From assembly GCA_016124495.1 (NCBI GenBank), contig WGNP01000013.1, forward strand, positions 1 through 64,000: a stretch of 64,000 bases of DNA. The letters are read 5' to 3'. The notes under the pieces were generated by a model. That model was not told the DNA's origin. It did no database searches and was given only the letters and a program-made list of their open reading frames with translations. Position numbers and translations under genes: made by a program. This DNA comes from Hyphomonas sp. (GTDB lineage Bacteria > Pseudomonadota > Alphaproteobacteria > Caulobacterales > Hyphomonadaceae). Shown here in pieces: positions 1 to 64,000 of the stretch; position 1 is the first letter of the stretch, and every line of letters starts with the position of its first letter.

Positions 1-157
1 CACGGTCTGCCTTGCTGCGGGCTACCGTCTCGGAATCTGTATGCAGGCTGATCCAGACCACGCCTCTCGGCTCAACCGCGCGATACCTTTGCGGCACCCG
101 GCGGCGCAGCTGGAACGTGCTCCCGCGTTTCACGATCGACAGGCTCGCCTCCGTCAC
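1..157 (-). CDS. Tyrosine recombinase/integrase-like protein, N-terminus only (runs off left edge)
   Basis: Minus-strand reading from GTG at 157: VTEASLSIVKRGSTFQLRRRVPQRYRAVEPRGVVWISLHTDSETVARSKADR..., resembling the N-terminus of phage/island tyrosine integrases (DUF6538-type); lies just 3' of a tRNA gene. Confidence 0.6.
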   Translation of the reverse strand, partial: MTEASLSIVKRGSTFQLRRRVPQRYRAVEPRGVVWISLHTDSETVARSKADR

Positions 158-167
158 GCTTAGCGGA

Positions 168-206
168 CTTTGTGCAGCAAAATGTGTAGCAAAATGTGCA
201 GCAGAT
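168..206. repeat. Three tandem ~12-bp direct repeats (TGCTRCACATTT on minus strand)
   Basis: tgtgcagcaaaatgtgtagcaaaatgtgcagca, between integrase-like start and tRNA-Ser. Confidence 0.6.
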
Positions 207-293
207 CAAGTTCGAGCCTGTGCAGCGCGGTGCAAAATACCGCAGAAATTCAAGCGATTTCAGTGGGTTGTTGCTAGAGCTGTCTGGGGAGTC

Positions 294-383
294 TGGCGGA
301 GAGACAGGGATTCGAACCCTGGAGACGCGTTAACGTCTACACACTTTCCAGGCGTGCGCCATCGACCACTCGGCCACCTCTCC
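294..383 (-). tRNA. tRNA-Ser (GGA anticodon)
   Basis: Reverse complement GGAGAGGTGGCCGAGTGG...CTGGAAA...GGTTCGAATCCCTGTCTCTCCGCCA; long variable arm and encoded CCA. Confidence 0.95.
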
Positions 384-501
384 GTACGCCGCAGGCGGCG
401 AAGGCGAGCAGATAACGGATGATGTGGCCCCTCGCAAGCTTGTGATTGCCGCTTTGACCGTTCGAGCCCATATCTAGGCACGAAACAAGGGAACCGCGCT
501 G

Positions 502-1158
502 ATGTTCTTCTCCCGCAAGCCTGCCGCCCTGCCGACCCGCGAAACCGCCCTGCCCGGCCGCGCCCGGCCCATCCCCACCGCAGCGACCCATTTCGTCAAT
601 GGCCGCCCGATCCAGGCGGACGCACCGGCCGGTTATGAGACCGCAGTATTTGGCCTCGGCTGCTTCTGGGGCGCTGAGCGCATCTTCTGGCAGACCAGAG
701 GCGTCTGGCTGACCCGCGTCGGCTATGCTGGCGGCCTCACACCCAACCCCACCTACGAGGAAGTCTGCTCCGGCGGCACCGGCCATACCGAGATCGTCGA
801 GGTTATCTTCAACCCCGCCGAAGTCACCTTCACGGACCTGATGAAGCTCTTCCTCGAAAGCCATGATCCGACCCAGGGCATGCGCCAGGGCAACGATGTC
901 GGCACCCAGTACCGCTCGGCCGTCTACTTCACCAGCGCCGCGCAGGAAGCCAGCGCCCGCGCGATGATCGCCGCCTACAACACCGAACTCGTCGCCAATG
1001 GTCACCGCGCCCCGGTCACCACCGAACTCGGCGCCCGCGGCGATGTGTTCCTCGCCGAGGACTATCACCAGCAATACCTTGCCAAGAACCCTAACGGCTA
1101 TTGCGGCATCGGCGGCACGGGCGTCAGCTGCCCTCTGCCGCAAGTCGAAGCTGGCTGA
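502..1158 (+). CDS. msrA: Peptide-methionine (S)-S-oxide reductase MsrA
   Basis: [29 protein letters not shown]...GHTEIVEV motif. Confidence 0.95.
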
Positions 1159-1239
1159 AGCCAGCCGGCCAGGCCGGACGGCTCAGCCTGAGCGACGTCG
1201 AAAGATGGGCCAAACCGCGCTGAAGCGGGGCGCCGGACC

Positions 1240-2307
1240 CTACGATCCGAAGTTCAGCGAGAACCGCTTGCGCGACTCGATCATCGCCTGAGCCTTGAAC
1301 AGCGCGTCCGAGGCCGATTGCGCACGCTGGATCACCGGGTCGCCACGCAGGCCTTCGACCGCTTGCGCCAGGTGGCTGATAGCTTCCTTGACCACTGCCT
1401 GGTCGAACTGTTTCTCGGCCCGCACGATCAGCGCGCGGCCAAGTTCCAGTTTCGCCTGGATGATGCGTCCGGTATCCGCAGTCAGCGTCGCCGCCTCGAG
1501 GTGCCCGCGCCGCATCGAGATCACCTTGTCGAGCGCCGACAGTTCGCCGAGTTCCTCGGCCACGCGGACACCGGCGGCGCAGAAATCCGCTTCGATCTCG
1601 TTGCGCAGCGTCTGCGAGACGGGAAGTTCATTCGCCAGCACGCTGTCGAGTTGGCTGGCCAGGTCACGGATTTTCTCGACGCGGAAGGCCTGCGGGTCCG
1701 AGAGGGCGGGCTGCAGATGCTTGGCGATCAGGTAGGCGGCGAGGCGCGCCACATCTTCGGTCTGCGCCTTGCGCGCGCCGGGCAGCGCGATGGTGAACAG
1801 GCGCGCGTCGGCGGGGGTCAAACCGCCGCCCCGGCTGAGGCCGTGTACTTCAAGGCCGCGCTCACCATTGCCCTGGCGGCTCGCCCAGACGAACAGGTCT
1901 GCATCGGCCTTGGCCATCCGCTTGCGCGCCCGGGCCACCGAGGCGGTGCCGAGGCCGCCCTTGATCCGGCCCATCGGGACAAGCGAAAACGGCGCGCCGA
2001 ACGAAAAGACCGGCAGATGGCGCGTCAATGCGCCGCCGAGCCATTTGGCGGTCCGCCTGCTGGCAGAACCAGCTGGACGGGCCAGAAGGATACGGAAACC
2101 GGGGGTCTTGCTGGCCTTGGCGCGGGCTGCCCGGCTGCCATTGGAGACGGCGCTGGCAAGGCGTCCGAGCCCGCGCAGCAGCATGACGACAAAACAAACC
2201 GCGCCCAGCATGGCCACAGCAGCGCCGAACAGGGCGAGCCATTCGGCGCCCGGCACGTTGGTTTTCAACCACTTGTCAGCTGTCTCAAGCCAACCGGCAA
2301 TCAACAT
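1240..2307 (-). CDS. Hypothetical protein with N-terminal TM segment and helical C-terminus
   Basis: 355-aa ORF; hydrophobic segment near N-terminus; no family recognised. Confidence 0.7.
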   Translation of the reverse strand: MLIAGWLETADKWLKTNVPGAEWLALFGAAVAMLGAVCFVVMLLRGLGRLASAVSNGSRAARAKASKTPGFRILLARPAGSASRRTAKWLGGALTRHLPVFSFGAPFSLVPMGRIKGGLGTASVARARKRMAKADADLFVWASRQGNGERGLEVHGLSRGGGLTPADARLFTIALPGARKAQTEDVARLAAYLIAKHLQPALSDPQAFRVEKIRDLASQLDSVLANELPVSQTLRNEIEADFCAAGVRVAEELGELSALDKVISMRRGHLEAATLTADTGRIIQAKLELGRALIVRAEKQFDQAVVKEAISHLAQAVEGLRGDPVIQRAQSASDALFKAQAMIESRKRFSLNFGS

Positions 2308-2363
2308 CTCAGCTACCCTCTAATGCCTCAAGGCGATACGTTTCTTACCAAATCCTTGCAACA

Positions 2364-3233
2364 GTGAAACTCTGTATTCTCAGGACCCTACCCATCTTGC
2401 GCACCCGCTTCGCCCCTTCCCCTACCGGCCGCCTGCATCTTGGGCATGCTGCCTCGGCCTTTGCGGTCTGGGACGCCGCCCGCACCGAAGGCGGCGAAGT
2501 GCGGCTCCGGATCGAGGATATCGACCAGACTCGCTGCCGCCCGGAGTTCGAGGCTTCCCTAATGGAAGACCTGGCCTGGCTGGGACTGGACTGGAGCGGC
2601 GAGGTGCGCCGCCAGTCAGACCATTTCGCGGACTACAGCAAAGTTCTCAACGCCCTTCGCGCGCAGGGACTTGTTTATCGCTGCTTTCTCACCCGGCGCG
2701 AGATCGCCGCACGCCTGCCCGCCGGGGCCGACCCTGACGAAGGCGGCCTTGTCAGCCACCCCCTCGGCCCGGCGAAAGAAGCCGAACGCCTCGCCCACAA
2801 CGCCCCCTATGCCTGGCGCCTGTCGATGGACGCTGCCCGGGACACGCTCGGCCCGCTGTTCCGCGACCTTGCCTATGCCGAATGGGCCCAAACCGGCCCC
2901 CGCACCATTTCCGCCCGGCCGGACCGGTTCGGCGATGTCGTCCTCGCCCGCAAGGACACGCCTGCAAGCTACCACCTTGCCTGCTGCCATGATGATGCAC
3001 TGCAAGGCGTCACGCACGTCATCCGCGGCGAAGACCTGCGCGAGGTGACCGCCATCCACGTCCTGCTTCAGGCACTGATGGGCTGGCCTTCGCCCGTCTA
3101 CCGCTTCCATCCGCTGATCCTGGGCCCGGACGGCAAGAAACTCTCCAAACGCTTCGGCGACAAGAGCCTCGCCGACTACCGCAAAGAAGGGATGACGCCG
3201 GACGATATTCGCGCGATGACCCGCGCTGCATGA
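2364..3233 (+). CDS. gluQRS: Glutamyl-Q tRNA(Asp) synthetase
   Basis: RTRFAPSPTGRLHLGHAASA...DIDQTRC and KKLSKRFGDKSL motifs; short GluRS-like protein. Confidence 0.92.
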   Translation: MKLCILRTLPILRTRFAPSPTGRLHLGHAASAFAVWDAARTEGGEVRLRIEDIDQTRCRPEFEASLMEDLAWLGLDWSGEVRRQSDHFADYSKVLNALRAQGLVYRCFLTRREIAARLPAGADPDEGGLVSHPLGPAKEAERLAHNAPYAWRLSMDAARDTLGPLFRDLAYAEWAQTGPRTISARPDRFGDVVLARKDTPASYHLACCHDDALQGVTHVIRGEDLREVTAIHVLLQALMGWPSPVYRFHPLILGPDGKKLSKRFGDKSLADYRKEGMTPDDIRAMTRAA

Positions 3234-4147
3234 CCAACGCCGTTCCCCAGCCTCGCCCCGTCCTCCAGCCGCACCCCTGGCTCGGCCCGCTGATGGTGCT
3301 CGGCGGCGGCATCGCGCTCGGCTTCGCGCCGATCGGCCTGCGTCTCGGCCTTCATGAACTCGGCCCCCAGGCCATCGCCTTCTGGCGCTACCTCTTCGCC
3401 GTGCCGATGCTGCTGATCCTCGTCCTAGCGGTCGACCGCCGCCTGCCCGCGACACCCAATATCGCCGTCTTCCTCGCCGCGCTCTTCTTCACGCTCGATA
3501 TGGCGCTCTGGCACTGGGCCCTGACAATGACGAGCGTCTCGAACGCCACGTTCATCGTCAATCTGGGTAACGTCCTCGTCGGCCTCGCCGCCTGGGCCTT
3601 CCTGAAAGAGCGCCCCGGCCTCAACTGGGCACTCGCCGCCGGTCTCGCCATCCTCGGCGCCGCCGCCTTGTCCCTCGGCGGAGACGGAACGCATCCCGGC
3701 GCGCTGCGCGGCGATCTCTTCGCGCTGGCGGCCGCAGTCTTCGTTTCCTTCTACATGCTGTTCTCGAAACTCGCCCGCCGCACGCTGGGCGGCCTTGAAG
3801 CGATGTTCTGGCTGAGCGTCTTCGAAACGGCCCTCGCCTTTTTCGTGGTGCTGCTTTCGGGCGAGGATTTCATGCCGAAAACGCCCACTGGTTTCCTCGC
3901 GCCCCTCGCACTGGCCATCGTCGTGCAGGTCGCAGGCCAGGGCCTGATAATCTCCGGCCTCGGCTCCACTGACACAGCCGTCGCCGGCATCCTCGTTCTC
4001 GCCCAGCCGGTCGTCGCCGCCGCGATATCCTGGTCCCTGTTCAAGGAACCGCTGAGCACGATCCAGGCCGCCGGCGCGGCTGCGATCCTTGTTGCTGTCT
4101 GGCTTGCCCAGCAGAAACAGCGAACCCGGCCCCTGCCGGCCGCGTGA
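3230..4147 (+). CDS. DMT superfamily (EamA) transporter
   Basis: Multi-TM, two EamA-like halves (ALWHWALTMTSVSNATFIVNL..., GLIISGLGSTDTAVAGILVLAQPVVAA). Confidence 0.88.
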   Translation: MTNAVPQPRPVLQPHPWLGPLMVLGGGIALGFAPIGLRLGLHELGPQAIAFWRYLFAVPMLLILVLAVDRRLPATPNIAVFLAALFFTLDMALWHWALTMTSVSNATFIVNLGNVLVGLAAWAFLKERPGLNWALAAGLAILGAAALSLGGDGTHPGALRGDLFALAAAVFVSFYMLFSKLARRTLGGLEAMFWLSVFETALAFFVVLLSGEDFMPKTPTGFLAPLALAIVVQVAGQGLIISGLGSTDTAVAGILVLAQPVVAAAISWSLFKEPLSTIQAAGAAAILVAVWLAQQKQRTRPLPAA

Positions 4148-4210
4148 CGGGTCGCAACAGTCACGAAGCTGGGCTATGGCGTCAGGACAGATACTGACCG
4201 GAGCCGATCC

Positions 4211-5797
4211 ATGCGCCCATCCCTTGCCGCCCTCGCCGCCAGCCTCACCGTCCTCGCCGCTTGCGCAACCCCGCCCGAAGCCGCCGCGCCGCAGGCAGAC
4301 GCACAACTTGTCCAGGCCCGAGAACCCGTAACGCCGGTCCAGTCCGCTGACGCCTATTACACCAGCGCTGCCGCCGCCGTGGACGCCCGCATCGCGGCGC
4401 GCGGCGCAAAACCCGCAAAGAACGTCATCCTCTTCATCGGCGACGGCATGGGCATTTCCACCATCACCGCCGCGCGCATCTATGCCGGCCAGTCCGCGGG
4501 CCAAGACGGCGAGAGCCACCACCTGGCGATGGACGACCTGCCGTATTCGGCCCTCTCCAAGACCTACAGCCACAATTTCCAGATCGCCGATTCGGCCGGC
4601 ACCGCCGTCGCAATGGTCAGCGGCATCAAGACCCTCTCAGGCGTCCTCGGCGTCAACAGCAGCGTCAGCTATGGCAACTGCGCCAGTGTTCCGGGCACGG
4701 AAGTTGACACACTGTTCGAACTTGCCGCCCGCGCCGGCCTCTCCACCGGCCTTGTCTCGACCGCCCGCATCACCCACGCGACGCCCGCCTCCGCCTTCGC
4801 CAAGGTGCCGCTGCGCGACTGGGAAGCCGACAGTGACATGAAGGGCGCGTCTTCCGATACCTGCAAAGACATCGCCCGCCAGCTGATCGAATGGCCGGAA
4901 GGCAGCTTTGACATCCTTCTCGGCGGCGGGCGCTCGAAATTCCTTACGAAGGAAACACCGGACCCGGAATATGACGGCAAGACCGGCGACCGCACCGATG
5001 GCCGCAACCTGACCGAAGAATGGACCGCCAAGTCACCCGACCACAAGTTCGCCTTCGACAAGGCCGGCTTCGATGCGACCGATTTCACCACTGGCGTCAA
5101 GCTGCTCGGCCTGTTCGAGCCGTCCCATATGCAGTACGAACTTGACCGCGAAGCTGACAAGGCGGGCGAACCCCACATCGCCGACATGACCCGGGCTGCG
5201 ATCACGCGCCTGTCGCAGGACGAGGACGGCTATGTCCTGATGGTCGAAGGCGGGCGCATCGACCACGGACATCATGCCGGCAATGCGATCCGCGCGCTGG
5301 AAGACGCGATGGCCTTCGACGCCGCGATCGCCACCGCGCTCGAAATGACCAACCCGGAAGAGACGCTGATCATCGTGACGGCTGATCATTCGCACACGCT
5401 GACGATTGCCGGCTATGCGCAGCGGAACAACCCGATCCTCGGCATCTCCGCCTCAGGCATTGGCGGCGAAGGCGGCTCCACCGGCGCCGACGGTCTTCCG
5501 TACACGACGCTTGGCTATGCTAACGGCCCTGGCGCCTGCCGCGAGAACGGCAAGGATGCCGAGGGCAAACCGGTCTTCGACTGCAACCGCCAGGATCTGA
5601 CCGGCGTCAACACGCTGGCGCCGGATTTCCGCCAGCCGGCTCTCGTGCCGATGTACTCGGAAACACATGGCGGCGAGGACGTCGCCGCCCTCGCCTCCGG
5701 TCCGGGCGCAAACCTCGTCACCGGCGTCATCGAGCAGAACGAACTCTTCCACGTCATGGGCCGCGCCCTTGGCCTGATCCCGGCCCCGACATACTAA
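4211..5797 (+). CDS. Alkaline phosphatase (PhoA family), lipoprotein-type signal
   Basis: KNVILFIGDGMGISTITAARIY, DSAGTAVAM, EGGRIDHGHHAGNA, VTADHSHT. Confidence 0.95.
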   Translation: MRPSLAALAASLTVLAACATPPEAAAPQADAQLVQAREPVTPVQSADAYYTSAAAAVDARIAARGAKPAKNVILFIGDGMGISTITAARIYAGQSAGQDGESHHLAMDDLPYSALSKTYSHNFQIADSAGTAVAMVSGIKTLSGVLGVNSSVSYGNCASVPGTEVDTLFELAARAGLSTGLVSTARITHATPASAFAKVPLRDWEADSDMKGASSDTCKDIARQLIEWPEGSFDILLGGGRSKFLTKETPDPEYDGKTGDRTDGRNLTEEWTAKSPDHKFAFDKAGFDATDFTTGVKLLGLFEPSHMQYELDREADKAGEPHIADMTRAAITRLSQDEDGYVLMVEGGRIDHGHHAGNAIRALEDAMAFDAAIATALEMTNPEETLIIVTADHSHTLTIAGYAQRNNPILGISASGIGGEGGSTGADGLPYTTLGYANGPGACRENGKDAEGKPVFDCNRQDLTGVNTLAPDFRQPALVPMYSETHGGEDVAALASGPGANLVTGVIEQNELFHVMGRALGLIPAPTY

Positions 5798-5813
5798 TCC
5801 GCCAGGGCGCGGA

Positions 5814-6099
5814 CTATTTCGAGAAGATCGCCGCGGCGTCGAAATACTCGCGCCATAAGGTGATCCGCCTGTTCTCGACCACCCAGACGCCCGCTGCCGG
5901 CAACTCGGCCCAGCCGGTGGCGAGAAGAACGCCTCCAGCACCCCGCGCACCCCGGCCGGGCCAATGGCCTTGCCCATCGGCATGTTCCCGCAGGCCAGCC
6001 TTCCGCGATCAGCGTCATCGCTGCGTCATAGCCGAAGGCGGTGGCGGCATTCAGAAAGGCATGCACCGTCTAAGCAGCAGACATGCGGGTCGTCGTCAT
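5814..6099 (-). pseudogene. Degraded limonene-1,2-epoxide-hydrolase/SnoaL-like gene
   Basis: MTTTRMSAA(TAG)TVHAFLNAATAFGYDAAMTLIAEG then frame change to MPMGKAIGPAGVRGVLEAFF, central part missing, then frame change to LATGWAELPAAGVWVVENRRITLWREYFDAAAIFSK*. Confidence 0.8.
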
Positions 6100-6122
6100 G
6101 TCAGGTCTCCTTAGCCCGGGGC

Positions 6123-6548
6123 TCAGTGAGCGGACTTAAGTGCGCCGCTGGCCAGCAGCGGCACCATGAGCAGGATCACCAGCACTATGTTCGACACCGC
6201 GTTGAGCGCAAAACCGGTCGAAACTGAGAACGCGCTGTCGATCACGAACCATATCAGCATCGCCGTCGTCAGCCCGCGCCAGGCGGGCGCGCCGGCCGCA
6301 TGGATCGCCGGCAGCAGGAAAAGGATCGTAAAGCCCCATCCGAGCGTCACGGCGCCCATCAGGGCCACCGAAAAACGCATGCCGGGCGGATCAAAATAGC
6401 CAGCCTCCACTTGCGCGCCGCCGATCAGGCTGAACGCAAGACCCGCGATACCCTCCGTTGCCGGAAGCCCCGCGGTCGCCAGCACCGCGCCAAAAATAAT
6501 GACGCCCCAGCACCAGAGCGTGATCCATGTTTTCCAAAGCCCGGTCAT
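6123..6548 (-). CDS. Small integral membrane protein, unknown function
   Basis: MTGLWKTWITLWCWGVIIFGAVLATAG..., about 4 TM segments. Confidence 0.75.
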   Translation of the reverse strand: MTGLWKTWITLWCWGVIIFGAVLATAGLPATEGIAGLAFSLIGGAQVEAGYFDPPGMRFSVALMGAVTLGWGFTILFLLPAIHAAGAPAWRGLTTAMLIWFVIDSAFSVSTGFALNAVSNIVLVILLMVPLLASGALKSAH

Positions 6549-6655
6549 GCGTCTCTCCTGCCTTGATGTTGCTGCATCCTGGCCCCGGCGGCGTAAGCTG
6601 CGCAATTACCTGCGAGGTCATGGACTCGCGCGCGCGTGCCTGCGAGCATAAACCC

Positions 6656-7459
6656 ATGAGCCTGCGTAACCCCGCCCTGCCCGCTGCCGAAAGCGATGCC
6701 TTTGCCGCCCTCCTGCGCCGTTTCCGCGCCGCGCGCCGGATGAGCCAGCTGGACCTCGCTCTCGATTGCGATGTCTCCCCCCGCCATCTCTCCTTCCTTG
6801 AAACCGGCCGCGCCAAGCCGAGCCGCGAGATGGTGCTGCAGATTTGCGAAGGGCTCACCCTCCCCCTCGGCAGCCAGAACGCACTTCTCAAGGCGGCCGG
6901 TTATGCCGCCGTCTTCCCGGATTCTCCGCTCGAGTCCGAAGCGCTCGGCCCCTTCCGCGTCGTGCTCAGGGAAATGATGGACCGGCACGCCCCCTGGCCA
7001 GCCATCCTGTGCGACCGCCACTGGCGCGTGCGCGGCACCAATGCCACCGCCGCCGCCTTGCTCACGCCGCTGCAAGCCGAGGCCGGCGAGACCAGCCTCG
7101 TCCGCATACTGACGGACAATCCCGCCGCCGAAGCGATGATCGCCAACCTGCCGGAAGTCGTCCACGAGATGCGCGGCCGCATCGCCCTCGAAGCCCTTGA
7201 AGCGGCGGGCGACCTGGTCCTGCGCGACCTGCTCACCGCCCTCGACGCCGCCAGCCTGCGCCACCCCCTGCCCGGCGGCGTACACCGCCGGCCGCTTGTG
7301 CCCCTGATCATCAACGTGCCCCGCGGCCAGCTGAGCTTTCTCTCCACCATAGCCCATTTCGGCACCAGCGAAGACGTCACCATCCGCGACCTGCGCCTCG
7401 AACTCCTGTTTCCGGCGGATGACTTTACGCGCACGGCGCTGAAGGCGATGGCGAGCTAA
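6656..7459 (+). CDS. XRE-family HTH regulator with MmyB-like C-terminal domain
   Basis: LLRRFRAARRMSQLDLALDCDVSPRHLSFLETGRAKPSREMVLQ...DRHWRVRGTNATAAAL. Confidence 0.9.
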   Translation: MSLRNPALPAAESDAFAALLRRFRAARRMSQLDLALDCDVSPRHLSFLETGRAKPSREMVLQICEGLTLPLGSQNALLKAAGYAAVFPDSPLESEALGPFRVVLREMMDRHAPWPAILCDRHWRVRGTNATAAALLTPLQAEAGETSLVRILTDNPAAEAMIANLPEVVHEMRGRIALEALEAAGDLVLRDLLTALDAASLRHPLPGGVHRRPLVPLIINVPRGQLSFLSTIAHFGTSEDVTIRDLRLELLFPADDFTRTALKAMAS

Positions 7460-7551
7460 CGCAGCGTCACTCTGGTCAATGCCCCCACCTTGCGCGACAC
7501 TTGCCGTAACAGCCTGAAAACAGGCGGCCAGAAAACCGGAGGAAACACGCC

Positions 7552-8652
7552 ATGAAAGCTGCCGTGATGCGGGAGGCCAACAAGCCTCTGTCGATCGAGG
7601 ACGTCACCATCTCCAAGCCCGGCCCGCGCGAAGTGCTCGTCCGCCTGAAGGCGATCGGCGTCTGCCACTCCGACGTGCACTTCTGGGACGGCAATTTCCC
7701 GACCGAGATGCCCGTCATCCTCGGCCATGAAAGCGCCGGCGTCGTCGAACAGGTCGGCTCAATGGTCTCGGCCGTGAAACCCGGCGACCATGTCATCTCG
7801 ATCCTTTCGCCCTTTTGCGGCGTCTGCGAATACTGTCTCACCGGCCACATGTCGGTCTGCCACACCGTCAATGGCGACCAGTTCAAGCGCCGCCCGGATG
7901 AAGCCCCGCGCCTCTCCATCGGCAAGGAAAAGGTCGGCCAGTTCCTGAACCTCTCCTCCTTCGCCGAGCAGATCCTCGTCCACGAGAACGCCCTGTGCTC
8001 CATAGACAAGGACATGCCGCTGGACCGCGCCTGCCTCATCGGCTGCGGCGTGATTACAGGTGTTGGCTCCGTCTTCCATTCCGCCAGGGTCGAGCCGGGC
8101 TCCACCGTGGCCGTCATTGGCTGCGGCGGCGTCGGCCTCGCGGCGATCAACGGCGCGGCCATTGCCGGCGCCTCGCGCATCATTGCGGTCGACCTCTCGC
8201 CGGAGAAACTGCAACTCGCCACCCGTTTCGGCGCGACCGACACGGTCAACCCGAAATCCGGCAATGCCATCGAGCAGGTCAAGGAACTCACCAGGGGCGG
8301 CGTGCACTATTCGTTCGAATGCGTCGGCAGCAAGCAAACTGCCGAGATGGCATATCACATGCTCCGCCCGCGCGGCGTCGCCACCATCATCGGCATGATC
8401 TCTCCGGGCGTGAACATCGAGATCCCCGGCATCGAACTCCTCGTCACCGAGAAACGCCTGCAGGGCGCCGTGATGGGCTCGAACCGGTTCCGGATCGATT
8501 TCCCGCGCTTCGTCGATCTCTACCGGCAGGGCAAGCTGCACCTCGACGACCTGATCTCGGACCGCATCGGGCTCGATGGCATCACCGGCGCGATGCAAAA
8601 TCTCAAGAGCAACAAGGGCACCGTCGCCCGTCAGGTCGTTGTGCTCCAGTGA
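7552..8652 (+). CDS. Zn-dependent alcohol dehydrogenase
   Basis: GHESAGVVEQVGS, CGVCEYCLTGHMSVC, GCGGVGLAAI. Confidence 0.95.
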   Translation: MKAAVMREANKPLSIEDVTISKPGPREVLVRLKAIGVCHSDVHFWDGNFPTEMPVILGHESAGVVEQVGSMVSAVKPGDHVISILSPFCGVCEYCLTGHMSVCHTVNGDQFKRRPDEAPRLSIGKEKVGQFLNLSSFAEQILVHENALCSIDKDMPLDRACLIGCGVITGVGSVFHSARVEPGSTVAVIGCGGVGLAAINGAAIAGASRIIAVDLSPEKLQLATRFGATDTVNPKSGNAIEQVKELTRGGVHYSFECVGSKQTAEMAYHMLRPRGVATIIGMISPGVNIEIPGIELLVTEKRLQGAVMGSNRFRIDFPRFVDLYRQGKLHLDDLISDRIGLDGITGAMQNLKSNKGTVARQVVVLQ

Positions 8653-8709
8653 TTGCCGCGAGCGGGCCTGCTCGCTAAAGAGGGCGCTTCGCCAAGACCG
8701 GAGCGCCCC

Positions 8710-9420
8710 ATGGCCCGTACGCAGCCGACCAAACAGAAACGCACGCTGGTCCAGCGGTTGATGCGGCGCATCATCTACAAGAACTATGGCCGCAACCTCC
8801 TCTACCAGCTTCAGCTGCGCGCCCTGAACGAAGCGGCCGACTACGCCCAGGCCTACATGCCCGAGGCGATGATCTTCGAGAGCTACCCGGCCTATATCGC
8901 CTTCCTGATGGAGCGCGCCCCGCCTGCCGGCCTGTTCCTCGAGTTCGGCGTCGCGGGCGGCAATTCGATCCGGCAGATCGCCTCTCGCACGAAAGCACAG
9001 GTGCACGGCTTCGACAGTTTCGAAGGCCTGCCCGAAGACTGGACGGGCCACCTCGAACGCCGCGGCGCCTTTTCCCAAAAGCAGCAGCTTCCGGAAGTGC
9101 CCTCCAATGTGAAACTGCATGTCGGCTGGTTCGACAAGACGCTGCCCGGCTTCCTCGCCGCGCATCCCGGCCCGGTCAGCCTGCTGCATGTCGACTGCGA
9201 TCTCTACGGCGGCACCAAGATCATCCTCGACCTTGCCGGCGACCGTCTGGTTCCAGGTTCTGTCGTCATGTTCGACGAGTATTTCAATTATCCGAGCTGG
9301 CGCCACCACGAATATAAGGCCTGGCAGGAATTCGTCAGTGCCCGGAACGTGAAGTATACCTACATCGCAATGACCGCAGTGGATGGCTGCGTCGCGGTGC
9401 GCGTGGATTCGATCGGCTAG
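8710..9420 (+). CDS. TylF/MycF-like class I methyltransferase
   Basis: LFLEFGVAGGNSIRQIA...VHGFDSFEGLPEDW...LLHVDCDLYGGTKIIL...GSVVMFDEYFNYP. Confidence 0.88.
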   Translation: MARTQPTKQKRTLVQRLMRRIIYKNYGRNLLYQLQLRALNEAADYAQAYMPEAMIFESYPAYIAFLMERAPPAGLFLEFGVAGGNSIRQIASRTKAQVHGFDSFEGLPEDWTGHLERRGAFSQKQQLPEVPSNVKLHVGWFDKTLPGFLAAHPGPVSLLHVDCDLYGGTKIILDLAGDRLVPGSVVMFDEYFNYPSWRHHEYKAWQEFVSARNVKYTYIAMTAVDGCVAVRVDSIG

Positions 9421-9429
9421 AGCCCAAAT

Positions 9430-9524
9430 TCCGCTCAAACGGCCACCGGCTGAGCGTAAGAATTTGCGACAAATCAAAAAGTCCAGAGCAAGCTATCTGA
9501 TTCTATCAGATTCTTGCTCTAGAG
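9430..9524 (+). repeat. Palindromic intergenic element, copy 1, possible bidirectional terminator
   Basis: ACCGG...TTTGCGACAAATCAAAAAG then AGAGCAAGcTATCTGAttcTATCAGATtcTTGCTCT stem-loop, between convergent genes. Confidence 0.7.
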
Positions 9525-10568
9525 GTCTTTTCCGGTCACCTCGGCGATCGAGGCAAAGCCGTCTTTGGCCCGCGCGGCGTCCAGTTCAGCAGCAATCCGC
9601 GCCGCAAGGCCCGGCCCTTCATACACCAGCATCGAGTAGAGCTGGACGGCATGCGCCCCGGCGCGCAGCTTCCTGTAAGCATCCGCGCCGGACGCGATGC
9701 CGCCGGCACCGATCAGGTCGAACTCTCCCCGAAGCTCACGGGCAAACCGCGTCAGCACCGCCGTAGACGGATGAAAGAGCGGCGCACCCGAAAGGCCGCC
9801 CGCCTGAGACTTCTGCTCGTCCTGCAGCGTGGACGGCCGCGCCAATGTCGTGTTGGAAATGATCAGGCCCGACAACCAGGCCCCTTGCCCGCGCACCACG
9901 CTGCAAATGTCCGCTATCGCCTCGGTATCAAGGTCAGGCGCAACTTTCAGGAACACCGGCTTGCCCTTGCGTTCGGCCGCGCCGCAACGCGTCAATAGCG
10001 CGTTGAGCGATCCTTTGTCCTGAAGTCCGCGCAGACCCGGCGTGTTCGGCGAAGAGATATTGATCGTGATATAGTCTGCATGCGGGGCGACGGCTTCGAT
10101 GCCCGTCACATAATCCTGCGTGCGGTCTGCTGAATCCTTGTTGGCGCCCACATTCGCGCCAACCGGCACGCCCGGAGAGCATTTCGCGAGCCGGCGGACG
10201 AAATAGTCGAGGCCGTAATTGTTGAAGCCCATCCGGTTGATCACCGCGCGGTCTTCCTCCAGACGGAACAGACGCGGCTTCGGATTGCCCGCCTGCGGCT
10301 TCGGCGTGACCGTGCCGCATTCGACAAAGCCGAACCCGAACCTCGCCATCGCGTCCGGCACCTCGCAGTTCTTGTCAAACCCGGCAGCAAGACCCACCGG
10401 CGACGTGAGTTTCAACCCGGACTTCGGCAATGTCACCGACAGAGCCGCCGGGAAGACCGGCGCCTGCGCAGGCACGCCGAAGCCCTTCGTCAGCAGGCGG
10501 AGCGTTGCATTGTGCGCCGCCTCGGGCGGCAGCAGGCGGATCGCCCTTGCGCCAAGATCTGCCAGCAT
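9519..10568 (-). CDS. pyrD: Dihydroorotate dehydrogenase (quinone)
   Basis: LTSPVGLAAGFDKN...GFVECGTVTPKPQAGNPKPRLFRL...AINRMGFNN...INISSPNTPGLR...GAGGI. Confidence 0.95.
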   Translation of the reverse strand: MLADLGARAIRLLPPEAAHNATLRLLTKGFGVPAQAPVFPAALSVTLPKSGLKLTSPVGLAAGFDKNCEVPDAMARFGFGFVECGTVTPKPQAGNPKPRLFRLEEDRAVINRMGFNNYGLDYFVRRLAKCSPGVPVGANVGANKDSADRTQDYVTGIEAVAPHADYITINISSPNTPGLRGLQDKGSLNALLTRCGAAERKGKPVFLKVAPDLDTEAIADICSVVRGQGAWLSGLIISNTTLARPSTLQDEQKSQAGGLSGAPLFHPSTAVLTRFARELRGEFDLIGAGGIASGADAYRKLRAGAHAVQLYSMLVYEGPGLAARIAAELDAARAKDGFASIAEVTGKDL

Positions 10569-10909
10569 CACACATCCTCCGGAAAAACGGGCGCGCCATC
10601 CTGCCCCGCCGCCAGCCACCAGCTGCCGGCTGCCCTGGCAATCTCCAGCGGTCCATAAAGGTGAGGAAACAGCTCCCCGCTCTGGCTCTTCTCCCAGCGG
10701 ATATCGCCGAGCACCGCCGGATCAAACCGCAATAACCGCACCCGCGCCTGCCCGGAATAATATCGCCGGGCCGTTTCGTGCACTTGCGCGCGGGTCGACA
10801 GATGAACGTATCCGTCAGTCACATCGAGGGCCGTGGCGGTTGCGCCCGAGGCTTCGGCCCGGGACCAATCGGCTTCGGTGAGCAGCTTGTAAACAGGTCC
10901 GGTCGTCAT
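10568..10909 (-). CDS. DUF952 family protein
   Basis: VYKLLTEADWSRAEASG...DGYVHLSTRAQVHETARRYY...FPHLYGPL. Confidence 0.88.
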   Translation of the reverse strand: MTTGPVYKLLTEADWSRAEASGATATALDVTDGYVHLSTRAQVHETARRYYSGQARVRLLRFDPAVLGDIRWEKSQSGELFPHLYGPLEIARAAGSWWLAAGQDGAPVFPEDV

Positions 10910-10975
10910 GGCAAAGTCCTGTCGCAGGCTTTGTTCATCTGTGCAATCATGAGCCCGCAATGAGGGAGAACAAGC

Positions 10976-11425
10976 TTGGGACTGCGGACAGCCGTTTCCG
11001 AAGAAGCCCTCCTGAAGGTACGCCTCGAAAGCGGACGCACCGTAGAGGAAGAACTGAAGGCGCTGCGCGCGCTGGCGAGGCTTCTCGATTCGCAGTTTGA
11101 AGTGATGGGCGTGAAGTTCGGCGCCGACGCGCTGGTCGGCCTCATTCCTGTGGCCGGCGACGCGGTAACCCTGGTGACCGGCGGCGCCGCGCTGGCAACG
11201 TCCGTTCGGCTGCGCCTGCCCTGGCATGTGCACACGCGGATTGTCCTCAATCTCGTCACCGATGCCGGGCTCGGCGCCATCCCGATCGTGGGTGATGCGT
11301 TTGACCTCTTCTTCCGGTCCCACAAGGGTAATTTCCGGCTGGTCGAGCACCATCTGCTGGAACGCGCCGCGAAGCAGACGGGCGTCAAACGCGCGCCGGC
11401 GACGAAACAGAGGGCGCCCGGCTAG
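10976..11425 (+). CDS. DUF4112 family membrane protein
   Basis: ARLLDSQFEVMGVKFGADALVGLIPVAGDAVTL...IVLNLVTDAGLGAIPIVGDAFDLFFRSHKGN. Confidence 0.9.
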   Translation: MGLRTAVSEEALLKVRLESGRTVEEELKALRALARLLDSQFEVMGVKFGADALVGLIPVAGDAVTLVTGGAALATSVRLRLPWHVHTRIVLNLVTDAGLGAIPIVGDAFDLFFRSHKGNFRLVEHHLLERAAKQTGVKRAPATKQRAPG

Positions 11426-13293
11426 ACCGGATTGGCGTTCGTGGTCGAGGCGCGCGCCATCGTCCAGGTGCCATCGGCGCCTTCGCAGGCAGCAAAGCGT
11501 CCGCGCTCCTGGCCCGGAAAGGCATAGGACACGTCCCGGCACATCACGGAAACCGTGACATCGACGGGCTGCAGATAGGCGCGCGTGATGAAACCGTCCG
11601 ACGACGGAGCATAGCCGATCGCCTGAATACTGGCCCTCATCGGATCGACCGGAACCGTGCGCTCGAAATGGATCAGCAAGGGCCGGCCGTCAGGCGTCAG
11701 CAGTTCGTGGTGCGTGCCGTCGGCGCTACCTTCGACGAGCTTGATGAAATCCGATTTCAACACGTCCAGCGCGGCAGCATCCAGCGTGCTGCCCGCCGTA
11801 TACTCGGCGCGTTCGGCAATGAAATCATCCACCGGGCGCGGCATGTTGGCAAGCTGGCGCACTTCAGGCGCACCGGTGCTGAGTGACGCCGGCGCCGTGC
11901 GCTCAACAGGCGCCGCGGCGACCAGCGTGGCAGCCGGACGCTCCGGCTTCAGCGAGGCGCGGCCCGGCGGGCTGGTCCAGACGCGCGGCGCCGGCGCGGC
12001 AGCGACAGCGGCCACCGCGGCCAGGCGCGCGGCTTCCGCGTCCGCGAGCCGGCGCGATTCGAGATTGGCGAGACGCGTGGCTTCCGCCGCATCCGCAGCC
12101 CGCTTGGCCTCGAGCGAGGCGAGCCGTTTAGCTTCGACATCGGCGGCGCGTTTGGCCTCGATGTCCGCGAGGCGCCTGGCCTCGGCCGCCTTCGCAGCCT
12201 TGTCGGCTTCGATCTGTGCTAGGCGTTTGGCTTCGGCGTCCGCCGCCTGTTTCTTCGCAGCAAGATCGGCGAGCCGTTTGGCCTCCGCATCGGCGGCGCG
12301 CTGCGCTTCGACCTGCGCGAGGCGCTGTTGCTCGGCGGCGGCCGCTGCGGCGCGGGCGGCTTCTTCGGCAGCAATACGACCGGCTTCGACTTTCGCGGCA
12401 GCAGCTGCTTCCTGCGTTTTCAGCTGCGCGGCCACGGTAGCGGAGGCCGCGCGGGCGGCTTCTTCAGCTGCGAGCCGGTCCCGGACGCGGTTGTCGATGA
12501 TGGCCGGGCCGCTGGTCGCGGCGGGCTTTTCGGCGGCAACACGCGCAGCCTCGGCATTGGCAATGGCGGCCGCCGCGCGATCCGCTTCAACGGAGGCCAT
12601 ACGGGCGACGGCGTCTTCCTCGGCGCGCAGTTCGGCGACACGGGCCCTCAGCAGATCGGCCGTGCCGCGATAATCGAACCAGGGCGTGGCAACGGTTCCC
12701 GCCGAAGCCTGCTGGACCGCGGCGGCGGAGACGCCGACCGTGGTGACCGCGGCGCTGTCGTCGGCAGTGTCCCTGTCCGGCTTTGCGCCGAGGGCGTTGT
12801 CGGCGGCCATGACGGAAAGGCCTGCCAGGCCGAGCACCGCGAGACCGGCGAAGGCGAGTTGCGGGAAGTCGGTTATCCGCCCGAAGAAACCGGCGCGGGC
12901 GTCTTCGCTGTCATCGCCGGAGCCGCCCCGCTTACCGCCCTGCGGAATGACAGCAATTCCGCCCGCCGTCGCCGCGACCGGCACGAGCGGCGCCTTGTTC
13001 ACCGGCTTCGGGGCTGGCGGCGGTTGGCGCAGCAGGCGCACCTCGGAGACGGCATTGTGAGATACCGGGCCGGCGCTGATCGGGCCGGAATGAGTCAGGA
13101 TCGACAGCGTCGGCTGCGGGCGCACGGCGTCGCGGGCGCGCAAACGGGCGCGGAACGGCATCGCCGACTGTGCACGCGCCTCGGCGGCGCGGCCGGTGGC
13201 TTCGGCCTCACGGACGGCCTGGTGCAGGCTTTCCGGCAGCGCGGGGCTGCGGCGGGTCGCACTGTCCATCGGGTCGTTCAACATGACAGCCAC
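11422..13293 (-). CDS. Large Ala/Lys/Arg/Glu-rich repetitive TM protein (TolA-like low complexity)
   Basis: 623 aa; predicted TM (LAFAGLAVLGLAGLSVMAADNALG), then degenerate (A)DAEAKRLAxxEAKRAA repeats and a globular C-terminus. Confidence 0.75.
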   Translation of the reverse strand: MAVMLNDPMDSATRRSPALPESLHQAVREAEATGRAAEARAQSAMPFRARLRARDAVRPQPTLSILTHSGPISAGPVSHNAVSEVRLLRQPPPAPKPVNKAPLVPVAATAGGIAVIPQGGKRGGSGDDSEDARAGFFGRITDFPQLAFAGLAVLGLAGLSVMAADNALGAKPDRDTADDSAAVTTVGVSAAAVQQASAGTVATPWFDYRGTADLLRARVAELRAEEDAVARMASVEADRAAAAIANAEAARVAAEKPAATSGPAIIDNRVRDRLAAEEAARAASATVAAQLKTQEAAAAAKVEAGRIAAEEAARAAAAAAEQQRLAQVEAQRAADAEAKRLADLAAKKQAADAEAKRLAQIEADKAAKAAEARRLADIEAKRAADVEAKRLASLEAKRAADAAEATRLANLESRRLADAEAARLAAVAAVAAAPAPRVWTSPPGRASLKPERPAATLVAAAPVERTAPASLSTGAPEVRQLANMPRPVDDFIAERAEYTAGSTLDAAALDVLKSDFIKLVEGSADGTHHELLTPDGRPLLIHFERTVPVDPMRASIQAIGYAPSSDGFITRAYLQPVDVTVSVMCRDVSYAFPGQERGRFAACEGADGTWTMARASTTNANPV

Positions 13294-13455
13294 CTTGTCG
13301 CTGGCGGCCTCCGGTGCCGCGCTGGTCCAGCATATTCACTATAATGTCTCAAGGCGACATAAACCACCGGATTCACCCAACCTGTCATGCTTGTCAGGCA
13401 GCGGACGGGACTTTAAGGCAACACTTTCCCCTCTGCGCCGAAAATCACGTCAGGA

Positions 13456-14703
13456 ATGTCCATGTCGAAGCCCCGCACCGCGCCCAAAAAGGTCGTTCTT
13501 GCCTATTCGGGCGGCCTCGACACCTCGATCATCCTGAAATGGCTGCAAGTCGAATTCGGCTGCGAAGTCGTCACCTTCACCGCCAACCTGGGCCAGGGCG
13601 AGGAGCTGGAGCCGGCCCGCAAGAAGGCGCTGGCCGCTGGCGTGAAACCGGAGAACATCTTCATCGAGGACGTGCGCGAGGAATTTGTGCGCGATTTCGT
13701 CTTCCCGATGTTCCGCGCCAACGCCGTCTATGAAGGCGTCTATCTCCTCGGCACCTCGATTGCACGGCCGCTGATCGCCAAGCGCCAGATCGAAATTGCC
13801 GACATGGTCGGCGCCGACGCCGTCTGCCATGGCGCCACCGGCAAGGGGAATGACCAGGTCCGCTTCGAGCTCGGCTATTATGGCCTTAACCCCGACATCA
13901 AGGTGATTGCGCCCTGGCGGGACTGGGCGTTCAAATCGCGCACGGACCTGCTGAAGTTCGCCGAGGAAAACGGTATCGAGATCGCCAAGGACAAGCGCGG
14001 TGACGCGCCCTTCTCCGTGGACGCAAACCTTCTCCACTCCTCCTCTGAGGGCAAGGTTCTGGAAAATCCGGCCGAACCCGCACCGGAATTTGTCCACATG
14101 CGGACGATTTCGCCGGAAGACGCGCCGGACCAGTCGGAGGTGATCAGAATCGGCTTCGAGCGCGGCGACGCGGTGTCTGTCAATGGCGAGGCGATGAGCC
14201 CGGCAACCCTGCTGACCGCGCTCAACGCCTACGGCAAGAAACATGGCATCGGCCGCCTCGATCTACTGGAAAACCGCTTCGTCGGCATGAAGTCCCGCGG
14301 CATCTACGAAACGCCCGGCGGCACGATCCTGCTGGTCGCCCACCGCGGCATCGAACAGGCCACCCTCGACCGCGGGCAGAGCCACCTCAAAGACGAGCTG
14401 ATGCCGCGCTATGCAGAGATGATCTATAACGGCTTCTGGTGGAGCCCCGAGCGCGAAATGCTGCAGGCCGCCATCGACCATTCGCAGCGCTGGGTGACCG
14501 GCGAAGTGACCATAAAGCTCTACAAGGGTAACGCTTACCTGATCGGCCGCAGCTCGCCCTATAGTCTGTACTCGGAAAAGATCGTAACCTTCGAGGACGA
14601 CCACGGCGCCTACGACCAGAAAGACGCCGAAGGCTTCATCAAGCTGAACGCCCTGCGGCTGAGGCTTATGGCTGGCCGCGACCGGAAGTTCGGGAAGAAC
14701 TGA
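13456..14703 (+). CDS. argG: Argininosuccinate synthase
   Basis: [21 protein letters not shown]...[14 protein letters not shown]. Confidence 0.97.
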
Positions 14704-14711
14704 GTTATTGC

Positions 14712-14736
14712 GCACATCCCCGTACGGACGGGGATG
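14712..14736. terminator. Hairpin between convergent argG and DUF6065 genes
   Basis: CATCCCCGTacggACGGGGATG; no good T-tract. Confidence 0.4.
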
Positions 14737-14752
14737 AAGGCCAACTGGCACC

Positions 14753-15490
14753 CTACTTGATTTCCTTCGGCGGCATCAGCCGCCGCTTGGTCTGGTGCAC
14801 TTCCGCTTTGTCACCGGTCGGTTTCTCGCCCTTCATGTAGTGGCGCTGCCAGCGTTCCTTCAGCGCGGTCTGCTCGCCGTCCTTGAGGCGGGTGTTGAAG
14901 TCGGCGCGGCTGTCGCGCCAGGCCCTGTACTCGTCGACGAGGTCCGGGTCGGTGCTCATCAGCTTGCGCTCGGGCTCAATCTCCTCGAGGCGCTTGTGTT
15001 CCATCAAGGTGATGAACGCGAACGGCTCGCCCTTGCGGAAGACGACTTCGCCGGGCCGCGTCATCTGCCAGTTCATCGTGAACGGGAACGGCAGCCAGTC
15101 GGTCTCGACGAGGCCGGTGAGCGGCGCGATGCCATCCTTCGGCCAGTTCGGCGGGCCAGTGACCCAGACGCCCCAGCCCGGCGGCGTGCGGAACAGGTGG
15201 CCGGTATGGAAGGTCACGATGCCACGCATAAAATGGCTGTCGGCAAAGCTCGCGATGGCGGCGGGGTCGCCCGTGGTCATCAGGTTAATGTCCTCGATGC
15301 GCGGGCCGCCATTCCACTGGATCTTCATGTCCATCGGGCAAAGGATTTCCCAACCCGTCGAGTTCGCCATGGTCAGCGGCAGGCAGCGATAGGGGTGGCG
15401 GTCCACGAAGGCGTCCATCCAGGCCCGGTCCGACCGGCCGGGCACGATCTGCGGGGCTACATCGTAGATCTTGTAGCATTCGAGGCGCAT
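14753..15490 (-). CDS. DUF6065 family protein
   Basis: STGWEILCPMDMKIQWNGG...FHTGHLFRTPPGWGVWVTGPPNWPKDGIAPLTGLVETDWLPFPFTMNWQ. Confidence 0.75.
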   Translation of the reverse strand: MRLECYKIYDVAPQIVPGRSDRAWMDAFVDRHPYRCLPLTMANSTGWEILCPMDMKIQWNGGPRIEDINLMTTGDPAAIASFADSHFMRGIVTFHTGHLFRTPPGWGVWVTGPPNWPKDGIAPLTGLVETDWLPFPFTMNWQMTRPGEVVFRKGEPFAFITLMEHKRLEEIEPERKLMSTDPDLVDEYRAWRDSRADFNTRLKDGEQTALKERWQRHYMKGEKPTGDKAEVHQTKRRLMPPKEIK

Positions 15491-15546
15491 GGGATGCAGG
15501 CCCTTAAATCCTTGACGGAAAGGCTAAGTCTTGGCGAATAGAGGCC

Positions 15547-16044
15547 ATGCCTGCAAGCCCCGAAGACCTGTTCGCCTATCTCGATTCTTCCGGCATCGCG
15601 CATTCGACCGTCTGGCACGAGGCGATGTTCACGGTGGCGCAGTCCGGCGCGCTGAAGGAGCACATGCCGGGCGCACACACCAAGAACCTGTTCCTGAAGG
15701 ATGCTGAAGGCACGCTCGTCTTGATTGCGGCAGAGGCCCACAACCAGCTGAAGCTCAACCAGCTGCACAAGCTGATCGGCACAAAGCGCCTCTCCTTCGG
15801 ACCGGCGGAGCTGATGAGCGAAGTGCTGGGCGTGGCGCCGGGTTCGGTGACGGCCTTCGCGCTGATGAATGACACACGGCGGCGCGTGCGCTTCCTGGTC
15901 GATGCGGCACTCGCCGCGGCAGAGACCGTGAACTTCCACCCCCTTGTGAACACCGGCACGACAGCCATCTCCCAAGCCGGCTTCCGCCGCTTCGTGGAAG
16001 CGACGCAACACCGGTTCGAGGTGGTGGATTTTTCAGGGCTTTAA
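15547..16044 (+). CDS. YbaK/ProX-type aminoacyl-tRNA deacylase
   Basis: GAHTKNLFLKDAEGTLVLIAAEAHNQLKLNQLHKLIGTKRLSFGPAELMSEVLGVAPGSVTAFALMND. Confidence 0.9.
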   Translation: MPASPEDLFAYLDSSGIAHSTVWHEAMFTVAQSGALKEHMPGAHTKNLFLKDAEGTLVLIAAEAHNQLKLNQLHKLIGTKRLSFGPAELMSEVLGVAPGSVTAFALMNDTRRRVRFLVDAALAAAETVNFHPLVNTGTTAISQAGFRRFVEATQHRFEVVDFSGL

Positions 16045-17081
16045 GCCCGCGCGGTGACTTTTTCCGGTTTAATCACGCCGCGGTTCAGAAGTTCCTCAGC
16101 GATCTGGACCGCGTTGAGGGCGGCGCCCTTGCGCAGGTTATCGGAGACGACCCAGAAGGCGAGGCCATTCTCGGTGCTGATATCCTTGCGGACCCGGCTG
16201 ACGAAGGTCGCCCAGTCGCCGACACACTCTTTCGGCGTGACATAGACGTCCTTGGACGGATCATCGAGCAGCATGATGCCGGGGCTTTCGCGCAGCAGGG
16301 CCTGGGCCTCTTTCGCGCTCATCGGGCCGTTGAGCTCGACATGAACGGCTTCCGAGTGGCCGACAAAGACCGGCACGCGCACGCAGGTGACGGACAGCTG
16401 GATCGCCGGGTCGATCATCTTCTTGGTCTCGTTCCACATTTTGGCTTCTTCGTCCGTGTACCCATCCGGCAGGAACGACCCGATTTTCGGGATCACGTTG
16501 AAGGCAATTTCCTTCTCGAAAACGACCGGGGCGGGCTCGTCATTTACGAAGATACCTTTCGTCTGGTTCCACAGCTCGTCCATCGCTTCCTTGCCGGCGC
16601 CAGAGACCGACTGGTAGGTCGAGACGACAACGCGCTTGATGCCGACCGCGTCATGCAGCGGCTTCAGCGCGACAACCAGCTGGGCCGTCGAGCAGTTGGG
16701 GTTCGCGATGATGCGCTTCTTGGTGTAGCCCATGACCGCATCGGCGTTCACTTCCGGCACCACGAGGGGCACGTCCTTGTCCATCCGCCAGGCAGAGGAG
16801 TTGTCGATGACGATCGCGCCGGTGGCGGCGATCTTCGGGCACCATTCCCTGGAGACCTTACCGCCCGCAGACATCAGCACGATGTCGACCTTCGAGAAGT
16901 CGAACTGCTCGAGGTCATGGCATTTCAGGGTGCGGTCGCCATACGCGACTTCCTTGCCGATCGAGCGGCGAGAGGCGATGGCGTAGACTTCGTCTGCGGG
17001 GAACAGGCGCTCGTCGAGAATGTTGAAGAGCTCCCGCCCGACATTGCCCGTGGCGCCGACGATCGCGATACGCGTGCCCAT
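16041..17081 (-). CDS. asd: Aspartate-semialdehyde dehydrogenase
   Basis: IAIVGATGNVGRELFNILDER...NPNCSTAQLVVALKPLHD. Confidence 0.96.
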   Translation of the reverse strand: MGTRIAIVGATGNVGRELFNILDERLFPADEVYAIASRRSIGKEVAYGDRTLKCHDLEQFDFSKVDIVLMSAGGKVSREWCPKIAATGAIVIDNSSAWRMDKDVPLVVPEVNADAVMGYTKKRIIANPNCSTAQLVVALKPLHDAVGIKRVVVSTYQSVSGAGKEAMDELWNQTKGIFVNDEPAPVVFEKEIAFNVIPKIGSFLPDGYTDEEAKMWNETKKMIDPAIQLSVTCVRVPVFVGHSEAVHVELNGPMSAKEAQALLRESPGIMLLDDPSKDVYVTPKECVGDWATFVSRVRKDISTENGLAFWVVSDNLRKGAALNAVQIAEELLNRGVIKPEKVTARA

Positions 17082-17117
17082 GATTTCCAAGTCCTCTTCC
17101 GGTCAGTTTGGCGCCTT

Positions 17118-17579
17118 ATGGCGCAAACTGTCTCCGGCTTAAAGCGGCTTGTGCAATACGCCACCGGCTGGCAGGTAGCTGGGGCGCCGAAAAGGGACCC
17201 GCAAGCCGTGCTGGACGAGATCATCCGCCGTTATATCGCAAGCTATAATGACCGGGACATCGACGGGATGCTGGCCTGCGTGACCGATGATGTCGTGTTC
17301 GAGAACATCTCGAATGCCGGCCAGTCTATGCGCCTCGATGGCAAGGTCATGATGCGCCAGGTGGCCGAAGTCTCCGGGAACGCTTTTTCCTACCGCCGCC
17401 AGCGCCTGACGAACCTCGTCACCGGGGCGAGCACTGCAGCCGCCGAGATCGAGTTCGAGGGCCGCGCCGCCGTGGACCTGCCCAACGGCATCCGTGCCGG
17501 CGAGACCGTCCGTGTGCGCGGCGCCAGCTTCTTCGAGTTCCGAGGCCCCCTGCTCTGCCGGATCGCAGATTACAGCTAG
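17118..17579 (+). CDS. SnoaL/NTF2-like protein
   Basis: DEIIRRYIASYNDRDIDGMLACVTDDVVFEN...; start inside a palindrome. Confidence 0.75.
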   Translation: MAQTVSGLKRLVQYATGWQVAGAPKRDPQAVLDEIIRRYIASYNDRDIDGMLACVTDDVVFENISNAGQSMRLDGKVMMRQVAEVSGNAFSYRRQRLTNLVTGASTAAAEIEFEGRAAVDLPNGIRAGETVRVRGASFFEFRGPLLCRIADYS

Positions 17580-17585
17580 GTGGCT

Positions 17586-20102
17586 CTACTCTTTCGGCTT
17601 GAATACGCCCGAATAGGTTATGCCCGCGAAGCTGACGAGGAATGTGCCTAGCAATGCATAAATCGCCTTGGCCCAGGTCCAGAGTGTGACTTCGTCGAAC
17701 AGGGTCACCGCCGGCATGGCCGGCAGGAATGGCATGTTTCCGGCAAGGCGCGAGAGCTGGATACCCTGGAACAGGCCAGCCTGGCCGATATCGGCCGGAT
17801 CACAAAGCGACTCCTGACGCAGGTCGATGATGGGAATGGCGGTATCCAGTGCGTAAAGCGCCGGCACAAGCGACAGGCAGGCTTGCGGGTCGCCGCGGCT
17901 CGAGAGGTCGACCAACACATTTCGCACAAGCATGACCTCGGCACCCACGATGCCGGCGATCCAGAATGCAACGAGCGTCACGGTCGCGCGCAGCGCCGAA
18001 AGACCAAAGCCGAACGGAACTTCCGCAAACAGCCAGACGAACGGCCGGATCCAGAGCGGACGGGCGCGGTTTTCCTCCCGGTAGCCTTCGCGCTGGATCC
18101 GCCGTGCGTCGGTATGGCGTCCAGAACGCGCGAATGCGATGGCGCACTCCCGCCAGGGGTGCGGAGACACGATGCGCTGTCCCTTGGCGGTCAGGTCGGT
18201 ACTGCGTTGCAGCCAGCGCATCCTGGCCTGCCAGGCGACGCCGTCCGACTGGTCCACTTCAATCTGGCGCAGGCTTATACTGTCGAGGCGGATGCGGCGG
18301 GCGCCGCTCCAGGCTGAGTCGGCGAAGCTGCCCAGCGTATCGATCCGGGCATTCGAAAGATCGACGATACCATCAAGCGTGTTGTCATGTGCGTATAGTC
18401 CGCCGTCTACGGAACAAGCGCTGGCATTGAGCGCGACGCCGTCGGGCCGGATGAACCGGGCGCCCTGGCAGCCGAAGTCTCCGGCAATCCGAGCCTTCCA
18501 GAACGTGGTCGTGCCTTCCGCCTCGAACTTATGGTCGTTTATCGCGACGAGCCGGACATGGCCGCCGACGTTGCAGGCGCTTGCATCCAGCGCGTCGCCG
18601 CCCGGATGGCTCAGGGCGGCGCCAAAGAAGCTTAGCGACTTGCCGATGCTTCCATTCGCCAGCCTGACTTCGCCGAAAGACTCGAACCGGAAATGCTCAT
18701 AGGCATCAAAGTTGGCAAGGCCGCCAATCTGGATGCCTGCCGCGGCGAGCGCGAGCCCGCCGGGATTGTTCAAGCGCGCGCCGTGGCAGGCGAAATCGCC
18801 GGCGACTCGCGCGTCCCAGAACAGGGACGCCCCTTCGGCCTCGAACCGTGTCCTGTCGATCGGCATCAGCTGAACGTGGCCGCCGACGCTGCAGGCGTTG
18901 GCATCCAGGGCGTCGGCGCCGGGGTTGCTGAGGTGCGCACCGAAAAAGGCGAGGTCCTTGCCGATGGTCGAGTTAGAGAGCTGCACCTCGCCTTCGGCTT
19001 CAAAGCGCGACCCATCGACCATGTCGAAGCCGGCCCGCCCACCCACCTGGATGTTTGCAGCCGCAAGCGCGACACGACCGGGCGCAGACAGGCGCGCGCC
19101 GTTGCAGATGAAGTCGCCGGAAACTTTCGTGTCCCAGAAGACCACTCGCCCAATGGCCTCGAACCGGTGACTTTTGGCGACGGTCAGGCGAACGTGCGCG
19201 CCGACTGTGCTGGCACTGACATCGAGCGCGTCTCCGTCCGGGTTGGACACAGAGGCACCGTAAAAGTTGAGATTCTTGCCGACGCTGGCATTTGACAGCC
19301 GCACTTCACCTTCAGCAACAAATCGCCGCTCATCGAGCAGGTCAAAGGTTGCCTCGCCGCCGATGTTGACGCCGGCCGCATCGAGCGCGAGGCCATCGCG
19401 GCCCGTGATCGTGGCACCGTCGAATGCAAGGTCGCCCCCGATAAAGGCGCTCGACATCCGCACATCGCCTTCGGCGACGAAGCCCATCTCGAACAGGGCG
19501 CTGCCCTCGATCCGGGCAAGCCAGAGGTTCAAGGCCGGGGGCGCCCTTGTCAGGCCGCGCGGCACGTCGCCGGGACATTTCAACAATGCTCCGCGCGCCC
19601 AGAGATCGCCGCCGATCCGGGCCGCCCTCAAGCGGATATAGGCCATCGGCATTGCCGGCGGCGACGACGGCAATGGAGAGGCCTCCCTGAAGTCGAAGTC
19701 TCCGCTGACCTTGACGCCCTCTCCCCAGAGTTCGCGAAACCGGCTCTGACGGATCGAAAACCGGGAGAGTTCCGCATTGGTGATGTCAATGCGGCCTGAG
19801 AAATCACACTGCTCAAGAGCTATAACGCCAAAGCCGCCGCCGCCCGGCGCGGTGCAATCTGCGAGGTCGAGATCGCCCTCGACCCGGACGCCGCGCACTC
19901 GCAGGCCCGACGGGAGACCGGCAATGCGGCTATCGAGCCCCAGCAGCATGTCCCGGAGGAACCGGGCCGGAACAACCGGCTTGAGTGCAGCGTCATATCC
20001 CGGTGCCAATGTCAGGTCCGCCCAAGCCCCCTCGCGCAGTGCCGCGATAAGTGCCTGCTCATCGGCCAATGGCCTGGCTCCGCCCCCGTTTTGCATCTCC
20101 AA
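17586..20102 (-). CDS. 838-aa pentapeptide-like repeat protein with C-terminal TM segments
   Basis: Several ~80-residue units (GDFxCxGARLxxPGxxALAAAxIQxGGxAxFD...FExxGEVxLxNxxIGKxLxFFGAxLSxPGxDALDAxAxxVGGHVxL) followed by FGFGLSALRATVTLVAFWIAGIVGAEVML and YALLGTFLVSFAGI hydrophobic segments. Confidence 0.8.
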   Translation of the reverse strand: MEMQNGGGARPLADEQALIAALREGAWADLTLAPGYDAALKPVVPARFLRDMLLGLDSRIAGLPSGLRVRGVRVEGDLDLADCTAPGGGGFGVIALEQCDFSGRIDITNAELSRFSIRQSRFRELWGEGVKVSGDFDFREASPLPSSPPAMPMAYIRLRAARIGGDLWARGALLKCPGDVPRGLTRAPPALNLWLARIEGSALFEMGFVAEGDVRMSSAFIGGDLAFDGATITGRDGLALDAAGVNIGGEATFDLLDERRFVAEGEVRLSNASVGKNLNFYGASVSNPDGDALDVSASTVGAHVRLTVAKSHRFEAIGRVVFWDTKVSGDFICNGARLSAPGRVALAAANIQVGGRAGFDMVDGSRFEAEGEVQLSNSTIGKDLAFFGAHLSNPGADALDANACSVGGHVQLMPIDRTRFEAEGASLFWDARVAGDFACHGARLNNPGGLALAAAGIQIGGLANFDAYEHFRFESFGEVRLANGSIGKSLSFFGAALSHPGGDALDASACNVGGHVRLVAINDHKFEAEGTTTFWKARIAGDFGCQGARFIRPDGVALNASACSVDGGLYAHDNTLDGIVDLSNARIDTLGSFADSAWSGARRIRLDSISLRQIEVDQSDGVAWQARMRWLQRSTDLTAKGQRIVSPHPWRECAIAFARSGRHTDARRIQREGYREENRARPLWIRPFVWLFAEVPFGFGLSALRATVTLVAFWIAGIVGAEVMLVRNVLVDLSSRGDPQACLSLVPALYALDTAIPIIDLRQESLCDPADIGQAGLFQGIQLSRLAGNMPFLPAMPAVTLFDEVTLWTWAKAIYALLGTFLVSFAGITYSGVFKPKE

Positions 20103-20117
20103 GACCCCCGACCCGGC

Positions 20118-20598
20118 TTATGCAAAGGATGGATAGGCGAGACTCCGGCAGAGGCAATAGCCCTTTGCCAGAAGCCCTGTCAGCTCAGGGGCCAGGGGTT
20201 TCCAGCCCGCAAGCCCGGCGGCCTGTTTCATCCAGTTCGCCAAACGGGCTTCGTCGAACTCGCCTTCGTAAAGTTCGGTCCAGCGGGCTTCGCCGCTCTT
20301 CGGCGTCGCACCGGGCGGGAGCGGGTCAATCTCGGCGCCCTTGAAGACGTTCACCTTCACATACCGCGTCAGCACGTGGAACGTGACGAACCAGCCCTGC
20401 CCTTCAATTCCGTAGAAGGGCGAGTTCCACTTCAAGGCCTTCTGAACCTTCGGTCACAGCCTTGACGATCAGCGCATCCAGCCGCTGGCCGGCCTCCTGC
20501 TTCCAGGCCTGCACAGGCGCATCACCGCCCACCCTGGCAATCCGCCGACTGCCTCCGGAGGGGAGGCCCACTTTCGCGGGCCTGGCGTTTTTCGCCAT
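20118..20598 (-). pseudogene. DUF1801-family gene interrupted by a single-base frameshift
   Basis: Frame 1 MAKNARPAKVG...VQAWKQEAGQRLDALIVKAV continues in frame 2 as KVQKALKWNSPFYGIEGQGWFVTFHVLTRYVKVNVFKG. Confidence 0.75.
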
Positions 20599-20603
20599 CC
20601 AGG

Positions 20604-21794
20604 TCAGGCCGATTGCTGGAGTTTCGGCCGCCGCAGATCCGCCGCGAGCCCCGCCCCCATGAGGTCGATGAAGTTCTCCGAGTAGAAGTTCGTGATCTGC
20701 GCCGGAGTGCAGCCCGCCAGCGTTTCGTCGAAACGCTTCAACGGATTGCGGCCACCTTCGACATGCGGATAGTCCGACGAGAAAAGGCAGATTTCATCGC
20801 CTGAATTGCGGATGATCCAGCCAGCGTCCTCATGCGGATAGGGCGCGGCGCGAAAACTCCGGCGGACGATCTCGGACGGCTTCGCCGAGAGCCTCTGCAA
20901 CCGCTCCTCATTGCGCACAAAAGCATGCGCGGCCGAATCCATCGAGCGCATCCATCCGGGCACCCAGGCAGCACCCAGTTCGATGGCGCCCCATTTCAGT
21001 TTCGGGAACCTGTCGAACACACCATCGAAGATCAACGTCGCAAGTGTCTGCATCGCCGATTGCGGGATCGGCATGTAGGAGACCGACGTGAAATTGTCGT
21101 CACCGCCATGGAAATCCGGCACCGGCGGCAGGCCATTGGCCTTGTAGACAGGGCTCATCTTCTCCTCGCCGCCGACATGCAGGAGGACCGGCAGCCCTGC
21201 CTCCTCCGCGAGGCGCCAGACAGGGTCGAGCCCGATATGGCTCGGCGAATGCTTTTGTGGGCACGCGGACGGAACCATGATCGCCTTAGCGCCCAGCTTG
21301 ATCGCAAGGCGCGCGGTCGCCTCAGCGCGGGCGAAATCTTCCAGCGGCACATAGGTCACCGGCAGAAGGCGCCGGTCGACGGCGCAGAAGTCCGTCATCA
21401 TCCGGTTATGCGCATCGGCGGCAGCGTAGCAGAGTTCCATGTCATCGGACTGGTCGAGCCCGAAATTGCCGAGGCAGAAGGTCGTGAAAACCAGCTGGCT
21501 GGCGAAGCCGAGACGGTCCATCGCGGCGGGCCGATCCTCGCGGCGGAAAGATCCGAGGGCGGTATAGTTCTTGTTGAGCAGGATCGCGTCTGCGGCGGCG
21601 GCGCGGTAGGCCGCGTCCTCATGGCGCGCACGCTCCGCGTTCATCCGGTCCGCATGGGAGTGCTTCCATTTGTAAACCGGCAAGTCGTGATAGCGCGCGA
21701 GCAGGCGCTTTTCGAAATACGGGTCGAGGACATCCGTCATCTCCATGAGATGAGAGTCGGCGTCGTGGATCAGCCGTCCGGCGGCATATGACAT
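20604..21794 (-). CDS. Amidohydrolase-family (ACMSD-like) metal-dependent hydrolase
   Basis: HDADSHLMEMTD...VLLHVGGEEK...FSSDYPHVEGGRNPLKRF. Confidence 0.88.
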   Translation of the reverse strand: MSYAAGRLIHDADSHLMEMTDVLDPYFEKRLLARYHDLPVYKWKHSHADRMNAERARHEDAAYRAAAADAILLNKNYTALGSFRREDRPAAMDRLGFASQLVFTTFCLGNFGLDQSDDMELCYAAADAHNRMMTDFCAVDRRLLPVTYVPLEDFARAEATARLAIKLGAKAIMVPSACPQKHSPSHIGLDPVWRLAEEAGLPVLLHVGGEEKMSPVYKANGLPPVPDFHGGDDNFTSVSYMPIPQSAMQTLATLIFDGVFDRFPKLKWGAIELGAAWVPGWMRSMDSAAHAFVRNEERLQRLSAKPSEIVRRSFRAAPYPHEDAGWIIRNSGDEICLFSSDYPHVEGGRNPLKRFDETLAGCTPAQITNFYSENFIDLMGAGLAADLRRPKLQQSA

Positions 21795-21922
21795 TATGGT
21801 TCCTCCCGGGCATTTTTATGGAGGATGTCATAAGTGCCAGAGAAGTCAAAACATGCGCAGAGGTCGCCACAAAATGTGGCTCATCCGGCAGAATGGGCTA
21901 CACGTCGCCGCGAACGTGCGAC

Positions 21923-22975
21923 CTAAAATGCAGCCAGGATCGCGTCAGCCATCTGTCGGGTCGTCAGTGCGCCGCCGAGGTCCCGCGTGCGCGCGCCTCG
22001 GTCCAAGGCCTTGCCCACAGCGGCGAGAAGCGCGTCAGCCGCCTTCTCCTTCCCAAGCGACCAGCGCAGCGCCATCTCGAGCGAGAGGATGGCGGCGCAC
22101 GGGTTGGCGAGGCCCTGCCCCGCGATATCCGGCGCCGAGCCATGCACCGGCTCATAGAGGCCCGGCACACCCGGCGCGCCGAGCGAGGCCGAAGGCAGCA
22201 TGCCGATTGAGCCGGTTAGCATCGCGGCTTCATCCGACAGGATGTCACCGAACAGGTTGTCGGCCAGGATTACATCGAATTGCTTGGGCTGGCGCACGAG
22301 TTCCATCGCGCAGGCATCGGCGTACATATGGCTGAGCGCGACGCCGCCCCCGAACTCGGCATGCGCGAGCGTGACTTCCTGGCGCCAGAACAGGCCCGAC
22401 TCCATAACATTGGATTTCTCCACCGAAAGCACGCGCCCCGAACGGCCGCGCGCAATGTCGAACGCGACGCGGGCGACACGCTCAATCTCCGGATGGGTAT
22501 AAATGGCGGTATCATAGCCGCGGCGCAGACCGCCCTCCTCGTCGATACCGCGCGGCTGGCCGAAATAGACACCTCCCGTCAGTTCACGGACGATCATCAG
22601 GTCGAGCCCTTCAATGCGGTCGCGCTTGAGGCTAGACGCCTCCACCAGCGCCGGGAAACAGAAGGCGGGGCGCAGGTTCGCAAACACGTCCAGCCCTTTG
22701 CGCAGCGCCAGCAGGCCGGCTTCCGGGCGCTTGTCGCGCGCCGCTCCGGTCCATTTCGGCCCGCCGACCGCGCCGAGCAGGACCGCGTGCGACTTGCGCG
22801 CCCGCCCCAGCGTCTCGTCGGTCAGCGGGGTGCCATGCGCATCGAGGCTGGCGCCCCCAACAAGACCGGCTTCTATGATGATGTCCGGCAGGAGGAATTC
22901 CGCCACGCGGCGCGCCTCGGCAATGACTTCCGGTCCGATGCCGTCACCGGGCAGCAGGAGCAGAGTTTTTTTCAT
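21923..22975 (-). CDS. leuB: 3-isopropylmalate dehydrogenase
   Basis: [19 protein letters not shown]...[10 protein letters not shown]...[27 protein letters not shown]. Confidence 0.97.
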
Positions 22976-23044
22976 GGGCGCGGGCCTCCGGAAGGGTCAG
23001 TCTCGCCGCGTGAGTAGCGAGGCCGGACGGCGGGCGCAACCGGT

Positions 23045-23248
23045 TCAGATAGGCTCGGGGTCGGCCTCATAGAGGCGCAGCGCCCGGTGCGTGATGCGCA
23101 TGAGGCCGGGACACAGCACATCGACGGAATAGGCGTAGTCAATACAGCCTGCCCCGGCGCGGCTGGCCCCGATCATCTGCTCCGTCGCCGGCCGGGCCGC
23201 TTCAAGGTTTTTGGGCGGAACGCGAACGGGGCCTTCGATGACGATCAT
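23045..23248 (-). CDS. Truncated antibiotic-biosynthesis-monooxygenase (ABM) domain
   Basis: MIVIEGPVRVPPKNLEAARPATEQMIGASRAGAGCIDYAYSVDVLCPGLMRITHRA then unrelated short tail. Confidence 0.55.
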   Translation of the reverse strand: MIVIEGPVRVPPKNLEAARPATEQMIGASRAGAGCIDYAYSVDVLCPGLMRITHRALRLYEADPEPI

Positions 23249-23258
23249 GGGGTGTTTG

Positions 23259-23633
23259 TCACTGGCCGGCGGTGGTCGCGCCGCCGCTTCCTACCCGCTG
23301 AATCTTGTCCGTCTGTTCCCTGGCATTGCCGGCCATAAGCTTGTCGAAATCTTCCCAGACCTTGGTGGACTTGCACTCTTTCTGCGCAAAGCGCGTTCCG
23401 ATCGTATCCATGGCGCGGCAAGGGATGGGGGTGCCATCCGGCGCTGCCTGGCCTTCCATTGAGGCGGTGAGCTTTCCCGTACCGGCGGCAGGCTGCGCGG
23501 GGGCCGTGGCACAGGGTCCCAGAGCGGTGGTCAGGGCTGCTATGAGTAACGCCGGGTGTCGGGTGATGCAGGCGTACCTATCGTCTGGTGTCCTGTGTTC
23601 CGCGCAAGTCGCAGCAAGTCTGGTCAGGGGCAC
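23259..23633 (-). CDS. Small secreted/lipoprotein-like hypothetical
   Basis: LLIAALTTALGPCATAP segment; CRAMDTIGTRFAQKECKSTKVWEDFDKLM. Confidence 0.5.
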   Translation of the reverse strand: MPLTRLAATCAEHRTPDDRYACITRHPALLIAALTTALGPCATAPAQPAAGTGKLTASMEGQAAPDGTPIPCRAMDTIGTRFAQKECKSTKVWEDFDKLMAGNAREQTDKIQRVGSGGATTAGQ

Positions 23634-23685
23634 AATTCATTCATCCCACAAACCCGGTGACAAGCCCGGGTTGATCCTGGCGTGA

Positions 23686-23850
23686 TCAGGACGGGTCCTG
23701 TCCGGAACCAGGTGCCTCCTCTGCCGGCGCCGGATTAACGGGAACCTCGACGCCCGGTACCTCCGGCTTCATACCGAAAGGATCGGTCAGACATCCGCTC
23801 AGCGGAACCAGCAGCAGCAGAGGCAGGATGAGGCGGGCGGCGCGGGGCAT
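23686..23850 (-). CDS. Small lipoprotein
   Basis: MPRAARLILPLLLLVPLSGCLTDPFGMKPEV, lipobox LSGC. Confidence 0.55.
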   Translation of the reverse strand: MPRAARLILPLLLLVPLSGCLTDPFGMKPEVPGVEVPVNPAPAEEAPGSGQDPS

Positions 23851-23884
23851 AAGATCGTGTCTCCGGTTGCAGCCAGGTCCACGC

Positions 23885-24514
23885 TCAGCGCGCGGGTTCG
23901 AGCCAGGGGGCGGCGAGGCGGCGCCGGGCTTCAAACGTGTCGATCTCGCACGCGGCGGTCAGCGAGGCGCCGATCTCATCGAGGCCAGCCATCAGGTTGG
24001 ACTTTCGGCCCGGGTCGATGTCGAAATGGTGCGTCTCGCCGTCCGGCGTCGTCACGGCCTGAGTGGCAAGGTCCACCGTGAAGACGTGGTTCGATCCACC
24101 CGCCGCCTTCGCCAGCCTCTCGCACACATCCGCCGGCAACCGCACCGGCAGGATGCCGTTCTTGTAGCAGTTATTGTGGAAAATGTCGGCGAAGCTGGGC
24201 GCGATAACACAGGTAACGCCCTGGTCGAGCAGCGCCCAGGGCGCATGCTCGCGCGACGAGCCGCAGCCGAAATTCTCGCCCGCTATCAGGATCGAGGCTT
24301 TCGCGTACTCAGGCCGGTTGAGCACGAAACTTGGGTCGGGAGAACCATCCGCCTTGGTTTTCAGTTCATGGAACAGACCGGTCGCGAGCCCGGTCCGCGT
24401 CGTCGTCTTCAGGAACTGTTTCGGGATGATCATGTCCGTGTCGACATTCGACATCGGCTTGCCCTTCTCGAGCAGCGGCGCAGCAGTTCCGGTGAGGGAT
24501 GTGAACGGGGTCAT
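23885..24514 (-). CDS. leuD: 3-isopropylmalate dehydratase small subunit
   Basis: [15 protein letters not shown]...[17 protein letters not shown]. Confidence 0.97.
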
Positions 24515-24523
24515 GGGTCGTTT

Positions 24524-25372
24524 TTAATCCACGCCGCCGGAAATGAACAGGGTCGGCACGCCCATTGTGCCGTCGCGGACGGTAAAGACGCGGGTGCCCG
24601 CGCGGCGCCCCGTTCGCACCTCGGAGACATTGAAGCCCTTGGTAGCGAGCCGGCCGTGCGCCGCCTCGATATCGCCGACACGCCACGTGAGGCCCCAGAA
24701 ATTATCCGGCCCGGACGCCTCCTCCCCCTGCCCCGACCGGTGTGCGATCTCGACCGTCAGGCCGCCGGTGCGGAAGAAGATCAGCCGCAGGCCCCATTCC
24801 GGCGCCGAACGGTCGAGCGCGAGACGCAGGCCGAGCTTGGCGCCATATAGCGCCATCGCGCGGTCCGGGTTCGGCGTGTTGATTACCAGATGGTCTAACG
24901 CATGGACGTGGCCGAGCGCCACCTCCGCCGGCTCCAGCGCGCCCTCCTCCGGCGCTACGAAGAACCAGCGGATGCCGGCAGTGTGCTCAGGCGGCACGCG
25001 GAAGCTGCGCCAGGTCCGGCGGGCCTCGCGCGCCATGTCTTCGCTCATCCCGTCCTGGATTTCTTCGGGAGAAAGGGCCAAGCGCGTCAGGACGCGGTGA
25101 TCACCCCCAAGGTCGGTTGAGCGGAAGGCGAGGGATTTGAGGCCGGGCCCCTCCTGCGTGATCCGCGCGCGCAGGTGCTCGGCCGATGCTCCGCACCCGG
25201 ACGGGGCAACAAGTTCCAGCGCCGTATTGCCAAGCTGGAACAGCGCAGTTGCCACCCCCCCATCACTGACCGCCCGCCAATCCGGTGCCCGGCCGAGCAG
25301 GGCGGCATACACCGCCGTGCCCGCCTCGATATCCGGCGCGAGGATCACGATGTGATCGAGGCCGTTGATCAT
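24524..25372 (-). CDS. VOC (glyoxalase-like) protein
   Basis: GLDHIVILAPDIEAGTAVYAALLGR... and LDHLVINTPNPDRAMALYGAKLGLRLALD. Confidence 0.88.
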   Translation of the reverse strand: MINGLDHIVILAPDIEAGTAVYAALLGRAPDWRAVSDGGVATALFQLGNTALELVAPSGCGASAEHLRARITQEGPGLKSLAFRSTDLGGDHRVLTRLALSPEEIQDGMSEDMAREARRTWRSFRVPPEHTAGIRWFFVAPEEGALEPAEVALGHVHALDHLVINTPNPDRAMALYGAKLGLRLALDRSAPEWGLRLIFFRTGGLTVEIAHRSGQGEEASGPDNFWGLTWRVGDIEAAHGRLATKGFNVSEVRTGRRAGTRVFTVRDGTMGVPTLFISGGVD

Positions 25373-26004
25373 GCGGCCGCGCTCGCCTGCGGCAGGCAGT
25401 CATTCACCGCCTTGAAGCCAGGCAGGGCCTCGACACCCGCCAGCCATTTGCGGACATTGCCATAGGGCGCCAGATCAATGCCCGCCTGTGGGGCATAGGC
25501 CGCGATGGCGTAGATATCGATGTCCGCAATCGTGGCGCCCTTGCCGACCAGCCAGTCACGCCCGTCCAGCAGCTTGTTCAGCTCCTTCAGGCTGACCAGC
25601 GCGGACTGCAGGTTCGCTTCGGCGACCTGTTCGGGAAACTTGAAGAAGCCGAGCTTCAGCGCCCGCGTGCGATAGATGCCGGTGGTCAGCGTGCCCGCGC
25701 CCCAGAGCTGCCATTCGCGCGCCCGCAGCCGCTCGCCCCGGTCCCTGCCGCCGAACTTTCCGGTCTCATCGGCGAGGTAGTCGAGGATCACGGACGACTG
25801 GCAGAGGCAGTAATCGGTCTGGCTGTCTTCCAGCACCGGCACCTGGCCGTAGCGGTTCCGGGCGAGAAAGGCGTCCGCCTTGTGCGCCCCGGCGCGCAGG
25901 TCGACATGTTCATAGTCGAACGGTGTGCCGGTAAGGCGCAGCATCAGCGCCGCCTTGTAGGTGGGGCCGGACGCAAAGATGCCGTGCAGGGTGTAACGGG
26001 CCAT
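25369..26004 (-). CDS. Glutathione S-transferase family protein
   Basis: ASGPTYKAALMLRLTGTPFDYEHVDLRAG...RNRYGQVPVLED...SSVILDYLADETG. Confidence 0.92.
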   Translation of the reverse strand: MARYTLHGIFASGPTYKAALMLRLTGTPFDYEHVDLRAGAHKADAFLARNRYGQVPVLEDSQTDYCLCQSSVILDYLADETGKFGGRDRGERLRAREWQLWGAGTLTTGIYRTRALKLGFFKFPEQVAEANLQSALVSLKELNKLLDGRDWLVGKGATIADIDIYAIAAYAPQAGIDLAPYGNVRKWLAGVEALPGFKAVNDCLPQASAAA

Positions 26005-26136
26005 GATATTTCCTCGGATGGTGTCTCACCCGCAGTTACCATCAAGGCCCGGAACCTGGCGAGCCCTGCCGCAACGGACCTTAAGGCGGCCGCGAAACTC
26101 CGTCGAACACCCTTCGCGGCTCCTGCTTCAGGCGCT

Positions 26137-26655
26137 TTATTCCTTTTCGCGCGTCAGCCGCTCTGCAAAGGAAATTCCGATCGCGGAAAGGACGAACGTG
26201 AAGTGAATGACAGCCACCACTGCCACAATCTGCACGTTCTCCAGACTGAGGTCACCGCCCAGGTAAGTCTTCAGGGCGTGAACGCCTGAAATCGAGATGA
26301 TGGCAAACGCGAGCTTCAGCTTGAGATTGTAGGTGTTGACGTGGTCCAGCCAGTCCGGCTTCTTCATGTCTTTCTCGTCAAAGTGCCGGGTCGTAACGAA
26401 GAGTGATACGCCCGCCAGAGACACAACCCAGACAAGCTGCGCCACCATGGTCATGTCCACCAGTTCCAGCACCTTGATGATCAGGTCGATCTTGGTGATC
26501 TCATCAAACAGCAGGGTGTTCATCAGCCGGTAGGTCTCGAGCACGAACTTGCCGAGAATACCAAGAATGATCGTGACCAGACCCACATAGAAGAACAGCA
26601 TGGTGAAACGCATGCCATAGAGCAGCGACCCAACCCATGAGAGTAGTTTTTCCAT
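26137..26655 (-). CDS. YqhA/UPF0114 family membrane protein
   Basis: MEKLLSWVGSLLYGMRFTMLFFYVGL...IIKVLELVDMTMVAQLVWVVSLAGVSLFV. Confidence 0.88.
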   Translation of the reverse strand: MEKLLSWVGSLLYGMRFTMLFFYVGLVTIILGILGKFVLETYRLMNTLLFDEITKIDLIIKVLELVDMTMVAQLVWVVSLAGVSLFVTTRHFDEKDMKKPDWLDHVNTYNLKLKLAFAIISISGVHALKTYLGGDLSLENVQIVAVVAVIHFTFVLSAIGISFAERLTREKE

Positions 26656-27017
26656 TCTTGCCCACCTTGAAACAGAAGAGACCGTTACATCAGACAGCGC
26701 TGCCGCCGCAGTATCCCGCGCCGCACTGCCGAAAACCCCGATGGCGCAGGTGCGCCGATAGGTGACGCTGTATCTGTCCAGCGCCTGTTTGGACAGACCC
26801 GACCAGAAAGCACAGTGAAATAGCTCGGTGCCGGCGTAGATGACAATCGGGCTTTCGCGACCGCGACACTTTCGCAATGTCCCGGGCGAGACGCTTGCAG
26901 AAGCGTCCGGCGGTATCCACGTCTCCCGGCGAACGGAAAAACCAATGACCATCAAGCCGCTTCACGGCCTCCGGCTGACCGGGGCTTTTGACAGGCAAGG
27001 AAAGTTAGAGGGAAGGC

Positions 27018-27407
27018 ATGATGCGTACTATTATGGTGGCGGGCGTCGCAATGGTGCTTGGAGCCTGCGGTGATGCAGCCGACCTGCAACACGTGAAGCA
27101 GAGCGCGCTCGATCTGGGCGGGCAGGCCCTCGAGGCGGCAAGCGGCGCAGTGGATACCAAGACAGCCTGCGTGCTGGCCGGGCAATCCGAAGTATTCTGC
27201 GGCTGCGTTCAGGACAACCTGGGGTCCGAGATCACCGGCGAGCATCTGGAAACGCTGAAGAATGTCGTCAGCGAAAGTCTCAGCGGAGAAGGCTTGCCGG
27301 TCGCCATCGAGAAAGCCGGCAGTCTTGACGCGCAGACCCGCGAGGCATTGGTTCAGTGCGCAACAAAGGCCGCAATTGAAGGCGCTTTGGGCGAGGCGGG
27401 AAACTAG
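27018..27407 (+). CDS. Hypothetical lipoprotein
   Basis: MMRTIMVAGVAMVLGACGDAADLQ lipobox. Confidence 0.7.
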   Translation: MMRTIMVAGVAMVLGACGDAADLQHVKQSALDLGGQALEAASGAVDTKTACVLAGQSEVFCGCVQDNLGSEITGEHLETLKNVVSESLSGEGLPVAIEKAGSLDAQTREALVQCATKAAIEGALGEAGN

Positions 27408-27464
27408 CTTTTGACCCACGCTGACCGAGCGGATTGAACAGGCCAATCCAAGCCGCTCGCGGCG

Positions 27465-28448
27465 CTACAAGCCCTCGAACAACGCCGTCGAAACATACCG
27501 CTCCGCGAAGCTCGCGAGGATCACGACAATCGTCTTGCCCGCCATGTCCGGCCGCTTGCCGAGCTGCACCGCCGCATGCGCCGCCGCGCCGGAGGAGATA
27601 CCGCCCGGAATGCCTTCGATCTTCGCAAGCTTGCGCGCCGCCGAAATCGCGTCGCTGTTCGACACTTTCAGCACTTCATCGATCAGGCTCGTATCCGCAT
27701 TGCCCGGAATGAAGCCAGCGCCGATGCCCTGGATCATGTGCGGCCCCGGCGCGCCGCCGGAAAGGACCGGGGACGCTTCCGGCTCGACGGCAAACATCTG
27801 CAGGCCCGGCTTGCGCGGCTTCAGAACGCGGCCGACGCCCGTGAACGTCCCGCCGGTGCCGATGCCGGCGATGACCGCATCGACCTTGCCATCGGTGTCC
27901 GCCCAGATTTCCTCGGCGGTCGTCTTTTCGTGGATCGCAGGATTCGCCGGATTGTCGAACTGGCTGGGGCTGACCGAACCGGGGATCGACTCCAGCAGCT
28001 CCTTCGCTTTGGCAATCGCGCCCCCCATCCCCTTCTCTTTCGGCGTCAGCTCCAGCTCGGCGCCGAGATAGGCGAGCATCTTGCGCCGCTCGATCGACAT
28101 CGATTCCGGCATCGTCAGGATCAGCCGGTAGCCGCGCTGCGCCGCGACGAAGGCGAGACCGATGCCGGTATTGCCCGACGTCGGCTCGATCAGCGTCCCG
28201 CCCGGCTTCAGCTTGCCCTCGGCCTCAAGGCCCAGGATCATTGCGAGGCCAATCCGGTCCTTCACGCTCGCCAGCGGATTGAAGAATTCGAGCTTGAACA
28301 GAAGGTCGGCCTTCACGCCCTCGGCCTTTGCAAACTTCTCCGCCCGTACCAGCGGCGTCGAGCCAATCGTCTCCAGGATCGACCCATACACCCGCCCCCG
28401 CGGGCCATCGAGCGTTACGCCGCTCTCGAGTTTCACGGTTCCGGACAT
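27465..28448 (-). CDS. cysK: Cysteine synthase A
   Basis: [14 protein letters not shown]...[16 protein letters not shown]...[16 protein letters not shown]. Confidence 0.95.
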
Positions 28449-28560
28449 GGCTGTCTCCCTTCAGAGATAAACTTGAACCCCGAATATCGGCGCGCGCGGG
28501 ACAATGCGCAACCGAAGGCCGTGTTTAGCTGGGCTGAAGTGTGAGCCGGAAGGTTGGGCT

Positions 28561-29324
28561 TCAGGATCGGCGGGCAGCGTCCGTTCGTATCGCGGTCGCC
28601 AGATCATGCTTGGCCGCATAAGCCGCCGCTTTCTTTACCTCGTTGAAGAGGTGGGCCTTCAAGTGGGGCTTGGCGAGACTATGGTCGATGCCGCGCAAGG
28701 CGCAAAAAAGGGCAATGTTGAACGACCATTCCGCTTCAGTCAGATAGCCGAGCTTGTTCGACTGCCACCCCTGACTGTCAAAGTCGGTATGGTTGGTCAG
28801 GTCAAACGCGGCATTGGCGCTGAACACTCCAAAGCCGAGATAGCACGCTGTCACGTCTGTCGCCGGCTCCAGAAGGTCCCAGCCTCCCGGTGGATCTTCC
28901 TGGATGTTTTCGCAGATGTAGTGGCCAAGCTCATGCGCAAACACGGCAATCAGGGCCGCCGGCTTTTTGATGAGTGCAGGATCGTAAGTGACTTTTCCGG
29001 AGTTTCCGGAATGCGAGAAGGTACCTGCCGCCGCACCAGTGTGCTGCACATTGCCAACGCTAGACACCCTTCCTGCCCGCTCAGCTTGCGGCACAAGACT
29101 GACAGGCCAGTCTTCCATCCCGTGATTTTCCGGACTTGGTGGAAGATGTGAGTTGCGCGGGCGTGTCCTTGCGCATCAGTCGACGGGAAGAAGTCCGCAG
29201 TCGGAAGAACGAGAGGAGATTTGCCGAAATCGTCGGCGCCCCGGTTGCGCAGGAGCCAACCCCAGCATTTGACGTGGAAAGCCTCGACGTCGGGATCAAG
29301 AAAGTACCTGCGCCCGAACATCAC
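28561..29324 (-). pseudogene. HExxH-containing protein (predicted metallopeptidase) split by a frameshift
   Basis: MMFGRRYFLDPDVEAFHVKCWGWLLRN...FHQVRKITG then frame change to MEDWPVSLVPQ...IAVFAHELGHYICENIQE. Confidence 0.65.
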
Positions 29325-29398
29325 AATCCCCCAAAGAAAGCGAAAGCCTAGTCAACCTGCGCGGGTGATGACAACCAGCTTATCCCGAGCGAAGCATG

Positions 29399-29430
29399 CC
29401 CCTGCGAAGGCAGGGGTCGAAGGACGGGCC
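29399..29430. repeat. Hairpin plus GTCGAAGGACGGGCC module
   Basis: CCCCTGCgaagGCAGGGGtcgaaggacgggcc in the bioB / metallopeptidase intergenic region. Confidence 0.5.
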
Positions 29431-29721
29431 AAGCCGTACGCCGTCCGGACTTATGCCCACATCCGCGCATGACCCCAGCCCCTCCGCCCCCGGAGCATCC
29501 CCGCCCTCTGCGAGAGCAAGTGATAAAAAGTCAGAAACTTTGCGAATCGCCGAGAAAGACTGAGACAAAAACGAAGTCAAATGTAGAAAGATCGAGACGA
29601 AACGAGAGGGGTTGCGCACCCGACTACGCACCAATCCCTGTTTTAACAGGCGTTCCGGCCTTTACGCGCGGCAAATCCGGAAAAACGGCTCACCAAACCC
29701 GAAAACCCCCGGGTTAAAGCC

Positions 29722-30681
29722 TCAGCACTTCGCGCAGCCGCCAGCGACCGACTCCAGCAGCCTGGCGTCCTTGTCCGCGCCCGGCAGCGGCGTGGTCAGA
29801 AGCCGATCGCCGACGAAGATGGAATTGGCGCCGGCTAGCAGGCAAAGCGCCTGGCCTTCCGGGCTCATCGACTCGCGACCCGCCGAGAGGCGCACCCAGC
29901 TTTGCGGGAAGACGATGCGGCAGGTGGCAATCGCGCGGGTGAGTTCGAGCGTGTCGAGCTCTTCACTGTTTCCGAGCGGCGTACCCTTGATCGGCACCAG
30001 CTTGTTGACCGGCACGCTTTCCGGATGCGGGGTCAGCTTGGAGAGTTCGTGGATCAAGCCAACCCGGTCGGCGCGGGATTCGCCCATGCCGAGGATACCG
30101 CCGCAGCAAAGCTTGATGCCGGCGGTACGGCAACGGCCAAGCGTCTCCAGCCGGTCGTCATAGGTACGTGTACTGACGACATCGCCGTAATACTCACGCG
30201 AGGTGTCGAGGTTGTGGTTGTAATAGTCGAGCCCGGCCGCCTTCAACGCTTCGGCCTGGCCCTCCTCGAGCATCCCTAGCGTCACGCACGTCTCCAGCCC
30301 CTCGGCCTTCACGGCAGAAATCATCTCGGCAACCTTCGGCAGGTCGCGGTCCTTCAGCGAGCGCCAGGCCGCGCCCATGCAGAACCGGTCCGCGCCATTG
30401 GCCTTGGCGCGGCGGGCCGTCTCGACGACCTCTTCGAGCGGCAGAAGCTTCTCGGCCTTGAGGCCGGTGTCGAACTTGGCAGACTGGCTGCAATAGCCGC
30501 AGTCTTCCGGGCAGCCCCCGGTCTTGATCGACAGGAGCTGGGATTTCTGAACCGCACCATCCGGCCAGTTGGCGGCTTTAACGGCGAGGGCGCGCGCCAC
30601 CAACTGGTCGAGCGGGAGTTCATAGACTGCCGCGATCTCTTCGCGGGTCCAGTCCTGACGGGGGGCAAGATCGAAGGCCAT
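29722..30681 (-). CDS. bioB: Biotin synthase
   Basis: [44 protein letters not shown]. Confidence 0.97.
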
Positions 30682-30707
30682 GTCGCGTTCCTTTATCTGT
30701 AGACGGA

Positions 30708-32105
30708 TTAACCGATGACGCCGGTGAGGGCGGCGCGGGCAGCAAGCTGCGGGCTCATCAGATGGGTACGGCCACCCCGGCCCTGACGGCCTTCGAAGTT
30801 GCGATTAGAGGTCGAGGCGCAGCGCTCCCCCGGCGCGAGGATATCCGGGTTCATGCCGAGGCACATGGAACAACCGGGTTCGCGCCATTCGAAGCCAGCA
30901 TCGAGGAATATGGCGTCGAGGCCTTCTTCCTCTGCCTGCGCACGAACAAGGCCGGAGCCCGGCACCACCATCGCACGCACACCCGGCGCAACCTTGCCGG
31001 TCTTCGCAATGGTTGCAGCGGCGCGCAGGTCCTCGATACGGGAATTGGTGCACGAGCCGATGAATACGCGCTGCACCGGCGTACCGGCAATCGGCTTTCC
31101 GCCTTCAAGGCCCATATAAGCCAGCGCGCGTTCGCAGGCGGCCGCTTTCACAGGATCGGCGAAATCCTCCGGACGCGGAATAATCCCGGAAAGGGCAATA
31201 CCCTGCTCCGGGCTCGTGCCCCAGGTGACAGTCGGCTCAACGTCTGCCCCCTTGATGGTCAAAACGTGATCGAACACGGCGTCATCATCCGATCGCAGCG
31301 TCTGCCAGTAGCGCTCCGCCATTTCCCAGGCGCCACCCTTCGGCGCGGCGGGGCGGCCGTTTACATAAGCGAAGGTCTTCTCGTCCGGCGCGACAAGACC
31401 CGCGCGGGCGCCGCCTTCGATGGAGAGGTTGCACAGCGTCATCCGGCCTTCCATCGACAGGGCGCGCACGGCCTCGCCCCGGTATTCGATGACATAGCCG
31501 GTGCCGCCGGCCGTGCCAGTGATCGCGATGATATGGAGGGCAAGGTCCTTCGCCGTGACGCCCTCTCGCAAGCGGCCAGACACCTCGATCGCCATGTTCA
31601 GCATCTTCCGGGCACGGAGCGTTTGCGTAGCCAGCACATGCTCGACCTCGGACGTGCCGATTCCGTGCGCCAGCGCGCCAAAAGCGCCGTGGGTGGAGGT
31701 ATGGCTGTCGCCGCAGACGATAGTCATGCCGGGCTGGGTACGCCCCTGCTCCGGCCCGACAACGTGAACGATACCATTGTTGATGTCGCCCATCGGGAAA
31801 AACCGGATGCCGTGCTCGGCGACATTGCGCGTCAGCGTTTCCAGCTGATTGCGCGCTTCGGGATCTGCCACGCCCGCAAGGCCGAGCGATTGGTTTTCGG
31901 TGGGCGTATTGTGATCGGCGACCGCCAGCGTCAGTTCCGGTCGGCGCACACGGCGGCCGGCAACCTTCAGGCCGTCAAACGCCTGCGGGGTCGTCACCTC
32001 ATGGATAAGGTGAAGGTCAATATAGAGGAGGCTTTCGCCGGAGGCGGCATCGGTATGGACGACATGCGCGTCCCAGATCTTGTCGTAGAGGGTCTTTCCG
32101 GGCAT
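30708..32105 (-). CDS. leuC: 3-isopropylmalate dehydratase large subunit
   Basis: [12 protein letters not shown]...[33 protein letters not shown]...[17 protein letters not shown]. Confidence 0.97.
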
Positions 32106-32171
32106 TTCGGTCTCGCTCTTGCGCGCCGCACAATAGCGGCGGCGCTGCAGGAAGGAAGCCTGTCAAATGCG

Positions 32172-32200
32172 AAAACGCCCTCGCCGCAAGGCAAGGGCGC
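32172..32200 (-). terminator. Rho-independent terminator downstream of rplS
   Basis: Minus strand CGCCCTTGCCttgcGGCGAGGGCGTTTTCG. Confidence 0.75.
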
Positions 32201-32227
32201 TCTGGCAGTTGGGCATTGGCCCGAAAC

Positions 32228-32791
32228 CTATGCTTCGGCGGGCTTTTCGGCTGCGGCAGCGGCTTCAGCAGCAGCAGCCTCTGCAGCGGCAACAGCCTCG
32301 GCAGCAGCGGCGGCTTCAGCCGCTTCGGCGCGGGCCTTCGCGGCGGTGTCCTTGCGGGCAACCTTTTCGGCGTCTTTCTGGCGGCGGCGCTCGGTTTTGG
32401 ATACAGCGAGTTCCTGGGTCTCGATGCCGTGGCCGGTGGTGCGCTCGGCGATACGGGCGCCTTTGCCGCGCAGGTCGCGCAGGTAGTAGAGTTTCGCGCG
32501 GCGGACGCGGCCCTTGCGGACCACTTCGATCGAGTCGATCAGCGGCGAGACCACCGGGAACACACGCTCGACGCCTTCACCAAAGGAGATCTTGCGGACC
32601 GTGAAGCTCTCGTTGAGACCCTGGCCGGCGCGGGCGATGCAGACGCCTTCATAGCGCTGGACGCGCTCACGGTCGCCTTCCTTGATTTTCACGTTCACCG
32701 CCAGCGTGTCGCCGGGCGAAAAGGTCGGAATCTTCTTGTCGCCGAGAACGCGGGCCATTTCGGCCGTCTCAAGCTCTTTAATCAGGTTCAT
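32228..32791 (-). CDS. rplS: 50S ribosomal protein L19 with long Ala-rich C-terminal extension
   Basis: [54 protein letters not shown]...[18 protein letters not shown]. Confidence 0.96.
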
Positions 32792-33503
32792 CGCCAGTCT
32801 CCGGCGCAACAGATGTGGGGGGTCGGGAGTAAGCGGCGTATAAATCGGGGCGGCGGTTAAAAGTCAACGCCTTTGAGCGGTCCAGACGCCACTCTTCTAT
32901 ACGCTTGTGGTCGCCGGAGAGGAGAATGTCCGGAATCCCCCGCCCCTCCCACTCCCGGGGCTGGGTATACTGGGGGTGTTCCAGCAGGCCGGTCTCGAAG
33001 GATTCCCCCGTCAGGGAGGCCGCATTGCCCGCCACACCGGGCAAAAGCCGCACCGCCGCCTCGACCATCGCCATAGCCGCGACATCCCCGCCGGCGAGGA
33101 CAAAGTCCCCCAGCGAGACCTCCTGCATCCCCCGGGCCTCGATCACCCGCTCGTCGAGACCTTCGAACCGGCCACAGAAAAGGACCACACCCGGCCCCGC
33201 CGCCCAGTCGCGGGCCATTTTCTGGTTAAACCGGGGACCGCGCGGGGAAAGGTAAACGAGGGGGCGGCCATTGGCCGGAACACTGTCCAGGGCGACAGCG
33301 GCCACATCAGCACGCAACACCAGGCCCGCCCCGCCCCCGGCCGGCGTGTCATCCACCTTGCGGTGCTTGCCGAGGCCGAAGGTCCGCAGGTCGACGGTTT
33401 CGAGCGCCCAGATCCCTTCGGCACGCGACCGGCCCAGGATCGAGGCGCCGAGCGGGCCGGGATACGCCTCGGGCACGAGGGTGATGCAGGTCGCGGTGAA
33501 CAT
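32778..33503 (-). CDS. trmD: tRNA (guanine37-N1)-methyltransferase
   Basis: [32 protein letters not shown]...[49 protein letters not shown]. Confidence 0.96.
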
Positions 33504-33527
33504 AGGCGGGGTGTAGCGCGCGGGCGC

Positions 33528-34228
33528 TTAGCCGCCAACCGGGCTCTCGCCCGGAGCGGTGTCCGGCCCGGCGACGTCTTTCGGTTTTTCGCTGCCGCCT
33601 TTGCCGATCATCAGCTCGCGGCCCGCGAGCATCCCGCCCGTCATCTGCAGCGCGAAGCGTTCCTCGTCGCGGCGGCGCAGTTCCTCGATGGCGTCGTCGA
33701 TGGCGCCTTCCGACTCGCCGAGACGGTCGAGCGCCAGCCGCGGCACGATCGCCAGATCCAGATGGAGACCATTTTCTGCACCTTCGGCTTGGCAAGGTCG
33801 CCGCGCTCCTGCAGCGTCTGCATGACGATGGCGGTGGAGCTCAGCACGAAGCCAGCGCCTGCGATCAGCGAGTTTTGCGCCGAATATCCGAGCGCGACCG
33901 CGGCCCAGGAGAGCAGCAGGATCCAGGTGAGGACCTGCACAAGGCCCAGGCCGAAGATCTGCTGGCGCATCCCCCACTGGCGCGCGGGCTGCATCTCCAG
34001 ACCTGTAGTAAAGAGGGACGTCACCACACCGAGTTCGGCGACGTGCAGAATTTCGGCAGGCTCTGTGAGCAGGTGCAAGCCAAACGGGCCGATGCCGAGG
34101 CCGGCGGCAAGATAGCCGGGCGCCGAGCCGAAGCCGATACGCTTGAAGACGGGCACGGCGATCACGGCGGAGCCGAGCAGTATCACGAGGGCGCCCAGAT
34201 CGGGCCCACGGGCAACTTCGGCGGCCAT
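33528..34228 (-). pseudogene. KefB/CPA2-type cation:proton antiporter remnant with large internal deletion
   Basis: N-terminal TM part MAAEVARGPDLGALVILLGSAVIAVPVFKRIGFGSAPGYLAAGLGIGPFG... to QKMVSIW, frame change at DLAIVPRLAL, then directly into C-terminal tail ESEGAIDDAIEELRRRDEERFALQMTGGMLAGRELMIGKGG. Confidence 0.8.
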
Positions 34229-34321
34229 GCCCTCTTTCCCCGTTCGGCTGCAGCCGGCCTTACAGCACGCAGGCTGGCTCGCAAGACAGGAGATTGGATT
34301 CCGGCGCGGGCTGGACTAGGC

Positions 34322-35080
34322 ATGAGACGAATGACAAGCGCTCCCGCCCTTTCCGTGCTGATCCCCTTCTTCAATGAGGCGGGCAATGTGCATCCCGTAA
34401 TCGACGAGGTGCATGCCGCGCTGGCGGGCATCGATTTCGAGGTGATCTGCGTCAACGATGCGTCCGGCGACGCAACCGGCGCAGAGCTGGCGGAGGCAAA
34501 GGCGGCGCATCCGGATACGGTGACGGTGCTGACCCACGTGCAGCGGCGCGGGAAATCCGCCGCGCTGTTCACCGGCCTCAGATCCGTGCGCGGAGAGTGG
34601 GTCCAGCTGCTCGACGGCGACGGGCAGAATGATCCGAACGATACAGCGCGGCTCTGGCAGGCGCTGATCGCACTGGGCGCGCCCGGCAAGCTCGGCATCA
34701 TTGCCGGCAGGCGGAGCAGCCGCAACGATTCCGGATTCAAGTGGGTCCAGTCGCGCGTCGCCAACGGCGTGCGCCGGTTCGTGCTGCAGGATGATGCGAC
34801 CGATACGGGCTGCGGCTGGAAACTGATCCGTACGCAAGCCTTCCGCGAACTGCCCTATTTTGCCTCGATGCACCGCTTCCTGCCGGCGCTGGTCAAGCGG
34901 GGGGGATGGGAAGTGCGCGAGGAGTTGGTGAACGACCGGCAGCGCCTGGCAGGACAGTCAAAGTACGGCTTCATCGGGCGCCTCGGCGCGGGGATCTTCG
35001 ACCTGATCGGGATGTTCTGGCTGGTGCGGCGCGGCGGATATGGCGTCGCCGCCGAGTGGAATGATCCACGCGGCGGTTAA
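34322..35080 (+). CDS. Family 2 glycosyltransferase
   Basis: LSVLIPFFNEAGNVHPVIDEV...VICVNDASGDAT...VQLLDGDGQNDPND. Confidence 0.93.
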   Translation: MRRMTSAPALSVLIPFFNEAGNVHPVIDEVHAALAGIDFEVICVNDASGDATGAELAEAKAAHPDTVTVLTHVQRRGKSAALFTGLRSVRGEWVQLLDGDGQNDPNDTARLWQALIALGAPGKLGIIAGRRSSRNDSGFKWVQSRVANGVRRFVLQDDATDTGCGWKLIRTQAFRELPYFASMHRFLPALVKRGGWEVREELVNDRQRLAGQSKYGFIGRLGAGIFDLIGMFWLVRRGGYGVAAEWNDPRGG

Positions 35081-35087
35081 ACCCTTA

Positions 35088-36521
35088 TCAGTCCTGGTCT
35101 CGGCGGCGGGATTCATCCTGGCCACCGTCATCCGGGCGGCTGTCGCCGCGTCCAACCCAGCCGGCGTTATCGCCGTCTCCGCCCCAGCGGCTTTCGCTCG
35201 GCGGCGGAGGCGGTGGGGGTGGCGGCGGAGAAACAGCCGCCGGCGTGCTGCGGCCTGCGCCCGTGCCGAAGATTCCGCCCCCGGACATTCCGTCTCCGAA
35301 CCGGCTACCGCCGCGGCGGTCATCGCTGCCGCCACCCGCTCCGGCATCATCGCCGCCGCGCGGCGTTTCCGTACCCGGACCGCCAAGCAGGCCGTCCGAC
35401 GCACCACCGCGCCCGCCCCAGCCTTCGCGGCCCCCACGAGGCTCGCGCGGAATATCAGCCGGCGGTGTCACGATTGCTGTGTCGAGATCGTTTCCGGGAG
35501 TCCAGCTTCCGCCATCCCCGCCGCCGCGTCCGTCACGCCAGTCCCGTACGCCCCGGCCATCGCGGCCCGGACGTGGATCTTCCGGTATCGGTGACACGGT
35601 AGGGGTGCCTCCGGCGCCGGGTCCCCAGCGATCGCCGGGAACATCGCGCACCGGACGGTCGTCGCGATCATCGCGGTCGCCCCGACCGCCTCCGCCGTCG
35701 CCGTCGCCGTCACCCGGGCGCCAGTCGTGTCCGCCGCCGCCGCGGCCATCCCGATCATCGCGGTGGTCACGGTCGCCCCGGCGCCACTCACGCCAGTCAT
35801 CGCCGTGGCGCCCGTCGCGCCAGCTCCAGTGGCCATGCCGCCAGTCGGACCGGTGCCAGTCCCAGCCAGCCCAGTAGGGGTTGATCACGCTCGGGCGTGG
35901 GTGACGCCGGTAGGTCGTCGTGTAGCGGATTGTGCCGCGCGGGCCCCAGGCAAATCCGTAAGGATCATAGCCCCAGGTCGGGCTGTAATAGCCGTAGCGG
36001 TGGTAGTCCGGCGAATAGCCATAGTGAAAGACGCTGAGGCCCCAGGAGCTGGCATAGCCGTAGTTCCATGTGTCATAGCCATAGCTCTCGTTGTTGGCGT
36101 AGCGGATGTAGCCATACTTGTCGCGCGAGAAGAGGAGGCCGTGCGCAGCCTCGGTATACTCGTATATCGGGCGGACGGAGGACACACGTCCCGCAAGGCC
36201 AAACCAGCCGAGGTCGCTGACATCTTCCCTTATGAACACGCAGCGCCCGGTGAAGTTCTTATGCTCGCACAGCTCCCATTGACCGGCGAAGACGGCGACT
36301 GAACGCGTCTGGTCGTTGAAGGCAAGGTCATGCAGGTTGGCGAACGGGTCATAAGCGTCGCGAATGTCGCCGTAGAAATTCTTGTCGCCGAAAAGGGCAA
36401 TGGCAGCCGGAAGGTCATCACCCCGCCCGTAACTCGTTTCATACTGAGCGAAGGCGGCGGGTGCGCAGAAGATTGCGGGAGCGGTCAGTGCGACAACGGT
36501 GCATAAGGATAAACGGCGCAT
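35088..36521 (-). CDS. Secreted beta/gamma-crystallin-like protein with long Arg/Asp/Gly-rich tail
   Basis: Signal peptide MRRLSLCTVVALTAPAIFCAPAAFAQ; crystallin-like AIALFGDKNFYGDIRDAY...RSVAVFAGQWELCEHKNFTGRCVFIREDVSDLG; tail with DRDDRD/GGG runs and P10. Confidence 0.8.
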   Translation of the reverse strand: MRRLSLCTVVALTAPAIFCAPAAFAQYETSYGRGDDLPAAIALFGDKNFYGDIRDAYDPFANLHDLAFNDQTRSVAVFAGQWELCEHKNFTGRCVFIREDVSDLGWFGLAGRVSSVRPIYEYTEAAHGLLFSRDKYGYIRYANNESYGYDTWNYGYASSWGLSVFHYGYSPDYHRYGYYSPTWGYDPYGFAWGPRGTIRYTTTYRRHPRPSVINPYWAGWDWHRSDWRHGHWSWRDGRHGDDWREWRRGDRDHRDDRDGRGGGGHDWRPGDGDGDGGGGRGDRDDRDDRPVRDVPGDRWGPGAGGTPTVSPIPEDPRPGRDGRGVRDWRDGRGGGDGGSWTPGNDLDTAIVTPPADIPREPRGGREGWGGRGGASDGLLGGPGTETPRGGDDAGAGGGSDDRRGGSRFGDGMSGGGIFGTGAGRSTPAAVSPPPPPPPPPPSESRWGGDGDNAGWVGRGDSRPDDGGQDESRRRDQD

Positions 36522-36600
36522 CAGGGGACCCTTTCGTCCGGTACGCCTGCAAAATGACACGGGCGATATGAACCGCTCGCAACATGCGGGCCAAGAGCTG

Positions 36601-37158
36601 CTATTCGCCGTCCTCGCCCGCAGGTTTGCCGGTTCCCGGGTCGCTCCAGACGGCGAGCTCGGGGATCACGACGCGGCGCGCCGCAACATCCACCACTGGC
36701 ACATCAGCCTGTGTGAAGGGCACGAACACGCTGGAAGCGAGGCCCGTCACATCGACTTCCAGGAGGTCGCCCGATCCGAAATTCTGCACCGAGCGCACTC
36801 GCCCGGCAGGCGAATCGCCGCCGGAATAAACGTCCATCCCCGCAAGGTCCTCGACATAGAACTCGTCGTCCTCAGCCGCCGGCAGGCGCGCCCGCGGCAC
36901 ATAGATGAGGCGGCCGCGCAGCGCGTCCCATTCTTCTTTCTGAAGGGCCTCTTGCGGGCGGACGATGAAATGGTCCTTGCCGGCCCGGGCCGTTTTCGGC
37001 GTCAGCAGCACGGTGCCCGCTTCGTTCATCAATGGACCATAAGTGAACAGCGCTTCCGGATCGGACGTATAGCTCTTCACGCGGACTTCGCCGCGCACAC
37101 CATGGGCGCCCCGCAGGACGCCCACCGCAATTAGTCTGTCATCAGGTTTGGCTGCCAT
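36601..37158 (-). CDS. rimM: Ribosome maturation factor RimM
   Basis: AVGVLRGAHGVRGEVRVKSYTSDPEALFTYGPL...VEDLAGMDVYS. Confidence 0.95.
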   Translation of the reverse strand: MAAKPDDRLIAVGVLRGAHGVRGEVRVKSYTSDPEALFTYGPLMNEAGTVLLTPKTARAGKDHFIVRPQEALQKEEWDALRGRLIYVPRARLPAAEDDEFYVEDLAGMDVYSGGDSPAGRVRSVQNFGSGDLLEVDVTGLASSVFVPFTQADVPVVDVAARRVVIPELAVWSDPGTGKPAGEDGE

Positions 37159-37262
37159 ATCCCGCTTCTACAGCATCGGGCAGTTTCTTCGAAACACCCT
37201 GATGCTGTAGTTCTTGATTTTGTCGCGGCGTTTTTCCGAAAACCGGTTCCCACTTTTCGAAG
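37158..37262 (-). repeat. Palindromic intergenic element, copy 2
   Basis: Minus strand GAAAAGTGGGAACCGGTTTTCGGAAAAACGCCGCGACAAAATCAAGAACTACAGCATCAGG...CCCGATGCTGTAG; same module order as 9430-9524. Confidence 0.75.
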
Positions 37263-37270
37263 CGCCGCTC

Positions 37271-38155
37271 CTAGCGGCAGAGCACGTCCGAGAGCACACT
37301 CCCCGGCGCTTTATAGACAGCTTCCGCGAAGCCCTGGTCCTGGCAGAAGCGCGTGGCGGCGCCGTCGTGGTTTGAGATCCGGGCGCCGCGGCGGGTTGGC
37401 GACGGGTAGAACATCGTCTGTTCTCCGCGCACGCCCCCGGCCCCGCCACCAACGCCCCCGGGCGGATAGACCGGATCAACCGGCCGGCGCCACGGGCCTT
37501 CCCGGCGCACATCATAGCGGCGGAAGGACGATATCTTGTCGTTCAGGTAGATGTCGCCGAGATTATCCAGCGAGGCATCGATGAACTCGCACGTCCCGCG
37601 ATAGTCGGCATGTTCGCAGACGAGCCAGGCGCCCCGGTTGACCAGAACCGAGCTGGCCGTGTCGTTGAACCGGTACTGGTTGAGCGTCGCCTCGCCTTCG
37701 TCAAAACCGAGGAACGGGCCGCGAAAGTCACCGTTCGCGAAGAACGCAATATCATAGCTCATCGGACCCTTGTCGTATGCCGTTGCCTGCGCCGAGGAGA
37801 TGTTGGCCGAGAGGTTGATGTCACCGAGATTGCGCACCGTGCGGTCAACATACTCGCAGCGCCCGCGCAGATTCGAGTCCGAACACAGCAGCCACACCCC
37901 GCCCTTGACCTCGACGCTGCGGGCCTTGTCGTTGAAGCGGATGGTGTTGAAGTTCAGCGTGTCGCCGGTCAGCTCGACAGACGTGCCGCGCAGGCCGGTG
38001 TCGGAATAAAGCACGATCGCAGCGGGACCTGCTGGAGGCGGCGGGCGGCGGCGCCCCTCCTCATCGTCGTCTTTCTGCGCGTCGGCACCGGGGACTGCCG
38101 CAAGGATCAGCAGGGCAATGGCGAGGACAGACTGCGAGAAGAGATCGCGGGGCAT
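37271..38155 (-). CDS. Secreted protein with two beta/gamma-crystallin-like domains
   Basis: AIVLYSDTGLRGTSVELTGD...RFNDKARSVEVKGGVWLLCSDSNLRGRCEYVDRTVRNLGDI and DIAFFANGDFRGPFLGF...RFNDTASSVLVNRGAWLVCEHADYRGTCEFIDASLDNLGDI. Confidence 0.85.
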   Translation of the reverse strand: MPRDLFSQSVLAIALLILAAVPGADAQKDDDEEGRRRPPPPAGPAAIVLYSDTGLRGTSVELTGDTLNFNTIRFNDKARSVEVKGGVWLLCSDSNLRGRCEYVDRTVRNLGDINLSANISSAQATAYDKGPMSYDIAFFANGDFRGPFLGFDEGEATLNQYRFNDTASSVLVNRGAWLVCEHADYRGTCEFIDASLDNLGDIYLNDKISSFRRYDVRREGPWRRPVDPVYPPGGVGGGAGGVRGEQTMFYPSPTRRGARISNHDGAATRFCQDQGFAEAVYKAPGSVLSDVLCR

Positions 38156-38305
38156 CGGAAAGTCTCCAGGTTGTGGAGAGATTTCTGCCGCGCTGCATCT
38201 GAACGGCTCATGCCGGCGCCGTTGGCCAGCATTCATCTGCACGCCAACAAAAACAGCCAGCACCCCTTCCGGAACGCTGGCTGCCTGTCGGCCTTGAGGG
38301 CAGGA

Positions 38306-38698
38306 TTACTCGGCTTCAGCCGGCTCGGCAGCGGCAGCGGCCTTAGCGGCGGCCTTGCCGGCGCGCTCCTTGGCGCGTTCCTGGGCTTTCTTGCCGGGCT
38401 CGCCCTTGTTCGGGTTGTTGCCGTTGGTCCAGACAGCGACCGGTTTGCCGTCGACTTCGACTTTCGAGAGGAAGCGCAAAACGCGGTCGGTCGGTTGGGC
38501 GCCTTTTTTGATCCAGTCGGCGGCCTTGACGGCGTCAACTTTCACGCGCTCGGCGGAATCCTTGCCGAGGCGCGGATCATAGGTACCGATCTTTTCGATG
38601 AAGCGGCCGTCACGCGGGGCGCGCGCGTCGGCAACGACGATCGAATAGAAGGGGCGTTTCTTGGACCCGCCGCGGGCGAGCCTGATTTTGAGGGCCAT
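38306..38698 (-). CDS. rpsP: 30S ribosomal protein S16
   Basis: [42 protein letters not shown]. Confidence 0.97.
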
Positions 38699-38736
38699 GG
38701 GTGTCTCCTGTGTAGTGGCGTCTCTGGGGTTCTTGT

Positions 38737-39048
38737 CTATTCGGCCTCATGGCCGCGTATCTGCTCATGATGGCGGATTACTTCCGCCACGATGAAAGTC
38801 AGGAATTTCTCGGCAAAGGCCGGGTCGAGACCGGATTCGTGGGCCAGCCGGCGCAGGCGCTGGATCTGCTCGCTCTCGCGCGATTTGTCCGCAGGCGGCA
38901 TGTTGTGCAGCGCCTTCAGCTTACCGACCTGCTGGGTCAGCTTGAAGCGTTCGGCCAGCGTGTGGACGAGGATCGAGTCCATATTGTCGATAGACGCACG
39001 CAGCTGGTTCAGCTGGAACAGGGCGAGGGTCTGATCAGGGCTGTTCAT
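38737..39048 (-). CDS. Chorismate mutase
   Basis: [34 protein letters not shown]; 4-bp overlap with ffh stop. Confidence 0.9.
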
Positions 39049-40538
39049 TTCTTCTTACTCCCGGGAAGGCCGGGCAGCGTGCCGCCGCCAAGGCCAGGTA
39101 ATCCGCCTGCGGGGGGTCCGCCCAAACCGGGCAGTCCGCCCGGTATGCCACCACCGCCCATGCCGCCTATCTTGGCTAGGTCAGAGGGCTTGAGGCCCGC
39201 AGCCTGAGCAGCGCCGAGCATGTTCTTCATGCCACCCTTGGTGCGCATCTGTTTCATCATCGTGGCCATCTGCTGATGCATCTTCATCAGCTTGTTAACA
39301 TCAGAGACATCGACACCGGCTCCGGCGGCAATCCGCTTGCGGCGCGAGGCGTTCAGCAGCGCCGGCTTTCGCCGCTCGGCGCGTGTCATCGACAGGATGA
39401 TCGCTTCCTGGCGCTTCAGCACGCGGTCGTCGATGCCCGCCAACGCTTCCTTGGCTTTACGCACGCCGGGCATCATGCCCATGATGCCGCTCATGCCGCC
39501 CATGCGCTGCATCTGGCGGAGCTGCTCGGCGAGATCTTCGAGATCGAATTCGCCTTTCTTGAGCTTAGCGGCCATCCGCTCGGCTTTTTCGGCGTCCATC
39601 TGCTCGGACGCTTTTTCGACGAGACTGACGATGTCGCCCTGCCCGAGGATGCGGCCAGCAACGCGCTTGGCATCGAACGTGTCGAGACCATCGAGCTTCT
39701 CGCCGACGCCGAGGAACTTGATCGGCAGGCCGGTGACGGCCCGCATGGAAAGCGCCGCGCCGCCGCGTCCGTCGCCATCCATCCGTGTCAGGACGAGTCC
39801 GGTAAGCGGCAGGCGCTCATGGAAGCGGCGGGCTGTCTCGACCGCGTCCTGACCCGTCAGCGCATCGGCGACCAGCAGCACTTCCGACGGATTGGCGATG
39901 GCGGCGATTTCGGCCGCTTCGCTCATCATCTGCTCGTCGATCGATGTGCGCCCGGCGGTGTCGAGGAAGAGGACGTCATAGCCGCCGATCTTGGCAGCCT
40001 GCATTGCGCGGCGCGCAATGTCGGCGGGCAGCTGGCCCGGAATGATCGGCAGGGAGGTGACCAGAGGTCCGACCTGCTGCGCGAGGACCGCGAGCTGTTC
40101 CATCGCGGCGGGGCGGCGCACGTCGAGCGAGGCGAGCAGGATACGCTTCTTGCCGCGGTCGGCGAGGCGTTTGGCGATCTTGCCGGTGGTGGTGGTTTTG
40201 CCCGAGCCCTGAAGGCCGGCCATCATCACGACGGCCGGGGGCACGTCCACGCGAAGGTGCGATTCTTCTTCGTTGGCGCCCAGCATCTCGACGAGAGCGT
40301 CATAAACGATTTTGATAACCTGCTGGCCGGGGCGGACCGAGCGGATGACTTCTTCGCCGACAGCGCGCACGCGCACCTTGTCGATGAAGTCCTTGACCAC
40401 CGGCAGCGCGACGTCCGCTTCGAGCAGCGCGACGCGGATTTCGCGCAGGGCCTCGCCGACATCCTTTTCGGAGAGTGCGCCGCGCCCGGTCAGGCCGTCA
40501 AAGATACTGCCAAGGCGTTCGCTCAGGGCGTCGAACAT
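39045..40538 (-). CDS. ffh: Signal recognition particle protein Ffh
   Basis: MMAGLQGSGKTTTTGKIAKRL, DTAGRTSIDEQMM, C-terminal Met/Gly-rich M domain. Confidence 0.98.
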   Translation of the reverse strand: MFDALSERLGSIFDGLTGRGALSEKDVGEALREIRVALLEADVALPVVKDFIDKVRVRAVGEEVIRSVRPGQQVIKIVYDALVEMLGANEEESHLRVDVPPAVVMMAGLQGSGKTTTTGKIAKRLADRGKKRILLASLDVRRPAAMEQLAVLAQQVGPLVTSLPIIPGQLPADIARRAMQAAKIGGYDVLFLDTAGRTSIDEQMMSEAAEIAAIANPSEVLLVADALTGQDAVETARRFHERLPLTGLVLTRMDGDGRGGAALSMRAVTGLPIKFLGVGEKLDGLDTFDAKRVAGRILGQGDIVSLVEKASEQMDAEKAERMAAKLKKGEFDLEDLAEQLRQMQRMGGMSGIMGMMPGVRKAKEALAGIDDRVLKRQEAIILSMTRAERRKPALLNASRRKRIAAGAGVDVSDVNKLMKMHQQMATMMKQMRTKGGMKNMLGAAQAAGLKPSDLAKIGGMGGGGIPGGLPGLGGPPAGGLPGLGGGTLPGLPGSKKK

Positions 40539-40562
40539 CGCTTTCGTCTCCTCACATCGCGC

Positions 40563-40606
40563 AAAACCAAAAAGCCCCGCTGAGCGAAAGTTCGCCGGGC
40601 GGGGGG
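40563..40606 (-). terminator. Terminator-like hairpin in ffh 5' leader
   Basis: Minus strand CCCCGCccgGCGAActTTCGCtcaGCGGGGCTTTTTGGTTTT, U-tract ends ~25 nt before ffh ATG. Confidence 0.6.
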
Positions 40607-40685
40607 CCCCGCTGGCCTCCGGTCCTTATACAAGGACGTGTGCCGGTCAGGGCGCGCTGATCAGGGTGCGCGAGATGTGCGGTGC

Positions 40686-40713
40686 GTAAAGCACGGGGCT
40701 TTCCACAGGTCAA
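40686..40713 (-). promoter_or_regulatory. Candidate sigma70-like promoter for ffh
   Basis: Minus strand TTGACC-N16-CTTTAC. Confidence 0.4.
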
Positions 40714-40784
40714 GCAAGGTGCAGCGCCTCAACCCGCGCCTGCAGGGGCGCGATAGCGACCTCCCCGTTCGAGCGGTTCTAAGG

Positions 40785-41387
40785 CTAGCCGCCATCAGGC
40801 GGCGACCTCTCAAGGCTGATCGATCTCACGCTCAAAGCAAAATCGCCATCGACACTGTCGGCAATGATGAAGCCCAGCTCATTAACCTCCAAGGGCGAGA
40901 TCTCGCTGGCGGGGACGATGCGGCCGAAAACGCTTGGGACGAAATCGCTGAGGGCTACGCGAACACTCGACCACTCCCCCTCCGGGCTCATCGGGATAGC
41001 TGCCTGATACGAAACGTACCGACCTCCAAAACGGGCGTTTGTGCGCGCAATCAGCTGATAGGCGCGGCCATCAGATTTTATCGAAAGAACAAAGGCCCGC
41101 GCACCTTCCAGCGCCCCGGGCTCCATTTCGCGACGAACCGAAGAGAACCCACCGCCCTTTGTATTGATCGACCCCGTGAAGACCAGTCGGCCTTCCTCGA
41201 CTACGCTGCCGCCCAGAGAGCGCCCACCCATGACGTCGTCATTGACGGTTCGCCAGGCCCGCGCCTCCGCCGGCGATTCAAAAGAAATAAGCGGTGCGAC
41301 GGATGTTTCCTGTGGTGTGGCAAAGCTGGCCATTGCTGAACCAGCATAAATCAACGCAGTGACCAAAGTGATGATCCGGATACCCAT
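40785..41387 (-). CDS. CIA30-family protein
   Basis: WRTVNDDVMGGRSLGGSVVEEGRLVFTGSINTKGGGFSSVR. Confidence 0.9.
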   Translation of the reverse strand: MGIRIITLVTALIYAGSAMASFATPQETSVAPLISFESPAEARAWRTVNDDVMGGRSLGGSVVEEGRLVFTGSINTKGGGFSSVRREMEPGALEGARAFVLSIKSDGRAYQLIARTNARFGGRYVSYQAAIPMSPEGEWSSVRVALSDFVPSVFGRIVPASEISPLEVNELGFIIADSVDGDFALSVRSISLERSPPDGG

Positions 41388-41479
41388 GTCAAGAAGTACG
41401 CTTGCCGATTGGCAATGGATCGAAGCGGCCGCCTTTCGCCCATTCTACGCAGAAGGCTGCCCCAGGCTGCCAATGCGCC

Positions 41480-41620
41480 GATTGTGTCGAAAAAGTCCCA
41501 AAAGCCTTGAAAATCGGCACTTCCGTCCGTGTGCGGAAGAGAATTGTCCGTGTAATCATTTGGTTTTATTGTTCCAAGTTCGCAATGACGTTGTAAACTT
41601 CGACTTTTTCAACACAATCC
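41480..41620. repeat. ~141-bp segment bounded by 18-bp inverted repeats (MITE candidate)
   Basis: GATTGTGTCGAAAAAGTC ... GACTTTTTCAACACAATC, one mismatch between arms, noncoding AT-richer interior. Confidence 0.5.
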
Positions 41621-41644
41621 GCCGAGATCAGACATTGCGTGGTT

Positions 41645-42160
41645 TTACCCGAAATAGAAGTAGCCGGCCACGTTCGCGCGGGGCGCGATAATCAGCAACC
41701 CTTCGCCGTGATTGAATGTGGTGTAGAAGGCGTTACCTTCGTCAAAATCCGAGACAGCTTTCAGCGACGCCGGGTTATCGAGATCGGCGCGGTCGCCACA
41801 GCCGGCCATCGGCCAAGCGTAGACAGGCGCGCCGGTCGAATCGACGGCGTTGATGCCGTCCGGTTTTTCCAGAGGTGATTTCGCCCAAGGCTGAAGCGTC
41901 GTGGTGTTCCGGCCCACGACCAGACCGTCGAAATAAGCAAGGCCGCGCTTCTCGATCTCGGCGGCCGCCCCCGGCCTCAGTTCGACAAAAGCAACAACGA
42001 TGCCCTCGCGCAAGCCGCCGCTCTGGCACGAACCAATCACCCGGCCAAGCGGCAGCTCCTCGGGGAACGGCTCACGCTCCCAACCGGCTGGAAGTGAGCA
42101 GCCAGCGAGCAACAAGCAGAGCGAAAAGACCGAAACAGAAGAGTAACTGAGCCGGGCCAT
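41645..42160 (-). CDS. Hypothetical lipoprotein
   Basis: MARLSYSSVSVFSLCLLLAGCSLPAGWERE lipobox LAGC. Confidence 0.75.
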   Translation of the reverse strand: MARLSYSSVSVFSLCLLLAGCSLPAGWEREPFPEELPLGRVIGSCQSGGLREGIVVAFVELRPGAAAEIEKRGLAYFDGLVVGRNTTTLQPWAKSPLEKPDGINAVDSTGAPVYAWPMAGCGDRADLDNPASLKAVSDFDEGNAFYTTFNHGEGLLIIAPRANVAGYFYFG

Positions 42161-42253
42161 GCTCCCCATCCAGCCATCCAAAGAGTCAGAACTGCATTCA
42201 TCGGTCATCGCCAGGAAAGGGCCAAAAGACGCCCCCTGATCGAGCCCCAGCCC

Positions 42254-44419
42254 CTATTCCTTCGCCTTCGGAAACAGCTGCCGCGCCAGATAGGTGAACT
42301 CCAGCGCCGAACGTTTGGCCCTGGCCGTCTGGTCGGCTGCCGCCGCGTGGCCGCCATCCATGTTCTCGAAGTAATAGAACGGCAGGCCCGCTTCCTCGAA
42401 GCGTTTCGCCATCTTGCGGGCATGGCCCGGATGTACCCGGTCGTCCTTCGTGGAGGTTACGAAGAAGGGCGCCGGGTAAGGCTTCGAGGCATCGAAGTTC
42501 TGGTAGGGCGAGATTGTCTCGAGAAAGGCGCGCTCTTCCGGCACGTCCGGCGAGCCGTACTCGCCGACCCAGGACGCGCCCGCCAGCAGAAGGTGGTAGC
42601 GCAGCATATCAAGCAGCGGCACCTGCACCACGACCGCGTTCCAGAGGTCCGGCCGCTGGTTAAGCATCACGCCCATCAACAGGCCGCCATTCGAGCCGCC
42701 CTGGATGCCGAGATGTTCCGGCGAGGTGATCTTCTTCGCGATCAGGTCTTTGCCGACCGCAATGAAGTCATCATAGATGCGCTGGCGATTAAGCTTCAGT
42801 CCCGCCTGGTGCCAGTTGGGGCCGAACTCGCCGCCGCCGCGGATGTTGGCGAGCACATAGGCCCCGCCCTGCTCCAGCCAGTTGCGCCCCATCACCGGGC
42901 TGTAGCCCGGCTTCATCGACACCTGGAAACCGCCATAGCCGTAGAGCAGGGTCGGCGTCTTGCCGTCCAGCTTGATGTCTTCGCGGAGCACTATGAAGTA
43001 TGGCACCTTCGTGCCATCCTTTGACGTCGCAAAGAACTGCTCGACCTTCAGGCCTGCCGTATCGAACTTCGCCGGCAGGCTCTTCAGCGTGGTCACCGCG
43101 CCAGTCTCGATTTCATAGTTCAGCAGCGAGTCCGGCGTCAGGAAATCCTGATAGCTGAGGAATACTGTGCTCTCGTTGCGGTCCGCAAAGGCGATGCCAA
43201 CCTGCCCCGTGCCCGGCAGTTCCACCGGCGTCGTCGTCCATCCGCCTGCGGACGGCTCCAGCCGCAGCACCCTGCCGATCACATTGTCACTGATCGCCAG
43301 CAGCGCCGCGCCCTTGGCGACTGCCACCCCATCGACAGCCTGCGTCTCGCTCGGCCGGAAGACAAGGCTGACCGGCGGCAGCTGGCGGGTCGTCAGGAAT
43401 TTTTCGAGCTCGAACGCGACGAGGTCGCCGGCCTTGAACGCGGTCTGCCCTTCGGGCGCCCAGTCCTGCTGCAGCGAGAAGAGGAACTGGCCTTTATAGA
43501 CGCCGTTGATCGACACCATCGGCGGGATCGGCCATTGCACCGGCGCGCTCTCGCCTTCCGGGAACCAGAAATAGTTGGACGTGAAGAAGGTCTCCGCCTG
43601 CACCGCGCCTTCGAGGATTCGGCCGTCTTCCAGCTCCATCGTCATCGGCCAGACGCCGACATCGGTCTCCTTGCCACGGATCAGTTCCGGCGCCGCCTCC
43701 AGCGCCGTGCCGCGGGCCCAGCGCTTGACAATAAACGGATAGCCCGACTCCGTCAGTGTGCCTTCGCCCCAGTTGGTCGCGACCAGCAGCGTATCGCGTC
43801 CCGCCCAGGAGAGGCCCTGCTTGGCTTCCGGCGTGACGAAGCCCCCGTCCACGAACGTTTTGCCCTCAAGGTCGAACTCGCGGTTGATCACCGCGTCCTT
43901 GCCGCCGTCCGACAGCGACACGAGACAGCTATACTTGCCGCCCGCCTTCGGCCGGAAACAGTCGGCGCCCTTGTAGACCCAGTTCTTGCCCTCGTCGGCG
44001 GCCAGCTTGTCGAAATCGATGATCGTCTCCCATACCGGCGCCTCGGTCGCATAGCTCGCCAGCGGCGTACGTCGCCAAAGGCCGCGTACGTTGACCGAAT
44101 CCTGCCAGAAATTGTAGACGACGCCGTCCCGCACCGCGCCGTAGGCAATCCGCTCACTCGAATTCAGCACCTCCAGCGCCGCCGCCTCATACCCCGCATA
44201 GCGCGGATCGGATTCCAGCTCGGCCAGCGTGCGCGTGTTCTGCGCGGTCACCCAGGCCAGCGCCTCGGCGCCCTCGACCTCTTCGAGCCAGAGATGCGAC
44301 GCGGCATCGAAAGGCGCAGTCTGGACTCTGGTCTCGGCGGTCACGTTGGTCTCCGGGGTGGGGGCGGTGGCGCAGGCAGCAAGCGCGGCTGCACCGATCA
44401 GGGCAGTGAGGATACGCAT
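42254..44419 (-). CDS. Prolyl oligopeptidase-family serine peptidase (lipoprotein-type signal)
   Basis: LWLEEVEGAEALAWV...LYGYGGFQVSMKPGYSP...GIQGGSNGGLLMG...DDRVHPGHARKMA. Confidence 0.95.
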   Translation of the reverse strand: MRILTALIGAAALAACATAPTPETNVTAETRVQTAPFDAASHLWLEEVEGAEALAWVTAQNTRTLAELESDPRYAGYEAAALEVLNSSERIAYGAVRDGVVYNFWQDSVNVRGLWRRTPLASYATEAPVWETIIDFDKLAADEGKNWVYKGADCFRPKAGGKYSCLVSLSDGGKDAVINREFDLEGKTFVDGGFVTPEAKQGLSWAGRDTLLVATNWGEGTLTESGYPFIVKRWARGTALEAAPELIRGKETDVGVWPMTMELEDGRILEGAVQAETFFTSNYFWFPEGESAPVQWPIPPMVSINGVYKGQFLFSLQQDWAPEGQTAFKAGDLVAFELEKFLTTRQLPPVSLVFRPSETQAVDGVAVAKGAALLAISDNVIGRVLRLEPSAGGWTTTPVELPGTGQVGIAFADRNESTVFLSYQDFLTPDSLLNYEIETGAVTTLKSLPAKFDTAGLKVEQFFATSKDGTKVPYFIVLREDIKLDGKTPTLLYGYGGFQVSMKPGYSPVMGRNWLEQGGAYVLANIRGGGEFGPNWHQAGLKLNRQRIYDDFIAVGKDLIAKKITSPEHLGIQGGSNGGLLMGVMLNQRPDLWNAVVVQVPLLDMLRYHLLLAGASWVGEYGSPDVPEERAFLETISPYQNFDASKPYPAPFFVTSTKDDRVHPGHARKMAKRFEEAGLPFYYFENMDGGHAAAADQTARAKRSALEFTYLARQLFPKAKE

Positions 44420-44525
44420 GGAAGTTCCTGTCATAAGGCTCGAGGACTCCACCTATGGCAGGAGGCTTCGAGCGCAAGAGGCGTAGGCGGCTTGATAGCC
44501 AAACCGGCGCACCTTGCAAACCGGA

Positions 44526-45107
44526 TCAGGACACCCGGTCGATAGTGATCCGCTCGATGAGGAGTCCGCGCAGCTTTTCCGGCACGACCGGGCGCACCGC
44601 GAAATAGTCGACGCCCTGTTCGCCCGTCGCCACCGGCACATCATATTCGAAGGCAAAATCCGTGAAGCCCGGCCGCAGCGCAAACTGCCGCCAGCCCGAC
44701 TCGCCGACCCGTCCGGCCGAATAGTTCGCCTGCATCTCCATCGCGCCCCGGTCATCGGCCGGGCGCGCGCGTACCGTGACGCGGATCCTGCGTCCCGAGA
44801 ACTGCACTTCCAGGTCCGGCGCCAGCCGGAAATGCGGCCCGAGTTCCGGCGCAGCCGCCAGCGCCAGCGCCTCGGCCTCGATCTGCAGAATGTAGCCGGA
44901 CTCCGGCGTGCGCAGCAGTTTCGTGCGCGCGTCGCCGCCGGCGATCACCTTGTTGAGATACCGGCCCTCGATGACGATCCGGTCATAATTGACCCCGTCG
45001 CCCGCCACCGCGCCCGTCGGCAGGCGTCCGATACCTGGCTGCAGGGCCAGAAACACCATCAAGATGGCGAGCAGGCCCGCCAGGGGAAAGAAGATCCGGT
45101 CGCGCAT
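44526..45107 (-). CDS. Hypothetical membrane-anchored protein
   Basis: MRDRIFFPLAGLLAILMVFLALQPGIG... single N-terminal TM. Confidence 0.7.
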   Translation of the reverse strand: MRDRIFFPLAGLLAILMVFLALQPGIGRLPTGAVAGDGVNYDRIVIEGRYLNKVIAGGDARTKLLRTPESGYILQIEAEALALAAAPELGPHFRLAPDLEVQFSGRRIRVTVRARPADDRGAMEMQANYSAGRVGESGWRQFALRPGFTDFAFEYDVPVATGEQGVDYFAVRPVVPEKLRGLLIERITIDRVS

Positions 45108-45238
45108 GCCTGCCCTTCTGTAGTCCGCAGCCTTCATAGGCGCCCCGGCTGGCCAAGCCGGGAGGCTCCTGTTAGCAGTTCCGCAGGCGGATTGGCGAGC
45201 CATTTGCACTGCGCAGCTGAAACCCGGGAGGCAGGCAC

Positions 45239-46384
45239 ATGATGACGACCAGCGCCCTGCGCCGCCGGGCCAAGGAAGCCCGGCTCTGGCTGTTCGAAAG
45301 CTGTTTTCCGTTATGGGCCGAACACGGGCTGACGGATGCGGGGCTGTTTCCCGAAGTCCTGTCGCTGCAGCATGACGAAGTCGCCCGCGACGTCACCCGG
45401 GTCCGGCTGCAGGCGCGCCAGACCTACCTGTTCGCCGAAGCCTGGCGGATGGGCTGGCGGCGCGATACTGCCGCCCGTCTCGTCCAGTCCGGCGTCTCCA
45501 TACTCACCGGCCCCGCCCTCGCCGCCAGCGGCCTTCCGGGAAAAACCCTTCACGCCGATGGGCGCGGCCTCGCCGACGCCTCGGCAGACCTTTACGACAC
45601 GGCCTTCGTCCTGTTCGCCCTCGCCGAAGCGGCCAACGGGCCAGGCCCGGCCGGCGAGGCGCTGGCGAGCGCCAACGCGGTTCTCGGCGCGCTCGACCGT
45701 CTCGCGCGGGACACCGCACATGGCGGCTATGCCGAGGCACTGCCCGCACCGGCCGTGCGCCTTCAGAATCCGCACATGCACCTGCTGGAAGCCTGTCTCT
45801 CCCTGTATCGGGCCGAGCGCAGAGCAGACCATCTCGCCCGCGCCTCGGAGATCATCCAGCTGTTCGATACCCGCTTTACCGCCGGCGAAGGCGGGTTGCT
45901 GGGCGAGAAGTTTGCGCGCGACTGGTCAGCGCGGCCCGGCGAGGCGGCAGACATCGTTGAGCCCGGCCACCAGTTCGAATGGGTCTGGCTCCTAAACGCC
46001 TGGTCGCGCCTTGCCAACAAGCCGCTGCCGGATGCGGCCGCGCGCCTTTATGGCTTCGGCCTGTCCACCCTCGATGAGGCGGGTCGGGCCTGCCAGGAAG
46101 TTACCCGTCACGGCGCCGCGCACGACGCCTCGCGCCGCACCTGGCCGCAGACCGAAGCGCTGAAAGCGCATCTGGCAATGTACGGGCAACGCGGCGATGA
46201 CCGGTTCGCCGCCGCCGCGTGCCGCAGCTTCGATGTGCTGATGGACGAGTTCCTGACTGAAGATGGCGGCTGGATCGATCACTTCGCCGCCGATGGCAGC
46301 GTTCTTGCGAAGGACATGCCAGCCTCCACCGGCTATCATGTCGTGCTCGCCTTCGCCGAGCTGATCCGCGTCATGGACGCTTGA
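45239..46384 (+). CDS. AGE-family epimerase/isomerase
   Basis: ARQTYLFAEAWRMGW...YDTAFVLFALAEA...NPHMHLLEACLSLY...EPGHQFEWVWLL. Confidence 0.92.
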   Translation: MMTTSALRRRAKEARLWLFESCFPLWAEHGLTDAGLFPEVLSLQHDEVARDVTRVRLQARQTYLFAEAWRMGWRRDTAARLVQSGVSILTGPALAASGLPGKTLHADGRGLADASADLYDTAFVLFALAEAANGPGPAGEALASANAVLGALDRLARDTAHGGYAEALPAPAVRLQNPHMHLLEACLSLYRAERRADHLARASEIIQLFDTRFTAGEGGLLGEKFARDWSARPGEAADIVEPGHQFEWVWLLNAWSRLANKPLPDAAARLYGFGLSTLDEAGRACQEVTRHGAAHDASRRTWPQTEALKAHLAMYGQRGDDRFAAAACRSFDVLMDEFLTEDGGWIDHFAADGSVLAKDMPASTGYHVVLAFAELIRVMDA

Positions 46385-46444
46385 AATTCTAAAGGGTTAC
46401 GACGCATAACGCGCCGGATCGCCCGCCCCACTGTCAGGACAAGC

Positions 46445-47158
46445 ATGCCCAAACTCGCCCTCATCCGCCACGGACAATCCGCCTGGAACCTCGAAAACCG
46501 CTTCACCGGCTGGTGGGACGCCGACCTTACTGCGCAGGGCGAAGCCGAAGCGCGCGCCTCCGGCCAACTGCTCGCCGCAACCGGTGCGGATTTCCGCTAC
46601 GCCTTCACCAGCGTCCAGACGCGCGCCATCCGCACGCTCTGGCTGGCGCTCACCGAAATGAAGCGCGCCTGGATTCCGGTCGAGAAAGACTGGCACCTGA
46701 ACGAGCGCCACTATGGCGGCCTCACCGGCCTCGACAAGGCCGAGACCGCGGCCCGGCACGGCGAGGACCAGGTCCACATCTGGCGCCGCAGCTACGACAT
46801 TCCGCCGCCACCGCTGGCAGCGGGCGGCACCTATGATCTTGCCTCCGATCCCCGCTATCGCGGCATCGACATTCCGGATACGGAAAGCCTGAAGACGACG
46901 CTGGAGCGCGTACTGCCCTACTGGCAGTCGCGCATCGCGCCGGTCCTGGATGACGGGCATGACGTATTGATCGCCGCACATGGCAACTCGCTGCGCGCGC
47001 TGGTGAAGCACCTCTTCAACGTGCCGGACGAAACGATCACCGAGATCGAAATCCCGACTGGCAATCCCCTGCTGATCGACCTCGACGCATCCCTCAAACC
47101 GACGGCTGTGCGCTATCTCGACGCCGCGCGGGCCAAGCCCCTCCCCGCCTTGCCGTGA
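46445..47158 (+). CDS. gpmA: 2,3-bisphosphoglycerate-dependent phosphoglycerate mutase
   Basis: [29 protein letters not shown]...[16 protein letters not shown]...[15 protein letters not shown]. Confidence 0.96.
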
Positions 47159-47613
47159 GCCTCAAACCAACCCGGCGCCGCGATCATCGGATGATGGGCC
47201 GGGCCCTGGCGCTCGCCCGGCTCAACCAGGGGCTCACCGGGGCAAACCCATCGGTCGGCTGCGTCATCCTTGATGCGCGCGGGCACCTTGTCGGCGAAGG
47301 CGTCACCGGCCAGGGCGGCCGTCCGCATGCGGAAGAGGTTGCGCTGGCAGATGCCGGCTCCCGCGCCCGAGGCGGAACCGCCTACGTCACGCTGGAGCCC
47401 TGCCGCGAACGCTCCAGCGGCGCCGCGTCCTGTTCGAACAAGCTTGTCGGCGCTGGTATCGCCCGCGTGGTAGTCGCTATCGAAGATCCGCATCCAACCG
47501 CGAGAGACGGGATTCACATCATGAAGAACGCCGGTGTTCGCGTGGACATCGGACGCGGAAAACTGCGCGCTGCGCACCTCTATGCCTGGTTCTTCAAAAG
47601 CGCCCGGGCATAG
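47155..47613 (+). CDS. Stand-alone RibD-like deaminase domain protein
   Basis: [48 protein letters not shown]...TLEPC. Confidence 0.85.
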
Positions 47614-48666
47614 TCAACCGCCAAACGGTCCTGCTTCCGCCCGAACCTTTTCGTAAAACGCGAGCGAGTCGCGCTGGAACGCTGCTTTCGTGAACTGCAA
47701 CTCATAACTCGCGCGGCCACCCGCGACGAGTTTCTGCGCCAGTGACTTGTCATAGATCACGCGCCCGAGCGCCGCCGCAAGGGCGTCGACATCATTCTTT
47801 TGCACCAGCAGTCCGTTGACGCCGTCCTTCACATACGCCGCCGGACCAACCGCGTCGGCCGCTACCAGCGGTCTGCTGGCCGCCCAGGCGTCCACGGTCA
47901 CTGTGCCGAATGGTTCGTACCGGGACGGAAACGCGACGACGTCGCAAGCCGCCAGCAGCGCGCCCCGGTCATTGCGCCAGCCAAGAAAGCGCACCCGGTG
48001 GTCGAGGCCAAGCCGCGTGCACTGCGCCTTGAGTTCGGCTTCAAGCGGCCCCTCCCCTGCGATCCAGACATGCAGGTCCGGCAAACGCGCCGCCGCGTCG
48101 AGGAGGGTGTCGAGCCCTTTCTTCTCGTGCAGTCGGGCAAGCGACAGCGCGACGGGGACGCCCTCGGGTGTCGTCAGGCTTGCCCGCGCCACAGGCTGCG
48201 CACCCTGAAAGTCCGCATAGGTATGGATGATCGCGGAGCGGTCTTGGCTGACACCCTGCTCGCGGATATGCCGCAAAAGGTCGATCGTCAGCCCGACATG
48301 CCAATCACAAGCCCGGAACCGGGCAAGCTTGTAATAACCGCCATACCAGGCAATCGAGCGGGCCCGGTGCGCCGCCGGCGCGAACTGCCCGGCCCGGCCC
48401 ATCCAGTATTCGATCACGTCCGGCCGGAAGCCGCTGATCACCTCGCCAAGGAGCTTGCGCGTCGGGAACGGCCAGGACGGATTGAAGCTCGCGGTGTCGA
48501 CGCCGATTCCGGCGCCCGCAAACTTCGCCGTGCGAAACGTATTGCCCGGTCGCGTCACGACATGCTGGGCATGGCCCGCCTCGGCCAGCGCCAGCACCGA
48601 TTCCAGCATGATGTTCTCGGCGCCGCCCTCGTCGGCCCCCGCCATCACATGCATCACCCGCATCAC
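47614..48666 (-). CDS. GT4-type glycosyltransferase
   Basis: MHVMAGADEGGAENIMLESVLAL...LARLHEKKGLDTLLDAAARL...PSRYEPFGTVTVDAWAASRPLVAAD. Confidence 0.92.
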   Translation of the reverse strand: MMRVMHVMAGADEGGAENIMLESVLALAEAGHAQHVVTRPGNTFRTAKFAGAGIGVDTASFNPSWPFPTRKLLGEVISGFRPDVIEYWMGRAGQFAPAAHRARSIAWYGGYYKLARFRACDWHVGLTIDLLRHIREQGVSQDRSAIIHTYADFQGAQPVARASLTTPEGVPVALSLARLHEKKGLDTLLDAAARLPDLHVWIAGEGPLEAELKAQCTRLGLDHRVRFLGWRNDRGALLAACDVVAFPSRYEPFGTVTVDAWAASRPLVAADAVGPAAYVKDGVNGLLVQKNDVDALAAALGRVIYDKSLAQKLVAGGRASYELQFTKAAFQRDSLAFYEKVRAEAGPFGG

Positions 48667-48804
48667 TGTCTCCCGCTCCCGCGCTTTTTGGGCGGGGGTA
48701 TCCTGTCGTCCCTGCGATTAGCGGGGAAACCGCCGGCGGGCAAACGCCGCTTGGCAGCCCGGCGTGAACTGCCTAGACAGGCCCCAGCAACCACGAGTGA
48801 TCCG

Positions 48805-49797
48805 ATGACCGCCTTCCGCCTGTTCGGCGCCGAGACTTCTCCCTACTCGCTGAAGGTGAGATCCGCACTCCTGTACAAGGGCGTCGCGTTCGATTGGGTG
48901 AGCCGCTCGGTGGCCAACGAGGCCGAGTTCCGCAAGAACGCAGCGACGCCGACCGTACCGCTGCTCCTCTCGCCGCATCACGCCCCGGCGCAGGATTCAA
49001 CACTGATCCTCGCCGCGCTCGAAGCCGTTTATCCCGATCCGCCGGCCCAGCCTGAAGAGCCCGCCGCGCAGGCATTGTCCCTGATCCTTGAGGATTACGG
49101 GGACGAGTGGCTGAACAAGTGCATGTTCCAGCAGCGCTGGGGCCAGCAGCCGGACCGGGACGCCGCCGCGCTGCGGGTGCTCGTGCAGCTGAATGACGGC
49201 AAGCGGCCACGCGCGTTCAAGGCGCCGGCAAAGCAGATTGCCACCCGCATGTTCGCCCGCCTGCCGCTGGTCGGCGCCGAGCCGCAGAACGCGCCGGCAC
49301 TGGAACAATCCTACCGCCGCTTTGCCCTTCGGCTGAACACCCACCTGCAGGACCATCTCTTCATCTTCGGCGGACGGCCGGGCGCGGCGGACTTTGCGAT
49401 TGCCGCGCAGTTCCAGCAGATGCTGACTGACCCGTCGCCGGGAACCTGGATACGGGATCGCGCCCCGTTCCTGGTGGCCTGGTGCGAGATGATGGAAAAT
49501 CCAAAGGCGTCCGGGCCATTCGAGCCACTCGCTGCACTTGAGGCGACCCTGCTGGCGATCTTCGAGGGAGAAGTCTCGCGCACCTACCTGCCCTGGGCGT
49601 TTGCTAATGCCGCCAGTGCGTCGCGGGGCAAGAAGCGCTTCTCGGTCACCTTCGATGACGGGTTGTTTGAGCAGGCGACACAGACCTATGCCGCTCGGGC
49701 ATTCGGGAACCTGCGGGCCGAGATTGCGGCGCGGATGGGCGCGCCGGCGCTGCCCGCTTTCCTTGAGGCCGCCGGCGCTACCACCTTCTTCCGCTGA
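48805..49797 (+). CDS. Glutathione S-transferase N-terminal-domain protein
   Basis: FRLFGAETSPYSLKVRSALLYKGVAFDWV...TVPLLLS...DSTLILAALE. Confidence 0.88.
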   Translation: MTAFRLFGAETSPYSLKVRSALLYKGVAFDWVSRSVANEAEFRKNAATPTVPLLLSPHHAPAQDSTLILAALEAVYPDPPAQPEEPAAQALSLILEDYGDEWLNKCMFQQRWGQQPDRDAAALRVLVQLNDGKRPRAFKAPAKQIATRMFARLPLVGAEPQNAPALEQSYRRFALRLNTHLQDHLFIFGGRPGAADFAIAAQFQQMLTDPSPGTWIRDRAPFLVAWCEMMENPKASGPFEPLAALEATLLAIFEGEVSRTYLPWAFANAASASRGKKRFSVTFDDGLFEQATQTYAARAFGNLRAEIAARMGAPALPAFLEAAGATTFFR

Positions 49798-49834
49798 AAA
49801 GAAAAACTCCCGCAGGCGCAGACCTGCGGGAGTT
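49797..49834 (-). terminator. Rho-independent terminator of hsp20
   Basis: Minus strand AACTCCCGCAGGtctgcgCCTGCGGGAGTTTTTCTTTTC. Confidence 0.85.
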
Positions 49835-49862
49835 CGTCCGAGAACGGAGGTTGAAGCGCGGA

Positions 49863-50345
49863 TCAGGCCGCGTCGGAGGCTTTCTTCTTGCCGATCAGCC
49901 GGGGCTCGGCCGGAACGGCGGTCTGGCCGATCTCGATCTTGCGTGCTTTCTTCTCTTCCGGAATCTCGCGGACGAGATCGATACGGAGCACGCCGTGCTC
50001 AAGGCTCGCCCCGGTCACGAGAACGTGATCGGCGAGCTGGAAGCGGCGGATGAAGCTGCGCTGGGCGATACCGCGGTGCAGGAAATTGCGGTCACCTGCA
50101 TCCTCGTTCCCGGCTTTCTTGCCAGCGACCGTTAGCAGGCCTTCCTTGGTTTCGATGTCGAGTTCTGCCTCGGTGAAACCGGCCACGGCGATCTCGACGG
50201 CGAAGGCATCTTCGCCGACGCGCTCAATGTTATAAGGGGGGTAGCCCTGCGTGCCGTCGAGGCGGGAGGCCTGATCTATCATGCCGGCGAGGCGGTCAAA
50301 GCCGACCATCGTGCGGTAGAGGGGGGTGAGGTCAATCGTGCTCAT
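49863..50345 (-). CDS. Small heat-shock protein (Hsp20/IbpA family)
   Basis: PPYNIERVGEDAFAVEIAVAGFTEAELDIETKEGLLTVAGKK...FLHRGIAQRSFIRRFQLADHV. Confidence 0.96.
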   Translation of the reverse strand: MSTIDLTPLYRTMVGFDRLAGMIDQASRLDGTQGYPPYNIERVGEDAFAVEIAVAGFTEAELDIETKEGLLTVAGKKAGNEDAGDRNFLHRGIAQRSFIRRFQLADHVLVTGASLEHGVLRIDLVREIPEEKKARKIEIGQTAVPAEPRLIGKKKASDAA

Positions 50346-50354
50346 GGAAGTTCA

Positions 50355-50394
50355 GTCCTTTCACTCAAAGCAACTGGGGTGGCAAAAACCACCC
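50355..50394 (-). promoter_or_regulatory. Candidate ROSE-like RNA thermometer in hsp20 leader
   Basis: Minus strand GGGTGGtttttgCCACCCC hairpin then GTTGCTTTgagtgAAAGGAC pairing with the Shine-Dalgarno AAAGGA. Confidence 0.55.
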
Positions 50395-50493
50395 GGTTTC
50401 GAAACGTGAGGACGTCCGGATGTCCGGCCCGGATACCCGGCGCCGCGAGGGCGTCCCCAGCCGCGGCCCGCTTTGCGGCACCGTGACAAGCCC

Positions 50494-50522
50494 TATGTGG
50501 GTAGCGTATGAGGTCTATCAAG
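50494..50522 (-). promoter_or_regulatory. Sigma32-like heat-shock promoter
   Basis: Minus strand CTTGATA-N14-CCCACATA (E. coli sigma32 consensus CTTGAAA-N13-15-CCCCATNT). Confidence 0.6.
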
Positions 50523-50547
50523 AGGTCCTGGGGATGGAGAAACACCG

Positions 50548-51438
50548 ATGAAAACACTTTTGCTCGTGGCCGTATCGGCCCTCGCGCTGGCCGCCTGCAC
50601 GCCAGCCAAAACCCCTGCCCCGGCCTCGGTCGAAGCGGCCACCGTTGCCGTTGAAACTGCGCCGGCCATGACACTCGCCGAAGCGATCGCCTCGGACCTG
50701 CGCAGCGACGAGGAAAAGGCCCGCGATGTCTGGCGCAACCCGGCCGGGACACTGGAATTCTTCGGCGTCGAATCCGATGACAAGGTCGTCGAAGTCTGGC
50801 CCGGCGGCGGCTGGTACACAAACATCCTCGCGCCCTGGCTCGCCTCCGGCGACGGCACGCTGGTCGCGGCCGGCTTCGACGCCGCCTCGATCGAGGATCC
50901 CGAGCGCCGCGCCCGTACCGAGCAGCGCCTCGCGGAGTTCAAGGCGACCTATGCCGATCCGAAATTCGGCACCATCGAACACACGGCCTTCTCGGCCACG
51001 TCCGGCCCGCTGACGGAGGACGGCACGGCCGATGTCGTGCTGACCTTCCGCAACATCCACAACTGGATGTCCGGCGGCTATACTGAGAAATTCTTTGCCG
51101 ACGCCTACACCGCCCTGAAGCCCGGCGGGGTGCTGGGCGTGGTCGAGCACCGCCTGCCCTCGACGCAGGCGCAGGACCCGAAAGCAACCAGCGGCTACGT
51201 CCACGAGGACTATGTGAAGGCGCTGGCCACCGCTGCCGGTTTCGAATTCGTGGAAGCGAGCGAGATCAACGCCAACCCCGCGGATACGGCCGACCATCCC
51301 TTCGGCGTCTGGACCCTGCCGCCGAACCTCGCAACCACCGACCGGGACGGCAAACCGGTCGAAGGCTTCGACCCGGAGAAATACAAGGCCATCGGCGAAA
51401 GCGACCGGATGACCCTGAAATTCCGCAAGCCGGAATAG
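50548..51438 (+). CDS. Predicted secreted/lipoprotein methyltransferase-like protein (COG4798-like)
   Basis: MKTLLLVAVSALALAACTPAKTP lipobox; VVEVWPGGGWYTNILAPWLASGDGTLVAAGFD. Confidence 0.85.
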   Translation: MKTLLLVAVSALALAACTPAKTPAPASVEAATVAVETAPAMTLAEAIASDLRSDEEKARDVWRNPAGTLEFFGVESDDKVVEVWPGGGWYTNILAPWLASGDGTLVAAGFDAASIEDPERRARTEQRLAEFKATYADPKFGTIEHTAFSATSGPLTEDGTADVVLTFRNIHNWMSGGYTEKFFADAYTALKPGGVLGVVEHRLPSTQAQDPKATSGYVHEDYVKALATAAGFEFVEASEINANPADTADHPFGVWTLPPNLATTDRDGKPVEGFDPEKYKAIGESDRMTLKFRKPE

Positions 51439-51467
51439 GCCCACTTCCCTGATCCGAGGCAGTGCAG

Positions 51468-51500
51468 AAACCGTCCACACAGCCGTGTGGACGGTTTTTC
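51468..51500 (+). terminator. Rho-independent terminator T1
   Basis: AAACCGTCCACACagccGTGTGGACGGTTTTTCTCTTT. Confidence 0.9.
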
Positions 51501-51521
51501 TCTTTCAGGATGCGACGCGCT

Positions 51522-52313
51522 TCAGCAGCCCTTGAAGTGGCCCGGACGGCGTTCGTTTACAGCCTTCACACCTTCGCGGAAATCGCCCGTCTTCATCAGC
51601 CATTGCTGCTCTTCGAATTCGCGGACCATCGCCGCCCGGACACAGGCAGCAAGGTCGGCACGCAGTGTCTTGCGCGTCGAGCGCACGGCCAGTGGCGCGT
51701 TCTGAGCAATCGAAGCTGCGTGTGTCTGTGCTGCCGAAAGCAGATCCTTCTGGAGGACAATCTCGTTCACCAGTCCGATACGTCGCGCTTCCTGCGCGTC
51801 TACGCGCGCACCTGTCAGAAACATGACCTCCGCCGGCCCGCGTCCAATCAGGCGAGGCAAGGTGTAGGTCAATCCAAAGCCGGGATGGAAACCCAGTTTC
51901 ACGAAGTTTGCGGTGAACCGCGCCTCCGGCGTTGCGATGCGCATATCCGCAACCATCGCAAGCCCCAACCCGGCGCCGACTGCGGCGCCCTGTATCGCGG
52001 CCACGATGGGCAACTCTGTCGAAAACAGCCTCGCGGCCTGATCGTAGAGCGGATTTGTGCCCGGCACGTCAGCACGGACCGCGATGCCGATTTCATCGGC
52101 GCGCCGTGTCAGGTCCGCGCCGGCGCAGAACACCTTGCCGCGCGTCGCCAGCACAACCGCTCGGGTTGCGCCATCCTTGCCGAGTTCTTCGAGCGCGTCA
52201 GCCAGATCGCGCATGAGATCGACGCTCATCGAGTTCACTGGAGGCCGGTCGATGATGACGGTGGCGACGAAGCCGTCGCGCACGATATGGATGTCGCCGA
52301 TGCGGGTAGCCAT
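51522..52313 (-). CDS. Enoyl-CoA hydratase/isomerase family protein
   Basis: VIIDRPPVNSMSVDLMRDLADALEEL...GKVFCAGADL...AIQGAAVGAGLGLAMVADMRIAT. Confidence 0.94.
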   Translation of the reverse strand: MATRIGDIHIVRDGFVATVIIDRPPVNSMSVDLMRDLADALEELGKDGATRAVVLATRGKVFCAGADLTRRADEIGIAVRADVPGTNPLYDQAARLFSTELPIVAAIQGAAVGAGLGLAMVADMRIATPEARFTANFVKLGFHPGFGLTYTLPRLIGRGPAEVMFLTGARVDAQEARRIGLVNEIVLQKDLLSAAQTHAASIAQNAPLAVRSTRKTLRADLAACVRAAMVREFEEQQWLMKTGDFREGVKAVNERRPGHFKGC

Positions 52314-52318
52314 CGCGC

Positions 52319-53485
52319 TCAACGCTTCAAGCCCAAAAGATTTCTTGCGACCACCCATTTGTGCACCTCGGTGGGGCCATCATAGATGCGCATGGTGCGC
52401 ATATGGCCGGACATCAGGGAGAGTGGTATCTCCTTCGTCATGCCCATGGCACCGTACATCTGCATGGCGTGATCCAACACCTCGTAGGCCATTTCGGTCG
52501 CATAGGCCTTCACGGATGAGATATCGGTGCGCACGTCCGCGCCCTGGTCGAGCTTCCAGGCTGTTTCATACGTCATCAGCGTCGCCGCTTTGATACGCGT
52601 CCAGGCGTCAGCGATCCAACCCTGCACTGCCTGCCGGTTCGAGAGTGGCTCGCCGAACACCACGCGCTGCGGCGCATACTCCAGCATCATGTCAAGCGCG
52701 CGTTGCGCCATGCCGATCGACCAGCTCGCCATCTGCAGGCGCCTCGTGGAAAGCCGCACCTGCATGGGCGCAAAGCCCTGCCCTTCTTTTCCCAACAGGT
52801 TCGCCGCCGGCACGCGGCAATCTTCGAGCACCACTTCGTAGGTGAACTGGCCGCCCAGCATAGGAATGCGCCGGAGCACGTTGAAGCCCGGCGTGCCGCG
52901 ATCCACGAGGAAGGCCGAGATGCCGCCGCGCGCGCCCTTCTGCTTGTCGGTCACGGCCATCAGGATGGTGAAGTCAGCCTCCTGCGCGCGGCTGATCCAT
53001 ATCTTGCGGCCATTGATGATCCATTCGTCGCCCCCGCGCACTGCGCGGGTGATCATGGCGGCGGGATCGGCGCCCGCGCCCGGCTCAGAAATCCCGATGG
53101 CCGAAACCGTGCGCTTCTGCACATAGGGCACGAGATATCGCTCGCGCTGATCCTCGTTCACCGTCGCCATGAGCATGCGCAGGTTTGGCGAGTCCGGTGG
53201 GAGATAATAGGGAACGCAGGTTTTTCCCATCTCGATATTGACGCCGATCATCGCGACGGCCGGCAGGTCTGCTCCGCCCACATCCGGGGGCGCATCCAGC
53301 CCCCAAAGCCCGAGGTCACGCGAGCGCGCATCGATCCGGTCACGCTCTTCCTGGGTCAGATAGGCGCCTTGTCCCTGCGCATCGCGTTCGAGAACCTTTT
53401 GCTCGAGCGGGATGAGGTTTTCCCGCACGAACCGCGCAACAAGCTCCTGCAACATCCTGTGCTCTTCGATGAGTTCGAAATGCAT
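52319..53485 (-). CDS. Acyl-CoA dehydrogenase family protein
   Basis: MHFELIEEHRMLQELVARFVREN...GISEPGAGADPAAM...GDEWIINGRKIWIS...MYGAMGMTKEIPL. Confidence 0.95.
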   Translation of the reverse strand: MHFELIEEHRMLQELVARFVRENLIPLEQKVLERDAQGQGAYLTQEERDRIDARSRDLGLWGLDAPPDVGGADLPAVAMIGVNIEMGKTCVPYYLPPDSPNLRMLMATVNEDQRERYLVPYVQKRTVSAIGISEPGAGADPAAMITRAVRGGDEWIINGRKIWISRAQEADFTILMAVTDKQKGARGGISAFLVDRGTPGFNVLRRIPMLGGQFTYEVVLEDCRVPAANLLGKEGQGFAPMQVRLSTRRLQMASWSIGMAQRALDMMLEYAPQRVVFGEPLSNRQAVQGWIADAWTRIKAATLMTYETAWKLDQGADVRTDISSVKAYATEMAYEVLDHAMQMYGAMGMTKEIPLSLMSGHMRTMRIYDGPTEVHKWVVARNLLGLKR

Positions 53486-53820
53486 AAAAAACTCCGGCCG
53501 GCCTGACACCGAAGGGGCGAGCGTGGACTTGCATCCCCGGGAAGTAAAGCCGCCCGGCGCGCAGATCCGGCCTTATGCTTCAAGACGATGGCCGCAGAGG
53601 CGACAGGTTTAGTTGATGTGGGGAGCGCAGAAGATGAGCCCTCGGTCCGGCTGCGCTGGCCTGGGGTGACGGCGCACGGGAGAATATGAGCTATGGGATC
53701 CCTCGCACTCTGACGCGGCGTGAAGGAAGCGCCTGACTATACCGGGGGGGCACATTGAGGCATTTATATCCGACATAACAGCCGGGTGCCCCTGAGCAGC
53801 CGCATAAGGGAGGATATGCC

Positions 53821-55563
53821 ATGGCCACTTCGTCGCCGTCCAAGTCTGCACAGCCGATCGATGCCCTGATTGTCGGGGCGGGGTTTGCGGGCATGTACAT
53901 GCTGCACAAGCTGCGGGGGCTGGGGTTCAATGCCAGCGTTTTGGAAGCGGGCAGCGGCGTCGGCGGGACCTGGTACTGGAACCGGTATCCGGGCGCGCGG
54001 GTGGATATCCAGAGCCTGGAATACAGTTTCGGGTTCGATGAGGAACTGGAGAAGGACTGGCGCTGGTCCGAGCGATATGCGCCGCAGCCGGAACTGCTGA
54101 AGTATGCCGAGCATGTAGCCGAGCGGTTCGACCTGAAGCGCGACATCCGGTTCAACACGCGGGTGACGGCGGCGCACTGGGACGAGGCGGCGCAGGTCTG
54201 GAAGGTCGAGACGGACAAGGGCGAGGCCATGCGTTGCCGGCACCTGATCCTCGCGACGGGGTGTCTCTCCATTCCGACGGACGTGACCTTCCCGGGGCTC
54301 GACACCTACAAGGGCGATATCTATCGCACCTCGCGCTGGCCGCATGAGGGCGTGGATTTTTCTGGCAAGCGCGTGGGCATCATCGGCACAGGGTCTTCCG
54401 CGATCCAGTCGATCCCGATCATTGCGCAGCAGGCCGAGCAACTGACGGTGTTCCAGCGCACGCCGAACTACTCGATGCCGGCGCATAACGGACCGATCCC
54501 GGAGGCGGATTTCCAAGCCTGGGCGAAGGACCCGCGCGCCTACCGCGCCGCCTCGCGCGATACGGTCGGCGGCTTCCAGAACGAGCCCTCCGAAGCGATG
54601 GCGACCGCGACGGCGCCGGAGGAAATCCACGCAGAGCTGGAGCGGCGCTGGGCCTGGGGCGGCTTCCGCATCCTCGGGGCGTTTGCCGATACGGCGGTTG
54701 ACCCGGAAGCCAACCGGATCGTGCAGGAATTTGTTGCCGGGAAGATCCGCCAGCAGGTGGCCGACCCTGCGGTGGCGGAGAAGCTGACGCCAAAGGACCA
54801 TCCGTTCGGCACCAAGCGGCCATGCGTCGACACAGGGTATTACGCAACATTCAACCGGCCGAATGTCGAGCTGGTGGACCTGCGCGCGGAGCCGCTGGCG
54901 GGGTTCACGGCGGAGGGGATCAAGACGTCGGCGAAGGACTATGCTTTTGACGCAGTGGTGCTGGCGACGGGCTTCGATGCGATGACCGGGGCGATTGACC
55001 GGATCGATCTGCGGGGCGTGGGCGGACGGCGGATCAAGGATCACTGGGCCGAGGGGCCGCGCACCTATCTAGGGCTTATGGTGGCGGGCTTTCCGAACCT
55101 GTTCACAATCACCGGACCCGGCAGCCCGTCAGTGCTGACCAACATGATCAATTCCATCGAGCAGCATGTCGAGTGGATTGCCGATTGCCTCGTGTCGCTG
55201 AAACAGCGCCAGCAGACGAGCATCGAGGCCTCGCCGGAAGCCGAGGCGGCCTGGTGCCGGCATTCGACCGAAGCGGTGACGCCGACGATGCTGCCGCAGG
55301 CCAACAGCTGGTACATGGGTGCCAATGTGCCGGGCAAGCCGCGCATGTTCATGCCGTATGCGGGCGGGCTCAATACGTACACGGAAATCTGCCGCCAGGT
55401 GGTCGCCAAAGGCTATGAGGGCTTTATCATCCGGCAGGGTGACCGCGTGTTGTCAGAGTCGCGGACGTTTACCAGCCAGCCGGCGCCGGGCGAAATTCCC
55501 GAAAACCTTCTGCCGATCATCATGGGGCGCCTGATGGCGGCGGGGCTGCTGCCCGCCGAATAG
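53821..55563 (+). CDS. Flavin-containing Baeyer-Villiger-type monooxygenase
   Basis: ALIVGAGFAGMYMLHKLRGLGFNASVLEAGSGVGGTWYWNRYPGARVDI...SGKRVGIIGTGSSAIQSIP. Confidence 0.95.
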   Translation: MATSSPSKSAQPIDALIVGAGFAGMYMLHKLRGLGFNASVLEAGSGVGGTWYWNRYPGARVDIQSLEYSFGFDEELEKDWRWSERYAPQPELLKYAEHVAERFDLKRDIRFNTRVTAAHWDEAAQVWKVETDKGEAMRCRHLILATGCLSIPTDVTFPGLDTYKGDIYRTSRWPHEGVDFSGKRVGIIGTGSSAIQSIPIIAQQAEQLTVFQRTPNYSMPAHNGPIPEADFQAWAKDPRAYRAASRDTVGGFQNEPSEAMATATAPEEIHAELERRWAWGGFRILGAFADTAVDPEANRIVQEFVAGKIRQQVADPAVAEKLTPKDHPFGTKRPCVDTGYYATFNRPNVELVDLRAEPLAGFTAEGIKTSAKDYAFDAVVLATGFDAMTGAIDRIDLRGVGGRRIKDHWAEGPRTYLGLMVAGFPNLFTITGPGSPSVLTNMINSIEQHVEWIADCLVSLKQRQQTSIEASPEAEAAWCRHSTEAVTPTMLPQANSWYMGANVPGKPRMFMPYAGGLNTYTEICRQVVAKGYEGFIIRQGDRVLSESRTFTSQPAPGEIPENLLPIIMGRLMAAGLLPAE

Positions 55564-55589
55564 GGGCGCGCCGCCAGATCAGACTTGGG

Positions 55590-55621
55590 AAACCGTCCAC
55601 TCAACCGGGTGGGCGGTTTTT
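55590..55621 (+). terminator. Rho-independent terminator T2, near-copy of T1
   Basis: AAACCGTCCACTCaaccGGGTGGGCGGTTTTTC. Confidence 0.88.
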
Positions 55622-55686
55622 CAGTTCCGAGGCCGGACTTGACCGAAAAACCGGCTGTTTGTTGTGTCCTGTCCAGGAGACGGGAC

Positions 55687-55985
55687 ATGGCCCGGACGGC
55701 GAACCCGAAAACCCGCGGCAGCCTGATGGAGGCAGCTTTCGCACTGGCCCGGCGGCAGGCGCTGGCTGCGACCGGCGTGGACGAGATCTGCGCGGCGGTG
55801 ACCGAGCCCTTCTTTGTGGCCGCGCCTTATCTCGCGCCGGACGATCCGCTGGACCGGGCGCTCGGCTATATCGATCTGCGCGGCGAGATGATGGCGGGCG
55901 AGGTTTGCGAGTTCAACTGTTTTGCGGGCACGATGGCCCAGGAGGCCTCGGCGACGGCCCCGGCCGTGCAGGCGGCGGTGATGTG
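55687..55985 (+). pseudogene. TetR-family regulator remnant (HTH partly deleted, 3' end lost)
   Basis: MARTANPKTRGSLMEAAFALARRQALAATGVDEICAA|VTEPFFVAAPYLAPDDPLDRALGYIDLRGEMMAGEVCEFNCFAGTMAQEASATAPAVQAAV. Confidence 0.7.
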
Positions 55986-55989
55986 GCGA

Positions 55990-56456
55990 GGCTCATCAGA
56001 GATCGTGCTGCAGCCGCGCAACAGGCCGAACGCCCGTTTCTGGAGGCCGCGGGACGCGACATACTCAATCACCAGCCGCCCGTGTCCACGCGAGACCGTG
56101 GGGAAGCGCGGCAGTTCGGCATTCGGATAGAGCTTAATCACATCGACGTGGATATGCGAACCGACCGATCCGACGAAATCGAAGAAGTCCGCCACACTGA
56201 AAGGCTGCAGACAGGCATTGTGGAAGGTTTAGGCCAATCACCTGGCCAGCTCGGGCAGGACCGAAGCCAGGTCGCGGCCGGACAGTTCTGCCAGCGCCCC
56301 GATAAGTTTACCCATCTCCTCGCAAGGACAGGCGGCGACGCTGGTGCAGGCTCCGCCCGAGGCAAAATCGCAGGCCTCAATCACGCTTTCGGCCATGGCC
56401 GGACCGAGGGCGTCGTCCACATGTTCGAGAAACCCTTTGAAAACGATACCCTGCAT
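55990..56456 (-). pseudogene. H-NOX (heme NO/O2-binding, HNOB) domain gene with two in-frame stops
   Basis: MQGIVFKGFLEHVDDALGPAMAESVIEACDFASGGACTSVAACPCEEMGKLIGALAELSGRDLASVLPELAR(TGA)LA(TAA)TFHNACLQPFSVADFFDFVGSVGSHIHVDVIKLYPNAELPRFPTVSRGHGRLVIEYVASRGLQKRAFGLLRGC, including YxxSR-type motif. Confidence 0.8.
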
Positions 56457-56629
56457 GCGCAGGTCCTCCTGCGTGCCAATGAAGAAAGAAGGGTTGTACA
56501 GCCCCTGCAGAGATCTTTTGCATTTATGCGACCCGTTACAATTTCAGCTGGCAGAACCGGGTCCGCCGGCGGCGCTTGAAGCAGGCGGCCAGAGCCTGTA
56601 ACGCGCGGAGAGGCGATACGAGGCCCCCG

Positions 56630-57238
56630 ATGCGACACCTGTTTTCGACGCTGATTGACGAGATGACGCTGGGTGACGGCCCCCTGCGCAGCAGTCTGGA
56701 GCGTGCGGCGTGGATATTGTCGGAGGACGACACGGCCGGCAATGACTGGTGCGAACAGGAAGGCTACCCCGGGTATACCTCCTATGCATCTTTGGATGAC
56801 CTGCCGGAACGGTTTCCGGAATTCGGCGCGTTGAAAAAGCTGCTCGACAAGGCGGCGGCGAAATTTGCGGCGGCACTGCACTGGGACATGGCCGGACTGG
56901 CGCTGGAGCTCGACGCGCTGTGGGTTAACGTGCTCGGCGAGGGCGGGTACCATTCCGGGCATATCCATCCTGGCTCGGTAATTTCCGGCACCTATTATGT
57001 CTGCGTGCCGGAGGGCGCGGGGCGGATCCGGTTCGAGGACCCGCGCCTCGCCATGATGATGGCGGCGCCGCAGCTGCTGGACAGGGCGCCGGAAGCGGCG
57101 CGGCGGTTCGTCTATGTGACCCCGGCGGAGGGGACTTGCCTGATGTGGGAGAGCTGGCTGCGGCATGAGGTGATGCCGGGTGCAAGCGAAGAAGCACGGA
57201 TCAGCGTGAGCTTCAATTATGCGGTACGGCGGAAATGA
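56630..57238 (+). CDS. TIGR02466-like putative 2OG-Fe(II) oxygenase
   Basis: LWVNVLGEGGYHSGHIHPGSVISGTYYVCVPEGAGRIRFEDPR...LMWESWLRHEVMPG. Confidence 0.85.
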   Translation: MRHLFSTLIDEMTLGDGPLRSSLERAAWILSEDDTAGNDWCEQEGYPGYTSYASLDDLPERFPEFGALKKLLDKAAAKFAAALHWDMAGLALELDALWVNVLGEGGYHSGHIHPGSVISGTYYVCVPEGAGRIRFEDPRLAMMMAAPQLLDRAPEAARRFVYVTPAEGTCLMWESWLRHEVMPGASEEARISVSFNYAVRRK

Positions 57239-57300
57239 TCCTGCCCCCCTCTCCTGCGGGCCTGAGAGGGGTGTTAGAGCCGCGGCTCCGGAGCGAAGGG

Positions 57301-57609
57301 ATGCGGATGATCATAGTCATTGGCCACGTCATCACATCGCCCGAGACAGCCACTGAGACCACCCGGCTTTGTACGGAGCACTCGGCGCGCTCGCGAGCGG
57401 AGCCGGGGTGTCTTGCGCACAATGTGCATGCCGATTGCGAGGACCCTTCGCGTCTGGTGTTCGTGGAACGCTGGGCGGACATGGACGCGCTGAGGGCCCA
57501 TTTTGCCCTTCCGGAAAGCCGGACGTTCGTTAGGGAGATACGTGCCCTGTCGCCTGCTCCGGCAGAAGTGAAAATCTACATAGCCGAAGAATCATCGCCC
57601 GCCCGCTAG
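57301..57609 (+). CDS. Antibiotic biosynthesis monooxygenase (ABM) family protein
   Basis: MRMIIVIGHVITSPETATETTRLCTEHSARSRAEPGCLAHNVHADCEDPSRLVFVERWADMDALRAHF. Confidence 0.9.
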   Translation: MRMIIVIGHVITSPETATETTRLCTEHSARSRAEPGCLAHNVHADCEDPSRLVFVERWADMDALRAHFALPESRTFVREIRALSPAPAEVKIYIAEESSPAR

Positions 57610-57660
57610 CGGCCCGCAGCGAGATCGCGCAGGATCGCAGCCTTGGACAGGAGGCGCCTG

Positions 57661-58524
57661 ATGGCAGACACACCGGTGACGGAGGCCTGGGATTTCGGAC
57701 GCGGGCGTGCAGGGTATGTGTGGCGGAGCGCCTCCCCCCGGGCGAAGCTGCTGCTGGCGCATGGGTATGGTGAGTACGCCGAGCGCTATATCGAGCATTA
57801 TCACCGGCTGATCCCGCACCTCGTGGCGCTTGGGTTTGATGTGCATGCGTTTGACCTGGAAGGGCATGGGCGCACGGACGGGCCGCGCGGCGTGGCGGAC
57901 ATGCACAAGGCGGTAGCGGACCATATCGCGGCGCGCGCGGCGCTGACCGAGGGCGGCGCGCCGGTGTTCCTGTTCGGGCATTCGCTCGGCGGGCTGGTGA
58001 CGGCGGCGAGCGTGGCGCGGTCTCCCAGCGGGGTGGCGGGCGTGGTGCTCAGCGCGCCGGCGCTTCTGGTCGAGATCGGCGGAGTGTTGAAGGCGGTGGC
58101 GGGGCTGGTCTCGGCGGTGGCGCCGGGGGCGCGGCTGACGCCGCCGATTGCGCCCGGCAGCCTGTCGCGGATTGAAGAAGAAGTGGCGGCCTACACGGCA
58201 GATCCGATGATATGCCTGCTTCCGCCTTCGGCGCGCCTGGGAGCGACGGCGATTGCGGTGTCGGAGGATGGCTGGCGCCGGTATGATACCTGGCGCGCGC
58301 CAGTGCTGATGGTGCACGGGGCGAAGGATGCCGCGACCCCGGCGAATGGATCCGAGCGCTTCTTCGGGATGATCCGCTCAGCCGACAAGACGCTGGAAAT
58401 TTTCCCGGAAGGGTATCATGAGCTGCTTAACGACCTCGACCGGGACGCGGCACGCACACTGATCCTCGGCTGGCTGGAGGCGAGGCTGCCCGCCTTAACA
58501 CACACGGGCCCCCCCCCGTCTTGA
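57661..58524 (+). CDS. Alpha/beta hydrolase (monoacylglycerol-lipase-like)
   Basis: LLLAHGYGEYAERYIEHYHRL...FDLEGHGRTDGPRG...LFGHSLGGLVTAA. Confidence 0.92.
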   Translation: MADTPVTEAWDFGRGRAGYVWRSASPRAKLLLAHGYGEYAERYIEHYHRLIPHLVALGFDVHAFDLEGHGRTDGPRGVADMHKAVADHIAARAALTEGGAPVFLFGHSLGGLVTAASVARSPSGVAGVVLSAPALLVEIGGVLKAVAGLVSAVAPGARLTPPIAPGSLSRIEEEVAAYTADPMICLLPPSARLGATAIAVSEDGWRRYDTWRAPVLMVHGAKDAATPANGSERFFGMIRSADKTLEIFPEGYHELLNDLDRDAARTLILGWLEARLPALTHTGPPPS

Positions 58525-58588
58525 CGTTACGGCCTCGCCGCTGCATCGGGGCGGTCTAACTTTTCCCCTGCCCCTGAGGACGCGCGCC

Positions 58589-59122
58589 ATGGACCTTTCC
58601 AAGATCAAGACCGGGAACAATCCGCCGGACGACGTGAACGTGCTGATCGAGGTGCCGCTGGGCGGGGACGCGATTAAGTACGAGATCGACAAGGAATCCG
58701 GTGCGATGTTCGTCGACCGGTTCCTGTACACCGAGATGCGCTATCCCTGTAACTATGGCTTCATCCCGCATACGATGAGCCTCGATGGCGACCCGATCGA
58801 CGTGATGGTGGTGGGCAACCGCCCCCTGGTGCCGGGCTCTGTGCTGCGCGCACGCCCAGTCGGCGTGCTTATGATGACCGACGACAAGGGCCAGGACGAG
58901 AAGGTACTGGCCGTGCCGCACCCCAGGACGACCGGCTATTACGACAAGATCGCCACCTATCATGACCTGCCGCAGACGCTGATCGATAAGATCCAGCACT
59001 TCTTCCAGCACTACAAAGACCTCGAGCAGGGCAAGTGGACACGGGTCGAGGGCTGGTACGGCGTCGACAAAGCGCGCGAGCTGATCCGCGACGCCGTCGA
59101 ACGCGGGAAGAAAGCGGGCTGA
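58589..59122 (+). CDS. ppa: Inorganic pyrophosphatase
   Basis: VLIEVPLGGDAIKYEIDKESGAMFVDRFLYTEMRYPCNYGFIPHTMSLDGDPIDVMVV. Confidence 0.97.
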   Translation: MDLSKIKTGNNPPDDVNVLIEVPLGGDAIKYEIDKESGAMFVDRFLYTEMRYPCNYGFIPHTMSLDGDPIDVMVVGNRPLVPGSVLRARPVGVLMMTDDKGQDEKVLAVPHPRTTGYYDKIATYHDLPQTLIDKIQHFFQHYKDLEQGKWTRVEGWYGVDKARELIRDAVERGKKAG

Positions 59123-59134
59123 GCCCTCAAGGCG

Positions 59135-59210
59135 TGGTGGAGACGAGGAGGATCGAACTCCCGACCTCGGCATTGCGAACGCCGCGCTCTACCATCTGAG
59201 CTACGTCCCC
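59135..59210 (-). tRNA. tRNA-Ala (CGC anticodon)
   Basis: GGGGACGTAGCTCAGATGGTAGAGCGCGGCGTTCGCAATGCCGAGGTCGGGAGTTCGATCCTCCTCGTCTCCACCA. Confidence 0.95.
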
Positions 59211-59286
59211 ACGCGGGCGGGAATATAACGATCCGGTTTTGGGTGTGGAAGGGGTTGCTTTGCTGCCGGCGCCCTCGCACCACCGG

Positions 59287-59910
59287 TTAGGGCGCGACAA
59301 TCTCGAAGCGTTTCGTGTTCGGGTTCCGCCAGTGGAGTTCGCCGTGCTTGATCGCGAACCATGCGCCGTGGAGTTCAAGTTCGCCGGCCTGAACTTTTTC
59401 GGCGACCCAGGGAAAGCTCATCAGGTTTTCGAGCGAGGTTTCGATGCCTTCCAGTTCGAGCGCGAATTGCGGGTTCAGCGAGCCGCTTTCCATGACCCGG
59501 GCGCGGGCACCGTCCAGCAGCTTGACCCAGGGGGCCACAAACTCGCCGATCAGCGGGCTTCTGGATTCGGTCAGAGAGGCGGTGATCCCGCCGCAGCCGC
59601 CATGGCCCATGACCACGATATGGCGCACTTTCAGAACCCGCACCGCAAATTCGAGGGCCGACGAGACGCCGTGCAGACCGCCATCCGGCTTGTAGGGGGG
59701 CACGAGATTGGCGACGTTGCGGACGACAAACATCTGCCCCGGGGCGGCGTTGAAGATGTCAGACGGCTCGGCCCGGCTGTCAGCGCAGGCGATCAGCATG
59801 ACATCCGGGTCCTGCCCCTCCCCCAGTTCGCGATAAAGCTGGACCTGCTCAGCATAGACGCCGGCGCGGAACCGGCGATAGCCGGCGATGAGATCGTCCA
59901 CAGTTTTCAT
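59287..59910 (-). CDS. Beta-carbonic anhydrase
   Basis: LIACADSRAEPSDIFNAAPGQMFVVRNVANLVPPY...IVVMGHGGCGGI. Confidence 0.96.
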   Translation of the reverse strand: MKTVDDLIAGYRRFRAGVYAEQVQLYRELGEGQDPDVMLIACADSRAEPSDIFNAAPGQMFVVRNVANLVPPYKPDGGLHGVSSALEFAVRVLKVRHIVVMGHGGCGGITASLTESRSPLIGEFVAPWVKLLDGARARVMESGSLNPQFALELEGIETSLENLMSFPWVAEKVQAGELELHGAWFAIKHGELHWRNPNTKRFEIVAP

Positions 59911-60071
59911 CTCTGCTCCTGATAGTTTCTTCTTATGGACTGCAGGCGAGATACGCATTTCCTGACTGGCCGCAAGCAATTTCGAAACCAATTGGCATCT
60001 AGAACGGAACGGTCTGTTTCGCCCCGTCGCCGATTCTGGCTATAACCCCGGCAGGGCTTAAGGAGTTCACG

Positions 60072-60701
60072 ATGAATACGCCGACCGACACGCAGAACGT
60101 GGCCCCTGCCCCGGGAGGCACTGGCGCGAAGTCCCGCAAGGGGCCGACGCGCAGCGAAGTGTCGAAATCCGCGATTCTCGAGGCCGCCCGCGAGGAGATG
60201 GCCGAGAACGGCTGGCGCGGTTTCAGCGTCGACTCGGTGGCCAAGCGCGCCAGCGCCTCCAAGCAGACGATTTATCGCTGGTGGCCGTCGATCGGAGCAA
60301 TGTGCGTGGACGCTGCCCTCGCCCTGATCCCGGATGCGCCGGAGGGCGGCCGCGACCCGCAGGAACGCATCACCGCGCTGATCATCCCTCTGGAAGCCGC
60401 CGCCCGGACCGGACAGGGCCATGCCGTGCTGCGCGTGGCGCTTCTGGCGGCGGCCGATGACAAGGAGGCCGGCGAAGTCTGGCGCGCCTGGGTCGGCCGC
60501 GACATTCGCCAGCCGCTGCGCATGCTGCTCGCGGAACTCGCCGCAAAACGCGTGATCCGGCGCGATTTCGAGCTGGATGATGTGATTGAGCAGCTGCTTG
60601 GGCCGATCTTCCACCGGCTGACGATCATGCGCGCGCCGGTCAAGGAAGGCTTCTGCGCCGACCAGTCGGCGGCCTTCCTCAGGACGTATGGGGCGTTCTA
60701 A
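60072..60701 (+). CDS. TetR-family transcriptional regulator
   Basis: SEVSKSAILEAAREEMAENGWRGFSVDSVAKRASASKQTIYRWWPS. Confidence 0.93.
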   Translation: MNTPTDTQNVAPAPGGTGAKSRKGPTRSEVSKSAILEAAREEMAENGWRGFSVDSVAKRASASKQTIYRWWPSIGAMCVDAALALIPDAPEGGRDPQERITALIIPLEAAARTGQGHAVLRVALLAAADDKEAGEVWRAWVGRDIRQPLRMLLAELAAKRVIRRDFELDDVIEQLLGPIFHRLTIMRAPVKEGFCADQSAAFLRTYGAF

Positions 60702-60707
60702 GGGGGG

Positions 60708-61250
60708 CTACTTCCGGCGCCAGACCATCAGAGGATCGAAGGCGCCGGTTTCGGCGGCTTTCTGGAGCTGGGCGATCTGGTCGGAAACGGCATTGGTATC
60801 AGGCTTGGCCGAGGTGGCACGGTAGAGCGCGGCATCCAGGCGGCAGATCTGCTCATACAGGGCCTCGGTACGGCTGACGAGTTCGAGGAAACGCGGCGGC
60901 AGGCCCTTTCCCTGCTGGGCGACGGCGTCGAGCGGGGGATCGTCCCGGCGGATGCGGTATTTGTACGAATTGGCATCTTCGCGGCGCATTTCGCCGTCGC
61001 GCACCGCCTTTTGCATTACCAGCCAGGACGCCGCCTGCATCAGGCGGGTCGTCAGTTCCATGCTCCATGCGGAATAGATGAGGCTTGCTTCGCGGGGTAG
61101 CGTCTTGGCCTGATCGCGGCCCGGGCCATCCAGGTAGGAGGCGGTTTCCTCAACGAGGGCCATCCCACGCGTGAACACGGTGTCGAACAGCTTTCCGCCG
61201 GTGAAGGCCTCGGTCGGCCCCGAAGGCCCAACCGGATCACGTTTTGCCAT
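60708..61250 (-). CDS. rcdA: DUF1465/RcdA family (regulator of CtrA degradation)
   Basis: LFDTVFTRGMALVEETASYLDGPGRDQAKTLPREASLIYSAWSMELTTRLMQAASWLVMQKAVRDGE. Confidence 0.82.
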   Translation of the reverse strand: MAKRDPVGPSGPTEAFTGGKLFDTVFTRGMALVEETASYLDGPGRDQAKTLPREASLIYSAWSMELTTRLMQAASWLVMQKAVRDGEMRREDANSYKYRIRRDDPPLDAVAQQGKGLPPRFLELVSRTEALYEQICRLDAALYRATSAKPDTNAVSDQIAQLQKAAETGAFDPLMVWRRK

Positions 61251-61312
61251 GCGCCCACTCCGCTTTACCGCGTCCGAACCCCAAACCTTAAAGGTCAGCC
61301 CTTTCGCGAGGC

Positions 61313-61498
61313 TTAATTATCTCCCCCGAACAGCGCGTCCGCAGCCCGTTTCTGGGCCTTCTTCTTCTCGATCTCGGCCTCGCAGGCCGCGATTTCGGAC
61401 CTCAGATGCGCAATGCGCACCTCGAGTTCCGCCACCGACATCTGGTCGATCGCCTGGGCGCGCTTCACCAGCACCGGCTCTTCATCTGGCATGGCCAT
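61313..61498 (-). CDS. DUF1192 family protein
   Basis: IDQMSVAELEVRIAHLRSEIAACEAEIEKKKAQKRAADALF. Confidence 0.88.
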   Translation of the reverse strand: MAMPDEEPVLVKRAQAIDQMSVAELEVRIAHLRSEIAACEAEIEKKKAQKRAADALFGGDN

Positions 61499-61590
61499 AG
61501 GCGGCTCCCGTTCAACGGTTTCAGAAAAGCAGAAAGACGGGCTAGAAGCGACTCCGAATCCAGCCCCTGCCCCTGACGAAAGGCGCCGAC

Positions 61591-62565
61591 ATGACCGCCA
61601 CGATGCACGCCGCGTTTGCCCCTGCCGGCGACAAACTGGTTCTGACCGAAATGCCGCGCACTGCGCCGGGGCCCGGCGAAGTGCAGATCGAGGTGGCAGC
61701 GGCCGGGCTCAACCGCGCAGACCTTGCCCAGAAGGCCGGCGCCTATCCGCCGCCGCCGGGCGCCTCGCCGATCCTCGGCCTCGAGGTGTCTGGCGTCGTC
61801 TCGGCCGTTGGCCCCGGCACTAAGCTCCACAAGGTGGGCGACCGGGTGGCGGCGCTGCTGGCGGGCGGCGGATACTCAACCCATGTCTGCGCGGATGAAG
61901 GCTCGGTACTCCCCGTCCCTTCCGGGTTTGACCTCGCGCTCGCCTGCTGTTTTCCCGAAGCGCTGTTTACGGTCTGGGCGAACGTGTTTGACAGGGCGGG
62001 GCTGAAGCCGGGGGAGACTTTCCTCTGCCATGGCGCGACCAGCGGCATCGGCGTGATGGCCCTGCAGATGGCGAAGGTCTGGGGGGCGCCGAAGATTTTC
62101 GGCACGGCGGGATCGGAGGAGAAATGCAAGCTCGCCCGCGAGCTCGGCGCGACACGCGCGATCAATTACCGCCAAGAGGCGTTCGAGGAGATCGTGAAAG
62201 CCGAAGGCGGCGCCGATGTCACGCTCGACATGGTGGGCGGGGAATACATCCAGAAGAACATCTCGGCGGCCAAGCTCGACGGGCGGATCATCAACATCGC
62301 GTATCAGAACGGGTTCGCGGCGAACGTGAATTTCGCGCCGGTGCTGATGAAGCGCCTGTCGCTGATGGCGACAACGCTGCGGGCGCGGCCCGTGCCGGAG
62401 AAGCGGCGCATCCGCGACGCCGTGGAGCGGGATTTCTGGCCGCATGTGATTTCGGGAGCCATTCGTCCGGTACTGGACGGGACGTTTGCGCTGGCCGAAG
62501 CAGAGGCCGCGCTTGAACGGATGGCGCAAGGCGGGCATTCAGGGAAAATCCTGCTGCGGCCGTGA
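61591..62565 (+). CDS. NAD(P)H quinone oxidoreductase (PIG3 family)
   Basis: GEVQIEVAAAGLNRADLAQKAGAYPPPPGASPILGLEVSGVV...CHGATSGIGVMALQMAK. Confidence 0.94.
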   Translation: MTATMHAAFAPAGDKLVLTEMPRTAPGPGEVQIEVAAAGLNRADLAQKAGAYPPPPGASPILGLEVSGVVSAVGPGTKLHKVGDRVAALLAGGGYSTHVCADEGSVLPVPSGFDLALACCFPEALFTVWANVFDRAGLKPGETFLCHGATSGIGVMALQMAKVWGAPKIFGTAGSEEKCKLARELGATRAINYRQEAFEEIVKAEGGADVTLDMVGGEYIQKNISAAKLDGRIINIAYQNGFAANVNFAPVLMKRLSLMATTLRARPVPEKRRIRDAVERDFWPHVISGAIRPVLDGTFALAEAEAALERMAQGGHSGKILLRP

Positions 62566-62612
62566 CCGGGCGCGGGTCTCGGTGGGACTGGCGAACGGGG
62601 ACACGGCGAAAC

Positions 62613-63350
62613 ATGCAAACGACAACACTGATCGGCGCGCTGCTGGCGCTGGGCCTGCTCGCCGCCTGCACGCAGGCGGCGCCGCCGAGCAAACCGGTCC
62701 CCGCCGAGACGGTTACCCCGGAGCCTGAGGCCGAAGCGCCGGAAACGTCCACTGAGGAAGAGGGATCCGAAGCGGACCTCGGAAGGTACTGGACCGAGCA
62801 GGGGATGTACTGCTGCCACTACGAGGTGATGACCTATCCACCGCCGCTCGGCATCAACGGCGAGACGACAACTTTCGAGCCCGCTTCAAATTCGGCTCGC
62901 GGACTAACCGGCAACGTCACCTTTTCCTTGTTGCCCATGCCTGAAGGTTGGGACTCGCCCACCCATCCTATCCGCATGCAGGGCGAAAACGGACTGACCT
63001 ACGACCTGCGTGTCGTCGAGGATGGCGGTGTCAATGCGATCGGCACGCTCGACTGGTCTGACATCATGATGAGACCCATCGGCATGGAGGATTACCTCAA
63101 CGAGGTGACCGAAGACCCGGGCACCTTGGTGTTCGTCTTTGAGGTGATCAAGTCCAGCGAGGGTGAAGACATCCCCGGCGATCATCCGTGCATGACCGAC
63201 CGGTACGTCGCCCTCACGGCTCAAAACGGGGGCCCGGACAAGGACTATCTCAGTTTGGCCATGTTCGGCGACGATCCTTGGCCAGCAACCGAGGACAGGT
63301 TTTGTGGCGGCTACAGTTATGCGCGAGGCGTAGTTTCCCCCGGAGACTAG
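62613..63350 (+). CDS. Hypothetical lipoprotein
   Basis: MQTTTLIGALLALGLLAACTQAAPPSKP lipobox LAAC. Confidence 0.72.
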   Translation: MQTTTLIGALLALGLLAACTQAAPPSKPVPAETVTPEPEAEAPETSTEEEGSEADLGRYWTEQGMYCCHYEVMTYPPPLGINGETTTFEPASNSARGLTGNVTFSLLPMPEGWDSPTHPIRMQGENGLTYDLRVVEDGGVNAIGTLDWSDIMMRPIGMEDYLNEVTEDPGTLVFVFEVIKSSEGEDIPGDHPCMTDRYVALTAQNGGPDKDYLSLAMFGDDPWPATEDRFCGGYSYARGVVSPGD

Positions 63351-63418
63351 TGGGCCTTTCCAGCCGGCTGCTTCTGGCGTATAGCGCGGCCCAAGGTTCC
63401 CAGTTGCCCTGGATCCCA

Positions 63419-63447
63419 ACCGCCCGGCACCCCCAGTGCCGGGCGGC
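63419..63447 (+). terminator. Strong hairpin upstream of DUF1013 gene
   Basis: CCGCCCGGCACcccaGTGCCGGGCGG, no long T-tract. Confidence 0.5.
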
Positions 63448-63484
63448 TGCATTTCAGGCGCTACCCAAGTTTGAGGAGATTTCC

Positions 63485-64000
63485 ATGTCCGACGTTCTCA
63501 TGCCGCGCGCCACTGCCGTCTGGCTGCTCGACAACACCACGCTGACCTTCGCCCAGATCGCGAAATTCTGCGGCCTGCACCATCTCGAAGTGAAGGGCAT
63601 CGCGGACGGCGATGTCGCCGAGAATATGCGCGGCGTGGACCCGATCGCCGGCGGCATCCTCTCGCGCGAGGAAATCGCGCTGGGCGAAGCCGATGCTACT
63701 CATGACCTCAAGGTCGAACAGTCGCGCATCGACCATATCCCTCAGCCGAAGCGCAAGGGCAGCCGCTACACGCCGGTGATCCGCCGCGCTGACAAGCCGG
63801 ACGCCGTGGCCTGGTTCATACGCCACCACCCGGAAGTGCCGGACGCCCAGATCATCAAGCTGATCGGCACTACGAAAGCGACGATCAACAATGTGCGCGA
63901 CAAGTCGCACTGGAACGCAACCAACATCAAACCGGTGGACCCGGTGACGCTCGGCCTGTGCAGCCAGATCGAACTCGACGAAGTGATAGCGAAAGCTGCC
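63485..64000 (+). CDS. DUF1013/TrcR-like cell-cycle transcriptional regulator (truncated by right edge)
   Basis: MSDVLMPRATAVWLLDNTTLTFAQIAKFCGLHHLEVKGIADGDVAENMRGVDPIAGGILSREEI...IIKLIGTTKATINNVRDKSHWN; open to window end. Confidence 0.88.
   Translation, partial: MSDVLMPRATAVWLLDNTTLTFAQIAKFCGLHHLEVKGIADGDVAENMRGVDPIAGGILSREEIALGEADATHDLKVEQSRIDHIPQPKRKGSRYTPVIRRADKPDAVAWFIRHHPEVPDAQIIKLIGTTKATINNVRDKSHWNATNIKPVDPVTLGLCSQIELDEVIAKAA

Follow-up and report, generated by a model that had tools for sequence, protein, structure and literature searches.

The crysA and crysB genes, which flank rimM in Hyphomonas sp., probably encode exported envelope or extracellular-matrix crystallins of the Hyphomonadaceae, and each gene probably has a promoter of its own, co-regulated with that of the other. 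Three findings are new: a conserved unit of crystallin genes and rimM, the upstream element common to both crystallin genes and a lineage-specific Tyr/Gly-rich region in CrysB. Little is known of what beta/gamma-crystallins do in bacterial cells, and our literature search found no paper that links Hyphomonas with this protein family.

Organization of the crystallin locus

The window, that is the whole stretch of DNA analysed, comprises 64,000 nucleotides. The following genes form the locus.

38306 to 38698, minus strand: rpsP, 30S ribosomal protein S16 (PF00886, E 2.1e-26)
37271 to 38155, minus strand: crysA, 294 aa, predicted to be exported; two beta/gamma-crystallin domains and a C-terminal extension that contains Cys
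36601 to 37158, minus strand: rimM, 16S rRNA processing and 30S maturation factor (PF01782, E 8.9e-15, plus a PRC-barrel)
35088 to 36521, minus strand: crysB, 477 aa, predicted to be exported; a single beta/gamma-crystallin domain followed by a Tyr/Gly-rich region and a tail rich in Gly, Arg, Asp and Pro
34322 to 35080, plus strand: GT2 glycosyltransferase (PF00535, E 2.5e-24)

The two crystallin genes were found at the coordinates originally predicted and on the strand of rpsP and rimM, crysA lying between rpsP and rimM with two PF00030 domains and crysB downstream of rimM with one domain and a long tail. No PF00030 genes other than crysA and crysB occur in this genome. The minus-strand order is ffh, chorismate mutase, rpsP, crysA, rimM and crysB. 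Beyond crysB come the plus-strand GT2 gene, which is convergent with crysB across a 7-nt gap and stands between it and trmD, and then a broken Kef-type antiporter gene, trmD, rplS and leuC. The four genes of the proteobacterial rpsP-rimM-trmD-rplS operon are thus present in the same order and on the same strand; in contrast to that operon, the series is split here by a terminator after rpsP, the two crystallin genes, the opposite-strand GT2 gene and the antiporter remnant.

Conservation of the gene order

The original prediction would have failed had this placement been unique to the strain, which it is not. Among the 40 Hyphomonas loci read, the order rpsP-crysA-rimM-crysB is fixed, with crysB present in 40 of 40 (clipped by contig ends in a few and frameshifted in L099) and crysA in 39 of 40, and crystallin genes stay next to rimM in several sister genera as well. 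Crystallins also lie between rpsP and rimM in genera g18, g19 (Ponticaulis, with two or three crystallin genes in the gap) and g21 and in one g14 genome. In the Henriciella-like genus g15, a two-domain crystallin gene stands directly upstream of rimM in 14 species while rpsP is elsewhere, 190-540 kb from the pair where both share one contig. Genera g16, g17, g20 and g22 keep rimM and have no crystallin at the locus; a GNAT-type acetyltransferase gene occupies the rpsP-rimM gap in those of their loci that were read, and in one g14 genome rpsP and rimM are directly adjacent. In the other Caulobacterales families, crystallins were not found near rimM. In the Hyphomonas genome G019, crysA is replaced by a gene for an unrelated exported protein with rimM and crysB retained, an observation that counts against the explanation we prefer.

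Transcription units around rimM

The spacing of the genes was examined together with the secondary structures in the gaps, which include the following.

38254 to 38283, minus strand: intrinsic terminator after rpsP, CAGCCAGCGTTCCGGAAGGGGTGCTGGCTG followed by TTTTTGTT, 13-bp stem, dG -20.6
37159 to 37270, minus strand: intergenic crysA-rimM insert of 112 nt, two hairpins, REP-like, fold z -6.0

The terminator hairpin, which lies in a stretch with a fold z of -3.9, was not listed by the consensus terminator scan and was shown by direct search and folding. Of 39 Hyphomonas loci, 38 have a GC-rich hairpin followed by a T-run 18-43 nt downstream of rpsP; the stem sequences have diverged among these loci with the pairing kept. 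This conserved terminator rules out co-transcription from rpsP as the default, and together with the opposite-strand GT2 gene before trmD it removes the crystallin genes from membership of an rpsP-rimM-trmD operon. Some read-through from rpsP is possible, since terminators can be leaky. The proposed linkage to ribosome biogenesis genes therefore stands as a matter of position; its operon reading finds no support, given the rpsP terminator, the crystallin-specific element described below and the opposite-strand gene before trmD.

The distance from rpsP to crysA is 146-202 nt, rising to about 2.4 kb in two species in which an acyltransferase gene on the opposite strand parts the two; the crysA-rimM gap in these species is still 10 nt. 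Most of the window's clade has 9-10 nt in that gap and the other Hyphomonas clade 42-53 nt, so that a spacing of 9-53 nt holds genus-wide with the exception of two close relatives, and the rimM-crysB gap is 60-94 nt. The gaps and the terminator thus identify crysA-rimM-crysB, and not rpsP-crysA, as the kept unit. Given the short distance from crysA, rimM is probably transcribed from the promoter of the crystallin gene. It is more plausible that rimM rides on the crysA transcript than that crysA rides on a rimM transcript, which suggests that a housekeeping ribosome-assembly gene is carried on an envelope-protein transcript. Under this arrangement, the crysA promoter would drive crysA and rimM as one transcript, or nearly one, with a separate promoter for crysB inside the rimM-crysB gap. 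An extra structured insert of about 100 nt separates crysA from rimM in the window and in one close relative; the window's copy, of which three further partial copies lie elsewhere in the genome, could reduce crysA-rimM co-transcription in this species.

It is also possible that the arrangement reflects positional inertia alone: an ancestor acquired the insertion between rpsP and rimM, selection never favoured it, and the crystallin genes and rimM are transcribed independently. The gap is indeed a tolerant insertion site, as the GNAT-type genes of four genera and the direct adjacency in one g14 genome illustrate, and the loss of crysA in G019 left rimM undisturbed. However, an unselected insertion does not readily account for a crysA-rimM spacing kept across the genus or for a pair that stays intact where rpsP is separated from it. 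Under the preferred explanation, the place beside rimM would be an old insertion maintained by shared transcription, not by ribosomal function.

A shared element upstream of crysA and crysB

A two-part element precedes both crystallin genes, in opposite orientations.

38221 to 38236, plus strand: upstream element of crysA in reverse orientation (GTTGGCCAGCATTCAT on the plus strand), conserved in 36/36 crysA genes
38199 to 38204, minus strand: GTTCAG half-site, conserved in the alignment of upstream regions and placed 44-49 nt ahead of the crysA start
36568 to 36583, minus strand: upstream element of crysB in forward orientation (GTTGCGAGCGGTTCAT), conserved in 36/36 crysB genes

The consensus is GTT[A/G]-N6-[A/G]TTCA, and the aligned upstream regions show GTTGC-N5-GTTCAG, inverted before crysA; the two counts of 36 refer to genes with proper starts. 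Of 74 such Hyphomonas crystallin genes, 72 are preceded by the element, against 0.13 expected from first-order Markov resampling; the two without it are additional crystallin genes of L047 and L054. Family-wide, the element stands 30-115 nt from the start of 95 of 106 crystallin genes, compared with none of 340 neighbouring control genes; by genus, it was found in 15/15 genes of Ponticaulis, 5/8 of g15 and 0/3 of g21. About 17 nt separate the TTG of the forward-oriented element from a -10-like box read by eye, and the element may therefore overlap the promoter. A common regulator would bind it before both crysA and crysB.

The genome itself holds 8 exact matches; those examined besides the two crystallin sites are mostly intragenic, and no wider regulon could be named from the 8. 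Over 18 genomes, a stricter form of the element was commoner than its reversed control, an excess much of which may lie in coding sequence. Among candidate sites, that of alphaproteobacterial LexA, GTTC-N7-GTTC, was rejected on its 11-bp period against 10 in the crystallin element. The half-sites are spaced by roughly one helical turn, like those of OmpR-type regulators, and as with the sites of the alphaproteobacterial envelope-stress regulators ChvI and CenR the element is short, two-part and placed before envelope genes. The published consensus sequences, TTGC-N3-GCAA for Caulobacter ChvI (PMC9731502) and TGA-N8-TGA for CenR (PMC9275681), differ from it, and neither site was accepted.

Crystallin fold, export and calcium motifs

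Both genes match the crystallin profile PF00030 above its curated cut-off of 25 bits (crysA, E 4.8e-24, 84.7 bits in two stretches; crysB, E 1.4e-12, 48 bits), a similarity far beyond chance that upholds the predicted family assignment by the profile search proposed for it. The domains were delimited as follows.

37784 to 38029, minus strand: CrysA domain 1, residues 43-124
37514 to 37759, minus strand: CrysA domain 2, residues 133-214
36165 to 36410, minus strand: CrysB crystallin domain, residues 38-119

The solved structures matched by sequence search with either protein are vertebrate lens gamma- and beta-crystallins. In the AF2/AlphaFold model of CrysA, pLDDT is mostly 80-96 over both domains, and Foldseek matched it to solved beta/gamma-crystallins with an E value of 1e-14 and a probability of 1.00; the overall TM score is low and the rmsd about 12 Å over both domains together, as a difference in the relative orientation of the two domains would produce. 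The model thus gives CrysA a double Greek-key fold. For CrysB, whose structure model was unusable (pLDDT 33), the fold is assigned by the family membership that its sequence matches indicate. The signature (Y/F)xxxx(Y/F)xG occurs in the first motif of every domain (YSDTGLRG, FANGDFRG and FGDKNFYG), YSDTGLRG deviating by a Leu at the second aromatic position. The common motif cores that had been proposed do exist, in the slightly different form FND-x-x-(R/S)-S-V and W-x-x-C-x(8)-C. The latter is invariant in every crystallin domain aligned, and its Cys pair is consistent with a disulphide in an exported protein. As predicted, Sec-type signal sequences were read on both proteins, with cleavage expected near GADA-QK in CrysA and near AAFA-QY in CrysB. 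Since export, disulphides, a non-enzymatic fold, a low-complexity tail and shared regulation agree with it, a structural role in the envelope or matrix fits CrysA and CrysB. After Sec export, the disulphide-stabilised domains would serve as rigid, non-enzymatic structural modules.

The canonical Ca2+ motif of the superfamily is N/D-N/D-x-x-S/T-S, two per domain, and 2 of the 6 motifs in the window are canonical. Both belong to CrysA domain 2 (NDTASS, NDKISS); the motifs of CrysA domain 1 (NDKARS, SANISS) and of the CrysB domain (NDQTRS, AGRVSS) are degenerate. An Arg at position 5 disables the site, and such an Arg is present in the first motif of CrysA domain 1 and of CrysB. Of the three domains in the window, CrysA domain 2 alone is predicted to bind Ca2+, so that the calcium binding suggested for the two proteins, with a structural role as the alternative, would be confined to this domain and is not expected of CrysA domain 1 and CrysB. 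The other Hyphomonas clade has canonical sequences at all four CrysA motifs (21/21 species) and in the second CrysB domain as well; degeneration of the first CrysB domain extends to 36 of 37 Hyphomonas. Calcium would stabilise or cross-link CrysA domain 2 and, in the other clade, every CrysA domain. In CrysB, domain 1 would have dropped Ca2+ binding, and the Tyr/Gly-rich region and the Gly/Arg/Pro-rich tail would act as the tether. To judge from the title of Suman et al. 2011, as cited in PMC3551895, giving up Ca2+ sites in favour of stability is a familiar pattern in the superfamily.

CrysA and CrysB might instead resemble the caulollins in responding to Ca2+: incompletely folded when exported, they would fold on binding Ca2+ and act as Ca2+ sensors or as a Ca2+-triggered matrix glue. 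Caulobacter, of the same order, has a pair of caulollins that are presumably periplasmic, bind Ca2+ with micromolar affinity and become ordered on binding, as summarized in PMC13171946 from Jobby and Sharma 2007. The canonical motifs of CrysA domain 2 and of the whole of CrysA in the other clade agree with such a role. However, we consider it unlikely, given the minority of canonical motifs in the window, the near-universal degeneration of the first CrysB domain and the confident AlphaFold prediction for both CrysA domains, although the last is compatible with Ca2+-dependent folding. A function of the proteins as secreted inhibitors of proteases, like SMPI and the other I36 members, is very improbable: CrysA matches PF03995 (Inhibitor_I36) with 38.3 bits against a cut-off of 21.1, but the Crystall profile scores much higher and covers both CrysA domains, and the I36 profile does not match CrysB. 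Inhibitors of the I36 family adopt a crystallin fold themselves, and a cross-match is expected. A direct functional tie of the crystallins to ribosome biogenesis or RimM, for which the conserved neighbourhood speaks, is scarcely credible, because exported proteins would not meet cytoplasmic RimM, the terminator and the genes' own regulatory element insulate them from rpsP, and sister genera keep rimM without a crystallin at the locus.

Comparison with known crystallins

The caulollins, vibrillin (Vibrio), Protein S (Myxococcus) and M-crystallin (Methanosarcina) belong to PF00030 as do CrysA and CrysB, and they have in common one class of signature, to which the Ca2+ motifs of CrysA domain 2 belong. 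Unlike the genes for these microbial proteins, crysA and crysB flank rimM in a ribosomal neighbourhood and carry a conserved common upstream element, and CrysB has lost both Ca2+ motifs and bears the Tyr/Gly-rich region and the long low-complexity tail. Vertebrate lens gamma- and beta-crystallins, the top solved-structure matches by sequence and by fold, share the two-domain Greek-key plan of CrysA. In contrast to them, the proteins described here are bacterial and predicted to be exported, keep some Ca2+ motifs, are about 20-25% identical to them and, in CrysA, have a Cys-containing C-terminal extension.

Domain history and selection

In the domain tree, the first CrysB domain forms a single lineage across the genus and g18 (support 99/99), apart from the CrysA domains; the tree is built on 83 columns, and its deep forks are hence weak. 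The proteins had been called paralogs, and this remains true in the sense of a distant relationship; the first CrysB domain and the CrysA domains are separate lineages that the genus ancestor already had. The Caulobacter sp. crystallin L155 fell outside the CrysA and CrysB groups, with weak support. In the window's clade, the second CrysB domain was lost and the C-terminal extension was gained on CrysA; the extension is present in the alignment of close relatives, and a search with one sequence found it in no other of 289 genomes across the class.

The tail of CrysB is of low complexity, and between it and the crystallin domain the alignments reveal a conserved region.

35952 to 36164, minus strand: Tyr/Gly-rich region of CrysB, residues 120-190

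Among 200 genomes of the order, this region was found in Hyphomonas and the sister genus g18 only, and it has no match in Pfam or NCBIfam. We speculate, as a bolder and quite unlikely extension, that RimM belongs to an envelope-stress or matrix regulon in which a dedicated and novel regulator at GTTGC-N5-GTTCAG fires the crysA-rimM and crysB promoters, the Tyr/Gly-rich region being a new matrix-anchoring module. If so, ribosome maturation would be tuned in step with the assembly of a crystallin-based outer layer. The clean locus, the cis-element and the natural variation in Ca2+ sites over about 40 species offer a direct route to the regulator and to the role of the proteins.

Both genes are under purifying selection, with dN/dS about 0.1-0.3 and values of 0.03-0.10 for residues 1-190 of CrysB; it acts on all parts and is weakest in the CrysB tail.

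A REP-like insert and an antiporter remnant

Further features of the window are as follows.

37159-37270, structured 112-nt insert in the gap between crysA and rimM, REP-like element
33531-34243, minus strand, remnant of a Kef-type K+/H+ antiporter gene, matched to the intact gene of locus L057

Partial copies of the insert were found at three other sites in the genome. The antiporter remnant, which lies between trmD and the opposite-strand GT2 glycosyltransferase gene, aligns with two separate parts of the intact L057 gene (611 aa), residues 6-171 and residues 542-611, and the middle is absent. The Kef-type gene of L044, a close relative, has decayed further than the remnant in the window.

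Other genes in the rpsP-rimM gap

In the other Hyphomonadaceae genera g16, g17, g20 and g22 (loci L159-L165 and L172), the gap holds a conserved gene for a protein of ~167 aa, assigned by eye to the GNAT-type acetyltransferases; in several cases this gene is immediately 3' of rpsP, without a terminator. Two Hyphomonas species (L049 and L056) carry an inserted opposite-strand gene between rpsP and crysA; it encodes a 659-aa acyltransferase, OafA-like by the same kind of by-eye assignment. In genome G019, an unrelated predicted exported protein (MKVLLVLVVLAAAMPFHAVGEDASPSG...) takes the place of crysA (L052, between 9177 and 10072, minus strand).

Additional and interrupted crystallin genes

A divergent third crystallin gene with a GTG start is located between rpsP and crysA in L047 (7011-7655) and L054 (6516-7181), and neither copy is preceded by the shared upstream element. 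The crysB of L099 (5401-7120; one-contig assembly G100) is interrupted by frameshifts, reflecting either sequencing error or a pseudogene. In Ponticaulis (L089-L092), by-eye reading revealed GGAAC-N16-CGGTTA upstream of one crystallin gene, a candidate promoter resembling the EcfG-type general-stress promoter. Hyphomonas-like loci also occur on public MAG contigs titled Candidatus Sulfopaludibacter or Acidobacteria (L101, L102 and L113), and these records are probably mislabelled.
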